This document shows, piece by piece, positions 1 through 64,000 of a stretch of 64,000 nucleotides of DNA (position 1 is its first letter; each line of letters opens with the position of its first letter). Made by a program: the position numbers and the translations under genes. The notes under the pieces are model-generated. The model ran no database searches, was not told the DNA's origin, and saw only the letters and a program-made list of their open reading frames with translations. Origin of the DNA: Hyphomicrobiales bacterium (lineage in GTDB: Bacteria; Pseudomonadota; Alphaproteobacteria; Rhizobiales; Rhizobiaceae); the NCBI GenBank assembly GCA_900473685.1, contig UCNE01000007.1, positions 1-64,000 on the forward strand, given 5' to 3'.

Positions 1-376
1 GATATTCGAAATGGTTGGAGACGACACCGACGATCTCGATCGGCAACGCACCGATCTTCCAGCGGTAGAGCAGGTCGTTGAGGCAATGGCCAAAGCGCGA
101 CACCATCAAAAGCACCTTCATCCGGTGTTCGGAATCAAGGATATCGGCTTCCATGCCAAAGCGGGTCCTGACCGCCTCGAACCCGGCCTTCAGCTTCTCG
201 AGCGTTGCCCCTTCCTGGCTGATGAAGGTCAGGCGCATGAAGAACAGGCCGGTTTCCATGTCGTCAAACTGCGAGCTGTCGGTGATGTAACAGCCTTCGT
301 CGGCCAGATAGCCGGTGATCGCCGCGACAATGCCACGGGTGGATTTGCACGATACGGTCAGAACGTAGCTCTTCAT
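1..376 (-). CDS. purU: Formyltetrahydrofolate deformylase, N-terminal part
   Basis: The gene runs off the left edge, so only the first 125 or so residues are present. It starts at the ATG complementary to 374-376. The visible protein begins with an ACT-type regulatory domain (MKSYVLTVSCKSTRGIVAAI, then YLADEGCYI) and continues into the start of the formyltransferase-like domain (KVLLMVSRFGHCLNDLLYRW). This order is the PurU signature. PurU hydrolyses 10-formyl-tetrahydrofolate to formate and folate in the cytoplasm. It lies 160 bases downstream of glnT on the same strand. That fits a role in draining the one-carbon units that demethylation of N-methylglutamate puts on folate. The family call is firm; the pathway link is inference. 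Confidence 0.9.
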   Translation of the reverse strand, partial: MKSYVLTVSCKSTRGIVAAITGYLADEGCYITDSSQFDDMETGLFFMRLTFISQEGATLEKLKAGFEAVRTRFGMEADILDSEHRMKVLLMVSRFGHCLNDLLYRWKIGALPIEIVGVVSNHFEY

Positions 377-536
377 CGGTCTCAGTCTCTCGTTTGGGTC
401 TTGGCTGGCCCTCCCGGCCCAGCATCGTGGAACGGAAGCTAGCGCGGCGCTGGCCTGCCCGTCCATCCGTTTCGCGACATCGGATAGCAGGAACAGGCCA
501 TGCCGTCTCTTCTGATCTTGGAACTTGGCCTGACGC

Positions 537-1844
537 TCAGATATCGAGCGTCGTCTGCCGCTCCCAGTCGGTGAAATGCGAGGCGTAGGCATTCCATTCC
601 TGATGCTTGAGCTTCAGGTAGGCACTGGAGAAACTCTTGCCAAGCGCTGCCTTCAGCTCCTCATCCTTGTCGTATTCCCTCAGCGCATCGAGCAGGTTCA
701 GTGGCAGGAGCGGTGCGCCGGTAACGGTGTGGCCTTCCTTGTACATGTCGATGTCCCAATGGCGGCCCGGATCGGCATTCTTCCGGATACCGTTCAAGCC
801 CGCCGCAATGATGATTGCCTGCAGAAGATACGGATTGACCGCACCATCCGGCAGACGCAATTCGAACCGGCCGGGACCGGGAACGCGGACCATGTGGGTG
901 CGGTTATTACCCGTCCACGTCACCGTATTCGGCGCCCAGGTGGCACCGGAAATGGTGCGCGGCGCGTTGATGCGCTTGTAGGAGTTGACTGTCGGATTGG
1001 TCACTGCAGCAAGTGCCGAGGCATGCTTCATGATACCGCCGAGGAAAGTCCTGCCCTGAGCGGACAGGCCAAATGGCATTTCCTTGTCGGCAAAGGCATT
1101 GGTCTTGCCGTCCAGATCCCACACGGAGATATGGGCGTGGCAGCCATTGCCGGTCAGGCCCTTGAACGGCTTGGGCATGAAGGTGGCGCGAAGGCCGTGC
1201 TTTTCGGCAACCGTCTTGACCATGAACTTGAAGAACGAGTGCTTGTCGGCCGTCTGCAGCGCGTCGTCATATTCCCAGTTCATCTCGAACTGGCCGTTCG
1301 CATCCTCATGGTCGTTCTGGTAGGGCTTCCAGCCGAGTTCGAGCATGTAGTCGCAGATTTCGGCAATCACGTCATAACGGCGCATGACTGCCTGCTGGTC
1401 GTAGCAGGGCTTTTCGGCCGTATCGAACTCGTCGGAAATCTTGCCGCCATCCGGTGAAATCAGGAAGAATTCCGGCTCGACGCCGGTCTTGACGCGAAGG
1501 CCCTCTTTGGCAGCTTCGGCAATCAGCCGTTTCAGCATGACGCGCGGTGCCTGGTCCACCGGCTGGTCTTCCATGACGCAATCGGCGGCAACCCAGGCCA
1601 CATCCTTCTTCCAGGGAAGCTGAATGACGGACGACGCGTCCGGAAGCGCAAACAGGTCGGGATGGGCGGGGGTGAGGTCGAGCCATGTGGCAAACCCGGC
1701 AAAACCCGCACCGTTCTTCTGCATGTCGGCAATCGCCTCGGCCGGGACGAGCTTCGCTCGCTGGCCACCGAACAGGTCGGTATAACTGATCATGAAATAT
1801 TTGATGCCACGGTCTTTGGCAAAGCTGGCAAGATCGAGTGTCAC
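537..1844 (-). CDS. glnT: Type III glutamine synthetase / gamma-glutamylmethylamide synthetase
   Basis: This 435-residue protein is a glutamine-synthetase-fold ligase. It has the N-terminal beta-grasp part (about residues 15-100) and the catalytic domain with the metal and glutamate-binding signature VEPEFFLISPDG, the loop NGCHAHISVW and RFELRLPDGAVNPYL. Rhizobial GlnT and the methylotroph enzyme GmaS belong to this same branch. They make glutamine from ammonia, or gamma-glutamylmethylamide from methylamine, using ATP and glutamate. Because glxBCD (N-methylglutamate synthase-like) lie just upstream and a four-subunit dehydrogenase nearby, the GmaS activity is the likelier role here. Start is a GTG with an AGGGGA ribosome site six bases ahead. 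A terminator-like hairpin (1881-1920) separates it from glxD. Confidence 0.85.
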   Translation of the reverse strand: MTLDLASFAKDRGIKYFMISYTDLFGGQRAKLVPAEAIADMQKNGAGFAGFATWLDLTPAHPDLFALPDASSVIQLPWKKDVAWVAADCVMEDQPVDQAPRVMLKRLIAEAAKEGLRVKTGVEPEFFLISPDGGKISDEFDTAEKPCYDQQAVMRRYDVIAEICDYMLELGWKPYQNDHEDANGQFEMNWEYDDALQTADKHSFFKFMVKTVAEKHGLRATFMPKPFKGLTGNGCHAHISVWDLDGKTNAFADKEMPFGLSAQGRTFLGGIMKHASALAAVTNPTVNSYKRINAPRTISGATWAPNTVTWTGNNRTHMVRVPGPGRFELRLPDGAVNPYLLQAIIIAAGLNGIRKNADPGRHWDIDMYKEGHTVTGAPLLPLNLLDALREYDKDEELKAALGKSFSSAYLKLKHQEWNAYASHFTDWERQTTLDI

Positions 1845-1880
1845 TGTGTTCCCCTTTGGATTATTCAGACACTTTTTCGT

Positions 1881-1920
1881 AAAAAGGCCGCTGCCTGACT
1901 TTTAAGATCGGGCAACGGCC
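1881..1920 (-). terminator. Intra-operon Rho-independent terminator or attenuator
   Basis: Read on the minus strand, GGCCGTTGCC and GGCAGCGGCC can form a 10-pair stem with one mismatch around a 15-base loop. Five T residues follow directly. It sits between glxD and glnT, only 36 bases before the glnT start, so it would reduce read-through within the operon. Confidence 0.7.
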
Positions 1921-1935
1921 GAAGGTATGTTTGGG

Positions 1936-3264
1936 TCAGAAGCCTCCCTTGCCTGGGATCCAGCTGGTGCCGGCCAGCGGCACCTGCGCCATGGCGGAGG
2001 CTTCGAGCGTCAGTGCGACAAGATCCTCCGGCTCCAGATTGTGCAGATGGTTCTTGCCGCAGGCCCGCGCGATGGTCTGGGCCTCGAGCGTCATCACCTT
2101 GAGGTAATTGGCGAGACGGCGCCCGGCAGCAACCGGATCAAGGCGCTTGGAAAGCTCCGGGTCCTGCGTCGTGATGCCGGCCGGATCCTTGCCTTCGTGC
2201 CAGTCGTCATAGGCACCGGCCGTCGTTCCGAGCTTCTGGTATTCCGCCTCCCAGTGTGGATCATTATCGCCGATGGCAACCAGCGCTGCCGTACCGATCG
2301 CGACCGCGTCAGCGCCGAGCGCCAAAGCCTTCGCTACATCGGCGCCGGAACGGATACCGCCCGAGACGATCAGTTGAACCTTGCGGTGCATGCCGAGATC
2401 CTGCAGCGCCTGAACCGCGGGGCGGATGCAGGCAAGGATTGGCATGCCGACATTCTCGATGAACACGTCCTGCGTAGCCGCCGTGCCGCCCTGCATACCA
2501 TCAAGCACGACAACGTCGGCACCGGCCTTCACCGCAAGAGCAGTATCGTAATAAGGACGCGCACCACCAACCTTCACATAGATCGGCTTTTCCCAATCGG
2601 TGATTTCGCGCAGTTCCATGATCTTGATTTCCAGATCATCCGGGCCGGTCCAGTCCGGATGACGGCAGGCCGAGCGCTGGTCGATGCCCTTGGGCAGGTT
2701 GCGCATATTGGCGACGCGGTCTGAAATCTTCTGGCCAAGCAGCATGCCGCCACCACCGGGCTTGGCGCCCTGGCCGACAACGATCTCGATCGCATCCGCG
2801 CGGCGCAGGTCCTTCGGATTCATACCGTAGCGCGATGGCAGATACTGGTAGACCAGCGTCTGTGAGTGGCCACGCTCCTCGTCCGTCATGCCGCCGTCAC
2901 CGGTGGTGGTCGATGTTCCAGCGATCGTCGCCCCGCGGCCGAGCGCCTCCTTGGCATTGCCCGAGAGGGCACCGAAGCTCATGCCGGCAATGGTGATCGG
3001 GGTCTTCAGAACGATCGGCTTCTTGGCGTGGCGCGCACCGAGCACGACGGATGTGTCGCATTTCTCGCGGTAGCCTTCGAGCGGATAGCGAGAGATCGAA
3101 GCACCGAGGAACAGGAGGTCGTCGAAATGCGGAACCTTGCGCTTGGTACCGGCGCCACGAATATCATAAATGCCGGTTGCTGCCGCGCGGCGGATTTCCG
3201 CGAGTGTGTAATCGTCGAAAGTCGCTGACTTGCGTGGCGGGGTATAGGGGTTGTGATAGCTCAT
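1936..3264 (-). CDS. glxD: FMN-binding glutamate-synthase-like subunit (GlxD; N-methylglutamate synthase subunit C)
   Basis: This 442-residue protein matches the central FMN/synthase domain of glutamate synthase as a stand-alone subunit. Visible blocks are the substrate and FMN region (TPITIAGMSFGALSGNAKEA, then GTSTTTGDGGM), GQGAKPGGGGMLLGQK, and the phosphate-binding part SGGIRSGADVAKALALGADAV near residues 305-325. With the amidotransferase GlxB and the GXGXG subunit GlxC it would form N-methylglutamate synthase, which makes N-methylglutamate from gamma-glutamylmethylamide or methylamine and glutamate. The three closely spaced cysteines that bind the [3Fe-4S] cluster in true glutamate synthase, just before the conserved ATQDPEL-like segment, are absent: the segment before TTQDPEL has no Cys. 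glxC ends 15 bases upstream, indicating one transcript. Confidence 0.9.
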   Translation of the reverse strand: MSYHNPYTPPRKSATFDDYTLAEIRRAAATGIYDIRGAGTKRKVPHFDDLLFLGASISRYPLEGYREKCDTSVVLGARHAKKPIVLKTPITIAGMSFGALSGNAKEALGRGATIAGTSTTTGDGGMTDEERGHSQTLVYQYLPSRYGMNPKDLRRADAIEIVVGQGAKPGGGGMLLGQKISDRVANMRNLPKGIDQRSACRHPDWTGPDDLEIKIMELREITDWEKPIYVKVGGARPYYDTALAVKAGADVVVLDGMQGGTAATQDVFIENVGMPILACIRPAVQALQDLGMHRKVQLIVSGGIRSGADVAKALALGADAVAIGTAALVAIGDNDPHWEAEYQKLGTTAGAYDDWHEGKDPAGITTQDPELSKRLDPVAAGRRLANYLKVMTLEAQTIARACGKNHLHNLEPEDLVALTLEASAMAQVPLAGTSWIPGKGGF

Positions 3265-3279
3265 GAACGGTTCCCTGCC

Positions 3280-4002
3280 TTAGTACGCGTCAGCGTTATC
3301 GATGTTGAAATTGTAGAGCGTACGGGCCGAGCCATAGCGCTTGAACTCCTGCGGCTTGACATCGGTGATGCCAGCCTTGTCCAGCAATTCTGCAAGCTTC
3401 TCGATATGCTCCGGGCGCAACTCCTTCTGGATGCAATCGGCACCGAGGCTCTTCACCTCGCCGCGCACGAACAGCTTGGCCTCATAAAGCGAATCTCCAA
3501 GCGCATCACCGGCATTGCCGAGCACCACCAGATGGCCCGACTGGCCCATGAAGGCCGACATATGGCCGATATTGCCTTGAACGACGATATCGATGCCCTT
3601 CATCGAGATACCGCAGCGGGAAGCTGCATTGCCCTTGATGACCAGCAGACCGCCGCGGCCTGTCGCCCCGGCATACTGGCTGGCATCGCCCTCGATGACA
3701 ACCGTTCCCGACATCATGTTCTCAGCGACACCCGGGCCTGCGGAACCATGGACGGTGACAGAACCGCCATCATTCATTCCGGCGCAATAGTAACCGACGC
3801 TGCCACGTACCTCGACTGTCACCGGTTGATCGATACCGACGGCGACGGCATGGCTGCCGCGCGGATTGACGACTTCGAAGTTCGTATCATTGGTGCCGGG
3901 GGCAATCGCATGCAGGGCGCTATTCAGGTCGCGCAACGGCATTTTGGCAAGGTCGAATACGCGCATCGTGTCCAGACTTTCTCGTTTAACGCTGAGGTCC
4001 AT
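3280..4002 (-). CDS. glxC: GXGXG-domain glutamate-synthase-like subunit (GlxC; N-methylglutamate synthase subunit B)
   Basis: This 240-residue protein corresponds to the C-terminal right-handed beta-helix (GXGXG) domain of glutamate synthase. From about residue 60 it shows regularly spaced turns: VRGSVGYYCAGMNDGG, GSAGPGVAENMMSG, GDASQYAGATGRGG, GNAASRCGISMKG and GNIGHMSAFMGQSG. In glutamate synthase this domain is structural and helps form the ammonia channel; it has no catalytic residues of its own. It lies between glxB and glxD with two-base and fifteen-base gaps, so the three should be co-translated and assemble together. Rhizobial name is glxC; methylotroph name is mgsB. Confidence 0.9.
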   Translation of the reverse strand: MDLSVKRESLDTMRVFDLAKMPLRDLNSALHAIAPGTNDTNFEVVNPRGSHAVAVGIDQPVTVEVRGSVGYYCAGMNDGGSVTVHGSAGPGVAENMMSGTVVIEGDASQYAGATGRGGLLVIKGNAASRCGISMKGIDIVVQGNIGHMSAFMGQSGHLVVLGNAGDALGDSLYEAKLFVRGEVKSLGADCIQKELRPEHIEKLAELLDKAGITDVKPQEFKRYGSARTLYNFNIDNADAY

Positions 4003-4004
4003 GT

Positions 4005-4910
4005 TTACGCCGCCTTCTCATGATCCCAGAAGTAAACGGTCGCGGGTTCCGGCTCCCAGACACGGGCGTCTTCAATGCCCGGCAGGTTGACGAGCGCCCG
4101 GTATTCCGAACCAAAAGCAATATATTGGTCGGTTTCCGCCATCACGGCCGGCTTGCAGGCGATCGGGTCGCGCACCACGCCGAAGCCGGACTTGGTGCCG
4201 ACCACGAAGGTGAAGAAACCGTCGAGATCGTCGAGCGCACTGGTCAGCGCCTGCCCGAGATCCTTGCCCTTGGCCATTTCCGCTGTCAGGTAGGCCGCAG
4301 CGACTTCCGTGTCGTTCTGGGTCTCGAAGGTCATACCTTCGCGCACCAGCTCGCGGCGCAGGTTGTTGTGATTGGAGAGCGAACCGTTATGCACCAGGCA
4401 CTGATCGGCGCCGGTCGAGAACGGATGGGCGCCGAGCGTCGTGACGGCCGATTCCGTTGCCATGCGGGTATGGCCGATACCGTGCGTTCCACCCATCTGG
4501 CGAATGCCGAAGCGGGACACCACGTCCTTTGGCAAGCCAACTTCCTTGTAGATCTCGACGCTGTCGCCCGAGCCCATGACACGAACTCCGGGCCGCTCCT
4601 GAGCGAGCAGGTCGCGCACCGCAGCAGCCTTGTCAGCGTTGGTTTCGATGACCGCATGAGTGCTTTTCAGCTCCACGGAGACGCTTGTATCGACGGGTTT
4701 CAGCAGCGCATCGAGACCGGCAAAATCCTGCTTCGGGTCAGCCGATTGAACGGTGATTTTGGCGCGGCCTTCGGAGGGGGCGCCGTAGATGGCGATGCCC
4801 GCGCTATCAGGCCCGCGGTCCGTCATGATAACAAGCATATCGGACAGCATGGCACCCAATTGCGGTTCCAGGCTCTTGTCCTTCAAAAACAATCCGACAA
4901 TTCCGCACAT
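4005..4910 (-). CDS. glxB: Class II glutamine amidotransferase subunit (GlxB; N-methylglutamate synthase subunit A)
   Basis: The protein (301 residues) begins MCGIVGLF, which places the catalytic N-terminal cysteine of Ntn-type glutamine amidotransferases at position 2 after Met removal. Other family blocks are GIGHTRMATESAVTTLGAHPF, CLVHNGSLSNHNNLRREL and ETQNDTEVAAAYL. This domain normally hydrolyses glutamine, or here possibly gamma-glutamylmethylamide, and passes the amine to the synthase subunit. It is the first gene after the regulator and is followed at two bases by glxC. The 112-base space upstream contains a large imperfect palindrome (4973-4997) that is a likely operator. Confidence 0.9.
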   Translation of the reverse strand: MCGIVGLFLKDKSLEPQLGAMLSDMLVIMTDRGPDSAGIAIYGAPSEGRAKITVQSADPKQDFAGLDALLKPVDTSVSVELKSTHAVIETNADKAAAVRDLLAQERPGVRVMGSGDSVEIYKEVGLPKDVVSRFGIRQMGGTHGIGHTRMATESAVTTLGAHPFSTGADQCLVHNGSLSNHNNLRRELVREGMTFETQNDTEVAAAYLTAEMAKGKDLGQALTSALDDLDGFFTFVVGTKSGFGVVRDPIACKPAVMAETDQYIAFGSEYRALVNLPGIEDARVWEPEPATVYFWDHEKAA

Positions 4911-4972
4911 GGGGACAATCCTTCGTTTCGTTGATGAAAAGATGGATATCAGCTGCCGTTTTGAATTTCAAC

Positions 4973-4997
4973 TGAGAAGAAAGTTATTTTCTTATCA
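4973..4997. promoter_or_regulatory. Candidate operator upstream of glxBCD
   Basis: The arms TGAGAAGAAA and TTTCTTATCA are complementary at nine of ten positions around the spacer GTTAT. The site lies 63 bases before the glxB start and just after the XRE-cupin regulator gene. A shorter related element (TGAGA, nine bases, TCTCA; 5758-5776) lies upstream of the regulator itself. Binding by that regulator is inference. Confidence 0.5.
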
Positions 4998-5022
4998 GGC
5001 AATATTTTCGAACATGGAAATC

Positions 5023-5718
5023 TTAGACATTGCTCCGCGTCTGCGGATAGGAAATGATCGACAGATAGCGGATCGGCAGCTTCACCAGCTCTTCCGGCCC
5101 GTGACGCGCATCGGCGTCAAAGAACAGGCTGTCACCAGGCTGCATGGTGAAAAGCCGGTCGCCATGGCGATAGACCACTTCACCAACCAGCATGTAGAGA
5201 AACTCCATGCCTTCATGCTGGAAAGCCGGGAACGTATCGGAATCCGCCGTCAGCGTGATCAGATAGGGCTCGACCACCACGCCGGCCGTGTTGTTGTCGA
5301 TATGGCCGAGCAGATTGTATTGATGCCCCGCCCGCGTACCGCGCCGCTCCAGCTCGACACCTTCGCCGGCCTTGACGAACACCGCGTTGCGCGGCTCCTC
5401 ATAGCGGCGGAAGAACGCTGTGACTGGAACGCCAAGCGCCCGTGACAGAGATTGCAGCGTCGTCAGCGACGGGGAGATGTTGCCGTTCTCGATCTTCGAC
5501 AGCATGCCAAGCGAAATGCCGGTGGCGGTGGCGAGGTCGGTCACGGTGATGCCGAGTTTCTTGCGGAAGGCGCGAACCTCGTGGCCGATGGCGATTTCGA
5601 GGTTGTTTTCCTTCGGCTCACGCAGCGCGTGCGGATCCTGCAGAAAGGCAGCCTTCAGGGCCGGATGTTCATCGTCTGTGACCCGGCCGATATCAGTGAC
5701 TGGCTGCTTCTTCGCCAT
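5023..5718 (-). CDS. XRE-family regulator with C-terminal cupin domain
   Basis: The protein has 231 residues. After a 45-residue leader comes a Cro/CI-type helix-turn-helix (VRAFRKKLGITVTDLATATG, then SLGMLSKIENGNISPSLTTL, about residues 48-105). A small beta-barrel cupin follows at about 155-225 (HEGMEFLYMLVGEVVYRHGD, MQPGDSLFFDADARHGPEEL). Such regulators (SutR/PuuR-like) bind small amines or amino acids through the cupin. The gene lies 112 bases upstream of glxB in the same direction and is therefore the probable local regulator of the glxBCD-glnT operon. The ligand is not predictable; methylamine-derived glutamyl compounds are plausible. Confidence 0.85.
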   Translation of the reverse strand: MAKKQPVTDIGRVTDDEHPALKAAFLQDPHALREPKENNLEIAIGHEVRAFRKKLGITVTDLATATGISLGMLSKIENGNISPSLTTLQSLSRALGVPVTAFFRRYEEPRNAVFVKAGEGVELERRGTRAGHQYNLLGHIDNNTAGVVVEPYLITLTADSDTFPAFQHEGMEFLYMLVGEVVYRHGDRLFTMQPGDSLFFDADARHGPEELVKLPIRYLSIISYPQTRSNV

Positions 5719-5757
5719 GCGGTTTCGCCCCCTGCTTGCAAGTCAGCCAATCTATCC

Positions 5758-5776
5758 TGAGAGTGAAATTTTCTCA
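5758..5776. promoter_or_regulatory. Short inverted repeat upstream of the XRE-cupin gene
   Basis: TGAGA and TCTCA are separated by nine bases and lie about 40 bases before the regulator start. The sequence resembles the larger palindrome at 4973-4997 (shared CTGAGA, then GAAA, then TTCT). It may be an autoregulatory site; support is only the similarity. Confidence 0.35.
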
Positions 5777-5793
5777 ACCGGGAAGAATATCGT

Positions 5794-6771
5794 TCAACGG
5801 GCTCCGGTATCACCCATTTGCCTCTGGAATCGCGGTGGCTCGCCGAAAGCGGTGCGATAGCTGCGGGAAAAATGACCGGCACTGGAAAAGCCGGTTGCAA
5901 AAGCAATTTCCGAGATCGAAAGCGGGCTCTGCTGCAGCAGGCGGCGGGCATGATCGAGCCGCAGCTTTCGGTATTCCAGAAGAAAGGATGATCCCATCTG
6001 GCTCGAAAACAACCGGTCGAGATGACGGGGCGACAGGCCCGCCAGCGCCGCCATGGTCTGGCGATCGAGCGGGGCCTCGATTGTCGCTTCCATCTTTTCA
6101 AGCACTGTGAGCAAACCCGGGTGATTGACACGGTAGCGCTCGGCCAGCGATGCCCGCTGCGGCGCGCCGGAACTTTCCACATGGGTGTGCAGGTACCAGT
6201 CGCTGACCCGGCGGGCGAAATCCGATCCCATACGCTCCGAAATCAGCGCGTGCATCATGTCCAGCGGCGCCACGCCGCCGCCGCAGGTAATGCGGTTACC
6301 GTCAAGCACATACCGCGCCTGACGGGGCGCGAGTGCGGGAAATGCCTCCATCAATACGGGGGCATGCTCCCAGTGGATCGTAAAATCCCGATCCTCCAGC
6401 AATCCGGCTTCTGCCATAAGGTAGGGGCCGCCGGAAATTCCGCCAATACGCACGCCATCGCGGGCAAGCTGGCGCAGGCAGGCCAGCACCGCTGGCACAT
6501 CCCAGTCAACCGGCGTGCCGCCGGCGCAGACAAAGACAGTGTGGAAACCCGAACCCCGCGCTGGCAGCCGCAATGCGGGAACCGGAATACCAGAAGACGT
6601 CATTCCCGTGTTGCCATCGACGACATGCGCCGAAAGCGCATAAATATCCCGGCCGGCCAAAAGGTTTGCGGCACGCAGCGGTTCCACCGCCGACGCATAG
6701 GACATCAGCGCAAATCCCGGAATGAGGATAAAGCCGATCTTCTGGATGTTTTTCAGGTCATCTGATGCCAT
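5794..6771 (-). CDS. glxA: GlxA-family transcriptional regulator (DJ-1/PfpI domain plus AraC helix-turn-helix)
   Basis: From the ATG at 6771 the protein has 325 residues (MASDDLKNIQKIGFILIPGF). The N-terminal 180 residues form a DJ-1/PfpI amidotransferase-like sensing domain (FALMSYASAVEPLRAANLL, GISGGPYLMAEAGLL, CGGGVAPLDMM). The C-terminal hundred or so form the double AraC helix-turn-helix (MAALAGLSPRHLDRLFSSQM, then ISEIAFATGFSSAGHFSRSY). Longer in-frame starts to 6846 would run to within 15 bases of the divergent soxB start, so 6771 is preferred. The gene is divergent from the sarcosine-oxidase-type operon and most likely activates it, as GlxA/GbdR-type regulators do for quaternary and methylated amines. 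Confidence 0.85.
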   Translation of the reverse strand: MASDDLKNIQKIGFILIPGFALMSYASAVEPLRAANLLAGRDIYALSAHVVDGNTGMTSSGIPVPALRLPARGSGFHTVFVCAGGTPVDWDVPAVLACLRQLARDGVRIGGISGGPYLMAEAGLLEDRDFTIHWEHAPVLMEAFPALAPRQARYVLDGNRITCGGGVAPLDMMHALISERMGSDFARRVSDWYLHTHVESSGAPQRASLAERYRVNHPGLLTVLEKMEATIEAPLDRQTMAALAGLSPRHLDRLFSSQMGSSFLLEYRKLRLDHARRLLQQSPLSISEIAFATGFSSAGHFSRSYRTAFGEPPRFQRQMGDTGAR

Positions 6772-6861
6772 GTCCCAATTATGGCCGAAAACGTCTCTTT
6801 CCTGCAAGTACCCAGATGCAATCCTGTCATGATCGGCGCGGTTCACCGGGATTCATTTGCC

Positions 6862-8112
6862 ATGCGCTACTCTGCCTTTTCCGTTTTTCTGAACGCCCTG
6901 CGCGGCAACAAGGGCTGGAAGCCTGCATGGCGCAGTCCGGTTCCGAAGAACCACTATGACGTCATCATCATTGGCGGCGGCGGGCATGGCCTTGCGACGG
7001 CCTATTACCTCGCCAAGGAATTCGGCGTCACCAATGTGGCCGTGCTGGAAAAAGGCTATATCGGCTCCGGCAATGTCGGCCGCAACACGACGATCATCCG
7101 TTCCAACTACCTGCTGCAGGGCAACAATCCGTTTTACGAGCTGTCGATGAAGCTCTGGGAAGGGCTGGAGCAGGACTTCAATTTCAACGCCATGGTCTCA
7201 CAGCGCGGCGTGCTCAACCTTTATCATTCCGACGCCCAGCGCGATGCCTACACGCGGCGCGGCAATGCCATGCGGCTGCATGGCGTCGATGCCGATCTGC
7301 TGGACCGCAATGCCGTGCGCCAGATGCTGCCGTTCCTCGATTTCGACAATGCCCGCTTCCCGATCCAGGGTGCATTGATGCAAAAACGGGGTGGCACCGT
7401 GCGCCATGACGCTGTTGCCTGGGGCTATGCCCGTGGTGCTGATATGCGCGGCGTCGATATCATCCAGAATTGCGAAGTCACCGGCATCCGCCGCGAAAAC
7501 GGCCGCGTCGTTGGCGTCGAGACCAGCCAGGGCTTTATCGGCTGCGGTAAACTGGCGCTGGCAGCAGCAGGCAATTCCACCACCGTCGCCGACATGGTCG
7601 ACATGAAGCTACCGATCGAAAGTCATGTGCTGCAGGCCTTCGTCTCGGAGGGGTTGAAGCCGTTCATCGACAATGTCGTCACATTCGGCGCCGGGCATTT
7701 CTACGTCTCGCAATCAGACAAAGGCGGCCTCGTGTTCGGCGGCGATATCGATGGCTACAATTCCTATGCGCAACGCGGCAATCTGGCGACGGTCGAACAC
7801 GTCGCCGAGGCCGGTGTCGCGATGATCCCGGCCCTTTCGCGTGTCAGGGTGCTGCGCTCCTGGGGCGGGGTGATGGACATGAGCATGGACGGATCGCCGA
7901 TCATCGACCGCACCCATATCGACAATCTCTACCTGAACGCCGGCTGGTGCTATGGCGGCTTCAAGGCCACGCCCGCCTCCGGCTTCTGCTACGCCCATCT
8001 GATCGCCAGGAACGAGCAGCATGAAACAGGCCGCGCCTTCCGGCTCGACCGCTTCGCCCGCGGTCGGATGATCGATGAAAAAGGCGTCGGCTCGCAACCC
8101 AATCTGCATTGA
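6862..8112 (+). CDS. soxB: N-methylglutamate dehydrogenase subunit A / sarcosine oxidase beta-type flavoprotein
   Basis: The ATG at 6862 gives 416 residues beginning MRYSAFSVFLNALRGNKGW, the usual start of the beta subunit; an upstream in-frame ATG at 6781 is less likely. An FAD dinucleotide-binding motif follows (DVIIIGGGGHGLATAYYL, about residues 33-50), then NVGRNTTIIRSNYLL, and the C-terminal flavin-contact region CYGGFKATPASG. In heterotetrameric sarcosine oxidase this subunit holds the catalytic flavins; in methylotrophs the homologue is MgdA. The operon order beta-delta-alpha-gamma follows with overlaps. Close linkage to glxBCD and glnT makes N-methylglutamate the more probable substrate than sarcosine. 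Confidence 0.88.
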   Translation: MRYSAFSVFLNALRGNKGWKPAWRSPVPKNHYDVIIIGGGGHGLATAYYLAKEFGVTNVAVLEKGYIGSGNVGRNTTIIRSNYLLQGNNPFYELSMKLWEGLEQDFNFNAMVSQRGVLNLYHSDAQRDAYTRRGNAMRLHGVDADLLDRNAVRQMLPFLDFDNARFPIQGALMQKRGGTVRHDAVAWGYARGADMRGVDIIQNCEVTGIRRENGRVVGVETSQGFIGCGKLALAAAGNSTTVADMVDMKLPIESHVLQAFVSEGLKPFIDNVVTFGAGHFYVSQSDKGGLVFGGDIDGYNSYAQRGNLATVEHVAEAGVAMIPALSRVRVLRSWGGVMDMSMDGSPIIDRTHIDNLYLNAGWCYGGFKATPASGFCYAHLIARNEQHETGRAFRLDRFARGRMIDEKGVGSQPNLH

Positions 8113-8121
8113 GGACTTGAT

Positions 8122-8394
8122 ATGGCCAGCCTGATCGCCTGCCCCCATTGCGGGCCGCGCCCCAAGGAAGAATTTACCGTTCGCGGCGACGCCGGTATCA
8201 CCCGCCCGGCACCCGATGCCGGTGAAGACGCCTGGTACGCCTATGTCTACCTGCGCGACAATCCGCGTGGACGCCACAAGGAACATTGGCACCACACCTC
8301 CGGCTGCCGCCGCTGGCTTGTGGTCGAGCGAGATACGATGACGCACGCAATCTACAAAGTCACGGATGCCAGCGCTCCGGGAGAGACCGCATGA
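8122..8394 (+). CDS. soxD: N-methylglutamate dehydrogenase subunit B / sarcosine oxidase delta subunit
   Basis: This 90-residue protein shows the zinc-ribbon start of SoxD (MASLIACPHCGPRPKEEF) and the conserved segment YVYLRDNPRGRHKEHWHHTSGCRRWL. The latter carries the histidines and cysteine that complete the metal site. It is a small structural subunit. The start is nine bases after soxB, with GAGGA ahead of it. Its TGA overlaps the ATG of the alpha subunit gene (ATGA). Confidence 0.9.
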   Translation: MASLIACPHCGPRPKEEFTVRGDAGITRPAPDAGEDAWYAYVYLRDNPRGRHKEHWHHTSGCRRWLVVERDTMTHAIYKVTDASAPGETA

Positions 8395-11348
8395 GTTCCT
8401 ATCGTCTCTCCAAGGGCGGCCGCATCGACCGCACCAAACCGCTCGACTTCACCTTCGACGGCAAGCCAATGCAGGGTTTTACCGGTGATACGCTCGCCTC
8501 CGCGCTGCTGGCCAATGGCCGACAGCTGGTTGGCCGCAGCTTCAAGTATCACCGTCCTCGCGGCATCCTGACGGCGGGTGCCGCCGAGCCGAATGCACTG
8601 GTGACGATCGGCGAAGGCGGGCGTACCGAAGCCAATACCCGCGCCACACTGGTTGAACTCTATCGCGGCCTGACGGCGAAAAGCCAGAACCGCTGGCCCT
8701 CGGTGGATTTCGACCTCGGCGCCGTCAACAGCCTGCTCTCGCCTTTCCTGGGCGCCGGTTTCTACTACAAGACCTTCATGTGGCCGGCGGCCTTCTGGGA
8801 AAAGGTTTATGAGCCGATCATCCGCAAGGCCGCAGGCCTTGGCCGCGCCACCTATCAGCCCGATCCCGATTCCTACGAAAAATGCTGGGCGCATTGCGAC
8901 CTGCTGGTGATTGGCGCAGGCCCCTCCGGTCTCGCAGCCGCTCTGACGGCAGGCCGGGCTGGTGCCCGCGTCATTCTCGCCGACGAGGGCTTTGAGCCCG
9001 GCGGTTCGCTGCTTTCCGAAACGGCGCCGGTCGGCGGAAAATCTGCGGCCGATCTGCTGACAAAGACGCTATCCGAACTGGCGGACCTGCCCAATGTCCG
9101 TATCTTCTCCCGCACCACCGTCTTTGGCTGGTACGATGGCAATGTCTTCGGCGCTGTCGAAAGCGTACAGAAGAACACGGCCACAGTGGACCCGAACCGG
9201 CCGGTCGAGCGCATCTGGCGTATCGCCGCCAGAGAGGCAATCCTCGCCTCCGGCGCTGAAGAACGCCCCCTGGTTTTCGGCGGCAACGATATTCCCGGCG
9301 TCATGATGGCGGGCGCGATGCGCTCCTATCTCAATCGCCAGGCCATCGCACCCGGAAAAAGCACAGTCATCTTCACCAATGACGCCTCCGGTTACGCGAC
9401 CGCCGCCGATCTGGAAGCCGCCGGCCTGAACATCGCAGCCATTGTCGACAGCCGCCCGGATGCGGCGCGTACGTGGTCCGGCAGGGCACGTATCCTCCCA
9501 AGTGCCGTAGTCGTTGATGCCAATGGCGGCAAGAACCTCAAGGGCGTGACCGTCCTCAACGGCGGCCGGACCGAAACCATCGAAGCAGACGCGCTCGGCA
9601 TGTCCGGCGGCTGGAGCCCGATCATTCACCTCGCCTGCCATCGCGGCGCAAAACCGGTCTGGTCGGATGCAAAGGCCGCCTTCCTCGCGCCGGAAAGACA
9701 AGAGGGCTTGACTATCGCCGGTGCTGCTGCAGGCATTGGCAGTGTCGAAGCCTGCCTTGCAGACGGCGCCGGAAAAGCGGTGTCTGTCCTGCAGCCCCTC
9801 GGCTTCTCGAATGCAACGGCCGCATTCGCAACGGCAACCGATACGGCAACAGTTTCAAAACCGCTCTGGCGGATCCCTGGATCGAAAGGCAAGGCCTTCG
9901 TCGATTATCAGAACGACGTGCACCTCAAGGACCTCGGCCTTGCCGTCAGCGAAGGCTATGGCCATGTCGAGCTTGCCAAGCGCTACACCACCAACGGCAT
10001 GGCCACCGATCAAGGCAAGCTGTCAAACATCAACGCCATCGGTATTCTCGCCGAAGCGCGCAAGGTTTCTCCAGCGGACGTCGGCACCACAACGTTCCGC
10101 CCGTTCTATACGCCGCTTTCGTTCGGTGCGCTGACCGGCGCCTCCAGAGGCAAACACTTCCAGCCGGTGCGCAAATCGCCGTTGCATGACTGGGCCAAGA
10201 AGAACGGTGCCGTCTTCGTCGAGACAGGCCTCTGGTACCGTTCCTCCTGGTTCCCGAAGACGGGCGAAACGACCTGGCGGGAAAGTGTCGATCGCGAAGT
10301 GCTGAATGTTCGTGAGAATGCCGGCATCTGCGATGTCTCGACGCTCGGCAAGATCGAGATTTTCGGCAAGGACGCCGCAGAATTCCTCAACCGGGTCTAT
10401 TGCAACGCCTTCCTGAAGCTGCCCATTGGCAAGGCGCGTTACGGCCTGATGCTGCGCGAAGACGGCATGATCTACGACGACGGCACGACGAGCCGTCTCG
10501 GCGAAACCCATTTCTTCATGACGACGACCACGGCTTACGCGGCGGGCGTCATGAACCATCTGGAGTTCTGCGCCCAGGCGCTCTGGCCAGATCTCGACGT
10601 GCAGTTCTCGTCTTCGACCGACCAATGGGCGCAGATTGCCGTTGCAGGGCCGAAGTCTCGCCTGATCCTGCAGACGCTGGTGGATGAAGACATTTCCGAT
10701 GCGGCGTTCCCTTTCCTCGGCGCCAAGGAAGTGTCGCTTTGCGGCGGCAAGCTGACCGGCAGGCTGTTCCGCATCTCCTTTTCCGGCGAACTGGCCTACG
10801 AACTGGCGGTTCCTGCCGGCTATGGCGAGGCGATTGCCGATGCGATCATGGAGGCAGGCGCGCCGCACGGCATCTGCCCCTATGGGGTCGAGGCGCTCGG
10901 CGTCATGCGCATCGAGAAAGGCCATGTCACCCATTCCGAGATCAATGGCACGGTCATCCCGTCAGACCTCGGCTTTGCCAAGATGGTCTCCACCACCAAG
11001 CCGGACTTCATCGGCAAGGCGATGCTGTCGCGCGAAGGCATGACCGCGGAGGACCGGCTTTCACTGGTCGGCGTCAAGCCGCTCGATCCTTCAACCACGT
11101 TCAAGACCGGTTCGCACATCCTCGCGGATGGCGCCACACCATCGCTCGATAATGACCAAGGTTACGTCTCTTCAAGTTGCTACTCGCCGAATCTCGGCTC
11201 GACCATCGGGCTAGCCTTGGTCAAGCACGGTCCGAAGCGCCACGGCGAACATGTGACTGTCTGGAACGATCTGAAAAACGAATACACCAAGGCCGTGCTC
11301 TGCAGCCCGGTCTTCTTTGATCCGGAAAACGGAAAACTCCATGGCTGA
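8391..11348 (+). CDS. soxA: N-methylglutamate dehydrogenase subunit C / sarcosine oxidase alpha subunit
   Basis: The ATG at 8391, overlapping the soxD stop, gives 985 residues; earlier in-frame starts lie inside soxD. Domains in order are a 2Fe-2S-ferredoxin-like N-terminal domain (about 15-95, GFTGDTLASALLANG, SFKYHRPRGI), a NAD-type Rossmann domain (LLVIGAGPSGLAAAL at about 170), and a folate-binding GcvT/aminomethyltransferase domain from about residue 600. The last transfers the oxidised methyl group to tetrahydrofolate as methylene-folate. Full length and domain order match SoxA/MgdC. A partner gamma subunit overlaps its 3' end. Confidence 0.9.
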   Translation: MSSYRLSKGGRIDRTKPLDFTFDGKPMQGFTGDTLASALLANGRQLVGRSFKYHRPRGILTAGAAEPNALVTIGEGGRTEANTRATLVELYRGLTAKSQNRWPSVDFDLGAVNSLLSPFLGAGFYYKTFMWPAAFWEKVYEPIIRKAAGLGRATYQPDPDSYEKCWAHCDLLVIGAGPSGLAAALTAGRAGARVILADEGFEPGGSLLSETAPVGGKSAADLLTKTLSELADLPNVRIFSRTTVFGWYDGNVFGAVESVQKNTATVDPNRPVERIWRIAAREAILASGAEERPLVFGGNDIPGVMMAGAMRSYLNRQAIAPGKSTVIFTNDASGYATAADLEAAGLNIAAIVDSRPDAARTWSGRARILPSAVVVDANGGKNLKGVTVLNGGRTETIEADALGMSGGWSPIIHLACHRGAKPVWSDAKAAFLAPERQEGLTIAGAAAGIGSVEACLADGAGKAVSVLQPLGFSNATAAFATATDTATVSKPLWRIPGSKGKAFVDYQNDVHLKDLGLAVSEGYGHVELAKRYTTNGMATDQGKLSNINAIGILAEARKVSPADVGTTTFRPFYTPLSFGALTGASRGKHFQPVRKSPLHDWAKKNGAVFVETGLWYRSSWFPKTGETTWRESVDREVLNVRENAGICDVSTLGKIEIFGKDAAEFLNRVYCNAFLKLPIGKARYGLMLREDGMIYDDGTTSRLGETHFFMTTTTAYAAGVMNHLEFCAQALWPDLDVQFSSSTDQWAQIAVAGPKSRLILQTLVDEDISDAAFPFLGAKEVSLCGGKLTGRLFRISFSGELAYELAVPAGYGEAIADAIMEAGAPHGICPYGVEALGVMRIEKGHVTHSEINGTVIPSDLGFAKMVSTTKPDFIGKAMLSREGMTAEDRLSLVGVKPLDPSTTFKTGSHILADGATPSLDNDQGYVSSSCYSPNLGSTIGLALVKHGPKRHGEHVTVWNDLKNEYTKAVLCSPVFFDPENGKLHG

Positions 11349-11913
11349 TTTTGCGCTCCTCCACCGCCCCGCCCTCGCCATCGCCAAGTCCGGCTCGTTT
11401 GGCGCACCATCAACCGGAAAACGGATCACGCTGACGGCCCTGCCGGAAGGGCATGTCCTGCATGTTCTGGCCGCGCGCGGCGGCGGTGATCTGACGGGCC
11501 TCATTCCCCGGATTGGTGACGGTAGCGCGCATGCCGTGCGCCCTTACGGCCCCGGACAATGGTTCGTCATCGGTGACGCCTCTCTTTCGGCCGCGGAGAT
11601 TTTTGGCAAGACACCGGTCCTGGATGGCAAAGCGTCCATTTCCGATCAAGGCCAGGGCCGCGTCCGGATCGGCATCAGCGGTGCAGCGGTCGAAGCCGTT
11701 CTCGCCAAGGGCACGGCGGTCGATCTCGCTTTGTCGAATTTCCCGGTTGGCCATTCGGCAATGACCCTGGTCGGTCATATTTCAGCGCTCATTTCCCGGA
11801 CGGGAGCGGAAAACTTCGAGCTTCTGGTGCTGCGCGGCTTCGCCGAAAGCCTCTGGGACGAGCTTATCCAGATGGGCCTCGAATTCGGCGTGGACGCAAA
11901 AACGGCGCGCTAG
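11341..11913 (+). CDS. soxG: N-methylglutamate dehydrogenase subunit D / sarcosine oxidase gamma subunit
   Basis: The ATG at 11341 overlaps the soxA stop by eight bases and gives 190 residues (MADFALLHRPALAIAKSGSF). The protein matches the SoxG family, a small relative of the GcvT folate-binding fold. Recognisable parts are VRPYGPGQWFVIGD, DQGQGRVRIGISGA and the C-terminal LRGFAESLWDELIQMGLEFG. It completes the four-subunit enzyme. No clear terminator follows it. Confidence 0.88.
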   Translation: MADFALLHRPALAIAKSGSFGAPSTGKRITLTALPEGHVLHVLAARGGGDLTGLIPRIGDGSAHAVRPYGPGQWFVIGDASLSAAEIFGKTPVLDGKASISDQGQGRVRIGISGAAVEAVLAKGTAVDLALSNFPVGHSAMTLVGHISALISRTGAENFELLVLRGFAESLWDELIQMGLEFGVDAKTAR

Positions 11914-12066
11914 AGCAACCATCTTACAAAGCTGCACTTTCCGTCCAATTTTCCGATTGTCTCGGCGCGGCGCATCGTCCATGTTTGCAATGTTCGCGGA
12001 GCGAGACGCAGCCGGCCGGTTGCGCATTTCCTTCGTGGATATTCATTTTTGCAGGAGGACCGCACC

Positions 12067-12207
12067 ATGGCCAAGGGACAAGCAAAGAGCAACAAGGAAG
12101 TCAGGAAGCCGAAGAAGGACAAGGTTGCGGCCAAGGCAGCCACTCCTTTTGCCGCGACCACCCAGAAGGAAGTTCCCAAGCTCTCCGGCGCAAAGCCGAA
12201 GAAGTAA
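12067..12207 (+). CDS. Small lysine-rich hypothetical protein (46 residues)
   Basis: The ATG is preceded by a strong AGGAGG (12053-12058) at eight bases. The reading frame encodes 46 residues, about a quarter of them lysine (MAKGQAKSNKEVRKPKKDKV at the start, GAKPKK at the end). A textbook terminator follows 15 bases after the stop. No domain is recognisable; a basic tail-like peptide could bind nucleic acid, but this is only composition. I believe similar short basic proteins occur in Rhizobiaceae, which I cannot verify here. The ribosome site plus terminator make it a likely real monocistronic gene. Confidence 0.7.
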   Translation: MAKGQAKSNKEVRKPKKDKVAAKAATPFAATTQKEVPKLSGAKPKK

Positions 12208-12222
12208 GAAGCGATGAGAAGC

Positions 12223-12254
12223 GCGGCGCTGGCGATCTGGCGCCGCTCTTTTTT
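12223..12254 (+). terminator. Rho-independent terminator after the small basic protein gene
   Basis: GCGGCGC and GCGCCGC form a seven-pair GC stem around a ten-base loop, followed by TCTTTTTT. It overlaps the 3' end of the convergent hutC gene. Confidence 0.85.
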
Positions 12255-13023
12255 ATTTCGGCTGTGACGGCGTGAAATTGGCAACCAACGCATGCCGCTC
12301 GCCAGGATAGATCAAGCGCACGTGGGTAATGTGAGCACCGTTGCTCCAGGTGCGCCGTTCAACCATCAGGCACGGCGTGCCTGCTGCAACGCCAAGGGCA
12401 GCAGCGACCGGTTCATCCGCCGCTACCGCACGGATCGTATGCTCGGCAGCACTCCAGGGCACCCGGTTCAAAAGCCAAAGGCCGGGCGCTTCCCCGTCAA
12501 AACTTTCCTCCGCCGCATCCGGAACCGCCGCCAGATTGATCAGGCGCTGCTCGACGCAAAAGGGGCGATTTCCGGCAAAATGTGTGCAGGTCACATCCAG
12601 AACCGGCGTCGCCGCATCGAGCCCCAGCCTGGATTTGTCATCCGCGTTGCTGCGGCGCCGGCTTTTACCCATCAGCTTGTAGCCATAGACAAGACCAAGC
12701 GACTGGACTTCCAGCTTGATGTCGCGAATTTCCAGCACGGCCGATTGCGCCCGCGGCTGCGTGACATAGCTGCCGGATTTGCGCCGCCGCTCGATCAAGC
12801 CGGTCTTTGCCAGCTGCGTCAGCGCCTTGTTCACGGTCATGCGCGAACATTTGTACTGCTCGGCCAGATCGACTTCGAATGGGATGCGGAAGCCGGGTTG
12901 CCATTCACCGGACAGAATTCGGTCCTCGATATCGCCGAGGATACGTTGATGCAGCGACAGGTCGCCCGCACTTTCGGCAAGCGGCCCATCAACGGCCCGA
13001 TCGATATCCTGCAATTTCACCAC
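12253..13023 (-). CDS. hutC: Histidine utilisation repressor HutC (GntR family)
   Basis: The protein has about 256 residues. The winged helix-turn-helix of the GntR family is at about 25-90 (HQRILGDIEDRILSGEW, FEVDLAEQYKCSRMTVNKAL, IERRRKSGSYV). A UTRA ligand domain follows (ILGD to C-terminal VRLIYPGERHALVANF), which in HutC binds urocanate. GTG codons at 13038, 13023 and 13020 are all possible starts; 13023 or 13020 has GGAAGG at a good distance. It lies downstream of hutF and presumably represses the divergent hutF and hutI promoters by binding the palindrome at 14509-14522. Confidence 0.9.
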   Translation of the reverse strand: MVKLQDIDRAVDGPLAESAGDLSLHQRILGDIEDRILSGEWQPGFRIPFEVDLAEQYKCSRMTVNKALTQLAKTGLIERRRKSGSYVTQPRAQSAVLEIRDIKLEVQSLGLVYGYKLMGKSRRRSNADDKSRLGLDAATPVLDVTCTHFAGNRPFCVEQRLINLAAVPDAAEESFDGEAPGLWLLNRVPWSAAEHTIRAVAADEPVAAALGVAAGTPCLMVERRTWSNGAHITHVRLIYPGERHALVANFTPSQPK

Positions 13024-13111
13024 GCACTCACCTTCCACACATCCGGTTCGGTACTAGCAGAAACTGTCTATCGCCGCTTGCCTGGAAAGACGTGGTAGCG
13101 AACCCCGCCGC

Positions 13112-14452
13112 TCAGGCCAACAGTTCACGCATAACGGCACGGAATTTCGCCGATATTTCATCCCGTTTGTGGTGTCTTCCACCTTCGACCTGCTTGCGGC
13201 CAGCCACCCAGACAGCGTCAGGTTTCGTGCCGTTGGCAAACAGCCAGGAATCGAGAGCTGCATCATCCGTGAGATCGCCATCCGGCGCACGCAGACTGAC
13301 AAAATCGGCCGGATTTCCGACGGTGATCCCGGTTTTGCTGCCCACGGCAATACCGCCGCCTTCCACCGCACCATCAAACAACGCGCGGCCGGTCGATTGG
13401 CCGGGGGCGGCCAGAACGTTGCGGGAGCGGTGTGCGAGACGCTGTGAATATTCCAGCTGGCGCAGTTCGTCCGGCAAGCCGATCAGCACGTTTGAATCCG
13501 AACCGATACCAAACTTTCCGCCCGCTTCGCCGAACACGACCGCATTGAAGGTGCCGTCACCGAGATTGGCCTCCGTGATCGGGCAGAGGCCGGCGATCGC
13601 CTTGCTCTTGCCCATCCGGCGGGTCTCGCCGTCAGTCATGTGTGTCGCATGGATCAGGCACCAGCGGCCATCAAGCCCGGCATTGTCGAGCAACCATTCG
13701 ACCGGCCGCGCACCGGACCATGCGATGCAGTCCTCGACTTCCTTGACCTGCTCGGCGACATGAATGTGGATAGGACCATCCTTTGCCATCGCGACAACGG
13801 CCGAAAGCTCATCCGGCGTGACCGCCCGCAGCGAGTGTGGCGCGACACCGACGCGCCCGTCCGGCAAATCCCTGACCGCCAAACGGCAACCGTCGAGCAA
13901 CCGCTCAAAGCTCTCGACCGTGTTGATGAACCGGCGCTGGCCCTCGTTTGGAGCAGCACCGCCAAACGTCGAGTGTGCGTAGAAGACAGGAAGCAGCGTC
14001 AGGCCGATCCCCGTCCGCGAAGCTGCCGCCGCGATCCGTTGCGCCATTTCGGAGATGTCGGCATAGGGGCGCCCGTCGATATCGTGGTGCAGATAATGGA
14101 ACTCGCCGACACGTGAAAAACCCGCTTCCAGCATTTCCATATAAAGCTGACTGGCAACCGCTTCGGCATGATCCGGCGTCATCGTCAGGGCGAAACGATA
14201 CATCACATTGCGCCAGCTCCAGAAGCTGTCGGCGCCGGGGCCACGCGTTTCAGCGAGGCCCGCCATGCCGCGCTGAAACGCGTGGCTGTGCAGGTTCGGC
14301 ATGCCCGGCACCAGGATATCATGGCGCTCGTCACCGGCCTGCGCCGTGGCACCCGCATCGATACTGGCGATCCGGCCGCCTTCGACCGTCAGCCGCACAT
14401 CCTTCTGCCATCCCGCCGGCGTCAGAGCCGATTTCACATGAATGCTGGTCAA
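13112..14452 (-). CDS. hutF: Formimidoylglutamate deiminase HutF
   Basis: The protein (446 residues) belongs to the amidohydrolase superfamily. The metal-site motif NLHSHAFQRGMAG is near residue 54, HIHVAEQ near 235 and the HATHM segment near 265. HutF hydrolyses formimidoylglutamate to N-formylglutamate and ammonia. Its presence beside hutG shows that this organism uses the five-step histidine route. It is divergent from hutI with a 99-base promoter region between them, and hutC follows 88 bases downstream. Confidence 0.93.
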   Translation of the reverse strand: MTSIHVKSALTPAGWQKDVRLTVEGGRIASIDAGATAQAGDERHDILVPGMPNLHSHAFQRGMAGLAETRGPGADSFWSWRNVMYRFALTMTPDHAEAVASQLYMEMLEAGFSRVGEFHYLHHDIDGRPYADISEMAQRIAAAASRTGIGLTLLPVFYAHSTFGGAAPNEGQRRFINTVESFERLLDGCRLAVRDLPDGRVGVAPHSLRAVTPDELSAVVAMAKDGPIHIHVAEQVKEVEDCIAWSGARPVEWLLDNAGLDGRWCLIHATHMTDGETRRMGKSKAIAGLCPITEANLGDGTFNAVVFGEAGGKFGIGSDSNVLIGLPDELRQLEYSQRLAHRSRNVLAAPGQSTGRALFDGAVEGGGIAVGSKTGITVGNPADFVSLRAPDGDLTDDAALDSWLFANGTKPDAVWVAGRKQVEGGRHHKRDEISAKFRAVMRELLA

Positions 14453-14508
14453 GGCCTCATCCCTTCCTGACTGCGTCGCTCAAAAAAATCACTTGCGCTC
14501 ATTTTCTT

Positions 14509-14522
14509 TATGTCTATACATA
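14509..14522. promoter_or_regulatory. Candidate HutC operator between hutF and hutI
   Basis: TATGT-CTAT-ACATA is a perfect inverted repeat with a four-base centre. It lies 29 bases before hutI and 56 before hutF, and resembles the TGTATA-type sites bound by HutC proteins. One site could control both divergent operons. Confidence 0.65.
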
Positions 14523-14551
14523 ATAGCACGAAAAGGAAAGGCTAGAAAACG

Positions 14552-15802
14552 ATGTCTTCCATAAAATCGGCACCAGACAGCACCCGGCCAACCGCGTGCG
14601 ACCGCCTGTGGCGCAACGCCCGGCTCGCCACGCTGAATCCTGCTTTGCCGGGCCTTGGCCTTGTCGAAAACGGCGTCATCGCCGTTCAGGACGGACGCAT
14701 CGTTTACGCCGGTGATGAAGCCGGCCTGCCCTTCGCGATCGAAAATGCTGTCGAGGTCATCGACTGCGGCGGCCGCTGGATCACTCCCGGCCTGATCGAC
14801 TGCCACACCCATCTGGTCCATGCCGGTGACCGCGCCAACGAATTCGAGATGCGGCTTGCCGGTGCAACGTACGAAGAAGTCGCCCGCGCCGGTGGTGGCA
14901 TCGTTTCCTCGGTCCGTTCGCTGCGCGAAGCCAGCGAAGACGAGCTTGTGCGCCAGACCCTTCCCCGCCTGGACGCGCTGATGGCCGAGGGCGTCACCAC
15001 CGTCGAAGTCAAATCTGGTTATGGCCTCGATCTCGAAAACGAAGCCAAGGCACTGCGCGCCGCACGCCGTCTGGGCGAGGAACGCGACGTCACTGTGCGT
15101 ACCACATTCCTCGGCGCCCACGCGCTGCCGCCGGAATTCAAGGGCGACAAGGCTGGTTATATCGCCAAGGTTGTTGGCGAAATGCTGCCTGCCATTACTG
15201 CCGAAGGGCTGGCCGATGCGGTCGATGGTTTCTGCGAAGGCATCGCCTTCTCGATCGACGAAATGCGGCTGGTGTTCGATGCGGCGAAAGCCCATGGCCT
15301 GCCGGTCAAGCTGCACGCCGACCAGCTGTCCAACCTGCATGGCGCTGCACTCGCGGCCGAATATGGCGCACTCTCGGCTGATCATCTCGAATATACGGAT
15401 GAAGCCGGCGCGGAGGCGATGGCAAAGAGTGGCACGGTCGCTGTCATTCTGCCTGGCGCGTACTATTTCATCCGCGAAACAAAGAAGCCGCCAGTTGACC
15501 TCTTCCGCAAGGCAGGTGTCGCGATGGCAATCGCCACCGATAACAACCCCGGCACCTCGCCGCTGACCTCGCTACTTTTGACCATGAACATGGCGGCAAC
15601 ATTGTTTGGCATGACCGTCACGGAATGCATCGCCGGTGTGACCCGCGAGGCCGCACGCGCACTCGGCCTCGTCGACGAAGTGGGGACGCTGGAACCCGGA
15701 AAATGGGCCGATTTCGCCATCTGGAATATCGAGCGACCGGCCGAACTCGTCTACCGCATGGGCTTCAACTCGCTCCATGCGCGCGTCCGCAACGGACATT
15801 GA
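14552..15802 (+). CDS. hutI: Imidazolonepropionase HutI
   Basis: The protein (416 residues) is a metal-dependent amidohydrolase. Its metal site [16 protein letters not shown] is near residue 80-90, followed by [40 protein letters not shown] and the C-terminal [11 protein letters not shown]. HutI opens the imidazolone ring to give formimidoylglutamate, the third step of histidine breakdown. First gene of the plus-strand hut operon, with hutH starting 47 bases after its stop. Confidence 0.95.
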
Positions 15803-15849
15803 TTTAATGGCACGCGGTTGGGAGACCCGTGCATTGGTGAGGACTTCAC

Positions 15850-17385
15850 ATGACCCTTATTCTGCAGCCGGGCTCCGTCTCGCTTTCGACCCTCGAAACC
15901 ATCTACTGGACCGGCGAACCTGCCCGTCTCGATCCGTCTTTCGACAAGGGCATCGAGAAGGCCGCCGCCCGCATCGCCGAGATCGCCGCTGGCAACGCGC
16001 CGGTCTACGGTATCAACACCGGCTTCGGTAAACTCGCATCGATCAAGATCGATGCCGCCGATGTCGCAACCCTGCAGCGCAACCTGATCCTGTCGCATTG
16101 CTGCGGCGTCGGGCAGCCACTGGCTGAAAACGTCGTCCGGCTGATCATGGCGCTGAAGCTCGTTTCGCTCGGCCGCGGCGCCTCCGGTGTCCGGCTCGAA
16201 CTCGTCCGCCTGATCGAAGGCATGCTCGAAAAAGGCGTTATCCCGGTCATCCCGGAAAAGGGCTCTGTCGGCGCTTCCGGCGATCTGGCTCCGCTTGCTC
16301 ACATGGCAGCGGTGATGATGGGCGAAGGCGAAGCCTTCTTCAACGGCGAACAACTTGGCGGCCGCACCGCCTTGCAGCGTGCCGGCCTGACGCCGGTCGT
16401 GCTTGCCGCTAAGGAAGGGCTGGCGCTGATCAACGGCACGCAGACTTCCACGGCTCTTGCACTCGCCGGTCTCTTCCGCGCCCACCGCGCCGCCCAGTCC
16501 GCCTTGATCACCGGCGCGCTTTCGACCGATGCCGCCATGGGTTCTTCGGCGCCGTTCCATCCGGATATCCATACGCTGCGCGGCCACAAGGGCCAGATTG
16601 ATGCCGCTGCTGCCCTGCGCGGCCTGTTGAAAGGCTCGGTCATCCGCGAAAGCCATATCGAAGGCGACGAGCGCGTCCAGGATCCCTATTGCATCCGCTG
16701 CCAGCCGCAGGTCGACGGTGCCTGCCTCGATCTCCTGCGCTCGGTTGCCCGTACGCTGGAAATCGAAGCCAACGCCGTCACCGACAATCCGCTGGTTCTC
16801 TCCGACAATTCCGTCGTTTCCGGCGGCAACTTCCACGCTGAACCGGTCGCCTTCGCCGCCGACCAGATCGCTCTTGCCATCTGCGAGATCGGCGCCATCT
16901 CACAGCGCCGCATCGCCCTTCTGGTCGACCCCGCCCTCTCCTATGGCCTGCCAGCCTTCTTGGCCAAGAAACCAGGCCTCAACTCGGGCCTGATGATTGC
17001 CGAAGTCACCTCGGCAGCCCTGATGTCTGAAAACAAGCAGATGTCGCACCCGGCTTCGGTCGATTCGACACCGACCTCGGCAAACCAGGAAGACCATGTC
17101 TCCATGGCCTGCCACGGTGCCCGCCGCCTACTGCAGATGACCGACAACCTGTTTTCGATCATCGGCATCGAAGCGCTGACCGCCGCCCAGGGCATCGACT
17201 TCCGCGCTCCGCTCGTGACCAGCCCGGAACTGACCAACGCCATCGCGGCAATCCGCAAGGTTGTCCCGACGCTGGACGTCGATCGCTACATGGCAACCGA
17301 CCTCAAGGCAGCAACCGACCTCATTGCCAACGGCGCGCTGAACACCGCGGTATCGACTGGCATTCTCCCGGTTCTGGAGAGCTGA
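15850..17385 (+). CDS. hutH: Histidine ammonia-lyase HutH
   Basis: This 511-residue protein has every hallmark of a working histidine ammonia-lyase. The cofactor triad Ala142-Ser143-Gly144 sits in [16 protein letters not shown] and forms the MIO electrophile. The catalytic positions are also present: Tyr53 (VYGINTGFG), His83 (LSHCCGVG), Asn195 (LINGTQTST), Tyr280 and Arg283 (VQDPYCIRC) and the late Glu in NQEDHVSM. It converts histidine to urocanate and ammonia. Its numbering matches that of the Pseudomonas enzyme. hutG begins one base after its stop. Confidence 0.96.
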
Positions 17386-17386
17386 C

Positions 17387-18201
17387 ATGAGCGTTTTTGA
17401 AGTCAAGCAAGGCACATCGCCGGTCATTCTCGGCTTTCCGCATACCGGTACCGATGTCCCGCCCGCCATCTGGGAGCGGCTGAACGACACCGGCCGGTTG
17501 TTGACCGATACCGACTGGCACATCCATCACCTCTATGATGGCTTGCTGCCGGATGTAACGACGGTGCGCGCCACCTTCCATCGCTACGTCCTTGACGCAA
17601 ACCGCGATCCGGAGGGCGTCAGCCTCTATCCCGGCCAGAACACCACCGGGCTTATTCCGGAAACCGACTTCGACGGCGTTCCAATCTGGAAGGACGGCGA
17701 GGAGCCGACCGAGGCCGATATCGCCGCCCGCCTCGCCGATTTCCATGCGCCCTATCATGCTGCACTCTTGGCCGAAATCGAACGGGTGAAGGCGATCCAC
17801 GGCATCGCCGTACTCTATGATTGCCATTCGATCCGGTCGGATATCCCGTTCCTGTTTGAAGGCACGTTGCCCGATTTCAACGTCGGCACCGATATGGGCA
17901 AGACGTGTGACCCGGCCATTCAGGACGCTACTGTCGATGTCGTTCTGAACGCAGAGGGCTATACCAGCATCCTCAACGGCCGCTTCAAGGGTGGATGGAC
18001 GACGCGCCATTATAGCGATCAGGAAAACGGCGTTCACACGATCCAGATGGAGTTGGCACAGTCCACGCATCTGAACATCGAAGCCCCGCCCTTCGCCTAT
18101 GACAAAGCCAAGGCAGCCAAGCTTCGCATTCACCTCAAAGAGATTCTCACGCGCATCGAAACAACGGCGCTGACACTGGCACACACCAAAAGGGGAACAA
18201 A

Positions 18202-18205
<4 letters not shown>
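17387..18205 (+). CDS. hutG: N-formylglutamate deformylase HutG
   Basis: The protein (272 residues) belongs to the N-formylglutamate amidohydrolase family: [17 protein letters not shown] near the start, [12 protein letters not shown], then [13 protein letters not shown] and a late [20 protein letters not shown]. It releases glutamate and formate, the last step of the five-step route and the partner of HutF. It lies one base after hutH and its TGA overlaps the hutU ATG. It is not related to the arginase-like formimidoylglutamase that carries the same gene name in some bacteria. Confidence 0.93.
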
Positions 18206-19875
<1,670 letters not shown>

Positions 19876-19885
19876 AAAAGAGCGC

Positions 19886-19914
19886 CCCGGACCTTGCCTT
19901 CTGCGCGGTCCGGG
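19886..19914 (+). terminator. Hairpin between hutU and hutD, possible weak terminator
   Basis: CCCGGACC and GGTCCGGG form an eight-pair stem with a 13-base loop. Only three T residues follow, so it may instead protect or separate the hutIHGU message from hutD. Confidence 0.45.
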
Positions 19915-19956
19915 TTTGCCAGAGAGTGACGGAACCCGCCTTCAAGGATTGTGGCC

Positions 19957-20523
19957 ATGAATGTTCTTCGCTCGGAAAACCATCGCCGCATGCCGTGGAA
20001 AAACGGTGGGGGCGAAACGGTGGAGATCGCGGTGTTTCCGCCGCAGGCGGATCTGTCGGCCTTCGGCTGGCGCGTCAGCATGGCAACGGTTGCCAGCGAT
20101 GGGCCATTCTCGGTGTTTGCCGGGATCGATCGCACCCTGTCGATCCTCGAAGGTGAGGGTATGGAGTTGGATATTGGCGGGAGGGAGCCTGTCGTCTTGA
20201 CCAGAACATCGCAACCGCTGGCCTTCCCAGCCGATGCGGCGACATCCGCACGGCTGGTATCCGGCACGATCGTCGATCTCAACGTGATGACCCGCCGGGG
20301 GCAGTGGACACATCAGGTGGAGCGGCGCGTGTTCGAAGGCGATCACCCTCTTGATGCCGAAGGCGGCGTCACCCTACTTCTGTCGCTCGGCAATCTGCGG
20401 ATCGACAGCGGTGAGCACGCCGAGGAATTGACCCGGCTCGACTGCGCCATCATCGAAGGCCCTTGCCGCATCAGTTCGGATACGCCGGCTGAGGCCTATC
20501 TGATCCGTATCAGCCCCGTCTAA
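19957..20523 (+). CDS. hutD: HutD family protein
   Basis: The protein has 188 residues from the ATG at 19957; a GTG two codons upstream is also possible. It starts MNVLRSENHRRMPWKNGGGE followed by TVEIAVFPP, then WRVSMATVASDGPFSVFAGIDRTL and GGREPV, as in the cupin-fold HutD family. HutD is found with hut operons; its exact role is unclear, and it has been proposed to act as a governor that binds urocanate or formylglutamate. It ends tail to tail with the next minus-strand gene: the two stop codons overlap by two bases. Confidence 0.88.
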   Translation: MNVLRSENHRRMPWKNGGGETVEIAVFPPQADLSAFGWRVSMATVASDGPFSVFAGIDRTLSILEGEGMELDIGGREPVVLTRTSQPLAFPADAATSARLVSGTIVDLNVMTRRGQWTHQVERRVFEGDHPLDAEGGVTLLLSLGNLRIDSGEHAEELTRLDCAIIEGPCRISSDTPAEAYLIRISPV

Positions 20524-21452
20524 CGGCCATTTCTGCGGGCCAGATTGCCCAGCACGTGGCAGATCAACCGGCCGACCACAGTCGCGGTCATTCCGTTGAC
20601 ATCTGCCTTCGGTTGAAACTCGACGATCGAAAAGCCAGCGAGTATCCGGCCCGTCATTGCCGAGGCGATAAGATCGGTGACTTCCTCAAGCCACAGGCCT
20701 CCAGGCGACAGTGCGTTGACGCCCGGGCAGATCGACGGGTCGAGCGCATCGACGTCGATATGGATCAGTAGCGCGCCATCCCGCGGAATGGCGTCGGCGA
20801 TCTCCGCAACACCGTTTGCCCGAACCTGGCGTACCGTAACCAACCGCGATCCCCAGGCCTTTGCCGCCTCGACCTCTTCACGGCGCGCGCTGCCAACACC
20901 GCGAATACCGGCTTGCGTCATGGAACGCATGAATGGCAACTCGGACGCGCGGCGCATCGTGCTGGAATAGCCGAGCGTTTCATCGCCGATCCGGTCGCGC
21001 CAGTCGATATGCGCGTCGATCTGGAGAATATGCAGGGCATCCACATCTGAGAGACCGCGCATGAAGGGAATGGCGGCGGAATCGTCACCGCCGATCAGCA
21101 ACGGGATGGCGCCTGCTGCCCGGATGTTTCGCGTGACAGCCTCGATCGCCGTTCGATTGCCGGCATTGTCATCCGGCCGCGTCGCTACATCGCCAAGGTC
21201 GACAACATCGAGCACGCCATCGTTTAACAACGGCCCGTCAAAATCGAAGTCCCAGTGGTCAATATGCACGGACGCCTCCGTGATCGCCCGGCGGACGGCA
21301 TCCGGACCTCTCACGCCGGAAAAGTCGTGAGTGGCATGGGGATAGGCCGTTCCGTGTTCCGCTCCAAAAATCGCAACGGAACCTGGCCGGGGCTCCGTTG
21401 CGGTGGGCAGGCCAAGGAAGGTTTCGGCTGCAGGCTCAAGTGTGTAGGTCAT
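20520..21452 (-). CDS. Arginase/agmatinase-family ureohydrolase, substrate unknown
   Basis: From the ATG at 21452 the protein has 310 residues; a TTG at 21458 is the alternative. It has the ureohydrolase fold motifs DAHIDWRD and HIDVDALDPS, which supply five of the metal ligands. The block that is usually GGDHS reads GGDDS, replacing the first His ligand by Asp. Family members cleave guanidino or formimino groups (agmatine, guanidinobutyrate, formimidoylglutamate, guanidine). It is the last gene of the ABC transporter, HutH-like and flavin oxidase operon, starting two bases after the oxidase stop. Because hutF and hutG already complete histidine breakdown, a different substrate is likely. Confidence 0.82.
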   Translation of the reverse strand: MTYTLEPAAETFLGLPTATEPRPGSVAIFGAEHGTAYPHATHDFSGVRGPDAVRRAITEASVHIDHWDFDFDGPLLNDGVLDVVDLGDVATRPDDNAGNRTAIEAVTRNIRAAGAIPLLIGGDDSAAIPFMRGLSDVDALHILQIDAHIDWRDRIGDETLGYSSTMRRASELPFMRSMTQAGIRGVGSARREEVEAAKAWGSRLVTVRQVRANGVAEIADAIPRDGALLIHIDVDALDPSICPGVNALSPGGLWLEEVTDLIASAMTGRILAGFSIVEFQPKADVNGMTATVVGRLICHVLGNLARRNGR

Positions 21453-21454
21453 GC

Positions 21455-22612
21455 TCAAGCCGCCCGCGCTGCGAGAAACCGGTTCATTGCCGCAAACGAA
21501 AAAGCACCGATCGGCAGATCGGTGCCGCCATCCAGAGCCAGATCAGCCAGAATTTCGCCAACAACACTGGTGAACTTGAACCCGTGGCCGGAGCAGGGCG
21601 ATGCTACGACGATGCGATTATCGCCCGGCAAGAGGTCGAGCAGAAAATCCTCGCTCGGCAGCATCGTATAGCGGCAGGTGGTGGAGCGCACGCGCAGCCC
21701 AGCAGCGGACGGCAGCCGGCGCTTGATGAAGTTGTCGAGCAGATCCGTATCCTTGTCGTTGACGGCCGGATTGGGCTGGTTCGGATCAATCGGTTCGCGG
21801 AAATGTGCGTGACGGCCGACCTTGACGCCATCGACGCCGATCGCTGGGAAACCGAAGAAAGAGCCGTTCTCGCCTTCGTCGCGAATGAACACCGGCATGC
21901 GCTGCGGCACGGTGACGAAACCATCCGTCGGCTGATACCAGGAAACCACCTGCTTGATCGGCACCGCATGATCGCGCAAAACCGGTACCAGTTCACCGAT
22001 CCAGGAGCCCGTTGCCACGATCACCTTGCTGGCGGCGTAACGCCCGGTATCAGATACGATGACTACGCCGCCCTCGCCCGGCTCGATCGCTGTCACCTTC
22101 TCGCCGAAATGCAACACCGCCCCATCGGCGGCGGCCAGCTTGAGATGGCCCATCACGGCTGCTTCGGGCCGTAGATATCCGCCCTGCGGGTCGAGCAATG
22201 CGATCTCGTCAGCATCCAGCGAAAACACCGGAAAACGGCGGCGCATCTCGGTTGGATCAAGCGTTTCCAGCGGCAAGTTGTGCAGCGCGCAGCTCTTCTT
22301 CGTGCCGCTGACAATCTTGCTGTCGGGCTTGCCGATCTGCAGGACGCCGGTGATTGTGAGGATATCCTCGCGCAGCCGCGCTTCCAGCGTCCGCCAATTG
22401 GCATAGGCGCGCTGCAGCAGCGGCACATAGGATGGATCCTCGAAATAGCCGAGCCGGATCAAACGGCTGTCGCCATGCGAGGAACTGAGCGCATGGGCCG
22501 GATAGTAGGCATCGATGCCGATTGCCTTGATGCCGCGCACAGCCAGATGCGCGATGGCGGCACTGCCCATGGCGCCAAGACCGACAACAGCAACGTCGAA
22601 ATGGGCGGTCAT
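21455..22612 (-). CDS. Monomeric sarcosine oxidase / N-methyltryptophan oxidase family flavoprotein
   Basis: The protein (385 residues) has an N-terminal FAD-binding motif (VAVVGLGAMGSAAIAHLA), then SSSHGDSRLIRLGY. CRYTMLPSEDFLLDLLP contains the Cys that anchors FAD covalently in this family, and the C-terminal SPCSGHGFKFTSVVG lies at the flavin. Family members oxidise secondary N-methyl amino acids or related cyclic imino acids, releasing formaldehyde and hydrogen peroxide. It resembles SolA, but the substrate cannot be read from sequence. The start has GGAAGGA six bases ahead. It is co-transcribed with the HutH-like gene (21 bases upstream) and the ureohydrolase gene (two bases downstream). 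Confidence 0.87.
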   Translation of the reverse strand: MTAHFDVAVVGLGAMGSAAIAHLAVRGIKAIGIDAYYPAHALSSSHGDSRLIRLGYFEDPSYVPLLQRAYANWRTLEARLREDILTITGVLQIGKPDSKIVSGTKKSCALHNLPLETLDPTEMRRRFPVFSLDADEIALLDPQGGYLRPEAAVMGHLKLAAADGAVLHFGEKVTAIEPGEGGVVIVSDTGRYAASKVIVATGSWIGELVPVLRDHAVPIKQVVSWYQPTDGFVTVPQRMPVFIRDEGENGSFFGFPAIGVDGVKVGRHAHFREPIDPNQPNPAVNDKDTDLLDNFIKRRLPSAAGLRVRSTTCRYTMLPSEDFLLDLLPGDNRIVVASPCSGHGFKFTSVVGEILADLALDGGTDLPIGAFSFAAMNRFLAARAA

Positions 22613-22633
22613 GGCAGTATCCTTCCGGGAATT

Positions 22634-24127
22634 TCAGATGTGTGGAGGCGGTGACCTGCGCAGGAGATCGCGGGCCTTTTCCAGATCCCAGCCGAGCGGC
22701 CGGTCGTCGGCATAGGTTGGCACATCCGCACGGATATGGCGATAGAGCACATCGGTTCCGGCGGCTCGCGACGCAACGCCGGATTTGAAATCCTGCGCCT
22801 GTGCGGCCGCGGCAAACTCGATGCCGAATATCTGCTCGGCATTGTCGATGACCGCGAGCAGCTTGTTGGCGGCAGCCGTCGGATGTCCGAGGAAATCCTC
22901 CTGCAATGCTGACGTAATGCCGCCATCAAGGCTGGCCGGGGCGCCAAGACGCCGGTTTTCCGCAGCAAGCGCCGCTGCCGTATATTGCGCGATCATGAAG
23001 CCGGAACCGGCACCCGGATCGGCGGCAAGAAATGCGGGCAGACCGCTCACCAGCGGATTGACGAGACGGTCAATCCGTCGCTCGCTCATCATCGAAATCT
23101 GGGCAATCGCGACAGCGAGGCTATCGAGCGCCTGTCCCAGCGCTGGCGCGACGGCATGGGCTTCGGAGGACACCACCGGTGCTTCCGGCGTGCCCGAGAC
23201 AGCAGGATTGTCAGTGACGGAAGCCAGTTCCTGATTGACGACGGTGCTCGTAAACTCGAACACATCCCGCCCGGCACCATGGGCATGCGGGACGGAACGT
23301 ATGCTCAGGGCATCCTGCGTGCGCGCGCCCTTGGCGGCATCGATCAATCCGCTCCCAGCCAGCCGCTCGCGCAAGTTCCTGCCGACTTTCTCGATCCCCG
23401 CGGACTTGCGAAGGGCGAGCACGTCCGCCTCAAAGGCTGTCATCTGGCAACCAAGTGCTTCCATCGTCAATGCGGCAATGGCGTCGGCCCAGTCCAGCAG
23501 CCGTTCCGCCCGAGCCAAGGCCAAAGCTCCGAGCCCTGTTGAGCAGGCCGTTCCATTGACGAGGCTCAGGCCTTCCTTCGCCTGCAGGACCAGCGACGCG
23601 ACGCCAAGCGACTTCAGCGCTTCGGCACCGGTCACCGGATTCCCCTTCAACCGAGCCCTGCCCTCGCCAATCAACACCAGCGCGACATGGGCATTGTGGC
23701 TGAGATATCCCGCCGACCCCTTCGATGGCACCTCCGGGATGCAGTCTTCGCGCAGAAACGTCTGCAGCAGCTCAACGATTGCTGCGCGCACGCCGGAATG
23801 GCCATGAGAAAAATTGGCGATCTGGGCTGCGATGATCGCGCGGACTTCGCGCGCCTCCAGTAACGGCCCGACACCGCAGGCATGGCTGAGGATAATGTTG
23901 CGCGAAAGGCGGCTCTGCGACGGGCGATCCACCACGGTATCGGCGAGAGCGCCAACACCCGTGTTGACCCCATAGGCCCGCACGCCGCTTTCGACGATCG
24001 CCGAGACGATGCGGCTTGCCGTTTCAACCCGCTGACTGGCAGCATTGGAAAGAGCAAGCGTTGCGCCATCGGCAACCGCCGCCACGGCGCGCCAGTCGAG
24101 CGCCGTTTCAAGCACGATGTCCTGCAC
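22634..24127 (-). CDS. Aromatic amino-acid lyase family protein lacking the MIO triad (HutH paralogue)
   Basis: The GTG start at 24127 is preceded by GGAGG and gives 497 residues aligned over their whole length with HutH. Kept are Tyr52 (AYGVNTGVG), His82 (LSHACGVG), Asn191 (LVNGTACST), Gln271, Arg277 and the late QED. Lost are two things. Where HutH has [10 protein letters not shown], this protein has KG-SAG-YL with three residues fewer, so the position of the MIO serine is Ala139. The essential Tyr280 of HutH is Leu274. I confirmed the codons on the minus strand (tcg gcg gga at about 23716-23708). It therefore cannot form the usual cofactor. It lies three bases after an ABC ATPase gene. Enzymatic or binding role unknown. 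Confidence 0.85.
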   Translation of the reverse strand: MQDIVLETALDWRAVAAVADGATLALSNAASQRVETASRIVSAIVESGVRAYGVNTGVGALADTVVDRPSQSRLSRNIILSHACGVGPLLEAREVRAIIAAQIANFSHGHSGVRAAIVELLQTFLREDCIPEVPSKGSAGYLSHNAHVALVLIGEGRARLKGNPVTGAEALKSLGVASLVLQAKEGLSLVNGTACSTGLGALALARAERLLDWADAIAALTMEALGCQMTAFEADVLALRKSAGIEKVGRNLRERLAGSGLIDAAKGARTQDALSIRSVPHAHGAGRDVFEFTSTVVNQELASVTDNPAVSGTPEAPVVSSEAHAVAPALGQALDSLAVAIAQISMMSERRIDRLVNPLVSGLPAFLAADPGAGSGFMIAQYTAAALAAENRRLGAPASLDGGITSALQEDFLGHPTAAANKLLAVIDNAEQIFGIEFAAAAQAQDFKSGVASRAAGTDVLYRHIRADVPTYADDRPLGWDLEKARDLLRRSPPPHI

Positions 24128-24129
24128 GA

Positions 24130-24936
24130 TCAGCCTCCGAAATTGCCGATAAACTGGCGGAAACTGGGTGAGCCACCCGAACCGAACAGTTCCTCCGGCG
24201 CGCCATCGCTGTCGATCTCGCCGGACTTCATGAAGATCACCCGGTTGGAAACGTTGCGGGCAAAACTCATTTCGTGGGTGACGACCAGCATGGTCATGCC
24301 TTCTTCAGCCAGCGAGCGCATGACACGCAGCACTTCGCCGACCAGTTCCGGATCCAGTGCCGAGGTCGGCTCGTCAAACAGCATGACCTTCGGCCGCATC
24401 GCCAGCGAACGGGCGATCGCTGCGCGCTGCTGCTGGCCACCGGACAGATGCGCCGGATATGCGTGGCGCTTTTCCGCGATACCGACCTTTTCCAAGAGCG
24501 CTTCGGCTTCAGCGATACATTCGGCGCGCGGTCGCTTCAGCACATGCACCGGCCCCTCGATGACATTCTCGAGGATCGTCATGTGGGACCAGAGATTGAA
24601 CGACTGGAAAACCATGCCGAGTTCGGAACGGATCCGGTCCACCTGCTTGCGGTTCGCCGGCACGTTCTTGCCGCCGCGCTGTTGCATCTGGATCAGTTCG
24701 CCATCGACGGAAATCTCGCCGTGATCGGCGATTTCCAACAGATTGATACAGCGCAGGAAGGTCGATTTGCCTGAGCCGCTGGCGCCGAGCAATGAAATGA
24801 CGTCGCCGTCGCGAGCCTCGAGAGAAATGCCGCGCAACACTTCATGCGTGCCAAAACTCTTACGGATATTGCGGACGGAAAGCCGGGTCGTGCCTGCCAT
24901 GGTCGTTCCAGTCTGGTTGAGGGTCACGGAGGTCAT
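24130..24936 (-). CDS. Polar amino-acid ABC transporter ATP-binding protein (HisP type)
   Basis: The protein has 268 residues. The Walker A motif GASGSGKST is near residue 52, the signature [15 protein letters not shown] near 165, and Walker B is [14 protein letters not shown]. This is the PAAT/HisP-GlnQ class, which energises uptake of polar amino acids at the inner membrane. Its ATG overlaps the stop of the permease gene by four bases, and a further in-frame ATG at 24900 is possible. Its stop lies two bases before the HutH-like gene, linking uptake and catabolism in one operon. Confidence 0.92.
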
Positions 24937-25643
24937 CGTTGCGGAACCGGGAAAAGCGGCGCGGCGCGGCGATGCGGGGTCAGCTTGTATTCAAGCAGAG
25001 CCATGGCCTGCAGGATGATGAAGTTGAGAATGAGATAGATTGCGGCGGCACACAGGAAGACCTCCATCGTGCGGTATGTCTGCGAGATCAGCCGCTGGGC
25101 GACGCCGGTCACTTCCCAGACGGTGACAAGGCTGGCGAGCGCCGTCGATTTGACCATCATCACCACTTCGGTCGAGTAAGCTGGCAGGGCGTGGCGGAAG
25201 GCGATCGGCGCCAAGATACGTCGTGTCAAAAGGAAGCCCGACATGCCGACGGACCGCGCCGCCTCGATTTCCTTGGCCGGAATGGCGCGCAGGCCGAAGC
25301 GGAAGATCTCCGCCGAATAACCGGCCGTGCAGAGCGCCAAGGACAGCACGGCGCAGACGAAGGGCTCGCGCAGCGCCGGCCACAGGAAGCTGTAGCGGAT
25401 GAAGCCGAACTGCCCCAGGCCGTAGAAGATCAGGAACATCTGGATCAGAAGCGGCGAGCCGCGAAAGATGAAGATGTAGCCCTTGGCGAAGTTGCGGGCT
25501 GCGGCATTGCCGCTGACGCGCATCCAGACGATCAGAAGCGCCAGGATGCCGCCGAAGAAGACGGAAAGGGAAAACAGCGCCAGCGTCATCGGCAGAGCGG
25601 CCAGCAGCGTTTTCATGGTCTCGAACATGAAGGCGATGTCCAT
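24933..25643 (-). CDS. Polar amino-acid ABC transporter permease (HisM-like)
   Basis: This 236-residue inner-membrane protein has about five hydrophobic segments. The cytoplasmic EAA-type loop ([20 protein letters not shown], then [13 protein letters not shown]) contacts the ATPase. It belongs to the HisM/GlnP permease family and pairs with the permease encoded 15 bases upstream. The pair would form the membrane channel for the substrate delivered by the binding protein. Confidence 0.9.
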
Positions 25644-25658
25644 CGCGCGTCTCCTTGA

Positions 25659-26381
25659 TCAGGCCTGGCCGAAACTGGTCGGCATGCTGCGATTGGCGCG
25701 CTTTTCAGCACTGTTGAAAATACGGTCGGAGAAGCTGGTCATAATCAGATAGAGGCAGCCGCCGACAATGAAGAACAGGAAATGCTGCCGCGTTGACCCG
25801 GCCGCGACCTGACTGGTGCGCATCAGGTCGGCAAGGCCGGTCACCGAAACCAGCGCCGAGTCCTTGAGGCTGAGCTGCCAGACATTGCCGATGCCCGGAA
25901 TGGCGAACCGGAACACCTGCGGCCCGATGATGCGGCGGAAGCGCAAGCCGCGGTTCATGCCGATCGCCTGCGCCGCCTCCAGCTCCCCCTTGGGGATGGC
26001 CAGATACGCACCGCGAAACACCTCGGCCTGATAGGCGCCAGAGATGATGCCGACGGCAAGCGCACCGGCTGCAAAGGACGGAAGGCCGAGAAAGCCCTCG
26101 TAACCCATCGCCGTGCCGATGGCGGTGACCGCACTCGATCCGCCGAAATAAACGAGATAAATGATCAGCAGCTCGGGAACACCACGGAAGACGGTGGTGT
26201 AGGTTCCGCCGATCACCTTCAGGATCCGGCTGCCCGAGAGCTTCGCCCAGGCAATCAACGAGCCGAGAATAGCCCCGATCACCAATGCGACCCCTGTGAC
26301 GCACAGCGTCATCAACGCTGCCACGAGCAGCAGTCCGCCCCACCCGGTGGGGCCAAATCCGATCATTTGAAGTAAAGACAT
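25659..26381 (-). CDS. Polar amino-acid ABC transporter permease (HisQ-like)
   Basis: This 240-residue inner-membrane protein has about five hydrophobic segments and the EAA loop GELEAAQAIGMNRGLRFRRI followed by IGPQVFRFAIPGIGN. It is the HisQ-type half of the channel. A 145-base gap separates it from the binding-protein gene upstream. Such gaps often hold hairpins that let the binding protein be made in excess, but I see no perfect one here. Confidence 0.9.
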   Translation of the reverse strand: MSLLQMIGFGPTGWGGLLLVAALMTLCVTGVALVIGAILGSLIAWAKLSGSRILKVIGGTYTTVFRGVPELLIIYLVYFGGSSAVTAIGTAMGYEGFLGLPSFAAGALAVGIISGAYQAEVFRGAYLAIPKGELEAAQAIGMNRGLRFRRIIGPQVFRFAIPGIGNVWQLSLKDSALVSVTGLADLMRTSQVAAGSTRQHFLFFIVGGCLYLIMTSFSDRIFNSAEKRANRSMPTSFGQA

Positions 26382-26526
26382 GCCGCAGGCGTCCCGTCGT
26401 TCCCGGCAAGGCCGGCTTCCCGATCTTCAAGTGGATGTGGAAGGCCGCGCCTCATGTGAGAAAGCGGCCCACCGCAGCAAGTGTGCCCGCCGCCAGCAAA
26501 ATAGCAAGCGGCAGGAAAACCTGAAA

Positions 26527-27366
26527 TCAGGGAGTAACGTCGGTCTTGAACCACTTCATCGACAAGGTCTTGATCGTGCCGTCAGCAAGTGCGGATTCGA
26601 TCGCCTTGTTGAACATGTCGCGCAGATCGGTATCGGCCTGACGGATCCCAAGGCCTTCACCGCTGCCGAAGATCGTGCCGCCGATTTCAGGGCCGGTGAA
26701 GCCGAGCGTACCGTTGGACTTTTCAAAGGCGGAGATCAGGTAGACCGCATCGTCGAATACCAGGTCGATACGGCCGCTTTCGAGATCGAGATCACGCTCG
26801 GCGCCGGTCTTGTATTCGCGCACCGTGGCAACATCGCCGAAGTTGTCATAGACGAACTTGGAATATACGGTCGCGGCCTGGATACCGATGGTCTTGCCGG
26901 CAAACGCCGCCTTCATCGCCTCGACTTCCTTGACGCCGGTCGCCCCCGGATCGAGCTTGATGACCGTTCCGGTTCCTGCAGCATTGGCCAGCGGGCTGTC
27001 CTTCAAGGTGGCAAAAGCAGCGTGCGTGTGAGCGTAAGGGATGGTGAAGTCGATGATCTTCTTGCGCTCTTCAGTAATCGACAAAGCGTCCATGATGACA
27101 TCGAACTTGCCGGCATTGAGCGCCGGGATCATGCCGTCCCAATCGGAAGCAACCAGCGTGCACTCGACCTTCATGTGTTCGCAGAGATACTTGGCCAGCT
27201 CCGGCTCGAAACCGCCGAGCGTGCCATCCGGATTGGTGAGGTTCCAGGGCGCATAGGCGCCTTCAAGCGTGATGGTAACAGTCTTCCAGTCCTTGGCCTG
27301 CGCCATCGGAGCGGAAAGCGTTGCAAATGCGACGGCGCCAGCCATCAGAAATTTTGACAGGTTCAT
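26527..27366 (-). CDS. Periplasmic amino-acid binding protein of ABC transporter
   Basis: The ATG at 27366, with GAGGA eight bases ahead, gives 279 residues; a GTG two codons upstream is less likely. A signal peptide is clear (MNLSKFLMAGAVAFATLSAP, cleavage after AQA). The mature part is a type-3 solute-binding protein of the HisJ/ArgT family: EGAYAPWNLTNPDGTLGGFE, MIPALNAGKFDVIMDALSIT, then TIGIQAATVYSKFVYDNFG. It would capture a cationic or polar amino acid, histidine-like given the operon. It is the first gene of the operon. A palindromic operator lies about 110 bases upstream. Confidence 0.92.
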   Translation of the reverse strand: MNLSKFLMAGAVAFATLSAPMAQAKDWKTVTITLEGAYAPWNLTNPDGTLGGFEPELAKYLCEHMKVECTLVASDWDGMIPALNAGKFDVIMDALSITEERKKIIDFTIPYAHTHAAFATLKDSPLANAAGTGTVIKLDPGATGVKEVEAMKAAFAGKTIGIQAATVYSKFVYDNFGDVATVREYKTGAERDLDLESGRIDLVFDDAVYLISAFEKSNGTLGFTGPEIGGTIFGSGEGLGIRQADTDLRDMFNKAIESALADGTIKTLSMKWFKTDVTP

Positions 27367-27475
27367 GTTCACGTTCCTCTGAGGTTTATCTTCAACAACG
27401 TCCGCCGATCTGCGCCGGCTTCACAATAACTGATGGAGATCGAGCATCCAAAATGCCGCTGAACATCCATGTTGT

Positions 27476-27489
27476 ATATGGTACCATAT
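27476..27489. promoter_or_regulatory. Palindromic operator between the ABC operon and the second hutC-like gene
   Basis: ATATGGTACCATAT is a perfect 14-base palindrome. The flanking AACAT-CC-ATGTT (27462-27473) is another inverted repeat. The location in the divergent promoter region suggests the adjacent GntR/HutC-type regulator binds here, controlling itself and the transporter operon. Confidence 0.6.
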
Positions 27490-27561
27490 GCTAATTTTTA
27501 TGGTATGCAAGTAGGCGGCCGCATTTGAGCGCAAAATTAATTCCGCCCAAGGAATGAGCAA

Positions 27562-28329
27562 ATGAAACGAAGCAACAACCAGAACGCTCCGTTAAAATGG
27601 GACACCAGCGACAATGATGGCGCGCCGCTTTACGCGGGCGTCAAGCAGATGATCCTCGACCGCATCCAGAGCGGCGAATGGCCGCCGAAACATCGGGTCC
27701 CCTCGGAGAACGAACTGGTTGCGGAACTGGGCGTCAGCAAGATGACGGCCAACCGGGCGCTCCGGGAATTGGCAAACGAAGGCGAACTCGTGCGCATCCA
27801 GGGCGTCGGCTCTTTTGTTGCCGAACGCAAGGGTTATTCCGAACTGTTCGAAGTTCGCAACATCGCCGAGGAGATCGACGAACGCGGCCATACGCATCAG
27901 GCGTCGGTGATCGTTTTGGCCCAGGAAACGGCCGCACCCGACGTCGCCGACGCGCTTGGCCTGCCGATCGGCGCTTCCGTGTTTCATTCGCTGATCGTAC
28001 ACAGCGAAAACGGCGTTCCGGTCCAGATCGAAGACCGCTTCGTCAACCCGGAGGCAGCACCAGGTTATCTGGAACAGGATTTCACGGTACAGACGCCGAA
28101 TGCGTATTTGACGGCGGAAGCCCCCTTGAGCGGCTCCGAACATATCGTCGAAGCCGCGATGCCTCAGCCATGGGAATGCAAGCTGCTGGTGATCTTGCGC
28201 ACAGAACCGTGCCTGCTCATTCGCCGCCGCACGTGGTCGTCGAAACGCGCCGTGTCATTTGCCCGCCTGGTCTATCCCGGCAACCGATATCGACTGGAAT
28301 CACGCAGTGGAAAGATGACAGATGAATGA
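27562..28329 (+). CDS. Second HutC-type GntR regulator
   Basis: The protein has 255 residues with an N-terminal winged helix (GVKQMILDRIQSGEWPPKHR, VPSENELVAELGVSKMTANR, then IQGVGSFVAE) and a UTRA ligand domain ending RLVYPGNRYRLESRSG. It is clearly a paralogue of the HutC at 12253. It is divergent from the transporter, HutH-like, oxidase and ureohydrolase operon and is its probable repressor, with a urocanate-like ligand possible. Start has AAGGA nine bases ahead. A second copy of its putative operator core lies just beyond its 3' end. Confidence 0.88.
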   Translation: MKRSNNQNAPLKWDTSDNDGAPLYAGVKQMILDRIQSGEWPPKHRVPSENELVAELGVSKMTANRALRELANEGELVRIQGVGSFVAERKGYSELFEVRNIAEEIDERGHTHQASVIVLAQETAAPDVADALGLPIGASVFHSLIVHSENGVPVQIEDRFVNPEAAPGYLEQDFTVQTPNAYLTAEAPLSGSEHIVEAAMPQPWECKLLVILRTEPCLLIRRRTWSSKRAVSFARLVYPGNRYRLESRSGKMTDE

Positions 28330-28348
28330 TCTAGCCATCGAAACACTG

Positions 28349-28372
28349 ACTATGTTGTATATGGAACATAGT
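28349..28372. promoter_or_regulatory. Second copy of the HutC2 operator core, in a convergent 3' region
   Basis: ACTATGTT and AACATAGT form a perfect inverted repeat around GTATATGG. Thirteen bases (ATGTTGTATATGG) are identical to those at 27469-27481. It lies between two convergent gene ends, so no promoter is apparent. It could instead be a hairpin terminator, but no T run follows. Confidence 0.45.
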
Positions 28373-28384
28373 TAAGCGCTTGAT

Positions 28385-28981
28385 TCAGTTTTGCACGACG
28401 GCATCAGACCAGAACTGCAGCGCCATATCGATGACGCGGTAAAGCGCCGATCGATCCGCACCGGATGCCGCTTGAATAGCGGTTCCCTGCGAGATGGTCA
28501 TGATATAGCGGGCCAGATCGTAAGGTTCATGCCCGGCAGGCAAATCCCCCTCGCTCGCCGCGCGCTCAAACCGCCGCCCCAGATCCCGCTCGCCACGTTG
28601 GCGATTTTCGATCAGGCATTTCTGGATTTCGGCAGCCGCCTCACTGCAGGCGAGCGCACCATTAATGCCAAGACACCCGCTGGGACCGGTTTCCGCGGTC
28701 TGGGAATCGGCAAAGCCCCTCAGAATCTTCTCGGCCACGTCGCGCGCCTTCGGTTCCTTCAGCGCTTCATGGAAGAAGTTCATCTTGGTGCGCTCGTAGC
28801 GCTCCAGAGCCTTGAGGAAGAGGCCCTCCTTATTGCCGAAAACGCCATAAAGGCTTGGCTTGGTAATGCCCATGCCTTCCGTCAGATCCGTCAGAGACGT
28901 GCCTTCGTAGCCCTTTCGCCAGAACAGCTCCATCGCCGTTTCCAGGGCATCATCGACATCGAACTCTCTTGGCCGTCCCAT
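28385..28981 (-). CDS. TetR-family repressor of the RND efflux operon
   Basis: The protein has 198 residues: an N-terminal TetR helix-turn-helix (ALETAMELFWRKGYEGTSLT, GITKPSLYGVFGNKEGLFL) and a helical ligand domain with a conserved ETGPSGCLGINGAL segment. It is divergent from a membrane-fusion and RND pump pair. Two palindromes of the form ATACCGNNCGGTAT lie between them, one within 40 bases of its own start, so it should repress both itself and the pump. The layout matches pump and regulator pairs such as IfeR-IfeAB of Agrobacterium; orthology cannot be proven here. Confidence 0.9.
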   Translation of the reverse strand: MGRPREFDVDDALETAMELFWRKGYEGTSLTDLTEGMGITKPSLYGVFGNKEGLFLKALERYERTKMNFFHEALKEPKARDVAEKILRGFADSQTAETGPSGCLGINGALACSEAAAEIQKCLIENRQRGERDLGRRFERAASEGDLPAGHEPYDLARYIMTISQGTAIQAASGADRSALYRVIDMALQFWSDAVVQN

Positions 28982-29005
28982 GGGGTGGGCCCTCCCGAAT
29001 TTTTT

Positions 29006-29021
29006 TATACCGATCGGTATA
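29006..29021. promoter_or_regulatory. TetR operator 1
   Basis: TATACCGATCGGTATA is a perfect 16-base palindrome 25 bases from the TetR gene start. It is very probably the autoregulatory site. Confidence 0.75.
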
Positions 29022-29060
29022 CAATTCGATTGACATCGATCGGCTTCAGAACTTATTTCT

Positions 29061-29074
29061 ATACCGAACGGTAT
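29061..29074. promoter_or_regulatory. TetR operator 2
   Basis: ATACCGAACGGTAT repeats the arms of operator 1 (ATACCG and CGGTAT) with a two-base centre. It lies 94 bases before the adaptor gene and is placed to block its promoter. Confidence 0.7.
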
Positions 29075-29167
29075 TGAACGTCAATGCAACCCTCGCCCAA
29101 ATCCTCCGCCTCCCACGAAGGACAAAAGGCAGCCCTCCTCCGAGGGCAGAAATTCAGGATAACCGCC

Positions 29168-30388
29168 ATGTCATTCGGAACTTTCAGAACCAAGCTTCTT
29201 ACCACTGGCCTCGTCCTCGCGGTCGCGACCATTGCGCCGACTGTCTATTTCGATCTCCTGGGCAGCCCCGCCGGCAGCGGCAATGCGGCCGATGCCTCCA
29301 CGGCAGCACCCGTCGCCATCCCCGTCTCCGTCGCGGTGGTCGAAGCAAAGTCCGTGACCCAATGGAGCGAATTCTCTGGCCGCCTCGAAGCGGTCGATCA
29401 TGTCGAACTGCGCTCCCGCGTCGCCGGCGCCATCCAGTCGGTCCACTTCCAGGAAGGCGCGATCGTTGAGAAGGGTGACCTGCTCGTCACCATCGACCCC
29501 GCTCCCTACCAGGCCGAAGTCGCCCGTGCGCAGGCAAGCGTGACGGCGGCTGAAGCGCGGGCTTCGCTTGCCCGCATCGAATTGAAGCGCGGCAACCAAC
29601 TGCTGGCGTCCAATGCCGTGTCGCAGAGCGAAGTCGATCAGCGTCAGAACGGCCTGGCCAGCGCCGAGGCCGATGTCGGCGCGGCCCGCGCGGTTCTCGA
29701 ATCCGCAGCTCTCAATCTTGGCTATACCGAAATCCGCGCGCCGATCACCGGCCGGGTTGGCAAGATCGAGATCACCGCCGGCAACCTGATTGCCGCCGGT
29801 CCCTCTTCGCCGATTCTCACCCGCCTGGTCTCGTTGAGCCCAATCTATGCCAGCTTCGAAGCTGACGAGCGGATCGTCTCCAGCATTCTCGCCGAACTGC
29901 CGGAAGGCGTTAACGCCCGCAATTTCATCGACCGCGTGCCGGTCCGCATGGATGTTGCCGGATCGTCAGACGTCAGCGGCAAGCTGCAACTGGTCGATAA
30001 CAGCGTCAATCCCGATAGCGGCACGATCCGCGTCCGCGCCGTGTTCGACAACGCCAATGGCGCCTTGATGCCAGGGCAGTTTGCCCGGCTCAGCATGGGC
30101 CAGGCAAAGTCCGAAGATGCTGTGCTGATCCATGAACGGGCCATCGGCACCGACCAGAACAAGAAATACGTCATGGTCGTCAAGCCGGACAATACCACGG
30201 AATACCGCGAGATCACCGTCGGCATGAAATCCGATGGCCTCCGGGTGGTCACGGCCGGGTTGAAAGCTGAGGAGCGCATCGTCGTCAACGGTTTGCAACG
30301 CATCCGTCCCGGCGCGCTCGTGGCACCGGAAATGGTCTCCATGAATCCGGCTGCCGATCCCCAGCAGCAAGCCTCGATAACCAACTAA
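29168..30388 (+). CDS. RND efflux periplasmic adaptor (membrane fusion protein)
   Basis: The ATG at 29168 with AGGA ten bases ahead gives 406 residues; the longer in-frame start at 29084 would overlap the operator region. An N-terminal hydrophobic anchor (LLTTGLVLAVATIAPTVYF) is followed by the AcrA/MexA pattern: lipoyl half (VHFQEGAIVEKGDLLVTIDP), coiled-coil hairpin at about 100-165, second lipoyl half (YTEIRAPITGRVGKIEITAG), beta-barrel and membrane-proximal domains. It has no lipobox Cys, so anchoring is by a transmembrane segment. It bridges the pump encoded next to an outer-membrane channel that is not encoded nearby. Confidence 0.92.
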   Translation: MSFGTFRTKLLTTGLVLAVATIAPTVYFDLLGSPAGSGNAADASTAAPVAIPVSVAVVEAKSVTQWSEFSGRLEAVDHVELRSRVAGAIQSVHFQEGAIVEKGDLLVTIDPAPYQAEVARAQASVTAAEARASLARIELKRGNQLLASNAVSQSEVDQRQNGLASAEADVGAARAVLESAALNLGYTEIRAPITGRVGKIEITAGNLIAAGPSSPILTRLVSLSPIYASFEADERIVSSILAELPEGVNARNFIDRVPVRMDVAGSSDVSGKLQLVDNSVNPDSGTIRVRAVFDNANGALMPGQFARLSMGQAKSEDAVLIHERAIGTDQNKKYVMVVKPDNTTEYREITVGMKSDGLRVVTAGLKAEERIVVNGLQRIRPGALVAPEMVSMNPAADPQQQASITN

Positions 30389-30427
30389 GCCTTTTTCCGG
30401 CATTTTAGCACAAGGGCGGATTTCGCC

Positions 30428-33400
30428 ATGAATATCTCCAGGTTCTTTATCGATCGCCCGGTTTTCGCGGGCGTTCTGTCCTTCATCATCTTTCTGGGCG
30501 GCCTGATCGCCATGACGATCCTGCCGATCTCGGAATATCCCGATGTCGTGCCGCCGCAAATCGTCGTGCGCGCCAACTATCCGGGCGCTAACCCGAAAGT
30601 CATTGCCGAGACCGTGGCGACGCCGCTCGAGGAATCGATCAATGGCGTCGAGGACATGCTCTATATGAGCAGTCAGGCGACCACTGACGGCTTGATGACG
30701 CTTACTGTCACCTTCAAGCTCGGCACCGACCCGGATCAGGCGCAGCAGCTTGTTCAGAACCGCGTCGGCCAGGCCGAGCCGCGCCTGCCGGAAGAAGTGC
30801 GCCGCCTCGGCATCACTACCATCAAAAGCTCCCCGGACCTAATGATGGTGGTGCACCTGACCTCGCCCGAAGGCCGCTACGACATGACCTATCTGCGCAA
30901 CTATGCGCTGATCAACGTCAAGGACAGGCTGGCCCGTATCGACGGCGTCGGCCAGGTCCAGCTGTTCGGCTCCGGCGACTATTCGATGCGCATCTGGCTC
31001 GATCCACAGAAGATGGCCCAGCTCGGCCTTTCCGCCTCCGATATCGTCAATGAAATCCGCGCGCAGAACGTCCAGGCTGCTGCCGGCGTCATTGGTTCGT
31101 CGCCAAACGCGCAGGGCGTCGATCTGCAATTGTCGGTGAACGCGCAGGGACGCCTGCAAAGCGAGGAAGAGTTCGGCGAAATCATCATCAAGACGAGCCC
31201 GACCGGCGCGATCACGCGGCTGCGTGACGTCTCCCGCATCGAGCTTGGCTCAGCCGAATACTCATTGCGCTCGCTGCTCAACAACAAGCAGGCCGTTGCC
31301 ATCCCGGTTTTCCAGGCTCCCGGTTCGAACGCGATCGAGATCGCCGACCAGGTCCGCACCACCATGGAAGAAATCAAGGCGTCGATGCCGCAGGATGTCG
31401 ATTACGAGATCGTCTACGACACGACGCAGTTCGTCCGTGCCTCGATCGAGGCCGTCATCCACACGCTGCTTGAGGCCATCGCGCTGGTCGTCATCGTCGT
31501 CATCATCTTCCTGCAGACGTGGCGCGCCTCGATCATTCCGTTGATTGCCGTTCCCGTGTCGATCATCGGCACCTTCGCCGTCATGCAGATGCTCGGCTTC
31601 TCGATCAACGCGCTCAGTCTCTTTGGCCTCGTTCTGGCCATCGGTATCGTCGTCGATGACGCGATCGTCGTCGTCGAAAACGTCGAGCGTAACATCGAGG
31701 ACGGGCTTTCACCACGCGAAGCGACCTACAAGGCAATGACCGAAGTCTCCGGCCCGATCATCGCGATCGCGCTGGTGCTGGTCGCCGTCTTCGTACCGCT
31801 CGCCTTCATCTCTGGCCTGACCGGCCAGTTCTACAAGCAGTTCGCCCTGACGATCGCCATTTCGACCGTCATCTCGGCCTTCAACTCGCTGACGCTGTCC
31901 CCGGCGCTTGCTGCCCTGCTTCTGCGTGGCCATGATGCACCGAAGGACCGGTTGACCCGGGTAATGGACTTCCTGTTCGGCTGGTTCTTCCGGGGCTTCA
32001 ATGCCGTGTTTTCGCGCGGCTCGCGGGCCTATAGCTCCGGCGTCCGGGGCGTGATTTCGCGCAAGACCCTGATGATGGGCGTCTATCTGCTGCTCGTCGG
32101 CGCCACCGTGTTCTTCTTCAAGGCCGTGCCTCCCGGTTTCGTGCCGCCGCAGGATAAGCAGTATCTGGTCGGCTTCACCCAGCTGCCGGATGGTGCTTCG
32201 CTCGACCGCACGGAAGAGGTCATCCGCCGCATCAGCGATATCTCGCTCAAGGTTCCCGGCGTCGAAAGCGCCATCGCCTTCCCGGGCCTGTCGATCAACG
32301 GCTTCACCAACTCCTCCAATGCCGGCATCGTCTTCCTGTCGCTGAAGCCTTTCGAGGAACGCACGACCCCCGATCTGTCTGCCGGTGCGATTGCCGGACG
32401 GCTGAACCAGGAACTCAGCGTCATCCAGGAATCCTTCAGCGCCATCTTCCCGCCGCCGCCTGTTCAGGGTCTCGGTGCCATCGGTGGCTTCAAGCTGCAG
32501 CTGGAAGACAAGGCAGGCCTCGGTTACGAAGCGCTCGACGCAGCCGTGAAGGGTTTCATGGCCAAGGCCTACGTAACGCCTGAACTGGTCGGCATGTTCT
32601 CCAGCTATCAGGTCAACGTTCCGCAGCTCTATGCCGACGTCGACCGGGCCAAGGCCCGCCAGCTGAATGTTCCGCTGACGGAGATTTTCAACACGCTGCA
32701 GATCTATCTCGGTTCGGTCTATGTCAACGACTTCAACAAGTTCGGGAGAACCTACTCCGTGCGTGTCCAAGCCGATGCCAACTACCGCGCTCAGGCGGAA
32801 GACATCGGCAAGCTCGAAGTCCGCTCCAGCTCAGGCGAAATGATCCCGCTGTCGGCGGTGCTCAACGTGACATCGAGTGCCGGTCCGGAACGCGCCATGC
32901 GCTACAATGGCTTCCTCTCGGCCGACATCAACGGCAATACGGCACCCGGCTATTCATCCGGCCAGGCCCGCGCCGCTGTCGAGCGCATCGCGGCAGAAAC
33001 GCTGCCCGCGGGCGTGACCTTCGAATGGACGGAACTCACCTACCAGGAGATCATTGCCGGCAATACCGGTATCCTGATCTTCCCGCTGTCGATCCTGCTG
33101 GTCTTCCTGGTGCTTGCGGCCCAGTACGAAAGCCTGACGCTGCCGCTGTCGATCATCATGATCATCCCGATGGCACTTCTGGCCGCATTGGGTGGGGTGT
33201 GGCTGACCGGAGGCGACAACAACGTCTTCACACAGATCGGTCTGATCGTGCTGGTCGGACTGTCAGCCAAGAACGCCATTCTGATCGTCGAGTTTGCCCG
33301 CGAGCTCGAGTTCGAAGGGGCAACGCCGTTCGAAGCTGTCATCAAGGCCAGCCGCCTGCGCCTGCGCCCGATCCTGATGACCTCGATGGCCTTCATCATG

Positions 33401-33655
33401 GGTGTCGTGCCGCTCGTCATCTCGACCGGTGCCGGTGCGGAAATGCGCCACGCCATGGGTGTTGCGGTGTTCTCCGGCATGATCGGCGTGACGCTGTTCG
33501 GTCTGTTCCTGACGCCGGTGTTCTACACGCTGGTGCGTGCGATGACCGGAAACAGGCCATTGAAGAAGAGCGGACATACCGTCCCTCACGAAACGGCCTC
33601 GGTAACGCAACTGCACGCCCAGCCGCTCTTACCCGGGCTTGAAGCCGCCGAATAA
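30428..33655 (+). CDS. RND efflux pump, inner-membrane transporter (AcrB/MexB family)
   Basis: This 1075-residue protein has the HAE1-RND layout: short N-terminal ISRFFIDRPVFAGVLSFIIF, two large periplasmic loops and twelve membrane segments. TM4 carries the proton-relay aspartates in GLVLAIGIVVDDAIVVVENV near residue 405. The C-terminal GLSAKNAILIVEFARELEFE and RLRPILMTSMAFIMGVVPL are also typical. It exports hydrophobic or aromatic compounds, such as antibiotics or plant phenolics, by proton antiport. It follows the adaptor gene by 39 bases; no outer-membrane factor gene is adjacent. A strong terminator follows. Confidence 0.95.
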   Translation: MNISRFFIDRPVFAGVLSFIIFLGGLIAMTILPISEYPDVVPPQIVVRANYPGANPKVIAETVATPLEESINGVEDMLYMSSQATTDGLMTLTVTFKLGTDPDQAQQLVQNRVGQAEPRLPEEVRRLGITTIKSSPDLMMVVHLTSPEGRYDMTYLRNYALINVKDRLARIDGVGQVQLFGSGDYSMRIWLDPQKMAQLGLSASDIVNEIRAQNVQAAAGVIGSSPNAQGVDLQLSVNAQGRLQSEEEFGEIIIKTSPTGAITRLRDVSRIELGSAEYSLRSLLNNKQAVAIPVFQAPGSNAIEIADQVRTTMEEIKASMPQDVDYEIVYDTTQFVRASIEAVIHTLLEAIALVVIVVIIFLQTWRASIIPLIAVPVSIIGTFAVMQMLGFSINALSLFGLVLAIGIVVDDAIVVVENVERNIEDGLSPREATYKAMTEVSGPIIAIALVLVAVFVPLAFISGLTGQFYKQFALTIAISTVISAFNSLTLSPALAALLLRGHDAPKDRLTRVMDFLFGWFFRGFNAVFSRGSRAYSSGVRGVISRKTLMMGVYLLLVGATVFFFKAVPPGFVPPQDKQYLVGFTQLPDGASLDRTEEVIRRISDISLKVPGVESAIAFPGLSINGFTNSSNAGIVFLSLKPFEERTTPDLSAGAIAGRLNQELSVIQESFSAIFPPPPVQGLGAIGGFKLQLEDKAGLGYEALDAAVKGFMAKAYVTPELVGMFSSYQVNVPQLYADVDRAKARQLNVPLTEIFNTLQIYLGSVYVNDFNKFGRTYSVRVQADANYRAQAEDIGKLEVRSSSGEMIPLSAVLNVTSSAGPERAMRYNGFLSADINGNTAPGYSSGQARAAVERIAAETLPAGVTFEWTELTYQEIIAGNTGILIFPLSILLVFLVLAAQYESLTLPLSIIMIIPMALLAALGGVWLTGGDNNVFTQIGLIVLVGLSAKNAILIVEFARELEFEGATPFEAVIKASRLRLRPILMTSMAFIMGVVPLVISTGAGAEMRHAMGVAVFSGMIGVTLFGLFLTPVFYTLVRAMTGNRPLKKSGHTVPHETASVTQLHAQPLLPGLEAAE

Positions 33656-33677
33656 GCGGCCGGCAATCCAACGATAG

Positions 33678-33705
33678 ACGGCGCCGCGATCAGCGGCGCC
33701 GTTTT
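33678..33705 (+). terminator. Terminator after the RND pump gene
   Basis: ACGGCGCCGC and GCGGCGCCGT form a perfect ten-pair stem around GATCA, followed by TTTT on the plus strand. It separates the pump operon from the convergent chemoreceptor gene. Confidence 0.85.
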
Positions 33706-33728
33706 CATGTCAGCCAAGACCGGCGGAC

Positions 33729-35516
33729 TTAAAACTCTTCCCAGTTTTCCTGCGCAGGCGCCGCACTACCGGAAAAGGCGCGGATCACCTGCCCTGCCAT
33801 CTTGCGCGCTGGCGAAGCGACCGGCCGGGAATGATGTCCGGCGTCCACTGCCCGTGGTACGCTCACCCGTTGCCCGACCCGGAACTGACCGAGCAACGAG
33901 AACAGCGCTTCCGCTTCCCGTGCCAGACTGTGGCTGGCCGCGGTCGACTGCTCGACCATCGCCGCATTCTGCTGCGTGCCCTGATCCATGGTATTGACCG
34001 CATGGCTGATCTCTTTCAGACCAGTTGCCTGTTCTCTCGCACCTTCGACGATGGCAACGACGTTGGTGTTGATCTCCTGTACCTGCTTGACGATTTCTTC
34101 CAACGCCTTGCCGGTTTCGCCGACCAGCGAAACACCACTTTTCACCTGTTCGCCCGACGTGTTGATCAGCGCCTTGATTTCCTTGGCCGCCTTGGCAGAG
34201 CGCTGCGCCAGTTCACGCACCTCCTGGGCCACGACCGCAAACCCCTTGCCGGCATCGCCGGCACGCGCCGCCTCCACGCCGGCATTCAACGCCAGTAGGT
34301 TGGTCTGGAAGGCAATATCGTCGATGACGCCGATAATGTTGGAGATTTCGCGCGACGAGTTCTCGATCTCTCCCATCGCTGTGATCGCATTGCGAACCAC
34401 AGCACCGGATCGCTCCGCATTTGCGCGCGTTGCTGCAACGAGATTGCCGGCCTCTTCCGCCCTACGGCTGGAATCCGCGACGGTGGTGGTGATTTCTTCA
34501 AGTGCGGCGGCGGTTTCCTCGACAGAGGCGGCCTGCTGTTCCGTCCGCTTCGACAGGTCGTCGGCTGCCGACCGGATTTCCGTCGAGCCGGCGGCAATGG
34601 CCTCCGCATTCGAACCGACCGATTGCATCGCCGAGCAAAGCTTGCCGACGGCATCGTTGAAATCGTAGCGCACTTTTTCCATGGTCGGAACGAAGGGGTT
34701 GTCGAGCTTTTGCGTCAGGTCGCCATCCGCCAGGTTTTTCAGAGCCTTGGCCAGCATCCCGACCGCGCCCATGCGTTCGCTCACATCTGTCGCAAGCTTC
34801 ACGACCTTGTAGACCTTACCCTTGTCATCGACGATCGGGTTATAGGCTGCCTGGATCCAGATTTCCTTGCCGCCCTTGCCGAAACGGAGGAATTCATTGG
34901 CGGTAAATTCACCCCGCCCAAGCCGCTCCCAGAACTGCCGATATTCCTCCGTCTGCGCATAGGCAGGATCACAGAACATCCGATGATGGCGGCCTTGAAT
35001 TTCCCGCAGTTGATATCCCAGTGCACCGCAGAAGTTTTCATTGGCAGTAATAATTTCGCCGGTCGGGGTAAACTCGATCACCGCCTGCGAGCGGGAAACA
35101 GCATTAAGTTTGCTGGCATCCTCCATCGCTTTCTGGCGGATTGCGGTGATGTCGGTTGCGAACTTCACCACCTTGTAGGGCTTTCCGCCGCGGGACACCG
35201 GATTGTAGGAGGCCTCGATCCAGATTTCCTGTCCACTTTTGGTGATACGCTTGTACTGCTGCCGGTCGAACTCGCCGCGGCCAAGCCGAGCCCAGAATTC
35301 GCGGTATTCCACGCTGTTTGCTTCGGCTGGATCGACAAGAATCCGATGATGTTTGCCTTTGATCTCCGCAAGCTCATAGCCCAGCGCCGAACAGAAATTC
35401 GGGTTGGCATCGAGAATATTACCGTTGAGATCGAATTCGATAACCGCCTGTGACTTGTGCATCGCAGCCAGAACAGCTGCGGCGTCGCCACCAAAACGTG
35501 GGAAAAGCCTACTCAT
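33729..35516 (-). CDS. Soluble PAS-PAS methyl-accepting chemotaxis protein
   Basis: The ATG at 35516, with GGAGG ahead, gives 595 residues; an earlier in-frame start at 35579 lacks this site. There is no hydrophobic segment, so the receptor is cytoplasmic. Two PAS domains of the same subtype lie in tandem, at about 20-125 ([39 protein letters not shown]) and 140-250 ([20 protein letters not shown]). They are followed by a HAMP-like part (about 255-310) and the signalling hairpin, whose tip contains [20 protein letters not shown] and [17 protein letters not shown]. The last five residues, NWEEF, match the CheR/CheB docking pentapeptide. It probably senses redox state, oxygen or a small metabolite. 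Confidence 0.92.
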
Positions 35517-35635
35517 ACAACGCCTCCTTCGGCATCTGATTAATTTCCACGCGCCATTTGGGCGCAACAATAGGTGCACGCGCCAGCCGGTCGCGGCCGC
35601 GAATGTTCGTGAGCGTTCAAATCTCTTGTGACCGC

Positions 35636-35695
35636 GAAGCCTGACTCTGGCGATCGCCGGGCATCCAAAGGACGCCGGCGAGCCAGTCAGGCTTC
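35636..35695. repeat. 60-base extended inverted repeat / hairpin
   Basis: Outer arms GAAGCCTGACT and AGTCAGGCTTC pair perfectly and continue, after a two-base bulge, as GGC and GCC. The inner arms TCGCCGG and CCGGCGA pair around about 14 bases. No T run follows on either strand, so it is not a simple terminator. It could be a rhizobial intergenic palindromic repeat or a structured 5' region of the chemoreceptor message. Confidence 0.7.
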
Positions 35696-35744
35696 TTGGG
35701 AAAAGGTCATGCCGGTCTTCCCGGCCTGTGCATCAGCATCATGC

Positions 35745-35764
35745 TCGAACATTCTAATGTTCGA
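35745..35764. promoter_or_regulatory. 20-base palindrome, possible operator
   Basis: TCGAACATT and AATGTTCGA are perfect nine-base arms around CT. It lies about 230 bases upstream of the chemoreceptor start in AT-rich DNA. The binding protein is unknown. Confidence 0.5.
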
Positions 35765-36083
35765 ATGCACAATGCAACTATTGGTATAATTACTAAAAGA
35801 ATGATTAATAGTTCGGACAATTTTTAAGCATCTGGCGCGCTTGACGCCGCCAGCGACGGAGACCGGATTCCAAATTTAGCCAAGAAGTAACATACTGATT
35901 TATATTGATATTTAATAGAGTGAAAGCCGCCGCCTCCTCCACGCCCTCATTGCATCTCTCATAGGGCGATACTGGCGTGCCAAAAGCTCATTGCAATAAT
36001 TCCAAAAAATGCAATCTTTAATTGATTTGCATTTCAATCATATTTCCGCACGCAACCGCACTAATTTTTGCAATCATGAGGTA

Positions 36084-36112
36084 GGAGCGCGTGCAGACAC
36101 TGCCCGCGCTCC
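36084..36112 (-). terminator. Hairpin after the hexosaminidase gene
   Basis: GGAGCGCG and CGCGCTCC pair over eight bases, with a further inner GCAG/CTGC pairing. It starts ten bases beyond the stop codon on the minus strand. The following sequence is not T-rich, so termination efficiency is uncertain. Confidence 0.5.
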
Positions 36113-36121
36113 CCGTCTGGA

Positions 36122-38146
36122 TCAGTGTTCCGCGTAAATCCCGTAAAGGATCGGCATCAGACCGACCAGTGCTTCAAAGCGGGCGAAGGACTTTCGCTCC
36201 GGCAATGTCCAGCCGGTTTCGGCAAGCGCCGACAGGCGCGGGAAGACCAACCGGTCGAAAACACCGCGATCAGTCATCGGTTCCGACCAGATGCAGCATT
36301 GCACACCGGACAGATGCTTCTTCTGTTCGTCATTCCACCCTTCGATGGGATCGAACGTGTAGAGCTTTTCCGGATCCGACCAGCCAGCCCAGCTGGCGCC
36401 CGGCTCTGACCACGCCTGGCTATTGGCCATGTCGAGATAATAAACCTGACCGGGGCAGACGACCATATCGTAGCCCTCACCAGCCAAAGCCGCGGACGCC
36501 TCGACCGTCCGCCAGCCGAACAGCAGCGACTGACCCTTGTCGATGACGTTGCCATGGGCCGCTTCCTGCCAGCCGCCGGTAATGCAGCCACGCGAGGCGA
36601 GGAAAGCCTGCACCCGCGCCAAAAACTCCGCCTGCAAAACAGCAGCACCCGATCCGTCGATCTCGTCAGCACCGTGCGTATTGGTGATGACATTCAGCCG
36701 CGCGGCATGCGCGGTCGCCATCACCTCGCCGCTGACATCGCGCAGACGGGCGAGCGCCTCCGGCGAGCCCGACCACGCACCGAGCGGCACTTCGTCGGCG
36801 CCGATATGAATGATTTTGGATGGAAACAGCTCGATCAGCTCATCGAAGATCGTTTCGAGCACCCGGTAGGTCTCTTCCCGCGCCGGATTGATGCAATTGT
36901 CCGGGAAGCCCTGAACGGAGAAATAGCTACCCTTTTCCTGCGGATCGCGCAGTTCGGGGATCGCTTGCTGCATGGCGTAGCAATGGCCCGGCACATCGAT
37001 CTCGGGCACTACCTCGATGCCGAGCCCACCGGCCAGCGCTACGATCTGCCGGATGGCCGCCTTGGTATAATAGCCGCCGGTCACCTGCGGGCCGGACCCC
37101 AGCAGCGGTGGGATTTTCAAACCATGGCCGCGCCAGGCGCCGACCTCCGTCAACGCCGGATAGGCGTCGATCTCGACACGCCACGCTTCATCGTCGGAGA
37201 GATGCCAATGGAAGCGGTTCAGCTTGTTCCAAGCCATGATGCGCAGGAACTGTTCGATTTCCGCTGTGGCATAAAACTGCCGGGCGACATCCAGATGCAC
37301 CCCGCGCCAGCCAAGCGCCGGTGCATCGATGATCTCGCCGGACGCCGGAAACAGGAAGGTTTCAGGATGAAGCCGCGCCCCGCGCAGAATCTGCCCAAGC
37401 GTGATCAGTCCATAGAGAAAGCCGGCGCGTCCAGTCGCCGATAGCGTAACGCCGGATGTGGAGAATTTCAGGCCGTATGCCTCTGGCGCAAACCCATCGG
37501 CGGACACGAACGAAATCAGTAAACCGCCTTCCGCGACAGGACGGACGATCCCTTCGACGGGAAACAGGCCGTCCGCGAGCGCCTTGAAAGCCTGTGCTGC
37601 AGCAGCAGCCTCGCCGCCTTCAGCCTGCAGCGCAAGCCCGGCAGGCGGCGCCAAACGGCCGGAGACCGAGACGGCGCTTGGCCACGGCACCACGGAAACC
37701 GTCACCGGCGCCACCTTTGGAACAGGATAAACAACAGCCCCTCGCGTCAGCGTTGCGTTGTCGCCCTTCGCCCGCGTTGGGGCAACGCTGACCGGCACCG
37801 TATTGTTGTCGGCGAGTACGACATAACCGGCATTGGCGCCATCGGTCCAATGCTTGGGATGATAGCTCATGCCATGCGCCTTGATGGTCCAGGTTTCGCC
37901 TGGCTTGAGCACAAAACCTTCCAGCGGCGCAAATTCCGAGTGGTTCGACAGCCGCTTCAACAATCTGCCGCCTTCGACGGTCGCTTCCGGATCGATGCGC
38001 GCCGGACCGGATACGCAAAGCTTGAAATCGGCAAGCGGCTGATCGGTATTGTTGGTCAAGGTCAGTGTATAGACGGGATTTTCGTCCTGCCCCACCGGCA
38101 CCCAGAAGGTTTCCAGCTGGTATTTGATCTTGGTCGCAATCGTCAT
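36122..38146 (-). CDS. Beta-N-acetylhexosaminidase, glycoside hydrolase family 20
   Basis: The ATG at 38146, with GGAGGA four bases ahead, gives 674 residues; the frame is open to 38266. An N-terminal beta-sandwich region (about 1-130) precedes the GH20b-like region and the TIM-barrel catalytic domain (about 260-620). The catalytic Asp-Glu pair is in KIIHIGADEVPLGAW, and LGWRGVHLDVARQF opens the barrel. No signal peptide is visible, so it should act in the cytoplasm, on imported chitobiose or GlcNAc-containing oligosaccharides. It overlaps no other gene; a GNAT gene ends 19 bases upstream of its start, suggesting one transcript. Confidence 0.88.
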   Translation of the reverse strand: MTIATKIKYQLETFWVPVGQDENPVYTLTLTNNTDQPLADFKLCVSGPARIDPEATVEGGRLLKRLSNHSEFAPLEGFVLKPGETWTIKAHGMSYHPKHWTDGANAGYVVLADNNTVPVSVAPTRAKGDNATLTRGAVVYPVPKVAPVTVSVVPWPSAVSVSGRLAPPAGLALQAEGGEAAAAAQAFKALADGLFPVEGIVRPVAEGGLLISFVSADGFAPEAYGLKFSTSGVTLSATGRAGFLYGLITLGQILRGARLHPETFLFPASGEIIDAPALGWRGVHLDVARQFYATAEIEQFLRIMAWNKLNRFHWHLSDDEAWRVEIDAYPALTEVGAWRGHGLKIPPLLGSGPQVTGGYYTKAAIRQIVALAGGLGIEVVPEIDVPGHCYAMQQAIPELRDPQEKGSYFSVQGFPDNCINPAREETYRVLETIFDELIELFPSKIIHIGADEVPLGAWSGSPEALARLRDVSGEVMATAHAARLNVITNTHGADEIDGSGAAVLQAEFLARVQAFLASRGCITGGWQEAAHGNVIDKGQSLLFGWRTVEASAALAGEGYDMVVCPGQVYYLDMANSQAWSEPGASWAGWSDPEKLYTFDPIEGWNDEQKKHLSGVQCCIWSEPMTDRGVFDRLVFPRLSALAETGWTLPERKSFARFEALVGLMPILYGIYAEH

Positions 38147-38165
38147 CATGTCCTCCAGGAAACTG

Positions 38166-38642
38166 TCAATCGGTGCTGTTAAGCAGTCCGGCATAGACGC
38201 CGGGCTTTGAATTCGGGATCGGCGTTGCACCCACGGTCCGCTCGTAAAAGGCCGATGGCCCGACATCGCCGATAATGGCGTAGCCGTAACCCATCACTTT
38301 CAAATCCAGCAGGCTGGCGAGAAGCAGGGCATGGCCAATGCCTTCGCCGCGCGCCGCCTCATCGACCCCCGTCGGCCCGAAGAACCCGCGGGCGATCGAT
38401 TCATGGCAGGCAAAGCCGATCAGTTTTTGCGCCCGCGTTGCCAGGAAACAAGCCGGCGGCTGGCGGGCGAAAGACACAGCCGTCTCGCTCGCCCAGCCGG
38501 ATCCGAATTTTTCCCGGACCCAGCCGGTGACCAGCTCGAATTCCGGCGCAAGCGCCCGGCGGATGGTGACACCGGCACTTTCCATGCGCGCATCGAGCTC
38601 GGGGACAGGTTTGACCAGTGAAAGGTTGACCAGATAATCCAT
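38166..38642 (-). CDS. GNAT-family N-acetyltransferase
   Basis: The ATG at 38642 gives 158 residues; the frame is open further upstream to 38759 but the region there looks non-coding. The fold is seen from TIRRALAPEFELVTGWVREK, with the acetyl-CoA loop GVDEAARGEGIGHALLLASL (the R/Q-x-x-G-x-G/A type pattern) and a late DVGPSAFYERTVGATPI. The substrate is unknown. It lies directly upstream of the GH20 gene, so an amino-sugar-related role is possible but unproven. Confidence 0.8.
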   Translation of the reverse strand: MDYLVNLSLVKPVPELDARMESAGVTIRRALAPEFELVTGWVREKFGSGWASETAVSFARQPPACFLATRAQKLIGFACHESIARGFFGPTGVDEAARGEGIGHALLLASLLDLKVMGYGYAIIGDVGPSAFYERTVGATPIPNSKPGVYAGLLNSTD

Positions 38643-38926
38643 AGTGAACCCTGTATCATTAAGTTGGGGGTGGGCCGAACGCGCGGACACAGTTTCTTGC
38701 CAATCCATGCGGCCGCCGGTTCGATAAGCTGTGGCAGTATTGCACGAGTGTTTGCGCATTGAATAATGGCGGCACGAAAAGCCATATCAAGGCATCAAAA
38801 CCTTCCGCTCTCTAAGGCACATCGGCAATGCCGGTGACCCAAGCCTGTCCAGCCGCATCACAACGAACCGCCGCACTTCGATCGCAGCCATGACGAGCGC
38901 CTCCCCAGACTTCGTTGATCCGACCA

Positions 38927-38949
38927 TTAAGTCAACATACTGGACTTAA
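38927..38949. promoter_or_regulatory. Inverted repeat, candidate sugar-regulator operator
   Basis: TTAAGTC and GACTTAA are perfect seven-base arms with a nine-base spacer. The distance to the GNAT start is about 285 bases and to the small membrane protein about 240, so the controlled gene is unclear. Confidence 0.4.
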
Positions 38950-39082
38950 ACTAAGGCGAGGGTTGAATATCTGTCAATCATCCGGCTAGCCTGATGATCA
39001 AAATCATGGCCACCGCAAAGACCAGCGATCACAACAGGTACGATCGCGTTCCCATGTGCCGGAGAGCCACATTTACCTTAAG

Positions 39083-39097
39083 TTAAGAAACCCTTAA
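39083..39097. promoter_or_regulatory. CtrA-type box (TTAA-N7-TTAA)
   Basis: The sequence TTAAGAAACCCTTAA matches the full CtrA consensus of alphaproteobacteria, two TTAA half-sites seven bases apart. It lies 92 bases before the small membrane protein start at 39189. Confidence 0.55.
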
Positions 39098-39188
39098 TAT
39101 CCCTCATTCCGATAGTGACTTACGTCTAACTTTCGCGCAAATTGTACTTAGAGGAGTAACGACACGCAACGAAGAGGAGCGCCGCATC

Positions 39189-39449
39189 ATGTCGAATCTG
39201 CTGATCGAAGCGCTGGCTTATGGCGCCGCCGCCCTACTCTATTTGGTGCCGACCTATATCGAGGGTGAAAGGACCGGCGGCCAGTGGTCAGTCCACCGCA
39301 TAGCCGGCCTAGTTTTCTGCTTCTTCTGGCCATTACTGACCATCGTTCTGATCTGTAAGGCCGCAGTAGCCTCACCCAAACCGACATTCATTTTTGTTGA
39401 TTACCCAGCTCCCCTAGAATCCAAAACCGCAGGCCCGCCTCGTGACTAA
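39189..39449 (+). CDS. Small membrane protein, function unknown
   Basis: The protein has 86 residues. Two hydrophobic segments are visible, LIEALAYGAAALLYLVPTYI (about 4-23) and AGLVFCFFWPLLTIVLICKA (about 38-57), separated by a charged loop and followed by a polar tail. GAAGAGGAG lies about ten bases ahead of the ATG. No family is recognised. The upstream CtrA-type box suggests cell-cycle-linked expression. No gene follows within 370 bases, so it is probably monocistronic. Confidence 0.6.
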   Translation: MSNLLIEALAYGAAALLYLVPTYIEGERTGGQWSVHRIAGLVFCFFWPLLTIVLICKAAVASPKPTFIFVDYPAPLESKTAGPPRD

Positions 39450-39823
39450 GCCATCGCATAACGGCTGCCATCGATTCAGGATTGACTAACCATATGCGTC
39501 ACGACCGCGGCAGGCGAAGGCCGTGCCGATTTTCACGAAAATCCACCAAAGATTGCATAAGCTTGGGATTGGCAGCGCCCAATCGGCGATCCATGCTGCC
39601 GTGAAGGAACCGCGAAAGCGCGTGAAACTACAGCCGGCAAGAGAAAAGCATCGCCCACTACAATACTTTTAGTTTTAGTAAAAAGCCGAGATTCTTCTTA
39701 AATCAATTTTTACCCTGAGACGAAATATCGAAATTCGCCCCTGAATTCCGGCCCAGTTTAACACATCGCGGACGCTTTTCGGGCATTATCAGGCCTCTCA
39801 GGGCAAGTCGAGGATTTTGCTGC
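39450..39823. other. 374-base intergenic region upstream of the polysaccharide cluster
   Basis: No coding frame or RNA gene is seen. A small inverted repeat GATTTTC-AC-GAAAATC lies at 39528-39543. The AT-rich stretch 39660-39730 probably holds the asnB promoter. Confidence 0.6.
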
Positions 39824-41770
39824 ATGTGTGGATTTGGCGGATACTTCGGAGATGGCGTCGCGCCTCATGACGCGCAGCCGTTGCTGCAGCGCATGGTTGC
39901 CGCGATTGCACACCGGGGGCCGGATGAGCAGGATATCTTTACCGCGCCTTCCGTCGGACTTGGCCATGTGCGCCTGTCAATCGTCGGCCTGGGTGACGGG
40001 CAGCAGCCGATGACGCATTCCAGCGGCAATTTCACCATCGTTTTCAACGGCGAAATTTTCAACTATGTCGAACTGCGCGAGACGCTGAAGGCGCAGGGCC
40101 ATGTGTTCCGCACCGGCAGCGATACCGAAGTCATCCTGCACCTTTATGAGCGCATGGGGCTGGATTGCATGTCCTTGCTCAACGGCGATTTTGCCTTCGC
40201 GATCTGGGATGCCCCCAGGCAACGGATGGTTATTGCGCGCGACCGCATGGGCGTCCGCCCGCTCTTCTATACAATGGTCGGGAAAACCCTCTATTTCGCC
40301 TCGGAAGTAAAGGCCCTGCTGCAGGTTCCGGGCGTTCGGGCTGAAATGGACCCCTTCGGGCTGGATCAGATCTTCACGCTCTGGGCGCCGATTGCACCCC
40401 GTACCGCCTTCAGCGACATATTTGAACTTGAACCAGCGCACCTGCTGATTGCGGAGAAAAACGGGATATCGATCAAGCCATACTGGCAGCTGCAATATCC
40501 GGATATGGGCGAGCCTGCCGTCTACACGGACGAACGCGCTGCCGCCGAAGAATTGCGCGACCTGCTGACCGATGCGACACGCATCCGGATGCGGGCTGAT
40601 GTTCCGGTCGGCTCTTACCTCTCCGGCGGCCTTGATTCATCGATCGTCTCGGCGCTGGCAGCCCCCATGGCGTCAGGCGGCCTCTCGACGTTTTCGGTCA
40701 CCTTCGGCAGCGCGGAACATGACGAAAGCACTTTCCAGCAGCAGATGGCGCAAGCTCTCGGCACCCACCATCACGCAGTCGCCTGCGGCGACGGCGATAT
40801 CGCCAGCACTTTTCCCGATGTGATCCGCTTTACCGAGCGCCCGATCCTGCGCACAGCGCCTGCGCCGCTCTATCAGCTGTCCGGCCTTGTTCGCGAAAAG
40901 GGCCTGAAGGTCGTCCTGACCGGCGAAGGCGCCGACGAGGTGTTTGCCGGCTACGATATCTTCAAGGAGGCTCGCGTCCGCCGCTTCTGCGCCCGCCAGC
41001 CCGGTTCACGGATCAGGCCGCATCTGTTTCGCAAGCTCTACGCCTATCTGCCCGGGCTGAAGCAGCAATCCGCCGAATATCTGGCCGCCTTCTTTGGCGC
41101 CGGCGCCGACAGCCCTGATGATCCGCTATTTTCGCACCGGCCGCGCCTGCGCGGGACCGCCGCCGCCAAGCTGTTCTTCTCAGGCGATCTGCGCCAGACG
41201 CTCGACGGCTATGACGCCGCCGCAGAAATGGTTTCGCGGCTGCCGCAAGACTTTGGCCGCTGGCACCCGTTGCATCAGGCGCAATATCTCGAAAGCCGTT
41301 TCCTTCTGCCGGGCTATATTCTGTCAAGCCAGGGTGACCGCATGGCGATGGCGCATGGCATCGAAGGCCGTTTCCCGTTCCTCGACCATCGCCTGGTCGA
41401 ATTCGCCACCCGCCTGCCGCCCGAGATGAAGCTCAAGGGACTGGTCGAAAAACACATCCTGCGGGAAGCGACAAAAGACCTTCTCCCGGAGACCATCGGG
41501 CGCCGGACCAAGCAGCCCTACCGGGCACCGGACAGCCAGTCCTTCGTCGGAGGCAACGAACGGGACTATGTCCGCGACGCCTTCAGCGAGCGCAGCATCG
41601 CCGATACCGGCCTTTTCAATCCAAAGGCCGTTTCGAAGCTCTACGAGAAATGCAGCGAGAAGCCGGCCTCCGGCTATCGCGACAATGTCGCCTTCGTCGG
41701 CATCCTATCAACCCAACTCTGGCAAAACACATTTTCAGCCACCAAGGCGCTTAGCACCAAGGCGGCCTGA
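39824..41770 (+). CDS. asnB: Asparagine-synthase-type glutamine amidotransferase in polysaccharide cluster
   Basis: The protein (648 residues) has the class II amidotransferase domain with catalytic Cys2 (MCGFGGYF), RGPDEQDIF, SIVGLGDGQQPM and VFNGEIFNY. The ATP-pyrophosphatase synthetase domain follows, with its PP-loop SGGLDSSIVSAL near residue 266. AsnB converts aspartate to asparagine. Relatives in polysaccharide and exosortase-A loci amidate other carboxylates. It starts a run asnB-ACP-acyl ligase-NadE-like with small gaps, so it probably acts on a substrate made or carried by those partners. Confidence 0.88.
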   Translation: MCGFGGYFGDGVAPHDAQPLLQRMVAAIAHRGPDEQDIFTAPSVGLGHVRLSIVGLGDGQQPMTHSSGNFTIVFNGEIFNYVELRETLKAQGHVFRTGSDTEVILHLYERMGLDCMSLLNGDFAFAIWDAPRQRMVIARDRMGVRPLFYTMVGKTLYFASEVKALLQVPGVRAEMDPFGLDQIFTLWAPIAPRTAFSDIFELEPAHLLIAEKNGISIKPYWQLQYPDMGEPAVYTDERAAAEELRDLLTDATRIRMRADVPVGSYLSGGLDSSIVSALAAPMASGGLSTFSVTFGSAEHDESTFQQQMAQALGTHHHAVACGDGDIASTFPDVIRFTERPILRTAPAPLYQLSGLVREKGLKVVLTGEGADEVFAGYDIFKEARVRRFCARQPGSRIRPHLFRKLYAYLPGLKQQSAEYLAAFFGAGADSPDDPLFSHRPRLRGTAAAKLFFSGDLRQTLDGYDAAAEMVSRLPQDFGRWHPLHQAQYLESRFLLPGYILSSQGDRMAMAHGIEGRFPFLDHRLVEFATRLPPEMKLKGLVEKHILREATKDLLPETIGRRTKQPYRAPDSQSFVGGNERDYVRDAFSERSIADTGLFNPKAVSKLYEKCSEKPASGYRDNVAFVGILSTQLWQNTFSATKALSTKAA

Positions 41771-41791
41771 TCTTTATCTGAGGAAGAACAT

Positions 41792-42070
41792 ATGACCCAG
41801 CCTATCAAGGACAGCATCAAGGCCTTCATCATCGAGAACTTTCTGTTCGGCGACGCGTCCTACGACCTTCAGGACGAGGCATCGCTGATCGAAAACGAAG
41901 TCATCGATTCCACCGGCGTTCTCGAACTCGTCGCCTTCATCGAGGATCAGTTCGGTTTCGTCATGGCCGACGCGGATATCGTGCCCGCCAATCTCGATTC
42001 CGTCGCACGCATCACGGCGTTTGTTGCCAAGCACGCTCAGCAGCCCGCACTCAACAAGATGTCGGCCTGA
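41792..42070 (+). CDS. Acyl carrier protein
   Basis: The protein has 92 residues and the acidic helical ACP pattern. The phosphopantetheine attachment serine is Ser40 in NEVIDSTGVLELVAFIEDQF (Asp-Ser-Thr rather than Asp-Ser-Leu). It is a dedicated carrier, encoded 21 bases after asnB and 26 before an AMP-forming ligase that would load it. Start has GAGGAA ahead. Confidence 0.9.
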   Translation: MTQPIKDSIKAFIIENFLFGDASYDLQDEASLIENEVIDSTGVLELVAFIEDQFGFVMADADIVPANLDSVARITAFVAKHAQQPALNKMSA

Positions 42071-42096
42071 CACGATCGGGCGACGGGAGACAGACG

Positions 42097-43641
42097 ATGC
42101 GCGTTGAGGAATTTCTGCAGAACAGTGCCCGCATAAACGGCGCAAAGACGGCTCTGGTGGCCGGCGACAAGCGCTTCACCTATGCGGAATTCGATGCGGC
42201 AGCCGGACGGTTGGCTTCGTCGCTTGCCGCGGACGGAATCGTGCGCGGCGACCGTATCCTCGTCTTCATGAACAATTGCTGGGAAGCAGCGGTCTCGCTT
42301 TTTGCCATCCTGAAAGCCGGCGCCACCGCCGTGCAGGTCAATCCATCGACCAAGGCCGACAAGCTCGCCTACATGATCGGAAACTGCGAAGCGGCAGGCA
42401 TTCTGACCCAAGGTAAACTGCTGCCCATCGTCTCTGAAGCGCGGGCGATCGAACCACGGCCATTGTTCGTTGCATCCACGAAATTCAGGGGTGCCGCCCC
42501 CGGGGAAGGTATCGCCGATTTCGAAACCTGCCTTGCTGCCATTGAAACCGGCGTGAAACATCACGGTATCGACGTCGATCTGGCGCTCCTGATCTATACG
42601 TCAGGCTCGACCGGCCGCCCGAAAGGCGTGATGATGACGCACCGGAACGTCGAGGCGGCGGCAACCTCGATCACCACCTATCTGGAAAATACGGCCGACG
42701 ATATCATCCTGAACGTCCTGCCACTGGCCTTCGATTATGGCCTCTACCAGCTGCTGATGGCGGTCAAGCTCGGCGCGACCATCGTGCTGGAAGCCTCATT
42801 TGCCTTCCCGCAGGCCATCTTCGACCGTATCCGCGAAGAAAACGTCACCGGCTTCCCGCTGGTGCCGACCATGGCGGCGATGATCCTGCAGATGCGCGAT
42901 CTGGAGCCGGATTTCCTGCCAAGCCTGCGCTACATCACCAATACCGCAGCCGCCCTGCCCCCAGCCCATATCGCCCGCCTGCGCGAACTGTTTCCACGCG
43001 CGACGGTCTATTCGATGTACGGCCTGACGGAATGCAAGCGCTGCACCTACCTGCCACCGGCAGAACTCGATCGCCGCCCCGGCTCGGTCGGCATCGCCAT
43101 CCCCAACACCGAAGCTTTCGTTGTCGATGATAGCGGTGAGCGTGTCGCGCCTGGCGTCCCCGGTGAGCTGGTGATCCGTGGCCCGCACGTGATGCAGGGC
43201 TACTGGCGCAATGACGAGGCGACCAACAAGATGCTGCGCCCCGGCCCCAACCCTTGGGAAAAGGTGCTCTACACCGGCGATCTCTTCCGCACCGATGAGG
43301 AGGGCTTCCTCTATTTCGTCGGCCGCAAGGACGATATCATCAAGACCCGTGGCGAGAAGGTTGCGCCGAAGGAAGTCGAGACGGTACTCCACGCGCATCC
43401 GGGCATCGCCGAAGCGGTCGTCATCGGCCTACCCGATCCGGTCCTTGGCCAGGCGATTGCAGCCATCGTCGTTCTCTCCGATCCGGCGTTGACGGACCGC
43501 GAGATCATCAAGCATTGCGCGGCCCATCTGGAAGATTTCATGGTTCCGCGTCTCATCGAATTTCGCGACGAACTCCCCAAGACAGATACCGGCAAGGTCA
43601 GCCGCAGGCTCGCCGCAGAAACACTGGAGGCTGCCGAATGA
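42097..43641 (+). CDS. AMP-forming acyl-CoA synthetase / acyl-ACP ligase
   Basis: This 514-residue member of the ANL superfamily has the phosphate-binding loop YTSGSTGRPKG at about 167-177, SMYGLTECKRCTYLPP, the hinge YTGDLFRTDEEGFLYFVGRKDDIIKT, and the C-terminal catalytic lysine in LPKTDTGKVSRR. It activates a carboxylic acid as the adenylate and transfers it to CoA or to the phosphopantetheine of the ACP encoded just upstream. Relatives occur as the exosortase-A-associated acyl ligase. Its stop overlaps the next start (ATGA). Confidence 0.9.
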   Translation: MRVEEFLQNSARINGAKTALVAGDKRFTYAEFDAAAGRLASSLAADGIVRGDRILVFMNNCWEAAVSLFAILKAGATAVQVNPSTKADKLAYMIGNCEAAGILTQGKLLPIVSEARAIEPRPLFVASTKFRGAAPGEGIADFETCLAAIETGVKHHGIDVDLALLIYTSGSTGRPKGVMMTHRNVEAAATSITTYLENTADDIILNVLPLAFDYGLYQLLMAVKLGATIVLEASFAFPQAIFDRIREENVTGFPLVPTMAAMILQMRDLEPDFLPSLRYITNTAAALPPAHIARLRELFPRATVYSMYGLTECKRCTYLPPAELDRRPGSVGIAIPNTEAFVVDDSGERVAPGVPGELVIRGPHVMQGYWRNDEATNKMLRPGPNPWEKVLYTGDLFRTDEEGFLYFVGRKDDIIKTRGEKVAPKEVETVLHAHPGIAEAVVIGLPDPVLGQAIAAIVVLSDPALTDREIIKHCAAHLEDFMVPRLIEFRDELPKTDTGKVSRRLAAETLEAAE

Positions 43642-44651
43642 ACATGCACAACACCGATACATCCGCCGCATTCTCGGCGGCAACGCTGGCCCTCGACCCG
43701 GCCAAAGAAACCGACAGGATCGTCGCAGCGCTACGTGAGCAATTGCGTGGCCCCTTGCGCAAGCGTGGCCTCGTTCTTGGTCTTTCGGGCGGCATCGACA
43801 GCAGCGTCTGCGCGGCCCTCGCCGCCCGCGCGGTCGGTGCCAAGAACGTCTATGCGCTGTTCATGCCGGAAAACGATTCCGATCCGGAAAGCTTGCGCCT
43901 CGGCCGGAAGATCGCCGAAACCTTTGGCATTGACAGTGTCGTCGAAGATATCGGCCCGTCACTACAGGCTATGGGCTGCTACGATCGTCGCGACGCCTTC
44001 ATCCGTGAACTGGTTCCGGAATATACCAGCGCCTGGGCCTCGAAGATCGTCATTTCCAGCGCACTCGAAGGCGATGGCTACAACATCTCCTACCTCGTGG
44101 TACAGGATCCCGATGGCAAGCAGACAAAGCTGCGGATGACGCCGTCCGTCTATCTCGGTATCGTCGCCGCCACCAACATGAAACAGCGCACTCGCAAGCA
44201 GCTCGAATATTTCCACGCCGACCGGCTGAATTTTGCCGTCATCGGCACGCCGAACCGGCTGGAATATGACCAGGGCTTCTTCGTCAAGAACGGCGATGGC
44301 GCCGCCGACGTCAAGCCGATCGCCCATCTCTACAAGACCCAGGTCTATCAGCTGGCCGCCTATCTCGGCGTGCCGGAGGAAATCTGCAAGCGTCCGCCAA
44401 CCACGGACACCTATTCGCTGCAGCAGACGCAGGAAGAGTTCTACTTCTCCCTGCCCTATGATCGGATGGATCTCTGCCTTTACGGCCTCAATAATAATCT
44501 ACCGGCAGAAATTGTTGCCGCCGCCGCCGGCCTCACCGCCGATCAGATGTCGCGCGTCTGGGCCGATATCACTGCCAAGCGCAAGGCGACGCGTTACCTG
44601 CATCTTGCGCCGCAACTGGTCGAACCGGTCAGCGAGATCGCGCCGAAATAA
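43638..44651 (+). CDS. NadE-like NAD synthase / ammonia-dependent ATP-pyrophosphatase
   Basis: The ATG at 43638 overlaps the ligase stop and gives 337 residues. The PP-loop VLGLSGGIDSSVCAALAARA is at about residue 46-65. NadE-like blocks include KQRTRKQLEYFHADRLNFAV, GTPNRLEYDQGFFVKNGDGA and PIAHLYKTQVYQLAAYLGVP. Compared with ordinary NH3-dependent NadE (about 250-280 residues) it has a longer middle and an altered end (PPTTDTYSLQQTQEEFYFSL), where NadE normally has a PSADL-type segment. It may amidate a different adenylated acid rather than NAD precursor. Placement in an operon with asnB, ACP and acyl ligase supports a dedicated role. Confidence 0.8.
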   Translation: MNMHNTDTSAAFSAATLALDPAKETDRIVAALREQLRGPLRKRGLVLGLSGGIDSSVCAALAARAVGAKNVYALFMPENDSDPESLRLGRKIAETFGIDSVVEDIGPSLQAMGCYDRRDAFIRELVPEYTSAWASKIVISSALEGDGYNISYLVVQDPDGKQTKLRMTPSVYLGIVAATNMKQRTRKQLEYFHADRLNFAVIGTPNRLEYDQGFFVKNGDGAADVKPIAHLYKTQVYQLAAYLGVPEEICKRPPTTDTYSLQQTQEEFYFSLPYDRMDLCLYGLNNNLPAEIVAAAAGLTADQMSRVWADITAKRKATRYLHLAPQLVEPVSEIAPK

Positions 44652-44681
44652 TCCGCGACAGGATAAGCGGCGGCGGGCGTG

Positions 44682-45797
44682 TCAATCGATATCGCCCGCT
44701 GCCAGCCGGCTCCAATGTTCGCCGGCCAGCCCGTTGAAAAAACCTTCGCCATTCTGAAAGGCCTGAAGGATTTCGGGATCCTTGGCATGGATGACACTTG
44801 AGGCGATATGGGTGAAGGAGATGCGGCGCCCGAGCATGGCTTCAAGAAGCGCCGGCTGGGTGCGGCCGCGCAGCGCCACGAGACCCCGCGCTGCCGCATG
44901 TGCGATCAGGCAGTCGATAACCTGGCGTTCCTGGCCGGGGATCGACAGGATCTGCAGAACCCTGCCTATACGCCCTGCATCTCCGTGATAGACGAAAGCT
45001 CCGATGACGGCACCGGTCCGCGCTTCGACCTTGCAGAAGTTGGCCTCACCTTCCGCTCTTGCGTGCTTTGTATCCTGTAAAATATAGGCGAGTTGCTCGC
45101 TGGAAAAATCAGGCCGCAACAGATACCGCGCGGTCAACCGGACAAACAGTTCGGCAAAATCGTCAGCAGATACATCGCTTGTCTTGAAACTGCCCTGCCC
45201 GTTCCAGGTTACCGGAATACCGGACCACCGCAGATCGTCGGCACGCATGCGCCCAAGCAGGACATCATCAGTCTTGCGCGCCAACGGCCGCAGAAAACGG
45301 GCAGCGCTGATGCGGCTCATGCCAAGCTCCGTAAAGAAGCCGGCCGGCCGGATGATGCGCAGCCAGTCGAGACTGTATTGCGGCAGGGCCAACCCGCGCA
45401 GCTTCATCCACATTGCAGCCGACACCTCGCTCGCCGTTTCGCTGAACGACAGGTCCTGTGGGCCGGCGAGAAACGCCTTGAGCAACCGCGCACCCGCCAG
45501 CGGATCGGCGTCCCGCCCCTCGACCATCAGCGAGCCGCAAATCGCCGCCCGCAATTGTCGGCCCTGAAACGTCATCGGCAGACCTGTGGCGCCGACGAAA
45601 CCGGTCATCTCACCGCCGTCATTGAGATGGACGAGCGACGTAATGCCAATGTCCTGGCCTGGCGCATCGAGATAAAAATGCCGGAGATAGTCTGCCAAAC
45701 CCTTGCCGGGCGGAGCCTTTGGATCGCGAAAGACGCGTTGGAACATCCCTGCGAGAGCGGGGATATCGGAGCTTTGCAACGCGCGGATTTCACTCAT
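44682..45797 (-). CDS. GNAT-fold acyltransferase in polysaccharide cluster (paralogue 1)
   Basis: The protein has 371 residues. The N-terminal half is a GNAT-like domain: EIRALQSSDIPALAGMFQRV, GSLVHLNDGGEMTGFVGATG, LRAAICGSLMVEGRDADPLA, GARLLKAFLAGP. A second, weaker domain lies in the C-terminal half, ending GLAGEHWSRLAAGDID. It is a paralogue of the protein encoded at 48226, which shares the same blocks and the (E)SWSRL end. Membership in the cluster suggests transfer of an acyl group, perhaps from the ACP, to a sugar. It lies 53 bases downstream of the PrmC-like gene, same strand, and is convergent with the NadE-like gene. Confidence 0.75.
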   Translation of the reverse strand: MSEIRALQSSDIPALAGMFQRVFRDPKAPPGKGLADYLRHFYLDAPGQDIGITSLVHLNDGGEMTGFVGATGLPMTFQGRQLRAAICGSLMVEGRDADPLAGARLLKAFLAGPQDLSFSETASEVSAAMWMKLRGLALPQYSLDWLRIIRPAGFFTELGMSRISAARFLRPLARKTDDVLLGRMRADDLRWSGIPVTWNGQGSFKTSDVSADDFAELFVRLTARYLLRPDFSSEQLAYILQDTKHARAEGEANFCKVEARTGAVIGAFVYHGDAGRIGRVLQILSIPGQERQVIDCLIAHAAARGLVALRGRTQPALLEAMLGRRISFTHIASSVIHAKDPEILQAFQNGEGFFNGLAGEHWSRLAAGDID

Positions 45798-45850
45798 CGG
45801 CTTTTCGGGTTCCGGCAGAGGGTTTTGCAGGCAGGCTCAGTGCAGACGCG

Positions 45851-46537
45851 TCAAGCATCGGACCGTTTCTGAACGAAAGCGACACGCGGAAGACCAGCCG
45901 CATCCTCGGCGAAGGCCGCCGGTTCATAACCGCGCGCGCGCGCCAGCAGTGCTGCGGCTTGGCGGTGCTGGCCCTCGCCGAATTCGAAAGCCAGCCAGCC
46001 GCCGGGCTTCAGAAAAGCAAGCGCATCACGGACAAGACGCTGATGAATGGAGATACCATACGGCCCTCCATCGAAGGCCTCGCGCGGCTCGTTGTCGAGA
46101 AGATGCGCGCTATCGCCTTCGAGGCGCTGGGTGGAAATGTAGGGAGGGTTGCAGACAATCAGATCGATCTTGCCCTCAAGGTCCTCCTCCGAAAGACCAC
46201 CAAACAGATCACCCTGGACAACCCTGAGGCGATCGGAAACTCCGCAGCGTTCGGCATTTCGCTTCGCAAGGCTTACAGTCTCGTCGGTCAGGTCGCATGC
46301 CCAGAGCTGGGCGGAAGCACTGTGTGTGGCAATTGCCAGCGCAAGATTGCCGGAGCCGCAGCACATGTCGATGACCATCGGATTTTCGACCTTTCCGTCG
46401 ATCAGCCCGATCGATGTGCGGCCCAGAAGCTCCGTTTCTTCCCTTGGAACGAGAACACCAGGAGCCAGTTCGAGATCAACTCCCATGAAACGATGCAGCG
46501 GCGCTCCGTTCCGGTCCTCAACGCGTGCCTTGTCCAT
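45851..46537 (-). CDS. PrmC/HemK-like methyltransferase, short form
   Basis: From the ATG at 46537 the protein has 228 residues; a TTG at 46561 is an alternative start. The S-adenosylmethionine motif is VIDMCCGSGNLALAIA, and the catalytic motif NPPYIS is typical of enzymes that methylate glutamine or exocyclic amide nitrogens. GVLVPREETELL matches the PrmC segment before the Rossmann fold. The N-terminal helical bundle of true PrmC (about 80 residues) is missing, so release-factor methylation is doubtful. With amidotransferases in the same cluster, an amide-bearing substrate is a plausible target (inference). Confidence 0.8.
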   Translation of the reverse strand: MDKARVEDRNGAPLHRFMGVDLELAPGVLVPREETELLGRTSIGLIDGKVENPMVIDMCCGSGNLALAIATHSASAQLWACDLTDETVSLAKRNAERCGVSDRLRVVQGDLFGGLSEEDLEGKIDLIVCNPPYISTQRLEGDSAHLLDNEPREAFDGGPYGISIHQRLVRDALAFLKPGGWLAFEFGEGQHRQAAALLARARGYEPAAFAEDAAGLPRVAFVQKRSDA

Positions 46538-46841
46538 CACCAGCGCAACTCCAACCTGCAATCCCCAAAACCTTCTGCAATCAATACCGTAGCGAAGTAA
46601 ACATAAACTGAAATCAATTCAGTAATGGCAAGCGTTAACCTCAATATGAATTCTTGGACGGCTCAGGCGCAAATTCACGGTGAAATTAACGACCTTTGCA
46701 GTGAATGAAAGTATTGTTGGACAACCGTAAATCTAATGAAACTGACGCACCTGCAACTTTGACGTCTTCGCTCAATTTGCCGTGGTTGTTACCGCTGCAT
46801 CCAAACGGAACCTCATTGACTGCAAGAGGAGAACACCAACG
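46538..46841. other. Divergent promoter region between the PrmC-like and flippase genes
   Basis: About 300 AT-rich bases without a convincing gene. It includes CTGAA-five bases-TTCAG at about 46608-46622, and AGAGGAG (from 46825), the ribosome site that selects the GTG start of the flippase. Confidence 0.55.
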
Positions 46842-48143
46842 GTGACAGCGGACGCTTTTCACGCGCCCAAGCAGCGAACGCTGATGTCGATGGTCATGTC
46901 CTACATGGCCTCCGGCGGCAGCCTGATCATGAGTTCGGCTGCCCAGTTGCTCACCTTCGCTATTCTCGCTCGCTCGCTCGGCGTCAACGAGTTCAGCGTC
47001 TTCGTCGCCGTTACCGCAGTTTGCAACATTGCCGTCCACCTGTGCGGGCTCGGCGGCATGGAATGCCTGGTCCGGCGGGTCGCCCGCGATCCCGCGATGT
47101 ATCCGGTCATGCTCGGCCATAACATCATCCTGACGGCCATCAGCGGCGCGGCATTGGTCCTGCTCGGCGTGGCTATCTTGCCGTTCTTCTTCGCACTTTC
47201 GCCCGATCCGTCGCTCAACCTCTTCGATATGACGCTGATGTTGATCACCAACATCATTTTCGTACGCATCATTGTTCTGACTGAGCAGATCTTCATCGGC
47301 CACTCCAATTTCGTTTCGGCCAACATGACTGTCGTCGGCTTTGCGATTGCGCGCACCGCCGCAGCAGCGCTTGCCTGCCTTGCATTTGGTGTCTCGACCG
47401 TTGCCGAATGGGCGGTCTGGCAATTTGCCTGCCACGTTCTGGTGGCAGCCTTCTGCATCCGGGCATTGGCAAAACTCGGCCGGCCCAAATACAAGATCGT
47501 TCGGGAAGAACTGCCGCTCGGCATGTATTTCAGCATACCCTTCATTCTGCGCGCCATCCGCCAGAATGCCGATCTCTTGACGCTGAGCCTCGTCACGACG
47601 GCAGAAATCGTCGCCAGCTACAGCGTCGCCCGCCGGATTCTCGAAAGCAGCTATCTCTCCGTCGAGGCTTTGAACCGGTTGATGTATCCGGGCTCGGCGC
47701 GGGCGGCGGCTAACGGCTTGCACAAGGCGATGGACCGCATCCGCAAGGTGCTTTTTGCTGCCTCTGGCATCAGCCTGGCGGCGGCGGCGACCGTGTTTCT
47801 TCTGGCGCCGTTGCTACCCTATCTGTTCGGTCACGAATATTTGACGCTCGTGTCCTTCGTCCGCAATCTCTGCTGGGTCGTCATACCGCTCGGCATGTGG
47901 TCAATCGCCGTCGAAGCCCTGGGTGCCGCCGGCTATCATGCCGCGCGCGCCAGTGTCATGGGCCTTGGCAGCATTCTGGGCGCAGCCCTTGCTGCCTGGG
48001 CGACATGGTACGCCCCTCCGATGGGAACCGTCGTTTCATTCTATCTGATCGAGATTTCAATGGTGGCCGTCGCCTGGACGGTCTTCTTCCGGTACGCGAA
48101 GAAGGATGAGCTAAAAGATACTGCCGGGGCAGCCCTTATATAA
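46842..48143 (+). CDS. Lipopolysaccharide/exopolysaccharide flippase (Wzx-type, MATE/MOP superfamily)
   Basis: The GTG at 46842, with AGAGGAG about ten bases ahead, gives 433 residues; an upstream GTG at 46782 has no such site. The protein is almost wholly hydrophobic with about twelve to fourteen membrane segments, for example GSLIMSSAAQLLTFAILARS at the start. It shows the Wzx pattern of short polar loops (LARSLGVNEFSVFVAVTAVC). It would flip lipid-linked repeat units across the inner membrane for polymerisation. It partners with the ligase/polymerase and chain-length genes downstream. Confidence 0.85.
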   Translation: MTADAFHAPKQRTLMSMVMSYMASGGSLIMSSAAQLLTFAILARSLGVNEFSVFVAVTAVCNIAVHLCGLGGMECLVRRVARDPAMYPVMLGHNIILTAISGAALVLLGVAILPFFFALSPDPSLNLFDMTLMLITNIIFVRIIVLTEQIFIGHSNFVSANMTVVGFAIARTAAAALACLAFGVSTVAEWAVWQFACHVLVAAFCIRALAKLGRPKYKIVREELPLGMYFSIPFILRAIRQNADLLTLSLVTTAEIVASYSVARRILESSYLSVEALNRLMYPGSARAAANGLHKAMDRIRKVLFAASGISLAAAATVFLLAPLLPYLFGHEYLTLVSFVRNLCWVVIPLGMWSIAVEALGAAGYHAARASVMGLGSILGAALAAWATWYAPPMGTVVSFYLIEISMVAVAWTVFFRYAKKDELKDTAGAALI

Positions 48144-48225
48144 ATACGCTTTAGGCACATAGAGAATATTGACCGATATCCCGTAAATAAACTGGCGTAA
48201 TAGAGCCGGATATGAAGAGTGTGAC

Positions 48226-49398
48226 ATGACACCCGCTGCGGAAAATGCTTTGAGACATCCCATCGAACTCTCCGCCCCCCCCTCCGGAGAGGGACGATCG
48301 AGGCCCAATACTGGCGCAGTCCGCGCAATGGAGCGCTCAGATCTTCCGGCGATCGCCGATCTGTTCACCCGAACCTTCCGCAAGAACAACCAGGCGACAG
48401 ACAGCCAATTGGCTGGCTATCTCGAAACGGTCTTCTTCAGCAGCCCTCTCTACACGCCGGATGTCGGCAGCCTCGTCCACCTGAACGAGACATCGACGAT
48501 CGACAGCGCTATCCTGGCAATGCCGGTGGAATTCATCGTTCATGGCCGGCCGGTAACCGCCAGAGTACTGTGTGCCTTCATGGCCGAAGGAAAATCCGGC
48601 GCGGCCGGGGCTGCTCGTCTTGCCCGCATGCTGCGCGCAGCACGCCAGGATTTCTGCTTTACCGACAACGCATCGCCAGTCAGCGCCGACCACTGGGTTG
48701 CCGGCGGCGGGCTGGTCTTGCCTGTTCAAAGTCTCGAATGGCACCGCACCTTCCGCCCGGCCGCAGCCGCGCTCGACATGGCGCGCCGCAGGGTGAAACT
48801 GCTTGCCAAACTACCCCTTCAGGGGCTTGCCCGAATTGCGGACCGCTTCGTGCGCCGCTCGAGAACGTCCTTCGCGGCGGCACCCCAGGATGGCGTCACG
48901 AGCACACCGATTTCGCTGCCGCAGCTCATGGAACAGGCCCAGGTGATGATGGAGCGCTTCTCCGTCCATCCGGTCTTTTCCAAACCGGAATTCGACTGGC
49001 TGGTCGCCGCCGCGAAACTGAACACCGCTCTTGGCGGGCTTCAATGCCGCAGCATCGCAGATGCACAGGGCAAGACGATCGGCTGCTATCTGTATTTTGG
49101 CGCGGATGGCCGCAATGCCGTGGTGATGAACGTCTTCTGCCACGAACGTCAGGAAGCGCTCGTGGTCGCTCAAATTTTCGCTGATCTCGACAATCTGGGA
49201 TATGCCAGCGCCCAAGGCATGGCGCAGCCGTTCCTGACCCAGGCGGTGCTGCGGCAACGCCATCTCGTCCACAAGCATACCGGCTATTTCTGTCTGGTGA
49301 CGCGCCACGCAGACCTGAAGGAGGCGGCCATTGGCGATGGGTTCTATGCCGGTGGTCTTGCCTCGGAAAGCTGGAGCCGGCTGCTGCACGATTTCTAG
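48226..49398 (+). CDS. GNAT-fold acyltransferase in polysaccharide cluster (paralogue 2)
   Basis: The protein (390 residues) is a paralogue of that at 44682. Shared blocks are VRAMERSDLPAIADLFTRTF, GSLVHLNE, FIVHGRPVTARVLCAFMAEG, AARLARMLRAA and the end SESWSRLL. It has a 30-residue N-terminal extension relative to paralogue 1, so an internal start is possible. The middle (about 190-230) is basic. It lies 82 bases after the flippase gene on the same strand. Two such enzymes in one cluster suggest two acyl transfer steps or a heterodimer. Confidence 0.75.
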   Translation: MTPAAENALRHPIELSAPPSGEGRSRPNTGAVRAMERSDLPAIADLFTRTFRKNNQATDSQLAGYLETVFFSSPLYTPDVGSLVHLNETSTIDSAILAMPVEFIVHGRPVTARVLCAFMAEGKSGAAGAARLARMLRAARQDFCFTDNASPVSADHWVAGGGLVLPVQSLEWHRTFRPAAAALDMARRRVKLLAKLPLQGLARIADRFVRRSRTSFAAAPQDGVTSTPISLPQLMEQAQVMMERFSVHPVFSKPEFDWLVAAAKLNTALGGLQCRSIADAQGKTIGCYLYFGADGRNAVVMNVFCHERQEALVVAQIFADLDNLGYASAQGMAQPFLTQAVLRQRHLVHKHTGYFCLVTRHADLKEAAIGDGFYAGGLASESWSRLLHDF

Positions 49399-49437
49399 TC
49401 TGCACTACTCCGTATGCGAGTGCCCGCGCCCGGCATT

Positions 49438-49452
49438 TTAACGTCCGGTTTA
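49438..49452. promoter_or_regulatory. Near-match CtrA-type box upstream of the chain-length gene
   Basis: TTAA, seven bases, TTTA: one mismatch from the CtrA consensus, 82 bases before the chain-length determinant start. Weak evidence by itself. Confidence 0.25.
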
Positions 49453-49534
49453 CCATAAGCGGCTATTCATGATGCTCACCTAGAGCACGGCGATAGTCTG
49501 TACGGGCTTGAAGCACGCCGCGGAGACAGAACGG

Positions 49535-51163
49535 ATGTATACGCCGAAGGAGCCGGATCTGCGGCAAGCGTTGAAGCGCCCGGAAACGGTTGCACGCTCG
49601 CGCCCGCGTCCCGGCTCCCTGCTGGATCTGGTTTCCGACGACGAAGACGATTACCGCCCCGCCCATCACGCTTCTGCGGCAGCCGAGACAGCACGCGCGA
49701 CATTTTCGCCAAGCCGGCAACAGGCCACGATCGCCGAAACTATCAACATACCGCCAGCGCCCGTCAAAGGGAAGATCATGGGCTATGTCGCGGCCCTTCG
49801 CGCTATTGGCCCCGATGACGTTTTCCATTGGCTGAAGGATGGTCTGCTCTGGATCGTCGGCGCAACGGCCCTGTGCGTGGCCGCCGCACTGATCTATGCG
49901 ATGACGGCCCAGCCGCGCTACACCGTCTACACCGATCTCGTCATCGATCCATCCAACCTTCAGGTGGTCAATGACGACGTATTTGGCTCCAATCCGCAGC
50001 GCGACTCGCAATTGCTCGAAGTCGAAAGCAAGCTACGAATCCTCACGTCACGCAATGTCCTGACCCGCGTCATCGACAGCATGAACCTGACGCAAGACCC
50101 GGAATTCGTGAAGCCTGGCATCCTTGGAGGCATCAAGGAACTCTTCTCCAGCGCCAGCAAGGACGAAACCCAGCAGGCAAAGATGCTGGGCGCGACCCGT
50201 GCTTTGGCAGAACGTGTCGAGGCACGGCGCGAAGAGCGTTCATTCGTCGTTTCTCTTGGCGTCTACACCGACAATCCGGAGAAATCGGTGACACTCTCCG
50301 ACGCGATCGTCGACGCTTTCGAAAAGGAAATCTTCGAATCCGCCGCGCAAAGTGCCGGCCGGGTTGCAACAACGCTCAATGATCGCCTGGAAGAGCTTCG
50401 GCGCAACGTTACCAACGCGGAAGCAAAAGTGGAGGAATTCAAGCGCCAGAAGGGGCTGCAATCCTCGAATGGCGAACTGGTCAGCACACAGCTTGTTGCC
50501 GAGTTGAACACGCAGGTCCTGACGGCACAACAGCGCTACATCGAGCTGGAAACACGATACAAGCAGATGCAGGAGGCGATATCGACGGGCCGGACCGGCA
50601 CGGCATCGGTTTTTGTTTCACCGTCAATGACGTCGCTCCGGCAGGATTACGACCAGGCTCTGCTGCAACTCAACTCGCTGAAACTGACCTACGGTACCCG
50701 GCACCCGCGGATCACAGCGGCCAATTCCGATCTGGCGACCTTGAAGGCATCCATCAACAATGAAGCCCGGCGGATTGCCGATGCGGCGTTGGGAGACATG
50801 AACCAGGCCAAGTCGGCGCTCGCCGCCCTCCAGGGCAAGGCGAACGAACAGCAGACAACGGTCTACATGGACAACGACTCCCAGGTCGAACTGCGGGACC
50901 TGGAGCGCGACGCACGCGCCAAGGCGGCCCTTTACGAAACGCATCTGACCCGCGCTCAGCAGATTACCGAACAGCAGCAGATCAACACCTCCAATATCCG
51001 GGTGATTTCGCGCGCAATGCCACCGCAATCGCGCAGCTGGCCACCGCGAACCCTGATTCTGCTTGCCGCCGGTGCCTTTGCCGGTATCGCAATCGGCGTC
51101 GGGCTTGCCCTATTGTTCGGCATCCTGCGAGCCTTGCGCCAACACCAGCCGCGCACGGCCTGA
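49535..51163 (+). CDS. Polysaccharide chain-length determinant (Wzz/GNVR family) without kinase domain
   Basis: The ATG at 49535 gives 542 residues. A polar proline-rich N-terminal tail of about 100 residues precedes the first membrane segment (LLWIVGATALCVAAALIYAM). A large periplasmic coiled-coil region follows (about 250-350 and 390-460, e.g. RVATTLNDRLEELRRNVTNA, then EAKVEEFKRQ). A second membrane segment is near the end (LILLAAGAFAGIAIGVGLAL). The usual C-terminal tyrosine-kinase domain with Walker motifs is absent. It controls polymer length and export with an outer-membrane partner not seen here. Confidence 0.85.
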   Translation: MYTPKEPDLRQALKRPETVARSRPRPGSLLDLVSDDEDDYRPAHHASAAAETARATFSPSRQQATIAETINIPPAPVKGKIMGYVAALRAIGPDDVFHWLKDGLLWIVGATALCVAAALIYAMTAQPRYTVYTDLVIDPSNLQVVNDDVFGSNPQRDSQLLEVESKLRILTSRNVLTRVIDSMNLTQDPEFVKPGILGGIKELFSSASKDETQQAKMLGATRALAERVEARREERSFVVSLGVYTDNPEKSVTLSDAIVDAFEKEIFESAAQSAGRVATTLNDRLEELRRNVTNAEAKVEEFKRQKGLQSSNGELVSTQLVAELNTQVLTAQQRYIELETRYKQMQEAISTGRTGTASVFVSPSMTSLRQDYDQALLQLNSLKLTYGTRHPRITAANSDLATLKASINNEARRIADAALGDMNQAKSALAALQGKANEQQTTVYMDNDSQVELRDLERDARAKAALYETHLTRAQQITEQQQINTSNIRVISRAMPPQSRSWPPRTLILLAAGAFAGIAIGVGLALLFGILRALRQHQPRTA

Positions 51164-51164
51164 G

Positions 51165-52511
51165 ATGAAGACAGCGTCGCCGGACAATCATGCACTGCCG
51201 GCTGCGACCGGTATTGCGACTGGCGGCATCAGCGCTGGTCCAGTCCTGTTCATGGCAATCTTCCTGTTCTTCTGGATTTCCACGACGCCGTTTGTCGATC
51301 TCACCGGCGAAGGTATTCTCGACCCGTCCGCCGGCAACTCAAACCGTCTGAACCAGATCGTATCGCTCAGCCTATTTGCAGGCACGCTCTGCTACGGTCT
51401 GCTTCATCCGTTGCGTCAGACCATCCTCCAGCCCCGCGCGTTGCTGCTGCCGATGTTCGGCTGGTTCCTGTTCGTTTCGCTGATCTCCAACCATCCGGTG
51501 CTCGGTATCAAGGCGGTCATCCTGACCGTCATGGCGACCATCAATGCCAGCATCTACCTGCTGATGCCGGCGTCGGAGAAGCAATTCGCCAAGATGCTGG
51601 CGATCGGTACTCTGATCATGCTGGCGACCGCCTATTACGGCATCGTCTTCAAACCGGAACTGTCCATCCACCAGCTTTCAGAACTGCGCGAACCGATGAA
51701 TGCCGGATTGTGGCGCGGTCATTTCCCGCAGAAGAACAGCGCCGCCGCCGCCATGGTGGTCGCCACCTTCTTCGGGCTTTTCGTCATGAATGCCTGGTCA
51801 CGGCCAGCCGGGATCGCCATCGTCGTGCTCTCCATAGTTTTCCTCGTCCACACCGGCGGAAAGACCTCCAGCGCCATGCTGCCCGGCATTCTGATTCTCG
51901 CCTGGTTTTTTGAACGCCTGCGGTTTCTGCGCATTCCCATCGCCGTCGGCGGCGTGGCGTTGTTCAACCTGTTTGCCGTCGGCTCAGCTGTCTTCCGGCC
52001 ACTCGGCGAGTTCATCACCTCGCTCGGGATCGACGCCACGTTCACAAACCGGGCCGACATCTGGCGCTTCGCCTTCACCGCGATGGCCGAAAATCCGATC
52101 ACCGGCTACGGCATCAAGGCATTCTGGCAGACACAGGAACTGGTCTATGGCGGTGGCAGTGTCGAAACCTGGGCGGTCACTGCCGCCAACGGGCATAACT
52201 CCTATCTCGACATCGCCCTGATGGCCGGCATTCCCGGTCTCTTCCTGACCCTGGTATGGGTTCTCTTCCTGCCATTGCGCGACATCTCGCGCTTGCCTCC
52301 GGCTATCGAACATTCCGATCTGACGCGGCTTTTCATCCGGGTCTGGCTCTATGTCATTTTCAACGCCGGCCTCGAAAGCCTGTTCTTCGAGGGCGGCAAT
52401 CTGCTCTGGTTCACCTTCCTCTATTGCCTGTATGGCCTGCGCTTCCAGTCGTCGGCGACACTGACCGAAGAACGCCTCGTTCCTGCAGAAAGGCCGACGG
52501 CCCATGCCTGA
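51165..52511 (+). CDS. O-antigen ligase / polysaccharide polymerase (Wzy_C family)
   Basis: The ATG at 51165, two bases after the chain-length gene, gives 448 residues. About ten to twelve membrane segments flank a large periplasmic loop. The family block NGHNSYLDIALMAGIPGLFL lies near residue 344, preceded by NRADIWRFAFTAMAENPITG. The protein joins or polymerises undecaprenyl-linked glycans on the periplasmic side. I checked it as a possible exosortase and found no exosortase Cys/Arg/His pattern. It overlaps the deacetylase gene by eight bases. Confidence 0.87.
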   Translation: MKTASPDNHALPAATGIATGGISAGPVLFMAIFLFFWISTTPFVDLTGEGILDPSAGNSNRLNQIVSLSLFAGTLCYGLLHPLRQTILQPRALLLPMFGWFLFVSLISNHPVLGIKAVILTVMATINASIYLLMPASEKQFAKMLAIGTLIMLATAYYGIVFKPELSIHQLSELREPMNAGLWRGHFPQKNSAAAAMVVATFFGLFVMNAWSRPAGIAIVVLSIVFLVHTGGKTSSAMLPGILILAWFFERLRFLRIPIAVGGVALFNLFAVGSAVFRPLGEFITSLGIDATFTNRADIWRFAFTAMAENPITGYGIKAFWQTQELVYGGGSVETWAVTAANGHNSYLDIALMAGIPGLFLTLVWVLFLPLRDISRLPPAIEHSDLTRLFIRVWLYVIFNAGLESLFFEGGNLLWFTFLYCLYGLRFQSSATLTEERLVPAERPTAHA

Positions 52512-53280
52512 GATTTTCAACAGGATCAGCAATATCGCCGACCGGTTGAACAACCGGCTGATCTGGCAGTTCGCCAGGACACGACGGCCGATCCCGATAG
52601 AACGACCGATCATTTCCTTCACTTTCGACGACGTTCCCGATACGGCCCTGACCAACGGCGCCGCCATTCTGGAGCGACATGGTGCACGCGGCACGTTCTA
52701 CATTGCCGGTGGCCTGGAAGGGCGGGTGGAACCAGACCGGCGCCTGATCTCGACAGACGGCTGTCGTGAGCTGTTTGCACGGGGACACGAAATCGGCTGC
52801 CATACATTTTCTCACCACAAAGTCAGCACCCTGAGCAGCCGGACGTTTGCCGGTGATCTCGACCGCAACGAAGCCTTCCTGACCGGCGCAGGGATTGCCC
52901 GCAGGCCCACCAATTTCGCCTTCCCCTACAATGCCGCATCACCACGGCTTCGGCGCGTTTTGAAAAAACGCTACATGACCTGCCGGGCAGCCGGCGAAGC
53001 GATCAACCGGGGGAATGTCGACCCTTTCATGCTGAAAGCCGTCGAAATCCGCCAGCCGGAAGACCATGCTCTTGGCCTGACGCGGTGGATCGACGATGTT
53101 GCGGCCAACCCGGGCTGGCTGATCTTCTTCACCCACGATATCGCTGCAACCCCGACGCCCTACGGCTGCCGGCCGGAAACGCTGGAGCGGCTGGTGTCGC
53201 ACGCCCACGAACGCCAATGCGATATTCTCCCGGTCTGTGAGGCCCTGAAACGCTTCGGCTGGAAGGAGGCTCAGCCTTGA
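52504..53280 (+). CDS. Polysaccharide deacetylase (NodB/PgaB homology)
   Basis: The protein has 258 residues. The metal-binding triad is complete: Asp42-Asp43 in ISFTFDDVPDT, and His100 and His104 in EIGCHTFSHHKVSTL. RPTNFAFPYNAAS is the later arm of the pocket and WLIFFTHDI carries the catalytic His. It would remove N- or O-acetyl groups from the polymer or its precursor. No signal peptide is visible. Exosortase-A-type loci carry a similar deacetylase. It overlaps the ligase gene by eight bases and the next gene by four (TTGA). Confidence 0.88.
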   Translation: MPEIFNRISNIADRLNNRLIWQFARTRRPIPIERPIISFTFDDVPDTALTNGAAILERHGARGTFYIAGGLEGRVEPDRRLISTDGCRELFARGHEIGCHTFSHHKVSTLSSRTFAGDLDRNEAFLTGAGIARRPTNFAFPYNAASPRLRRVLKKRYMTCRAAGEAINRGNVDPFMLKAVEIRQPEDHALGLTRWIDDVAANPGWLIFFTHDIAATPTPYGCRPETLERLVSHAHERQCDILPVCEALKRFGWKEAQP

Positions 53281-54563
53281 CCGTCGCCAACCTGACAATC
53301 CGCAAGCCGGCACTGTTGAAGATCAACAACTACTTTTACCGCCGAGGCGGCGCCGAGTCCGTCTTTCTCGACCATATCGCCATGTTCGAAAAGGCAGGCT
53401 GGGATGTCGTTCCCTTCGCCATGCAGCATGAATTGAACCCGCCCAGCCCATGGTCCGATTATTTCGTTTCCGAGATCGAATACGGCCATGAAACCGGCAC
53501 GCTGAACAAGGTCAAGCAGGTCGCCAACATCATCTATTCCTTCGAGGCGCAGCGCAACATCAAGCGGCTGATCGAACGGGTCAATCCAGCGATTGCGCAT
53601 GCCCATAACGTCTACCATCACCTTTCGCCGGCAATCTTTTCGACGCTGAAAGCGGCTGGCATCCCGACGGTCATGACGGTTCACGACCTCAAGCTTGCCT
53701 GTCCCTCCTACAAGATGCTGCGGGATACCAAGGTCTGCGAAGACTGTAAGGGCGGCCGTATCCATAATGTGCTGGTGCATCGCTGCATCAAGGGGTCGGC
53801 GGTGCTGAGCGCCGTTGTGCTGGCCGAAACCGCGCTGCACCGCAGCCTCGGGCTGTACCGCAACAATCTCGACCGCCTCGTCGTCCCCAGCCGGTTTTAC
53901 GTCGACAAGCTTGCCGAGTGGGGCTGGCCGCGGGAGAAGATGGTCTACATTCCGAATTTCGTCGATGCCGAAGCCTTCCAGACGCAGTGGGCCGAGGGCG
54001 ACTATTTCGCGTTCGCCGGGCGCCTCGCACCGGAAAAAGGGATCGACACGCTGATCCGCGCCGCCGCGCTGTCGAAGCAGAAGGTGGTGATCGCGGGAAC
54101 CGGGCCGGAGGAAGCCGCGCTGAAAGCGCTGGCCGAGACGCTTGAAGCAGATGTCGTGTTCGCCGGCTATCTGTCCGGAGACGCGTTGCATCGGTTGATC
54201 GGCGAAGCCAAGGCGCTGGTTTTGCCGTCCGAATGGTACGAGAACGCCCCCATCAGCGTGCTCGAAGCCTATGCGCTCGAAACGCCGGTCATCGGCGCCA
54301 GGATTGGCGGAATTCCCGAAATGATCCTCGAAGGCGAAACCGGTGTGATGGCCATGCCTGGAGATGCCCAGAACCTGGCAGCGGCACTCACCGCCATGAA
54401 TGCACGTTCGCCAGAAGAGCGGCGCGTGATGGGCCGCAAAGCGCGGCAATGGATCTCCGCCGAATTCTCCTCTGCCGCCTACCTGCGGCGAACGACGGAA
54501 CTCTATGGCAGCCTCGGCGCGTCTCTCCCGGCCCTTAGTGGCGCGATTGCGCAATCAAATTGA
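53277..54563 (+). CDS. Glycosyltransferase family 4
   Basis: The start is a TTG at 53277, overlapping the deacetylase stop, with AAGGAGG seven bases ahead. The protein has 428 residues. The N-terminal acceptor domain begins LLKINNYFYRRGGAESVFLD, and the C-terminal donor domain carries FAFAGRLAPEKGIDTLIRAA and the E-x7-E type element in SEWYENAPISVLEAYALETP. It transfers an activated sugar during repeat-unit assembly in the cytoplasm. A CEDCKGG cysteine pair near residue 158 is seen in a subset of GT4 enzymes. Confidence 0.88.
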   Translation: MTVANLTIRKPALLKINNYFYRRGGAESVFLDHIAMFEKAGWDVVPFAMQHELNPPSPWSDYFVSEIEYGHETGTLNKVKQVANIIYSFEAQRNIKRLIERVNPAIAHAHNVYHHLSPAIFSTLKAAGIPTVMTVHDLKLACPSYKMLRDTKVCEDCKGGRIHNVLVHRCIKGSAVLSAVVLAETALHRSLGLYRNNLDRLVVPSRFYVDKLAEWGWPREKMVYIPNFVDAEAFQTQWAEGDYFAFAGRLAPEKGIDTLIRAAALSKQKVVIAGTGPEEAALKALAETLEADVVFAGYLSGDALHRLIGEAKALVLPSEWYENAPISVLEAYALETPVIGARIGGIPEMILEGETGVMAMPGDAQNLAAALTAMNARSPEERRVMGRKARQWISAEFSSAAYLRRTTELYGSLGASLPALSGAIAQSN

Positions 54564-54684
54564 TACACTTTTCGGCTCTTCAACTCATAATTTCAGCCGA
54601 TCCCTACAATTTTAACGGTTATATTTCCGCGATTTCAGCCGTTCGCGCCTAAACCATATCCCGAGGAACCAGGGATTTGGAACG

Positions 54685-57171
54685 ATGAGCAACGAGCCGC
54701 GCGCTTCCAGGACGGCATACCAGCAGCCCGGACAGGCCGACGATGAAAGCAGTCTGCGCGATATCAGCGAAGATGTGCTGAACGCGGCTGCGGATGCACG
54801 CTCCGAGATATCGCCGGAAACCGTGGGCGGCGCGCAAACCGGGCGCATCACGGTTGTGCCCGCCCCCCCATTGAGCGAAACCTCGCTTTTTGAAACCACC
54901 GAAACGTTCGAAAAAGCCGTTGCCCGCCCCCGCGTCATGATGCTGGGCAGCCGGGGTATTCCCAACGTTCAGGGCGGAGTCGAAAAGCATATAGAGATGA
55001 TCGGCACCGAACTTGTCCATATGGGCTGGGATGTCGATGTCGTCGGCCGGCGGCGATACCTGCAAAGCGCTTCGGAAAGTGTCTGGAACGGTATCCGGGT
55101 CATCCCGCTATGGTCGCCGAAGAGAATGGTCCTCGAGGCCATTGGGCACAGCGTTGCAGGCGTTCTCCTTGCCGCACGTCAGAGACCCGATGTCCTGCAT
55201 ATCCATGCCGTCGGTCCGGCGCTGGTCGCGCCGCTGGCCCGTCTTTTCGGCCTCAAAGTCATCATTACCCATCATGGCTACGATTACGAACGCCAGAAAT
55301 GGGGCTGGTTTGCCAAACGCATGCTGAAGCTGGGTGAAACATTCGGAATGTACGCCTCCAATGGCCGTATCGCGATTTCCCAGGAAATCGTCCGCGCCAT
55401 GCGGGAGAAATATGGTGTCGCGGTCGATTTCGTGCCGAACGGCGTTTCGGTGCAACCAAAGCTCGATTCCACCGGCACGCTCAAGGCTTTCGGGCTGGAG
55501 CCCCGCCGATACATCGTCATGATGGCCCGTCTTGTCCCGGAAAAGCGCCAGCACGATCTGATCCTTGCCTTTGCCAAGGCGAACCGGCCCGAAAAACTGG
55601 TGATTGTCGGCGGTGCGGATCATGAAACCGAGTATTCGGCCTATGTGAAGGCTCTGGCGGCGCAAACGCCTTCGGTCGTCATGACGGGTTTTCAGACAGG
55701 CGCCGCCCTTGCGGAACTCTACGGCAACGCGGCGCTGTTCGTGCTGCCATCAAGCCACGAAGGCATGCCGATCGCGCTTCTGGAAGCCCTCAGTTATGGC
55801 CTGCCGGTTCTTGCCAGCGACATCGTTGCCAATCGCGAACTCAAGCTCGCCCCGACGGATTATTTTCCGATGGGTGATGTCGATGCGCTGGCGACGGCCC
55901 TCGACCGCAAACTGTCCACGCCACCCCATGAAGATGGAACGGAGGACCTGATCCGGCAAATCCAGACGGACTACAGCTGGAAGAAGGTAAGTGAGCGAAC
56001 GGCGCAGGTGTATCACTCCGTGTTGGACCGGGCGAAAAACCACCGGATCCTCGGGCGCAATCAACCGAATTTCAAGTTATCGGACAGTATCGTGAACGGG
56101 CACACCACCGGCATATCCACCGTTGCGCCGGTGGTGCCTCGTTCAAACAGGGAAGTCATTATGGGTGTATCCATCATCATAAAGACCCTGAATGAAGAAA
56201 AGCGTATCGCGGCGACTATCGAAAGCGCACTGGCCGGGCTCCCGAACGGTCAGGGCGAGGTCATCATTGCCGACAGCGGCTCCACGGATCGAACTGTCGA
56301 GGTCGCATCGGGCTATCCGGTCACCGTCGTGCAGATCACCCCGCCGGCGCAACCGAGCTGTGGGATCGGGCCGCAGCTCGGTTTCCAATATTCGGCCTTC
56401 GATCACATCTGCCTGCTTGACGGCGACATGATCCTCGATCCGCAATTTCTGCCGGAAGCGCTTCGGTTTCTCGCCGACAATCCGCGTGTCGGGGGCGTCA
56501 CCGGACATGTGGAGGAAATGCAGACCGCCAATCTCGAATATGCACGCCGCGTGCAGCGCAACGGCCCCGAGAACCGCACCGGCGATATCGACCGGATGAA
56601 CGGTGGCGGTTTGTATCGGCGTAGCGCCATCGAGGAAGCCGGCTATATCTCAGATCGCAACCTGCATGGCCACGAGGAATTTGACCTTGGGGTGCGGCTA
56701 CGCAGCCTGAACTGGCAGCTCCACCGCCTCGATAGGCGCTTCGTCAGCCATTTTGGCCACACGTCCAATTCCTACCGGCTCCTGGTCCGGCGCTGGAAAA
56801 GCAAATATCTGTTCGGTGTTGGTGAGCTTCTGCGCGCCTCGGTCGGCAAGCCCTATTTCGGACGCCTGCTCGCCGAACTCCCTGAGCTGAAACTCTGGGC
56901 CGCAGTTTATAGCTGGTGGGCATTTTCGCTCGCGATGCTGCTGTTCCTTCCTGACAAGGGGCTGGCAATCGGTTTGGTCCTCGCTCTCCTGGCTGGCATC
57001 GTAGCGATGATGAGCCTGCGCAAGCGCGGATTGCGCATGGGATTCTACACCGTCGTCACCTGGTTCTTTCATGCCGCAGCGTTGCCTTTGGGTTTCCTGC
57101 GGCCGCGGCGCCCGCCTGCCGCCCCCATTGAAAGCCGCATCATTCATAAACCGATGAGAACGGCCGCCTGA
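54685..57171 (+). CDS. Bifunctional glycosyltransferase: GT4 fused to GT2
   Basis: The protein has 828 residues in one open frame. A low-complexity N-terminal tail (about 1-80) leads into a GT4 domain (about 82-460: RVMMLGSRGIPNVQGGVEKH, VMMARLVPEKRQHDLILAFA, LPSSHEGMPIALLEALSYGL). A linker follows, then a GT2 domain (about 493-720: GVSIIIKTLNEEKRIAATIE, VIIADSGSTDRTVEVASGYP, HICLLDGDMILDP, NGGGLYRRSAIEEAGY). Two or three membrane segments lie at about 735-810. It probably adds two successive sugars. An ATG at 56161 near the start of the GT2 part could allow separate translation. Confidence 0.86.
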   Translation: MSNEPRASRTAYQQPGQADDESSLRDISEDVLNAAADARSEISPETVGGAQTGRITVVPAPPLSETSLFETTETFEKAVARPRVMMLGSRGIPNVQGGVEKHIEMIGTELVHMGWDVDVVGRRRYLQSASESVWNGIRVIPLWSPKRMVLEAIGHSVAGVLLAARQRPDVLHIHAVGPALVAPLARLFGLKVIITHHGYDYERQKWGWFAKRMLKLGETFGMYASNGRIAISQEIVRAMREKYGVAVDFVPNGVSVQPKLDSTGTLKAFGLEPRRYIVMMARLVPEKRQHDLILAFAKANRPEKLVIVGGADHETEYSAYVKALAAQTPSVVMTGFQTGAALAELYGNAALFVLPSSHEGMPIALLEALSYGLPVLASDIVANRELKLAPTDYFPMGDVDALATALDRKLSTPPHEDGTEDLIRQIQTDYSWKKVSERTAQVYHSVLDRAKNHRILGRNQPNFKLSDSIVNGHTTGISTVAPVVPRSNREVIMGVSIIIKTLNEEKRIAATIESALAGLPNGQGEVIIADSGSTDRTVEVASGYPVTVVQITPPAQPSCGIGPQLGFQYSAFDHICLLDGDMILDPQFLPEALRFLADNPRVGGVTGHVEEMQTANLEYARRVQRNGPENRTGDIDRMNGGGLYRRSAIEEAGYISDRNLHGHEEFDLGVRLRSLNWQLHRLDRRFVSHFGHTSNSYRLLVRRWKSKYLFGVGELLRASVGKPYFGRLLAELPELKLWAAVYSWWAFSLAMLLFLPDKGLAIGLVLALLAGIVAMMSLRKRGLRMGFYTVVTWFFHAAALPLGFLRPRRPPAAPIESRIIHKPMRTAA

Positions 57172-57212
57172 CGGGCGTAACCGGGCCACAAACCTCTCAG
57201 AAAGTTCCTTTC

Positions 57213-57896
57213 ATGATCAACGATACTGTAGAAAAGAATATTTCGCTCTGGGACCGGATCGTTCACTCCTCGTCGGAATATTTCCGTAAGAAGCGCGGCG
57301 GCCTGTTCCGCGAAACGGTCCCCAGCTTTACCTCGCTCAAGGTATGCGACGTTGGTGGCTCCCGGCATTTCTGGGAAAAGCTCGACCCTGCCGACGTTCC
57401 CAAAGACCTGACGCTGGTCAATATCCGCGATGATGGTCAAGCACGTTCGTTCACCGGTTCATTCGGCGACGTCAAGGTCATCGTCTATGACGGGGACCGC
57501 CTGCCCTTCGAGGACAAATCCTTTGACGTGGCGGTGTGCAATTCGGTGATCGAGCACGTGCCGCCGGCCAAACGCGCCAATCTCGTGCGCGAGATCAACC
57601 GTGTCTCGAACTATTATTTCATTCAGACGCCAGCCTTCGTATTCCCCATCGAGCCGCACTTCTTCTGCCCTGCACTCCACTGGCTGCCGCGCCCACTCGC
57701 CCGCCATGCCGTCAGGATCTCGCCGTGGCGTTTCCTTTCCAAGCCATCTGAAGAGCACATCCGGGAATATTTCGAGGAAATTCAGATCCTGACCCTTAGG
57801 GAGTTCCGCGCCTATGCACCGGAGGCAAAACTGATCCGGGAAAAAGCCGCAGGCCTGACCAAATCCTACATTCTGCACGGTCCGTCGCAGTCCTGA
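57213..57896 (+). CDS. SAM-dependent methyltransferase
   Basis: The protein (227 residues) is of the class I type with motif VCDVGGSRHFWEKL near residue 45, DRLPFEDKSFDVAVCNSVIE and HVPPAKRANLVREINRVSNY, as in the Methyltransf_11 group. It probably methylates a sugar or an acyl precursor of the polymer. It lies 41 bases after the fused glycosyltransferase gene and 46 before the hydrolase gene. Confidence 0.8.
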   Translation: MINDTVEKNISLWDRIVHSSSEYFRKKRGGLFRETVPSFTSLKVCDVGGSRHFWEKLDPADVPKDLTLVNIRDDGQARSFTGSFGDVKVIVYDGDRLPFEDKSFDVAVCNSVIEHVPPAKRANLVREINRVSNYYFIQTPAFVFPIEPHFFCPALHWLPRPLARHAVRISPWRFLSKPSEEHIREYFEEIQILTLREFRAYAPEAKLIREKAAGLTKSYILHGPSQS

Positions 57897-57942
57897 AGAC
57901 GCAACGAGATTATCCAGCGATCGCCGGAAAGGGCGGGCCGGC

Positions 57943-60123
57943 ATGAAGAGACTGCTTGCATCGATGGTCATGGCGCTGGCCGTACCGGGTTCGTCCGCCG
58001 CCGCCTCCGGCGAGTGGCTGCCCGTACGCGAGATATCGCTGGAAATCAGCCCCGGCAGCCCGCTCGATTTCTCCACATTTCTCTCCAACCGCGCCATCGG
58101 GCAAACCGGCACCACCGGCGCAAGCGGACGATTGATAACGCGGCAGGACGGCCATCTTGCCTTGCCCGATGCGCCCGAGACACCGGCGCGGCTGCTCTGT
58201 GCCTCCCTTGCATGGAGCCCCGCGTCAGGTGGCTTTCCCGATCACGCCGATGCCGATCGCTATGCCCTGCAACTCGCGCGCCACGGTTACAATATCGCAC
58301 GGTTGACCTTCGTCGATGCGTCGTTGATGTCCGGCCGGGCCGAGGATTTCGATTTCGATCCCGATACACTTGACCGCATCCATTATCTGCTGGCCGCGCT
58401 GAAGCGGAACGGCATCTACTGGATCATCGACGGCATGACCTCCTGGCGTGGCGCCTATGGCGGCTATGACGACCGCTGGGACCCTTCAAGCGACATCAAG
58501 CTTGCTCTCTATTTTGACGGCGAGGCATTCGACCACTGGCTGGAATTCCAGCGGCGGTTCCTGACGCTAGTCAACCCTTATACCGGCACCGCGCCGATCA
58601 TCGACACGGCGCTGGCGCTGGTCATCCTCGTCAACGAAAACAATATTGAATTCGACAGCATCGTGCGGGAGCGCGAGGGCAAACCGCATTATGACGGACG
58701 GTTGAAGCAGCCTTTCAACGGCTGGCTGAAGCAGCGTTACGGCTCGACCGGAGCCCTTTCGAAAGTATGGCCGGACCTTCAACCAGGCGAAAGTTTGGAA
58801 GACGCCTCGATCGAACTTCCGAAGTCGCGCTACGAGGATTCTCCCCGCCTCAAGGACCTGCAGGCCTTCTTCGTTTCAGTCGAGACAGCCGCCGCAGCCC
58901 GTATGTCGGATGCCCTACGCGGCCTTGGCTACAAGGGCGAGATCAGCAACTTCAACAACTGGCCGACGCTCCAGACGACGCTGAGCCGCGAAGCCCTGCC
59001 GGTTATCACGATGAACACCTATCAGGATTGGGTCGGTAGCTATTCACCGGGCGCGACGATGACGCAGAAAAGCTCGATCGACGACGGCGCCAGCTACATG
59101 CGCCTGATCGCCGCCGCCCGCTGGCTCGGCAAGCCGTTCGTCGTCAGCGAATACGATCATCTCTTCTGGAACCGGTATCGCTACGAGGCCGGGCTGGTGA
59201 TGCCAGCCTATGCCGCGCAGCAGGGATGGGACGTGCTCTGCCGCCATGCGCATGGCCCGATCATCCTGAAATACAACGAGCCCTTCCCGCACAAGAAGGC
59301 GATGCTGCCCTATGCCATCGCGCTCGACCCGGTCGCACGCGCCGGTGAAACGCTGGCAGCACTGCTGTTCCGGCGCGGAGATGTCGCCACATCAAAACTG
59401 ACCTTTCCTTTTCTTGTGCGTGGTACCGAGGATCTCAGCGACGATATGCAGGCGCGCGAACCGGAGCGGCTCACCGAGTTGGGCCTTGTCGGAGCGATCG
59501 GTGTGGCAAAAACGGCCGGGGGCGACTTGAGTGTCGGCCAGCCGCGATCTGCCGTCGATCCCCAGGCCATCCTCGACGCCGCCAAATCGGCCGGGCTTCT
59601 GGCAAAAGATAACCAGACCGACCTGAAGACGGGCCTCTATCAAAGCGATACCGGCGAACTACTGTTGGATCGCCTGTGGGGCCAATTGCGGGTGATGACG
59701 CCGAAGACCGAAGCAGTGGCATTTTCGACGCTGCGGGAACCCGTCAATCTGGGCAGCGTCCGTGTCGAGGCATCGGACGGCGATGGTCTGCTGGCGGTAT
59801 CGGTGCTCGACGATGCCGAGAGCATTGCGCAAAGCCGCAAGCTTCTCGTTATCTACGCCACCGATACGCACAATACGGACATGCAGTTCAGCGACGACGA
59901 GGAAAAAGTGATCGCCGATTTCGGCCGCCTGCCGGTTTTGATCCGCAAGGGCTTTGTCGATCTGTCGCTGGCGCTTGCCAAGGGCAAATGGCGGCTGACG
60001 CCGGTCACCCTGAACGGCGTTACCTCAACGGCCGCCGGTCAGGATGTATCCCCAAGCGGCTTCCGGCTTTCCAACGACGCAGCATCCGGGCCGACGACAT
60101 TCTTTCTGCTCGAAAGAAGCTGA
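57943..60123 (+). CDS. Secreted clan GH-A glycoside hydrolase-like protein
   Basis: The protein has 726 residues with a signal peptide (MKRLLASMVMALAVPGSSAA). A TIM-barrel catalytic part follows (about 85-480). The clan GH-A acid/base is probably Glu232 in ALVILVNENNIEFD, and the nucleophile Glu403 in PFVVSEYDHLFWNRY. The C-terminal 240 residues look like beta-sandwich accessory domains. It should act in the periplasm or outside on the polymer, trimming or releasing chains. The exact family cannot be fixed by eye. It closes the cluster. Confidence 0.75.
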   Translation: MKRLLASMVMALAVPGSSAAASGEWLPVREISLEISPGSPLDFSTFLSNRAIGQTGTTGASGRLITRQDGHLALPDAPETPARLLCASLAWSPASGGFPDHADADRYALQLARHGYNIARLTFVDASLMSGRAEDFDFDPDTLDRIHYLLAALKRNGIYWIIDGMTSWRGAYGGYDDRWDPSSDIKLALYFDGEAFDHWLEFQRRFLTLVNPYTGTAPIIDTALALVILVNENNIEFDSIVREREGKPHYDGRLKQPFNGWLKQRYGSTGALSKVWPDLQPGESLEDASIELPKSRYEDSPRLKDLQAFFVSVETAAAARMSDALRGLGYKGEISNFNNWPTLQTTLSREALPVITMNTYQDWVGSYSPGATMTQKSSIDDGASYMRLIAAARWLGKPFVVSEYDHLFWNRYRYEAGLVMPAYAAQQGWDVLCRHAHGPIILKYNEPFPHKKAMLPYAIALDPVARAGETLAALLFRRGDVATSKLTFPFLVRGTEDLSDDMQAREPERLTELGLVGAIGVAKTAGGDLSVGQPRSAVDPQAILDAAKSAGLLAKDNQTDLKTGLYQSDTGELLLDRLWGQLRVMTPKTEAVAFSTLREPVNLGSVRVEASDGDGLLAVSVLDDAESIAQSRKLLVIYATDTHNTDMQFSDDEEKVIADFGRLPVLIRKGFVDLSLALAKGKWRLTPVTLNGVTSTAAGQDVSPSGFRLSNDAASGPTTFFLLERS

Positions 60124-60149
60124 ACAGAAGAACCCGAAATCCTTCCGGA

Positions 60150-61772
60150 TCAGCCCCGCAGGCCAGGTGCCTCGTGGCCGGTGCGCGCCACGTATTCCGT
60201 GTAGCCGCCGCCATATTCGTGGATGCCGTCCGGGGTCAGTTCCAGAACTCGGTTCGACAAAGCGCCGAGGAAGTGCCGGTCGTGGGAGACGAACAGCATC
60301 GTGCCCTCATATTCGGACAGTGCCTTGATGAGCATTTCCTTGGTGTCGAGGTCCAGATGGTTGGTTGGTTCGTCGAGCACCAGAAGATTGGGCGGGTCGA
60401 ACAGCATGATCGCCATGACCAGCCGCGCCTTCTCGCCACCCGACAGAACGCGGCAACGCTTTTCGACGTCATCACCGGAAAAGCCGAAACAGCCGGCCAG
60501 CGCCCTGAGCGGACCTTGCCCGGCACGTGGGAACTCATGCTCAAGCGTTTCGAATACCGTGCGCTCGCCATCGAGCAGGTCCATGGCGTGCTGGGCGAAA
60601 TAACCCATCTTGACGCTGGCACCGAGCGCCACCGTTCCCTTGTCCGGGTCCGTCGAGCCGGTCACCAGTTTCAGCAATGTGGATTTTCCGGCACCGTTGA
60701 TGCCCATGATGCACCAGCGCTCCTTGCGGCGGACCATGAAGTCCAGCCCTTCATAGATGCTGCGGCTGCCGTAGCTTTTATGGACATTCTTCAGGTTGAT
60801 GACGTCTTCGCCCGAGCGCGGCGCCGGCAGAAATTCGAAGGCGACAACCTGACGGCGCTTCGGCGGCTCGACCCGTTCGATCTTGTCGAGCTTCTTCACC
60901 CGGCTCTGCACCTGGGCTGCATGCGAGGCACGCGCCTTGAAGCGCTCGATGAACTTGATTTCCTTGGCAAGCATCGCCTGCTGCCGCTCGAACTGGGCGA
61001 GCTGGTGCTTTTCGTTCAAGGCCCGCTGCTGCTCGTAGAACTCGTAATCGCCGGAATACGTCGTCAAACCACCGCCATCGATCTCGATCAGCTTGGTGAC
61101 GATGCGGTTCATGAACTCGCGGTCATGCGAGGTCATCAAGAGGGCACCCTCGTAATTCTTGAGGAATTCCTCCAGCCAGATCAGGCTCTCCAGATCCAGA
61201 TGGTTGCTCGGTTCATCGAGCAGCATGACGTCGGGCCGCATGAGCAAAATGCGGGCAAGCGCCACGCGCATCTTCCAGCCGCCGGACAGCTTACCGACAT
61301 CGCCGTCCATCATGTCCTGCGTAAAACTCAGGCCCGACAGCACTTCGCGCGCGCGTCCATCCAGCGCATAGCCGTCCAGCTCCTCATAGCGCGCCTGCAC
61401 TTCGCCGTAGCGTTCGATGATCGCATCCATCTCGTCCAGCCGGTCGGGATCGACCATCGCAGCTTCAAGCTCGCGCAGTTCGGCCGCAACGATGCTGACC
61501 GGCCCGGCCCCGTCCATCACCTCGGCAACGGCACTGCGGCCTTCCATCTCGCCGACATCCTGGTTGAAATAACCGATGGTGACGCCCTTCTCGACGGCCA
61601 CCTGCCCTTCGTCGGGCTGCTCTTCGCCGGTGATCATCCGGAAGACGGTCGTCTTGCCGGCACCATTCGGGCCAACAAGGCCGATCTTCTCGCCCTTGTT
61701 GAGCGCGGCGGAAGCCTCGATGAAGAGAATGCGGTGGCTCAGCTGCTTGCTGATATTTTCGATACGGATCAT
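60150..61772 (-). CDS. ABC-F family ATPase
   Basis: The ATG at 61772 gives 540 residues. Two ATP-binding cassettes lie in one chain without membrane segments. They carry Walker A GPNGAGKTT and GINGAGKST, signatures LSGGWKMRVALARIL and LSGGEKARLVMAIML, and Walker B VMLLDEPSNHLDLE and LLVLDEPTNHLDLD, with the linker helices at about 230-290. ABC-F proteins act on ribosomes (translation factors or resistance proteins). It most resembles the YbiT/YheS group. Convergent with the hydrolase gene 26 bases away. Confidence 0.92.
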   Translation of the reverse strand: MIRIENISKQLSHRILFIEASAALNKGEKIGLVGPNGAGKTTVFRMITGEEQPDEGQVAVEKGVTIGYFNQDVGEMEGRSAVAEVMDGAGPVSIVAAELRELEAAMVDPDRLDEMDAIIERYGEVQARYEELDGYALDGRAREVLSGLSFTQDMMDGDVGKLSGGWKMRVALARILLMRPDVMLLDEPSNHLDLESLIWLEEFLKNYEGALLMTSHDREFMNRIVTKLIEIDGGGLTTYSGDYEFYEQQRALNEKHQLAQFERQQAMLAKEIKFIERFKARASHAAQVQSRVKKLDKIERVEPPKRRQVVAFEFLPAPRSGEDVINLKNVHKSYGSRSIYEGLDFMVRRKERWCIMGINGAGKSTLLKLVTGSTDPDKGTVALGASVKMGYFAQHAMDLLDGERTVFETLEHEFPRAGQGPLRALAGCFGFSGDDVEKRCRVLSGGEKARLVMAIMLFDPPNLLVLDEPTNHLDLDTKEMLIKALSEYEGTMLFVSHDRHFLGALSNRVLELTPDGIHEYGGGYTEYVARTGHEAPGLRG

Positions 61773-61949
61773 TTGTGCGGTGCCCAAGAAATGTTGCGGC
61801 GCCCTTATGCCACGTGTTTTGCGGAATGTCGCAGGTTTTCGACACGGCGGATTACAGCTTTTTGAAGCGGGTTTTTCCCGGAAATGCCTTCACGGCGCAG
61901 AGTGTGAAGGCTACAGAAGAGCATCGACGCAGATGGAGTGGAGTGAGCC

Positions 61950-63182
61950 ATGACCGACACCGTTACCGACCGTTTCCTTCGTTACGTCGTGATCGACACC
62001 CAGTCGGACGCCAAATCGGCAACGCAGCCCTCAACCGAAAAGCAGAAAAACCTTGGCCGTCTGCTGGTCGAGGAACTGCTGGTGATTGGACTTTCGGACG
62101 CGCATCTCGACGAGCACGGCTATATCTATGCGACCATTCCATCCAACGTCGACAAACCGGTACCGGTCATCTGCTTCTGCTCGCACATGGACACGGCCCC
62201 GGACTTTACCGGCACCAACGTCAAGCCGCAGCTGATCCGCGCCTACGCCGGTGGCGACATCCAGCTTCCGGGTGATCCGCAGCAGGTCATCCGCGTTGCC
62301 GACCATCCGGCCCTGCGCGACCAGATCGGCAATGACATCATCACCACCGATGGCACCACACTACTCGGCGCCGACGACAAGGCCGGCCTTGCCGAAATCA
62401 TGACGGCTGCGCAGTTCCTTGTCGCCAATCCGGACATCAAACATGGCACCATCAAGCTACTGTTCACCGTCGATGAAGAGATTGGCCGCGGGGTCGACAA
62501 GGTCGACCTGAAAAAACTCGGTGCACAATTCGCCTATACGATGGACGGCGAGACGGCGGGCCATATCGAGGACGAGACATTCTCCGCCGATGGTGTCGAG
62601 ATCACCATCCAGGGCGTCGCCATCCATCCGGGCTTTGCCAAGGGCAGGATGGAGAATGCCATCAAGATCGCCGGCGCGATTATCGACCGCCTGCCGAAGC
62701 ATCTGGCGCCTGAAACCACTGAGGGCCGCGACGGCTTCGTTCATCCCGTCAGCGTGACGGGGGCGATGGAGAAGGCCAGGATCAGCCTGATCGTCCGCGA
62801 CTTCAACGACGAGGGCCTCGCCAGCAAGGAGGCGATGATCGAAGCGATCATCAAGGACGTCATGCCGGATTATCCTGGCTCTTCCTATACGTTCGAGGTC
62901 AAGCAGCAGTACCGCAACATGAAGGCGATCCTCGATCGCCATCCGGAAATCGTCGACAACGCCGTCGAGGCCATCCGGCGGGCGGGCATGGAGCCGGTGC
63001 GCGGCAGCATTCGCGGTGGCACCGACGGTTCGCGCCTGTCGTTCATGGGCCTGCCCTGCCCCAACATCTTTGCCGGCGGCCACGCTTTTCATTCGCCGCT
63101 CGAATGGGTGAGCAGGCAGGACATGGAAAAAGCGGTCAAGACAATCGTCGAGCTGGCAAAGGTTTGGGAAGAGCGCGCCTGA
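61950..63182 (+). CDS. pepT: Peptidase T (tripeptide aminopeptidase)
   Basis: The protein has 410 residues and the M20B metallopeptidase pattern: CFCSHMDTAPDFTG (first His and Asp), LLGADDKAGLAEIMTA (bridging Asp), FTVDEEIGRGVDKVDL (catalytic Glu and ligand Glu), YTMDGETAG and the late GHAFHSPLEWV (His). It removes the N-terminal residue from tripeptides in the cytoplasm with two zinc ions. Divergent from the ABC-F gene with about 180 bases between the starts. Confidence 0.95.
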   Translation: MTDTVTDRFLRYVVIDTQSDAKSATQPSTEKQKNLGRLLVEELLVIGLSDAHLDEHGYIYATIPSNVDKPVPVICFCSHMDTAPDFTGTNVKPQLIRAYAGGDIQLPGDPQQVIRVADHPALRDQIGNDIITTDGTTLLGADDKAGLAEIMTAAQFLVANPDIKHGTIKLLFTVDEEIGRGVDKVDLKKLGAQFAYTMDGETAGHIEDETFSADGVEITIQGVAIHPGFAKGRMENAIKIAGAIIDRLPKHLAPETTEGRDGFVHPVSVTGAMEKARISLIVRDFNDEGLASKEAMIEAIIKDVMPDYPGSSYTFEVKQQYRNMKAILDRHPEIVDNAVEAIRRAGMEPVRGSIRGGTDGSRLSFMGLPCPNIFAGGHAFHSPLEWVSRQDMEKAVKTIVELAKVWEERA

Positions 63183-63196
63183 TTACGCCGAATAGA

Positions 63197-63230
63197 TACG
63201 GCCGGGCCTTCCATCCGGGCGCCGTTTTGG
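63197..63230 (+). terminator. Possible terminator after pepT
   Basis: ACGGC and GCCGT enclose CGG and CCG with bulges, followed by TTTT. The stem is imperfect, so confidence is low. Confidence 0.35.
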
Positions 63231-63260
63231 TATGACCCGCCTCTTGTCAAAGGAATGAAG

Positions 63261-63515
63261 ATGGCTGCGCGAGATCGCTACTCACGGAAATTGGAATGTT
63301 CCCAATGCGGGAATGCAGGCTTTGCCGAGGTGTCGGAAGACGACACACCCAGCCGCAAAACCCGCGGATTTGAAATCGATGCCCTGCCCAGTGGTTTCGA
63401 AACCGAATTTGCCTCGAGCAATCCGCGCCGCCACATGATCCGTTGCCGCTGCGGCTACAAATTCAAATTCGAGCAGACCACCGCCTATGCGCCCGGCGGA
63501 GAGCCACGGTATTAA
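63261..63515 (+). CDS. Small zinc-ribbon hypothetical protein
   Basis: The ATG at 63261, with AAGGA six bases ahead, gives 84 residues; an ATG two codons upstream is also in frame. Cysteine pairs CSQC near residue 14 and RCRC near 62 could bind one zinc ion, with RRHMIRCRCGYKFKFEQT at the end of the fold. No family is recognised and the neighbours give no hint. Confidence 0.6.
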   Translation: MAARDRYSRKLECSQCGNAGFAEVSEDDTPSRKTRGFEIDALPSGFETEFASSNPRRHMIRCRCGYKFKFEQTTAYAPGGEPRY

Positions 63516-63612
63516 GCTTCGTCAAGAACTGGTCCCTGCAGCCCAACCGTATTGCCTCCGTCAGCGTGGCGTTGCGCGCGCCAAATGAACTGTTGACCAT
63601 GCCCAGCCATGA

Positions 63613-63653
63613 AACGGAAAAGCCCCATCCTGCAGGTTTGCAGAACGGGGCTT
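63613..63653 (-). terminator. Terminator downstream of the minus-strand gene at the right edge
   Basis: On the minus strand AAGCCCC and GGGGCTT pair over seven bases, with inner CTGCA pairings, and are followed by TTTCCGTTTC. It lies about 140 bases beyond the stop of the gene ending at 63794. Confidence 0.6.
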
Positions 63654-63793
63654 GAAATAGTCGCGGCAGGAACAGGCGTGTTGCAGCTTTCACCGGCAAC
63701 GCATTGCCGTCTTGGGCCGGCATGCCGCCGCAAGGCAGCCAACCCTCGCTACACAGCCAGGGTTATCGCCGGCCGCTTCGCAACAGGCGACGT

Positions 63794-64000
63794 TTACTTG
63801 TTGGCCATCAGCCACATCTTGCCGGCCATCGTGATGCCGCGCGGATCGACGGCGACGTCATGGTCGAGATGGCTACGCTCGAGAAAGCCGAGTTCCTCGA
63901 GTTCGTTGAGGGTCGTCGTCGTCATGAAGCGGATCTTCTGCGGACGCTCCTTGAACCGGTCGGTCTTTGCATAAGTGACCGTTGCATTCTCATGCGTCCA
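63794..64000 (-). CDS. Unrecognised protein, C-terminal 68 residues
   Basis: The open frame enters from the right edge and ends with TAA at 63796-63794. The visible part contains VTYAKTDRFKERPQKIRFMT, then TTTLNELEELGFLERSHLDH and DVAVDPRGITMAGKMWLMANK. The LNELEELGFLERSHL segment resembles a winged-helix recognition part, but with no more of the protein I cannot name it. Codon use matches its neighbours. Confidence 0.6.
   Translation of the reverse strand, partial: WTHENATVTYAKTDRFKERPQKIRFMTTTTLNELEELGFLERSHLDHDVAVDPRGITMAGKMWLMANK

Follow-up and report, generated by a model that had tools for sequence, protein, structure and literature searches.

A second gene of the histidase fold lies beside the hut genes in the analyzed stretch of DNA from Hyphomicrobiales bacterium (GCA_900473685.1, contig UCNE01000007.1, positions 1 to 64,000; these 64,000 nucleotides are called the window). 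Its product, here named HALx, lacks the triad from which the canonical HutH of the same window forms its MIO cofactor. This raises the question whether HALx is an enzyme and, if so, which compound it acts on. The hut gene block of the window covers positions 13112-20523. HutH, HutC and HutD were assigned by family searches, and the names of hutF, hutI, hutG and hutU come from inspection; for HutU, HutI and HutG, the annotation of a Klebsiella pneumoniae plasmid record that contains their matches lists the same genes.

HALx is encoded in an operon with the order binding protein, permease, permease, ATPase, HALx, SolA-like oxidase and arginase-family hydrolase (Table 1), in which the genes are separated by 145, 15, -4, 2, 21 and -4 bases. 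This agrees with an earlier reading made from the letters alone (the sequence-only reading), which had described an intact frame in a tight operon. The protein of 497 amino acids is a member of the superfamily by its match to Pfam Lyase_aromatic (PF00221; 460 bits, gathering cut-off 27.3). Its match to the NCBIfam hutH model (TIGR01225) reaches 451.4 bits and thus stays below the curated cut-off of 539.15. The identity between HALx and HutH is 39%.

Table 1. Positions of HALx, its sequence motifs, the genes of its operon and neighboring hut genes in the window.
Feature	Position	Strand	Evidence
HALx, MIO-free protein of the histidase fold, 497 aa, GTG start	22634..24127	-	open frame, Pfam, alignment, predicted fold
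GSAGYLSH, one Tyr (Tyr141) in place of the MIO segment ASGD; His144 clade-specific	23696..23719	-	alignment
QDALSIR with Gln271, Leu274 (for HutH Tyr280) and Arg277	23297..23317	-	alignment
Glu410, equivalent of HutH Glu414, in 147/147 of the clade	22898..22900	-	alignment
SolA-like FAD N-methyl amino acid oxidase, next gene of the operon	21455..22612	-	Pfam DAO; NCBIfam N-methyl-L-tryptophan oxidase, 415 bits, cut-off 257
Arginase-family hydrolase, agmatinase- / formimidoylglutamase-like, under both cut-offs	20520..21458	-	family searches
ABC ATPase, HisP-like (best NCBIfam match, under its cut-off)	24130..24936	-	NCBIfam
ABC permease	24933..25643	-	family search
ABC permease	25659..26381	-	family search
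Periplasmic binding protein, SBP_bac_3	26527..27372	-	family searches
HutC repressor, divergent, upstream of the operon	27562..28329	+	NCBIfam his_ut_repres, 300 bits, cut-off 220
Canonical HutH, ASG triad and Tyr280	15850..17385	+	NCBIfam hutH, 733 bits, cut-off 539; alignment
HutU urocanase, predicted consumer of the HALx product	18202..19875	+	ORF inspection; match in the Klebsiella plasmid annotated hutU

The MIO triad is absent from HALx, as was seen when its segment KGSAGY---LSHNAH was aligned with 16 letters of HutH. Set against a 14-letter HutH segment, GSAG-Y-LSHNAH of HALx has one Tyr in place of the four residues Ala-Ser-Gly-Asp. Throughout the clade the change consists of Gly-Tyr for Gly-Ala-Ser-Gly-Asp, with a net loss of three residues. 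The sequence-only reading had correctly recognized a HutH-like protein without the triad at this place, and its deletion of three residues agrees with the net loss, but not its replacement of the triad by Ser-Ala-Gly: these residues align with Ser139-Val140-Gly141 of HutH, just before the triad and outside it, and their middle residue is variable in the clade (A in 91, V in 54 and L in 2 of 147 rows). For these two reasons Ser-Ala-Gly was rejected as a new cofactor triad. The other residues were read correctly: Tyr280 of HutH is replaced by Leu274 (QDALSIR), and equivalents of Tyr53, His83, Asn195, Gln277 and Arg283 are present, to which Glu414 can be added. Judged from these residues, MIO chemistry is excluded for HALx. 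The wider statement that standard ammonia-lyase chemistry is impossible holds for the MIO-dependent reaction, but lyase chemistry is still possible, as the example of ergothionase indicates.

A set of 222 family members was compared, which were chosen by similarity and do not form a census; duplicates (271 to 216) and rows below 400 amino acids had been dropped first. The Gly-Tyr form was found in 147 rows, 146 of which carry Leu280. ASGD occurs in 66 rows, all of them with Tyr280, and nine rows including PDB 6S7J are ergothionase-like, with no triad and with Leu280 in every case. Since the 147 rows were classed by Gly-Tyr itself, the independent facts are Leu280 in 146 of them and the single branch that they form in the tree. 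For the six residues named above, conservation ranges from 145 to 147 rows out of 147, one row being short at its N-terminal part; the equivalent of Tyr53, the catalytic tyrosine, is present in 146/146 rows covering that site and that of Glu414 in 147/147. The sole Gly-Tyr row with Tyr at site 280 is a lyase with the motif GSVGYLGPEGH (L214:8458-10032, minus strand, G234:C1), near a zinc alcohol dehydrogenase and an ABC permease.

Furthermore, a column comparison was performed with a set of 75 rows of lower redundancy (44 of the Gly-Tyr form, 18 HutH and 9 ergothionase-like, 4 other MIO rows being excluded). With the thresholds applied, the clade and HutH differ cleanly in 11 columns. Six of them belong to the MIO segment, His144 and site 280, which suggests that the chemistry and not the scaffold was changed; the other five are scattered. 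The HALx family thus appears to have retained the histidine site with an altered elimination chemistry. The predicted fold of HALx is intact (pLDDT 83.2, pTM 0.86), with weak loops at residues 59-61, 323-325, 358-365 and 400-412. The nearest PDB structure to the model is the histidase of P. putida (TM 0.91); for ergothionase the TM is 0.86. HALx resembles HutH (EC 4.3.1.3; P. putida 1B8F, 1EB4) in fold, in the residues of the imidazole and carboxylate sites and in its hut context, but differs from it in the missing triad, in Leu for Tyr280, in the hutH score and in its separate clade.

The ergothionase of T. denticola (PDB 6S7J/6S7Q) works without MIO and eliminates trimethylamine, according to the part of the source that was available (PMC13405746). 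In common with HALx it has the missing MIO, Leu280 and the equivalents of Tyr53, Arg283 and Glu414; in its PDB chain the MIO site has the letters SSIGEGDI and the Tyr280 site the letters QDPLSFR. In contrast, the MIO site is shortened by one residue in ergothionase and by three in HALx, ergothionase has S-C-N at positions 195-197 where HALx and HutH have N-G-T, and its substrate bears a ring sulfur. In the tree, which was rooted at midpoint and carries a long-branch warning for 6S7J and for the third homologue of the window's genome (L174), 44 HALx rows are united on one branch (98/85), sister to HutH with moderate support (85/74), and the ergothionase-like rows form a separate branch (100/99). 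HALx was therefore rejected as a member of the ergothionase group. In view of the separate branches, the midpoint root and the long branches, MIO was either lost twice or never present in the ergothionase-like lineage. The conserved clade of Ser-Ala-Gly plus Leu, for which an alignment had been proposed, exists as a clade of Gly-Tyr and Leu280, but not with Ser-Ala-Gly, whose middle residue varies. The suggestion of a new enzyme class on this fold was too strong, since with ergothionase a MIO-free lyase of the same fold that eliminates trimethylamine is already known.

In the genus, a HALx match was found in 24 of 26 genomes with identities of 57-100%, and the motif was confirmed in the 10 sequences inspected. 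The family sample gave matches in 23/151 genomes at E<=1e-100 and the order sample in 21/297 at E<=1e-84. At the latter threshold the phylum sample gave 25/398, or 23 without two genomes whose proteins (L054, L055) carry ASGD and were removed from the HALx counts. A genome without a match at E<=1e-84 was regarded as HALx-free; as the three best candidates were scored in most genomes, distant members may escape this definition. Among the best 80 of 587 relatives in a scan of genome contigs, most belong to Rhizobiaceae and their relatives, and Thalassospira and Kaistia are represented too. Seven of the 581 plasmid records matching one clade member (L040) were inspected: Gly-Tyr with Leu was found on plasmids of Erwinia, Klebsiella, Burkholderia, Priestia, Aminobacter and Rhizobium, and a homologue on a Deinococcus plasmid has ASGD and Tyr. 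The clade spans several classes of Pseudomonadota and reaches Bacillota.

In comparisons with seven congeners the dN/dS of HALx is 0.066-0.135 and that of HutH 0.042-0.062. HALx is under purifying selection, as had been proposed. That HALx is a decaying duplicate of HutH has a negligible probability. One congener (G017) does contain a second HALx-like copy in two neighboring pieces (C2:704498-705849), with the intact copy on C1, but the open frames, the low dN/dS in all seven pairs and the extent of the clade argue against decay, and it was rejected. A strain-specific decay of the triad, which the sequence-only reading had named as a refutation, was looked for and not found, since the form occurs in 147 of the 222 homologues and the dN/dS against the congeners is low. 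The arginase-family gene at 20520-21458 has the highest dN among the seven genes compared in each of the seven pairs (dN/dS 0.09-0.14).

The distribution of HALx is linked to the hut pathway. In the phylum sample HutU was found in 23/23 HALx genomes and in 147/398 genomes overall (hypergeometric 3e-11); counted by genus, the values are 14/14 and 90/213 (p 3e-6), with genera that are not fully independent. The presence of HutU in all HALx genomes of this sample suggests a link between the product of HALx and urocanate. Of 107 HALx loci, which are of unequal length, mostly from Rhizobiaceae and with at least one gene entered twice (L135 = L164), 49 have HutU, HutH or HutI nearby, and in 58 these are absent from the available stretch. 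Some loci, e.g., L161, L167, L169, L170 and L171, have neither hut genes nor a transporter of the SBP_bac_3 or betaine type. A neighbor shared by the loci without hut genes was sought and not found; in several of them the neighbors are housekeeping or unrelated genes such as RecQ helicase, ribosomal L21 and GMP synthase, and these give no functional clue.

HutH with at least 53% identity accompanies HALx in 24 of the 25 HALx genomes searched; a 26th genome (G194) has no HALx. In the exception, G476, the best match to HutH is HALx itself with 39%, and HutD, HutC, HutF, HutU, a BCCT transporter, HALx, HutI and HutG lie together. Two other homologues of this genome are an ergothionase-like one of 30% nearby and one of 33% with the ASG triad elsewhere, because of which a histidase in G476 is possible. 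In addition, HALx was found in hut clusters on two plasmids, where it is the sole lyase of the fold on the plasmid record considered. Klebsiella pneumoniae pKPN-065 (L223) carries hutG, hutI, a permease, hutU, an ABC system, HALx, hutD, hutC and hutF, and no HutH on this record; a Priestia megaterium plasmid carries hut genes and HALx. Both statements refer to the plasmid records. Hut clusters with HALx and without a typical HutH make sense if the urocanate formed by HALx derives from a compound different from free histidine, alone or in addition to it.

These clusters also bear on a role of HALx without catalysis, as a sensor, a buffer or a HutH partner subunit that binds histidine or urocanate. 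The loss of the cofactor and the co-occurrence with HutH in 24/25 genomes would fit such a role, but it is improbable in view of the catalytic tyrosine and the glutamate kept in every row covering them, of HALx occurring on plasmid records that lack HutH and in a genome with no typical HutH, and of the 39% identity to HutH in a separate clade. The proposed chaperone or partner of HutH is weakened by the same clusters, and an obligatory partner was rejected because of the hut plasmids with HALx alone.

The same low probability is given to a MIO-free histidase acting on free L-histidine as an isozyme of HutH. The residues of the histidine site are retained, HALx takes the place of HutH in some hut clusters, and the NCBI hutH model accepts one clade member, L040. 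Against this, neither MIO nor Tyr280 is present, and HutH is kept as well in 24/25 HALx genomes tested.

A working MIO-free lyase with hercynine (N-alpha-trimethyl-histidine, histidine betaine) as the likeliest substrate is the preferred reading, and it has about an even chance of being correct. It builds on the residues, the clade, the selection, the hut link and a partial link to betaine transporters, and from these we infer catalysis, substrate, leaving group and the roles of Tyr141 and His144. HALx would perform a 1,2-elimination on the histidase fold without MIO, on a histidine-shaped substrate bound via the retained imidazole and carboxylate residues. The beta proton would be abstracted by Tyr52, which corresponds to HutH Tyr53, the imidazole would be held by Glu410 and His82 and the carboxylate by Arg277, and the space freed by MIO and Tyr280 would be lined by Tyr141 and Leu274. 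The leaving group would already be a quaternary or otherwise substituted amine, so that MIO would be unneeded. Hercynine would fit such a site, as judged from the chemistry of histidase and the precedent of ergothionase, since its trimethylammonium group is a good leaving group and, unlike a free amine, could not attack MIO; ergothionase, MIO-free and with Leu280, is a precedent for this chemistry. Hercynine would be converted to urocanate and trimethylamine, and the urocanate would enter the ordinary route via HutU, HutI and HutG. The proposed substrate exists in nature, as histidine betaine is reported from a cyanobacterium in the available part of PMC3826126.

The transporters near HALx were analyzed with regard to the substrate. 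Among the 107 loci, SBP_bac_3 was found in 70 and OpuAC or BCCT in 16, one locus having both and 22 neither; a wider OpuAC model added one more locus. A betaine-type transporter lies near HALx in 5 of 13 genera of the phylum sample, vs. 2 of 80 hut regions without a HALx match (Fisher 4e-4), a comparison of HALx-centered regions with HutU-centered regions; 124 genomes have HutU and lack a HALx match, and 80 of them supplied the latter regions. In these 80 regions OpuAC was found in two and BCCT in none, with a first OpuAC model that recovered 3/6 of the Pfam OpuAC places of the window's own genome. The wider model with a looser limit again gave 2/80, and its check in the own genome is circular, since those proteins are in the model. 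In L162 and L163, HutU and HALx are located on either side of a BCCT gene. HALx has OpuAC systems in its vicinity in Agrobacterium loci and related ones (confirmed with Pfam in L109, L112 and L129), in L153, in the group L155/L157/L159 and on the Klebsiella plasmid. These transporters favor a betaine as substrate. They are no proof, as the window itself has a transporter of the amino-acid type (SBP_bac_3) and a role in histidine uptake is reported for Pseudomonas HutXWV in the part of PMC8871633 that was available.

Hercynine has as its chief rival a less methylated histidine that would undergo the same chemistry, the MIO-free histidase and the non-catalytic partner being less likely. More broadly, HALx may act on another histidine derivative (N-alpha-methyl- or dimethyl-histidine, a ring-methylated betaine, a hydroxy or acyl derivative) and form urocanate or a near relative, a reading which is rather unlikely and clearly behind hercynine. 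It shares the evidence of the residues and of the hut linkage, and it is kept alive by the adjoining SolA-like oxidase, which suggests N-methylated amino acids in Rhizobium, and by the amino-acid type of the window's transporter. Betaine-type transporters near other HALx members speak against it, as does ergothionase, the one MIO-free member found with published chemistry, which uses a trimethylated substrate in the available text of PMC13405746.

A probable counterpart of HALx is hutH1 of Pseudomonas, where hutTu, hutXWV and hutH1 lie between hutU and hutH (PMC8871633, as far as this source was available). The locus L155 has the order HutU, permease, OpuAC-permease-ATPase, HALx, HutH, HutI and HutG, which is the published order of hutH1. 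We infer that the L155 gene, which carries the GYL motif, is hutH1; the SBW25 gene differs in being called a histidase, with no substrate given in the available part of that source (PMC8871633). The match of the L155 order with the published one is taken to mean that HALx is probably not a histidase. The corresponding gene of P. aeruginosa is probably PA5093. Under that locus tag a hutG is reported, whose mutant has growth defects on histidine or urocanate (PMC12772324, in the part that was available). If PA5093 is hutH1, these defects count against the hercynine reading, yet a hutG function and a defect on urocanate misfit a lyase.

A report of the substrate of the HALx clade was not found in the open literature searched, in which ergothionase and ergothioneine were partly covered, so that a published hercynine lyase is possible. 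Maurer 2019, Yan 2022 and Beliaeva 2021 are said to deal with ergothionase and ergothioneine breakdown. Hercynine, urocanate and trimethylamine treated together were likewise not found in the open literature searched, nor was there mention of MIO-less or MIO-independent lyases or of trimethylamine elimination among the literature matches listed. The available parts of PMC12977541 and PMC5596199 hold no information on the substrate of HALx. With a chance somewhat short of even, the clade represents an undescribed MIO-free hercynine trimethylamine-lyase, a second MIO-free lineage on this fold distinct from ergothionase, extending from Pseudomonadota into Bacillota and linking the environmental betaine pool to hut. 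If so, hutH1 of Pseudomonas would gain a function, bacteria would have a route from hercynine to glutamate and trimethylamine, and a MIO-free lineage would stand beside HutH, separate from ergothionase and with the same Leu for Tyr280.

Genes of the HALx type are often named histidine ammonia-lyase, although their products cannot form its cofactor; this is the public name of five of the six annotated members inspected. The hutH equivalog cut-off of TIGR01225 (539.15) admits the MIO-free L040 with 539.7 bits, which may explain the naming of several such genes. Gly-Tyr-Leu for Ala-Ser-Gly together with Leu for Tyr280 provides a sequence rule for the repair of these annotations.

Finally, further lyases without MIO were observed. 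The genome of the window encodes two other homologues, HutH of the window and a third one at C7:103293-104711. The latter (L174, G000:C7:94300-113700) has GSIGCADIG and Leu at site 280, and its best PDB match is ergothionase with 191 bits. It lies in a run of genes (3040-10445 of L174) with an amidohydrolase, an M20 peptidase, an S-Me-THD protein and a urocanase paralogue, which looks like a cluster for the degradation of ergothioneine or S-methyl-ergothioneine. On the plasmid pKPN-065, a hut cluster is combined with an OpuAC transporter and a MIO-free lyase. In addition, HALx-bearing genomes contain lyases without the triad (GAADL, GAGDL, GASDI) and with Leu280 in L209, L210, L211, L212, L215, L216 and L163:5010-6545, whose substrates are perhaps other betaines. 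The one in L163 adjoins an OpuAC protein and an ornithine-cyclodeaminase-like gene.
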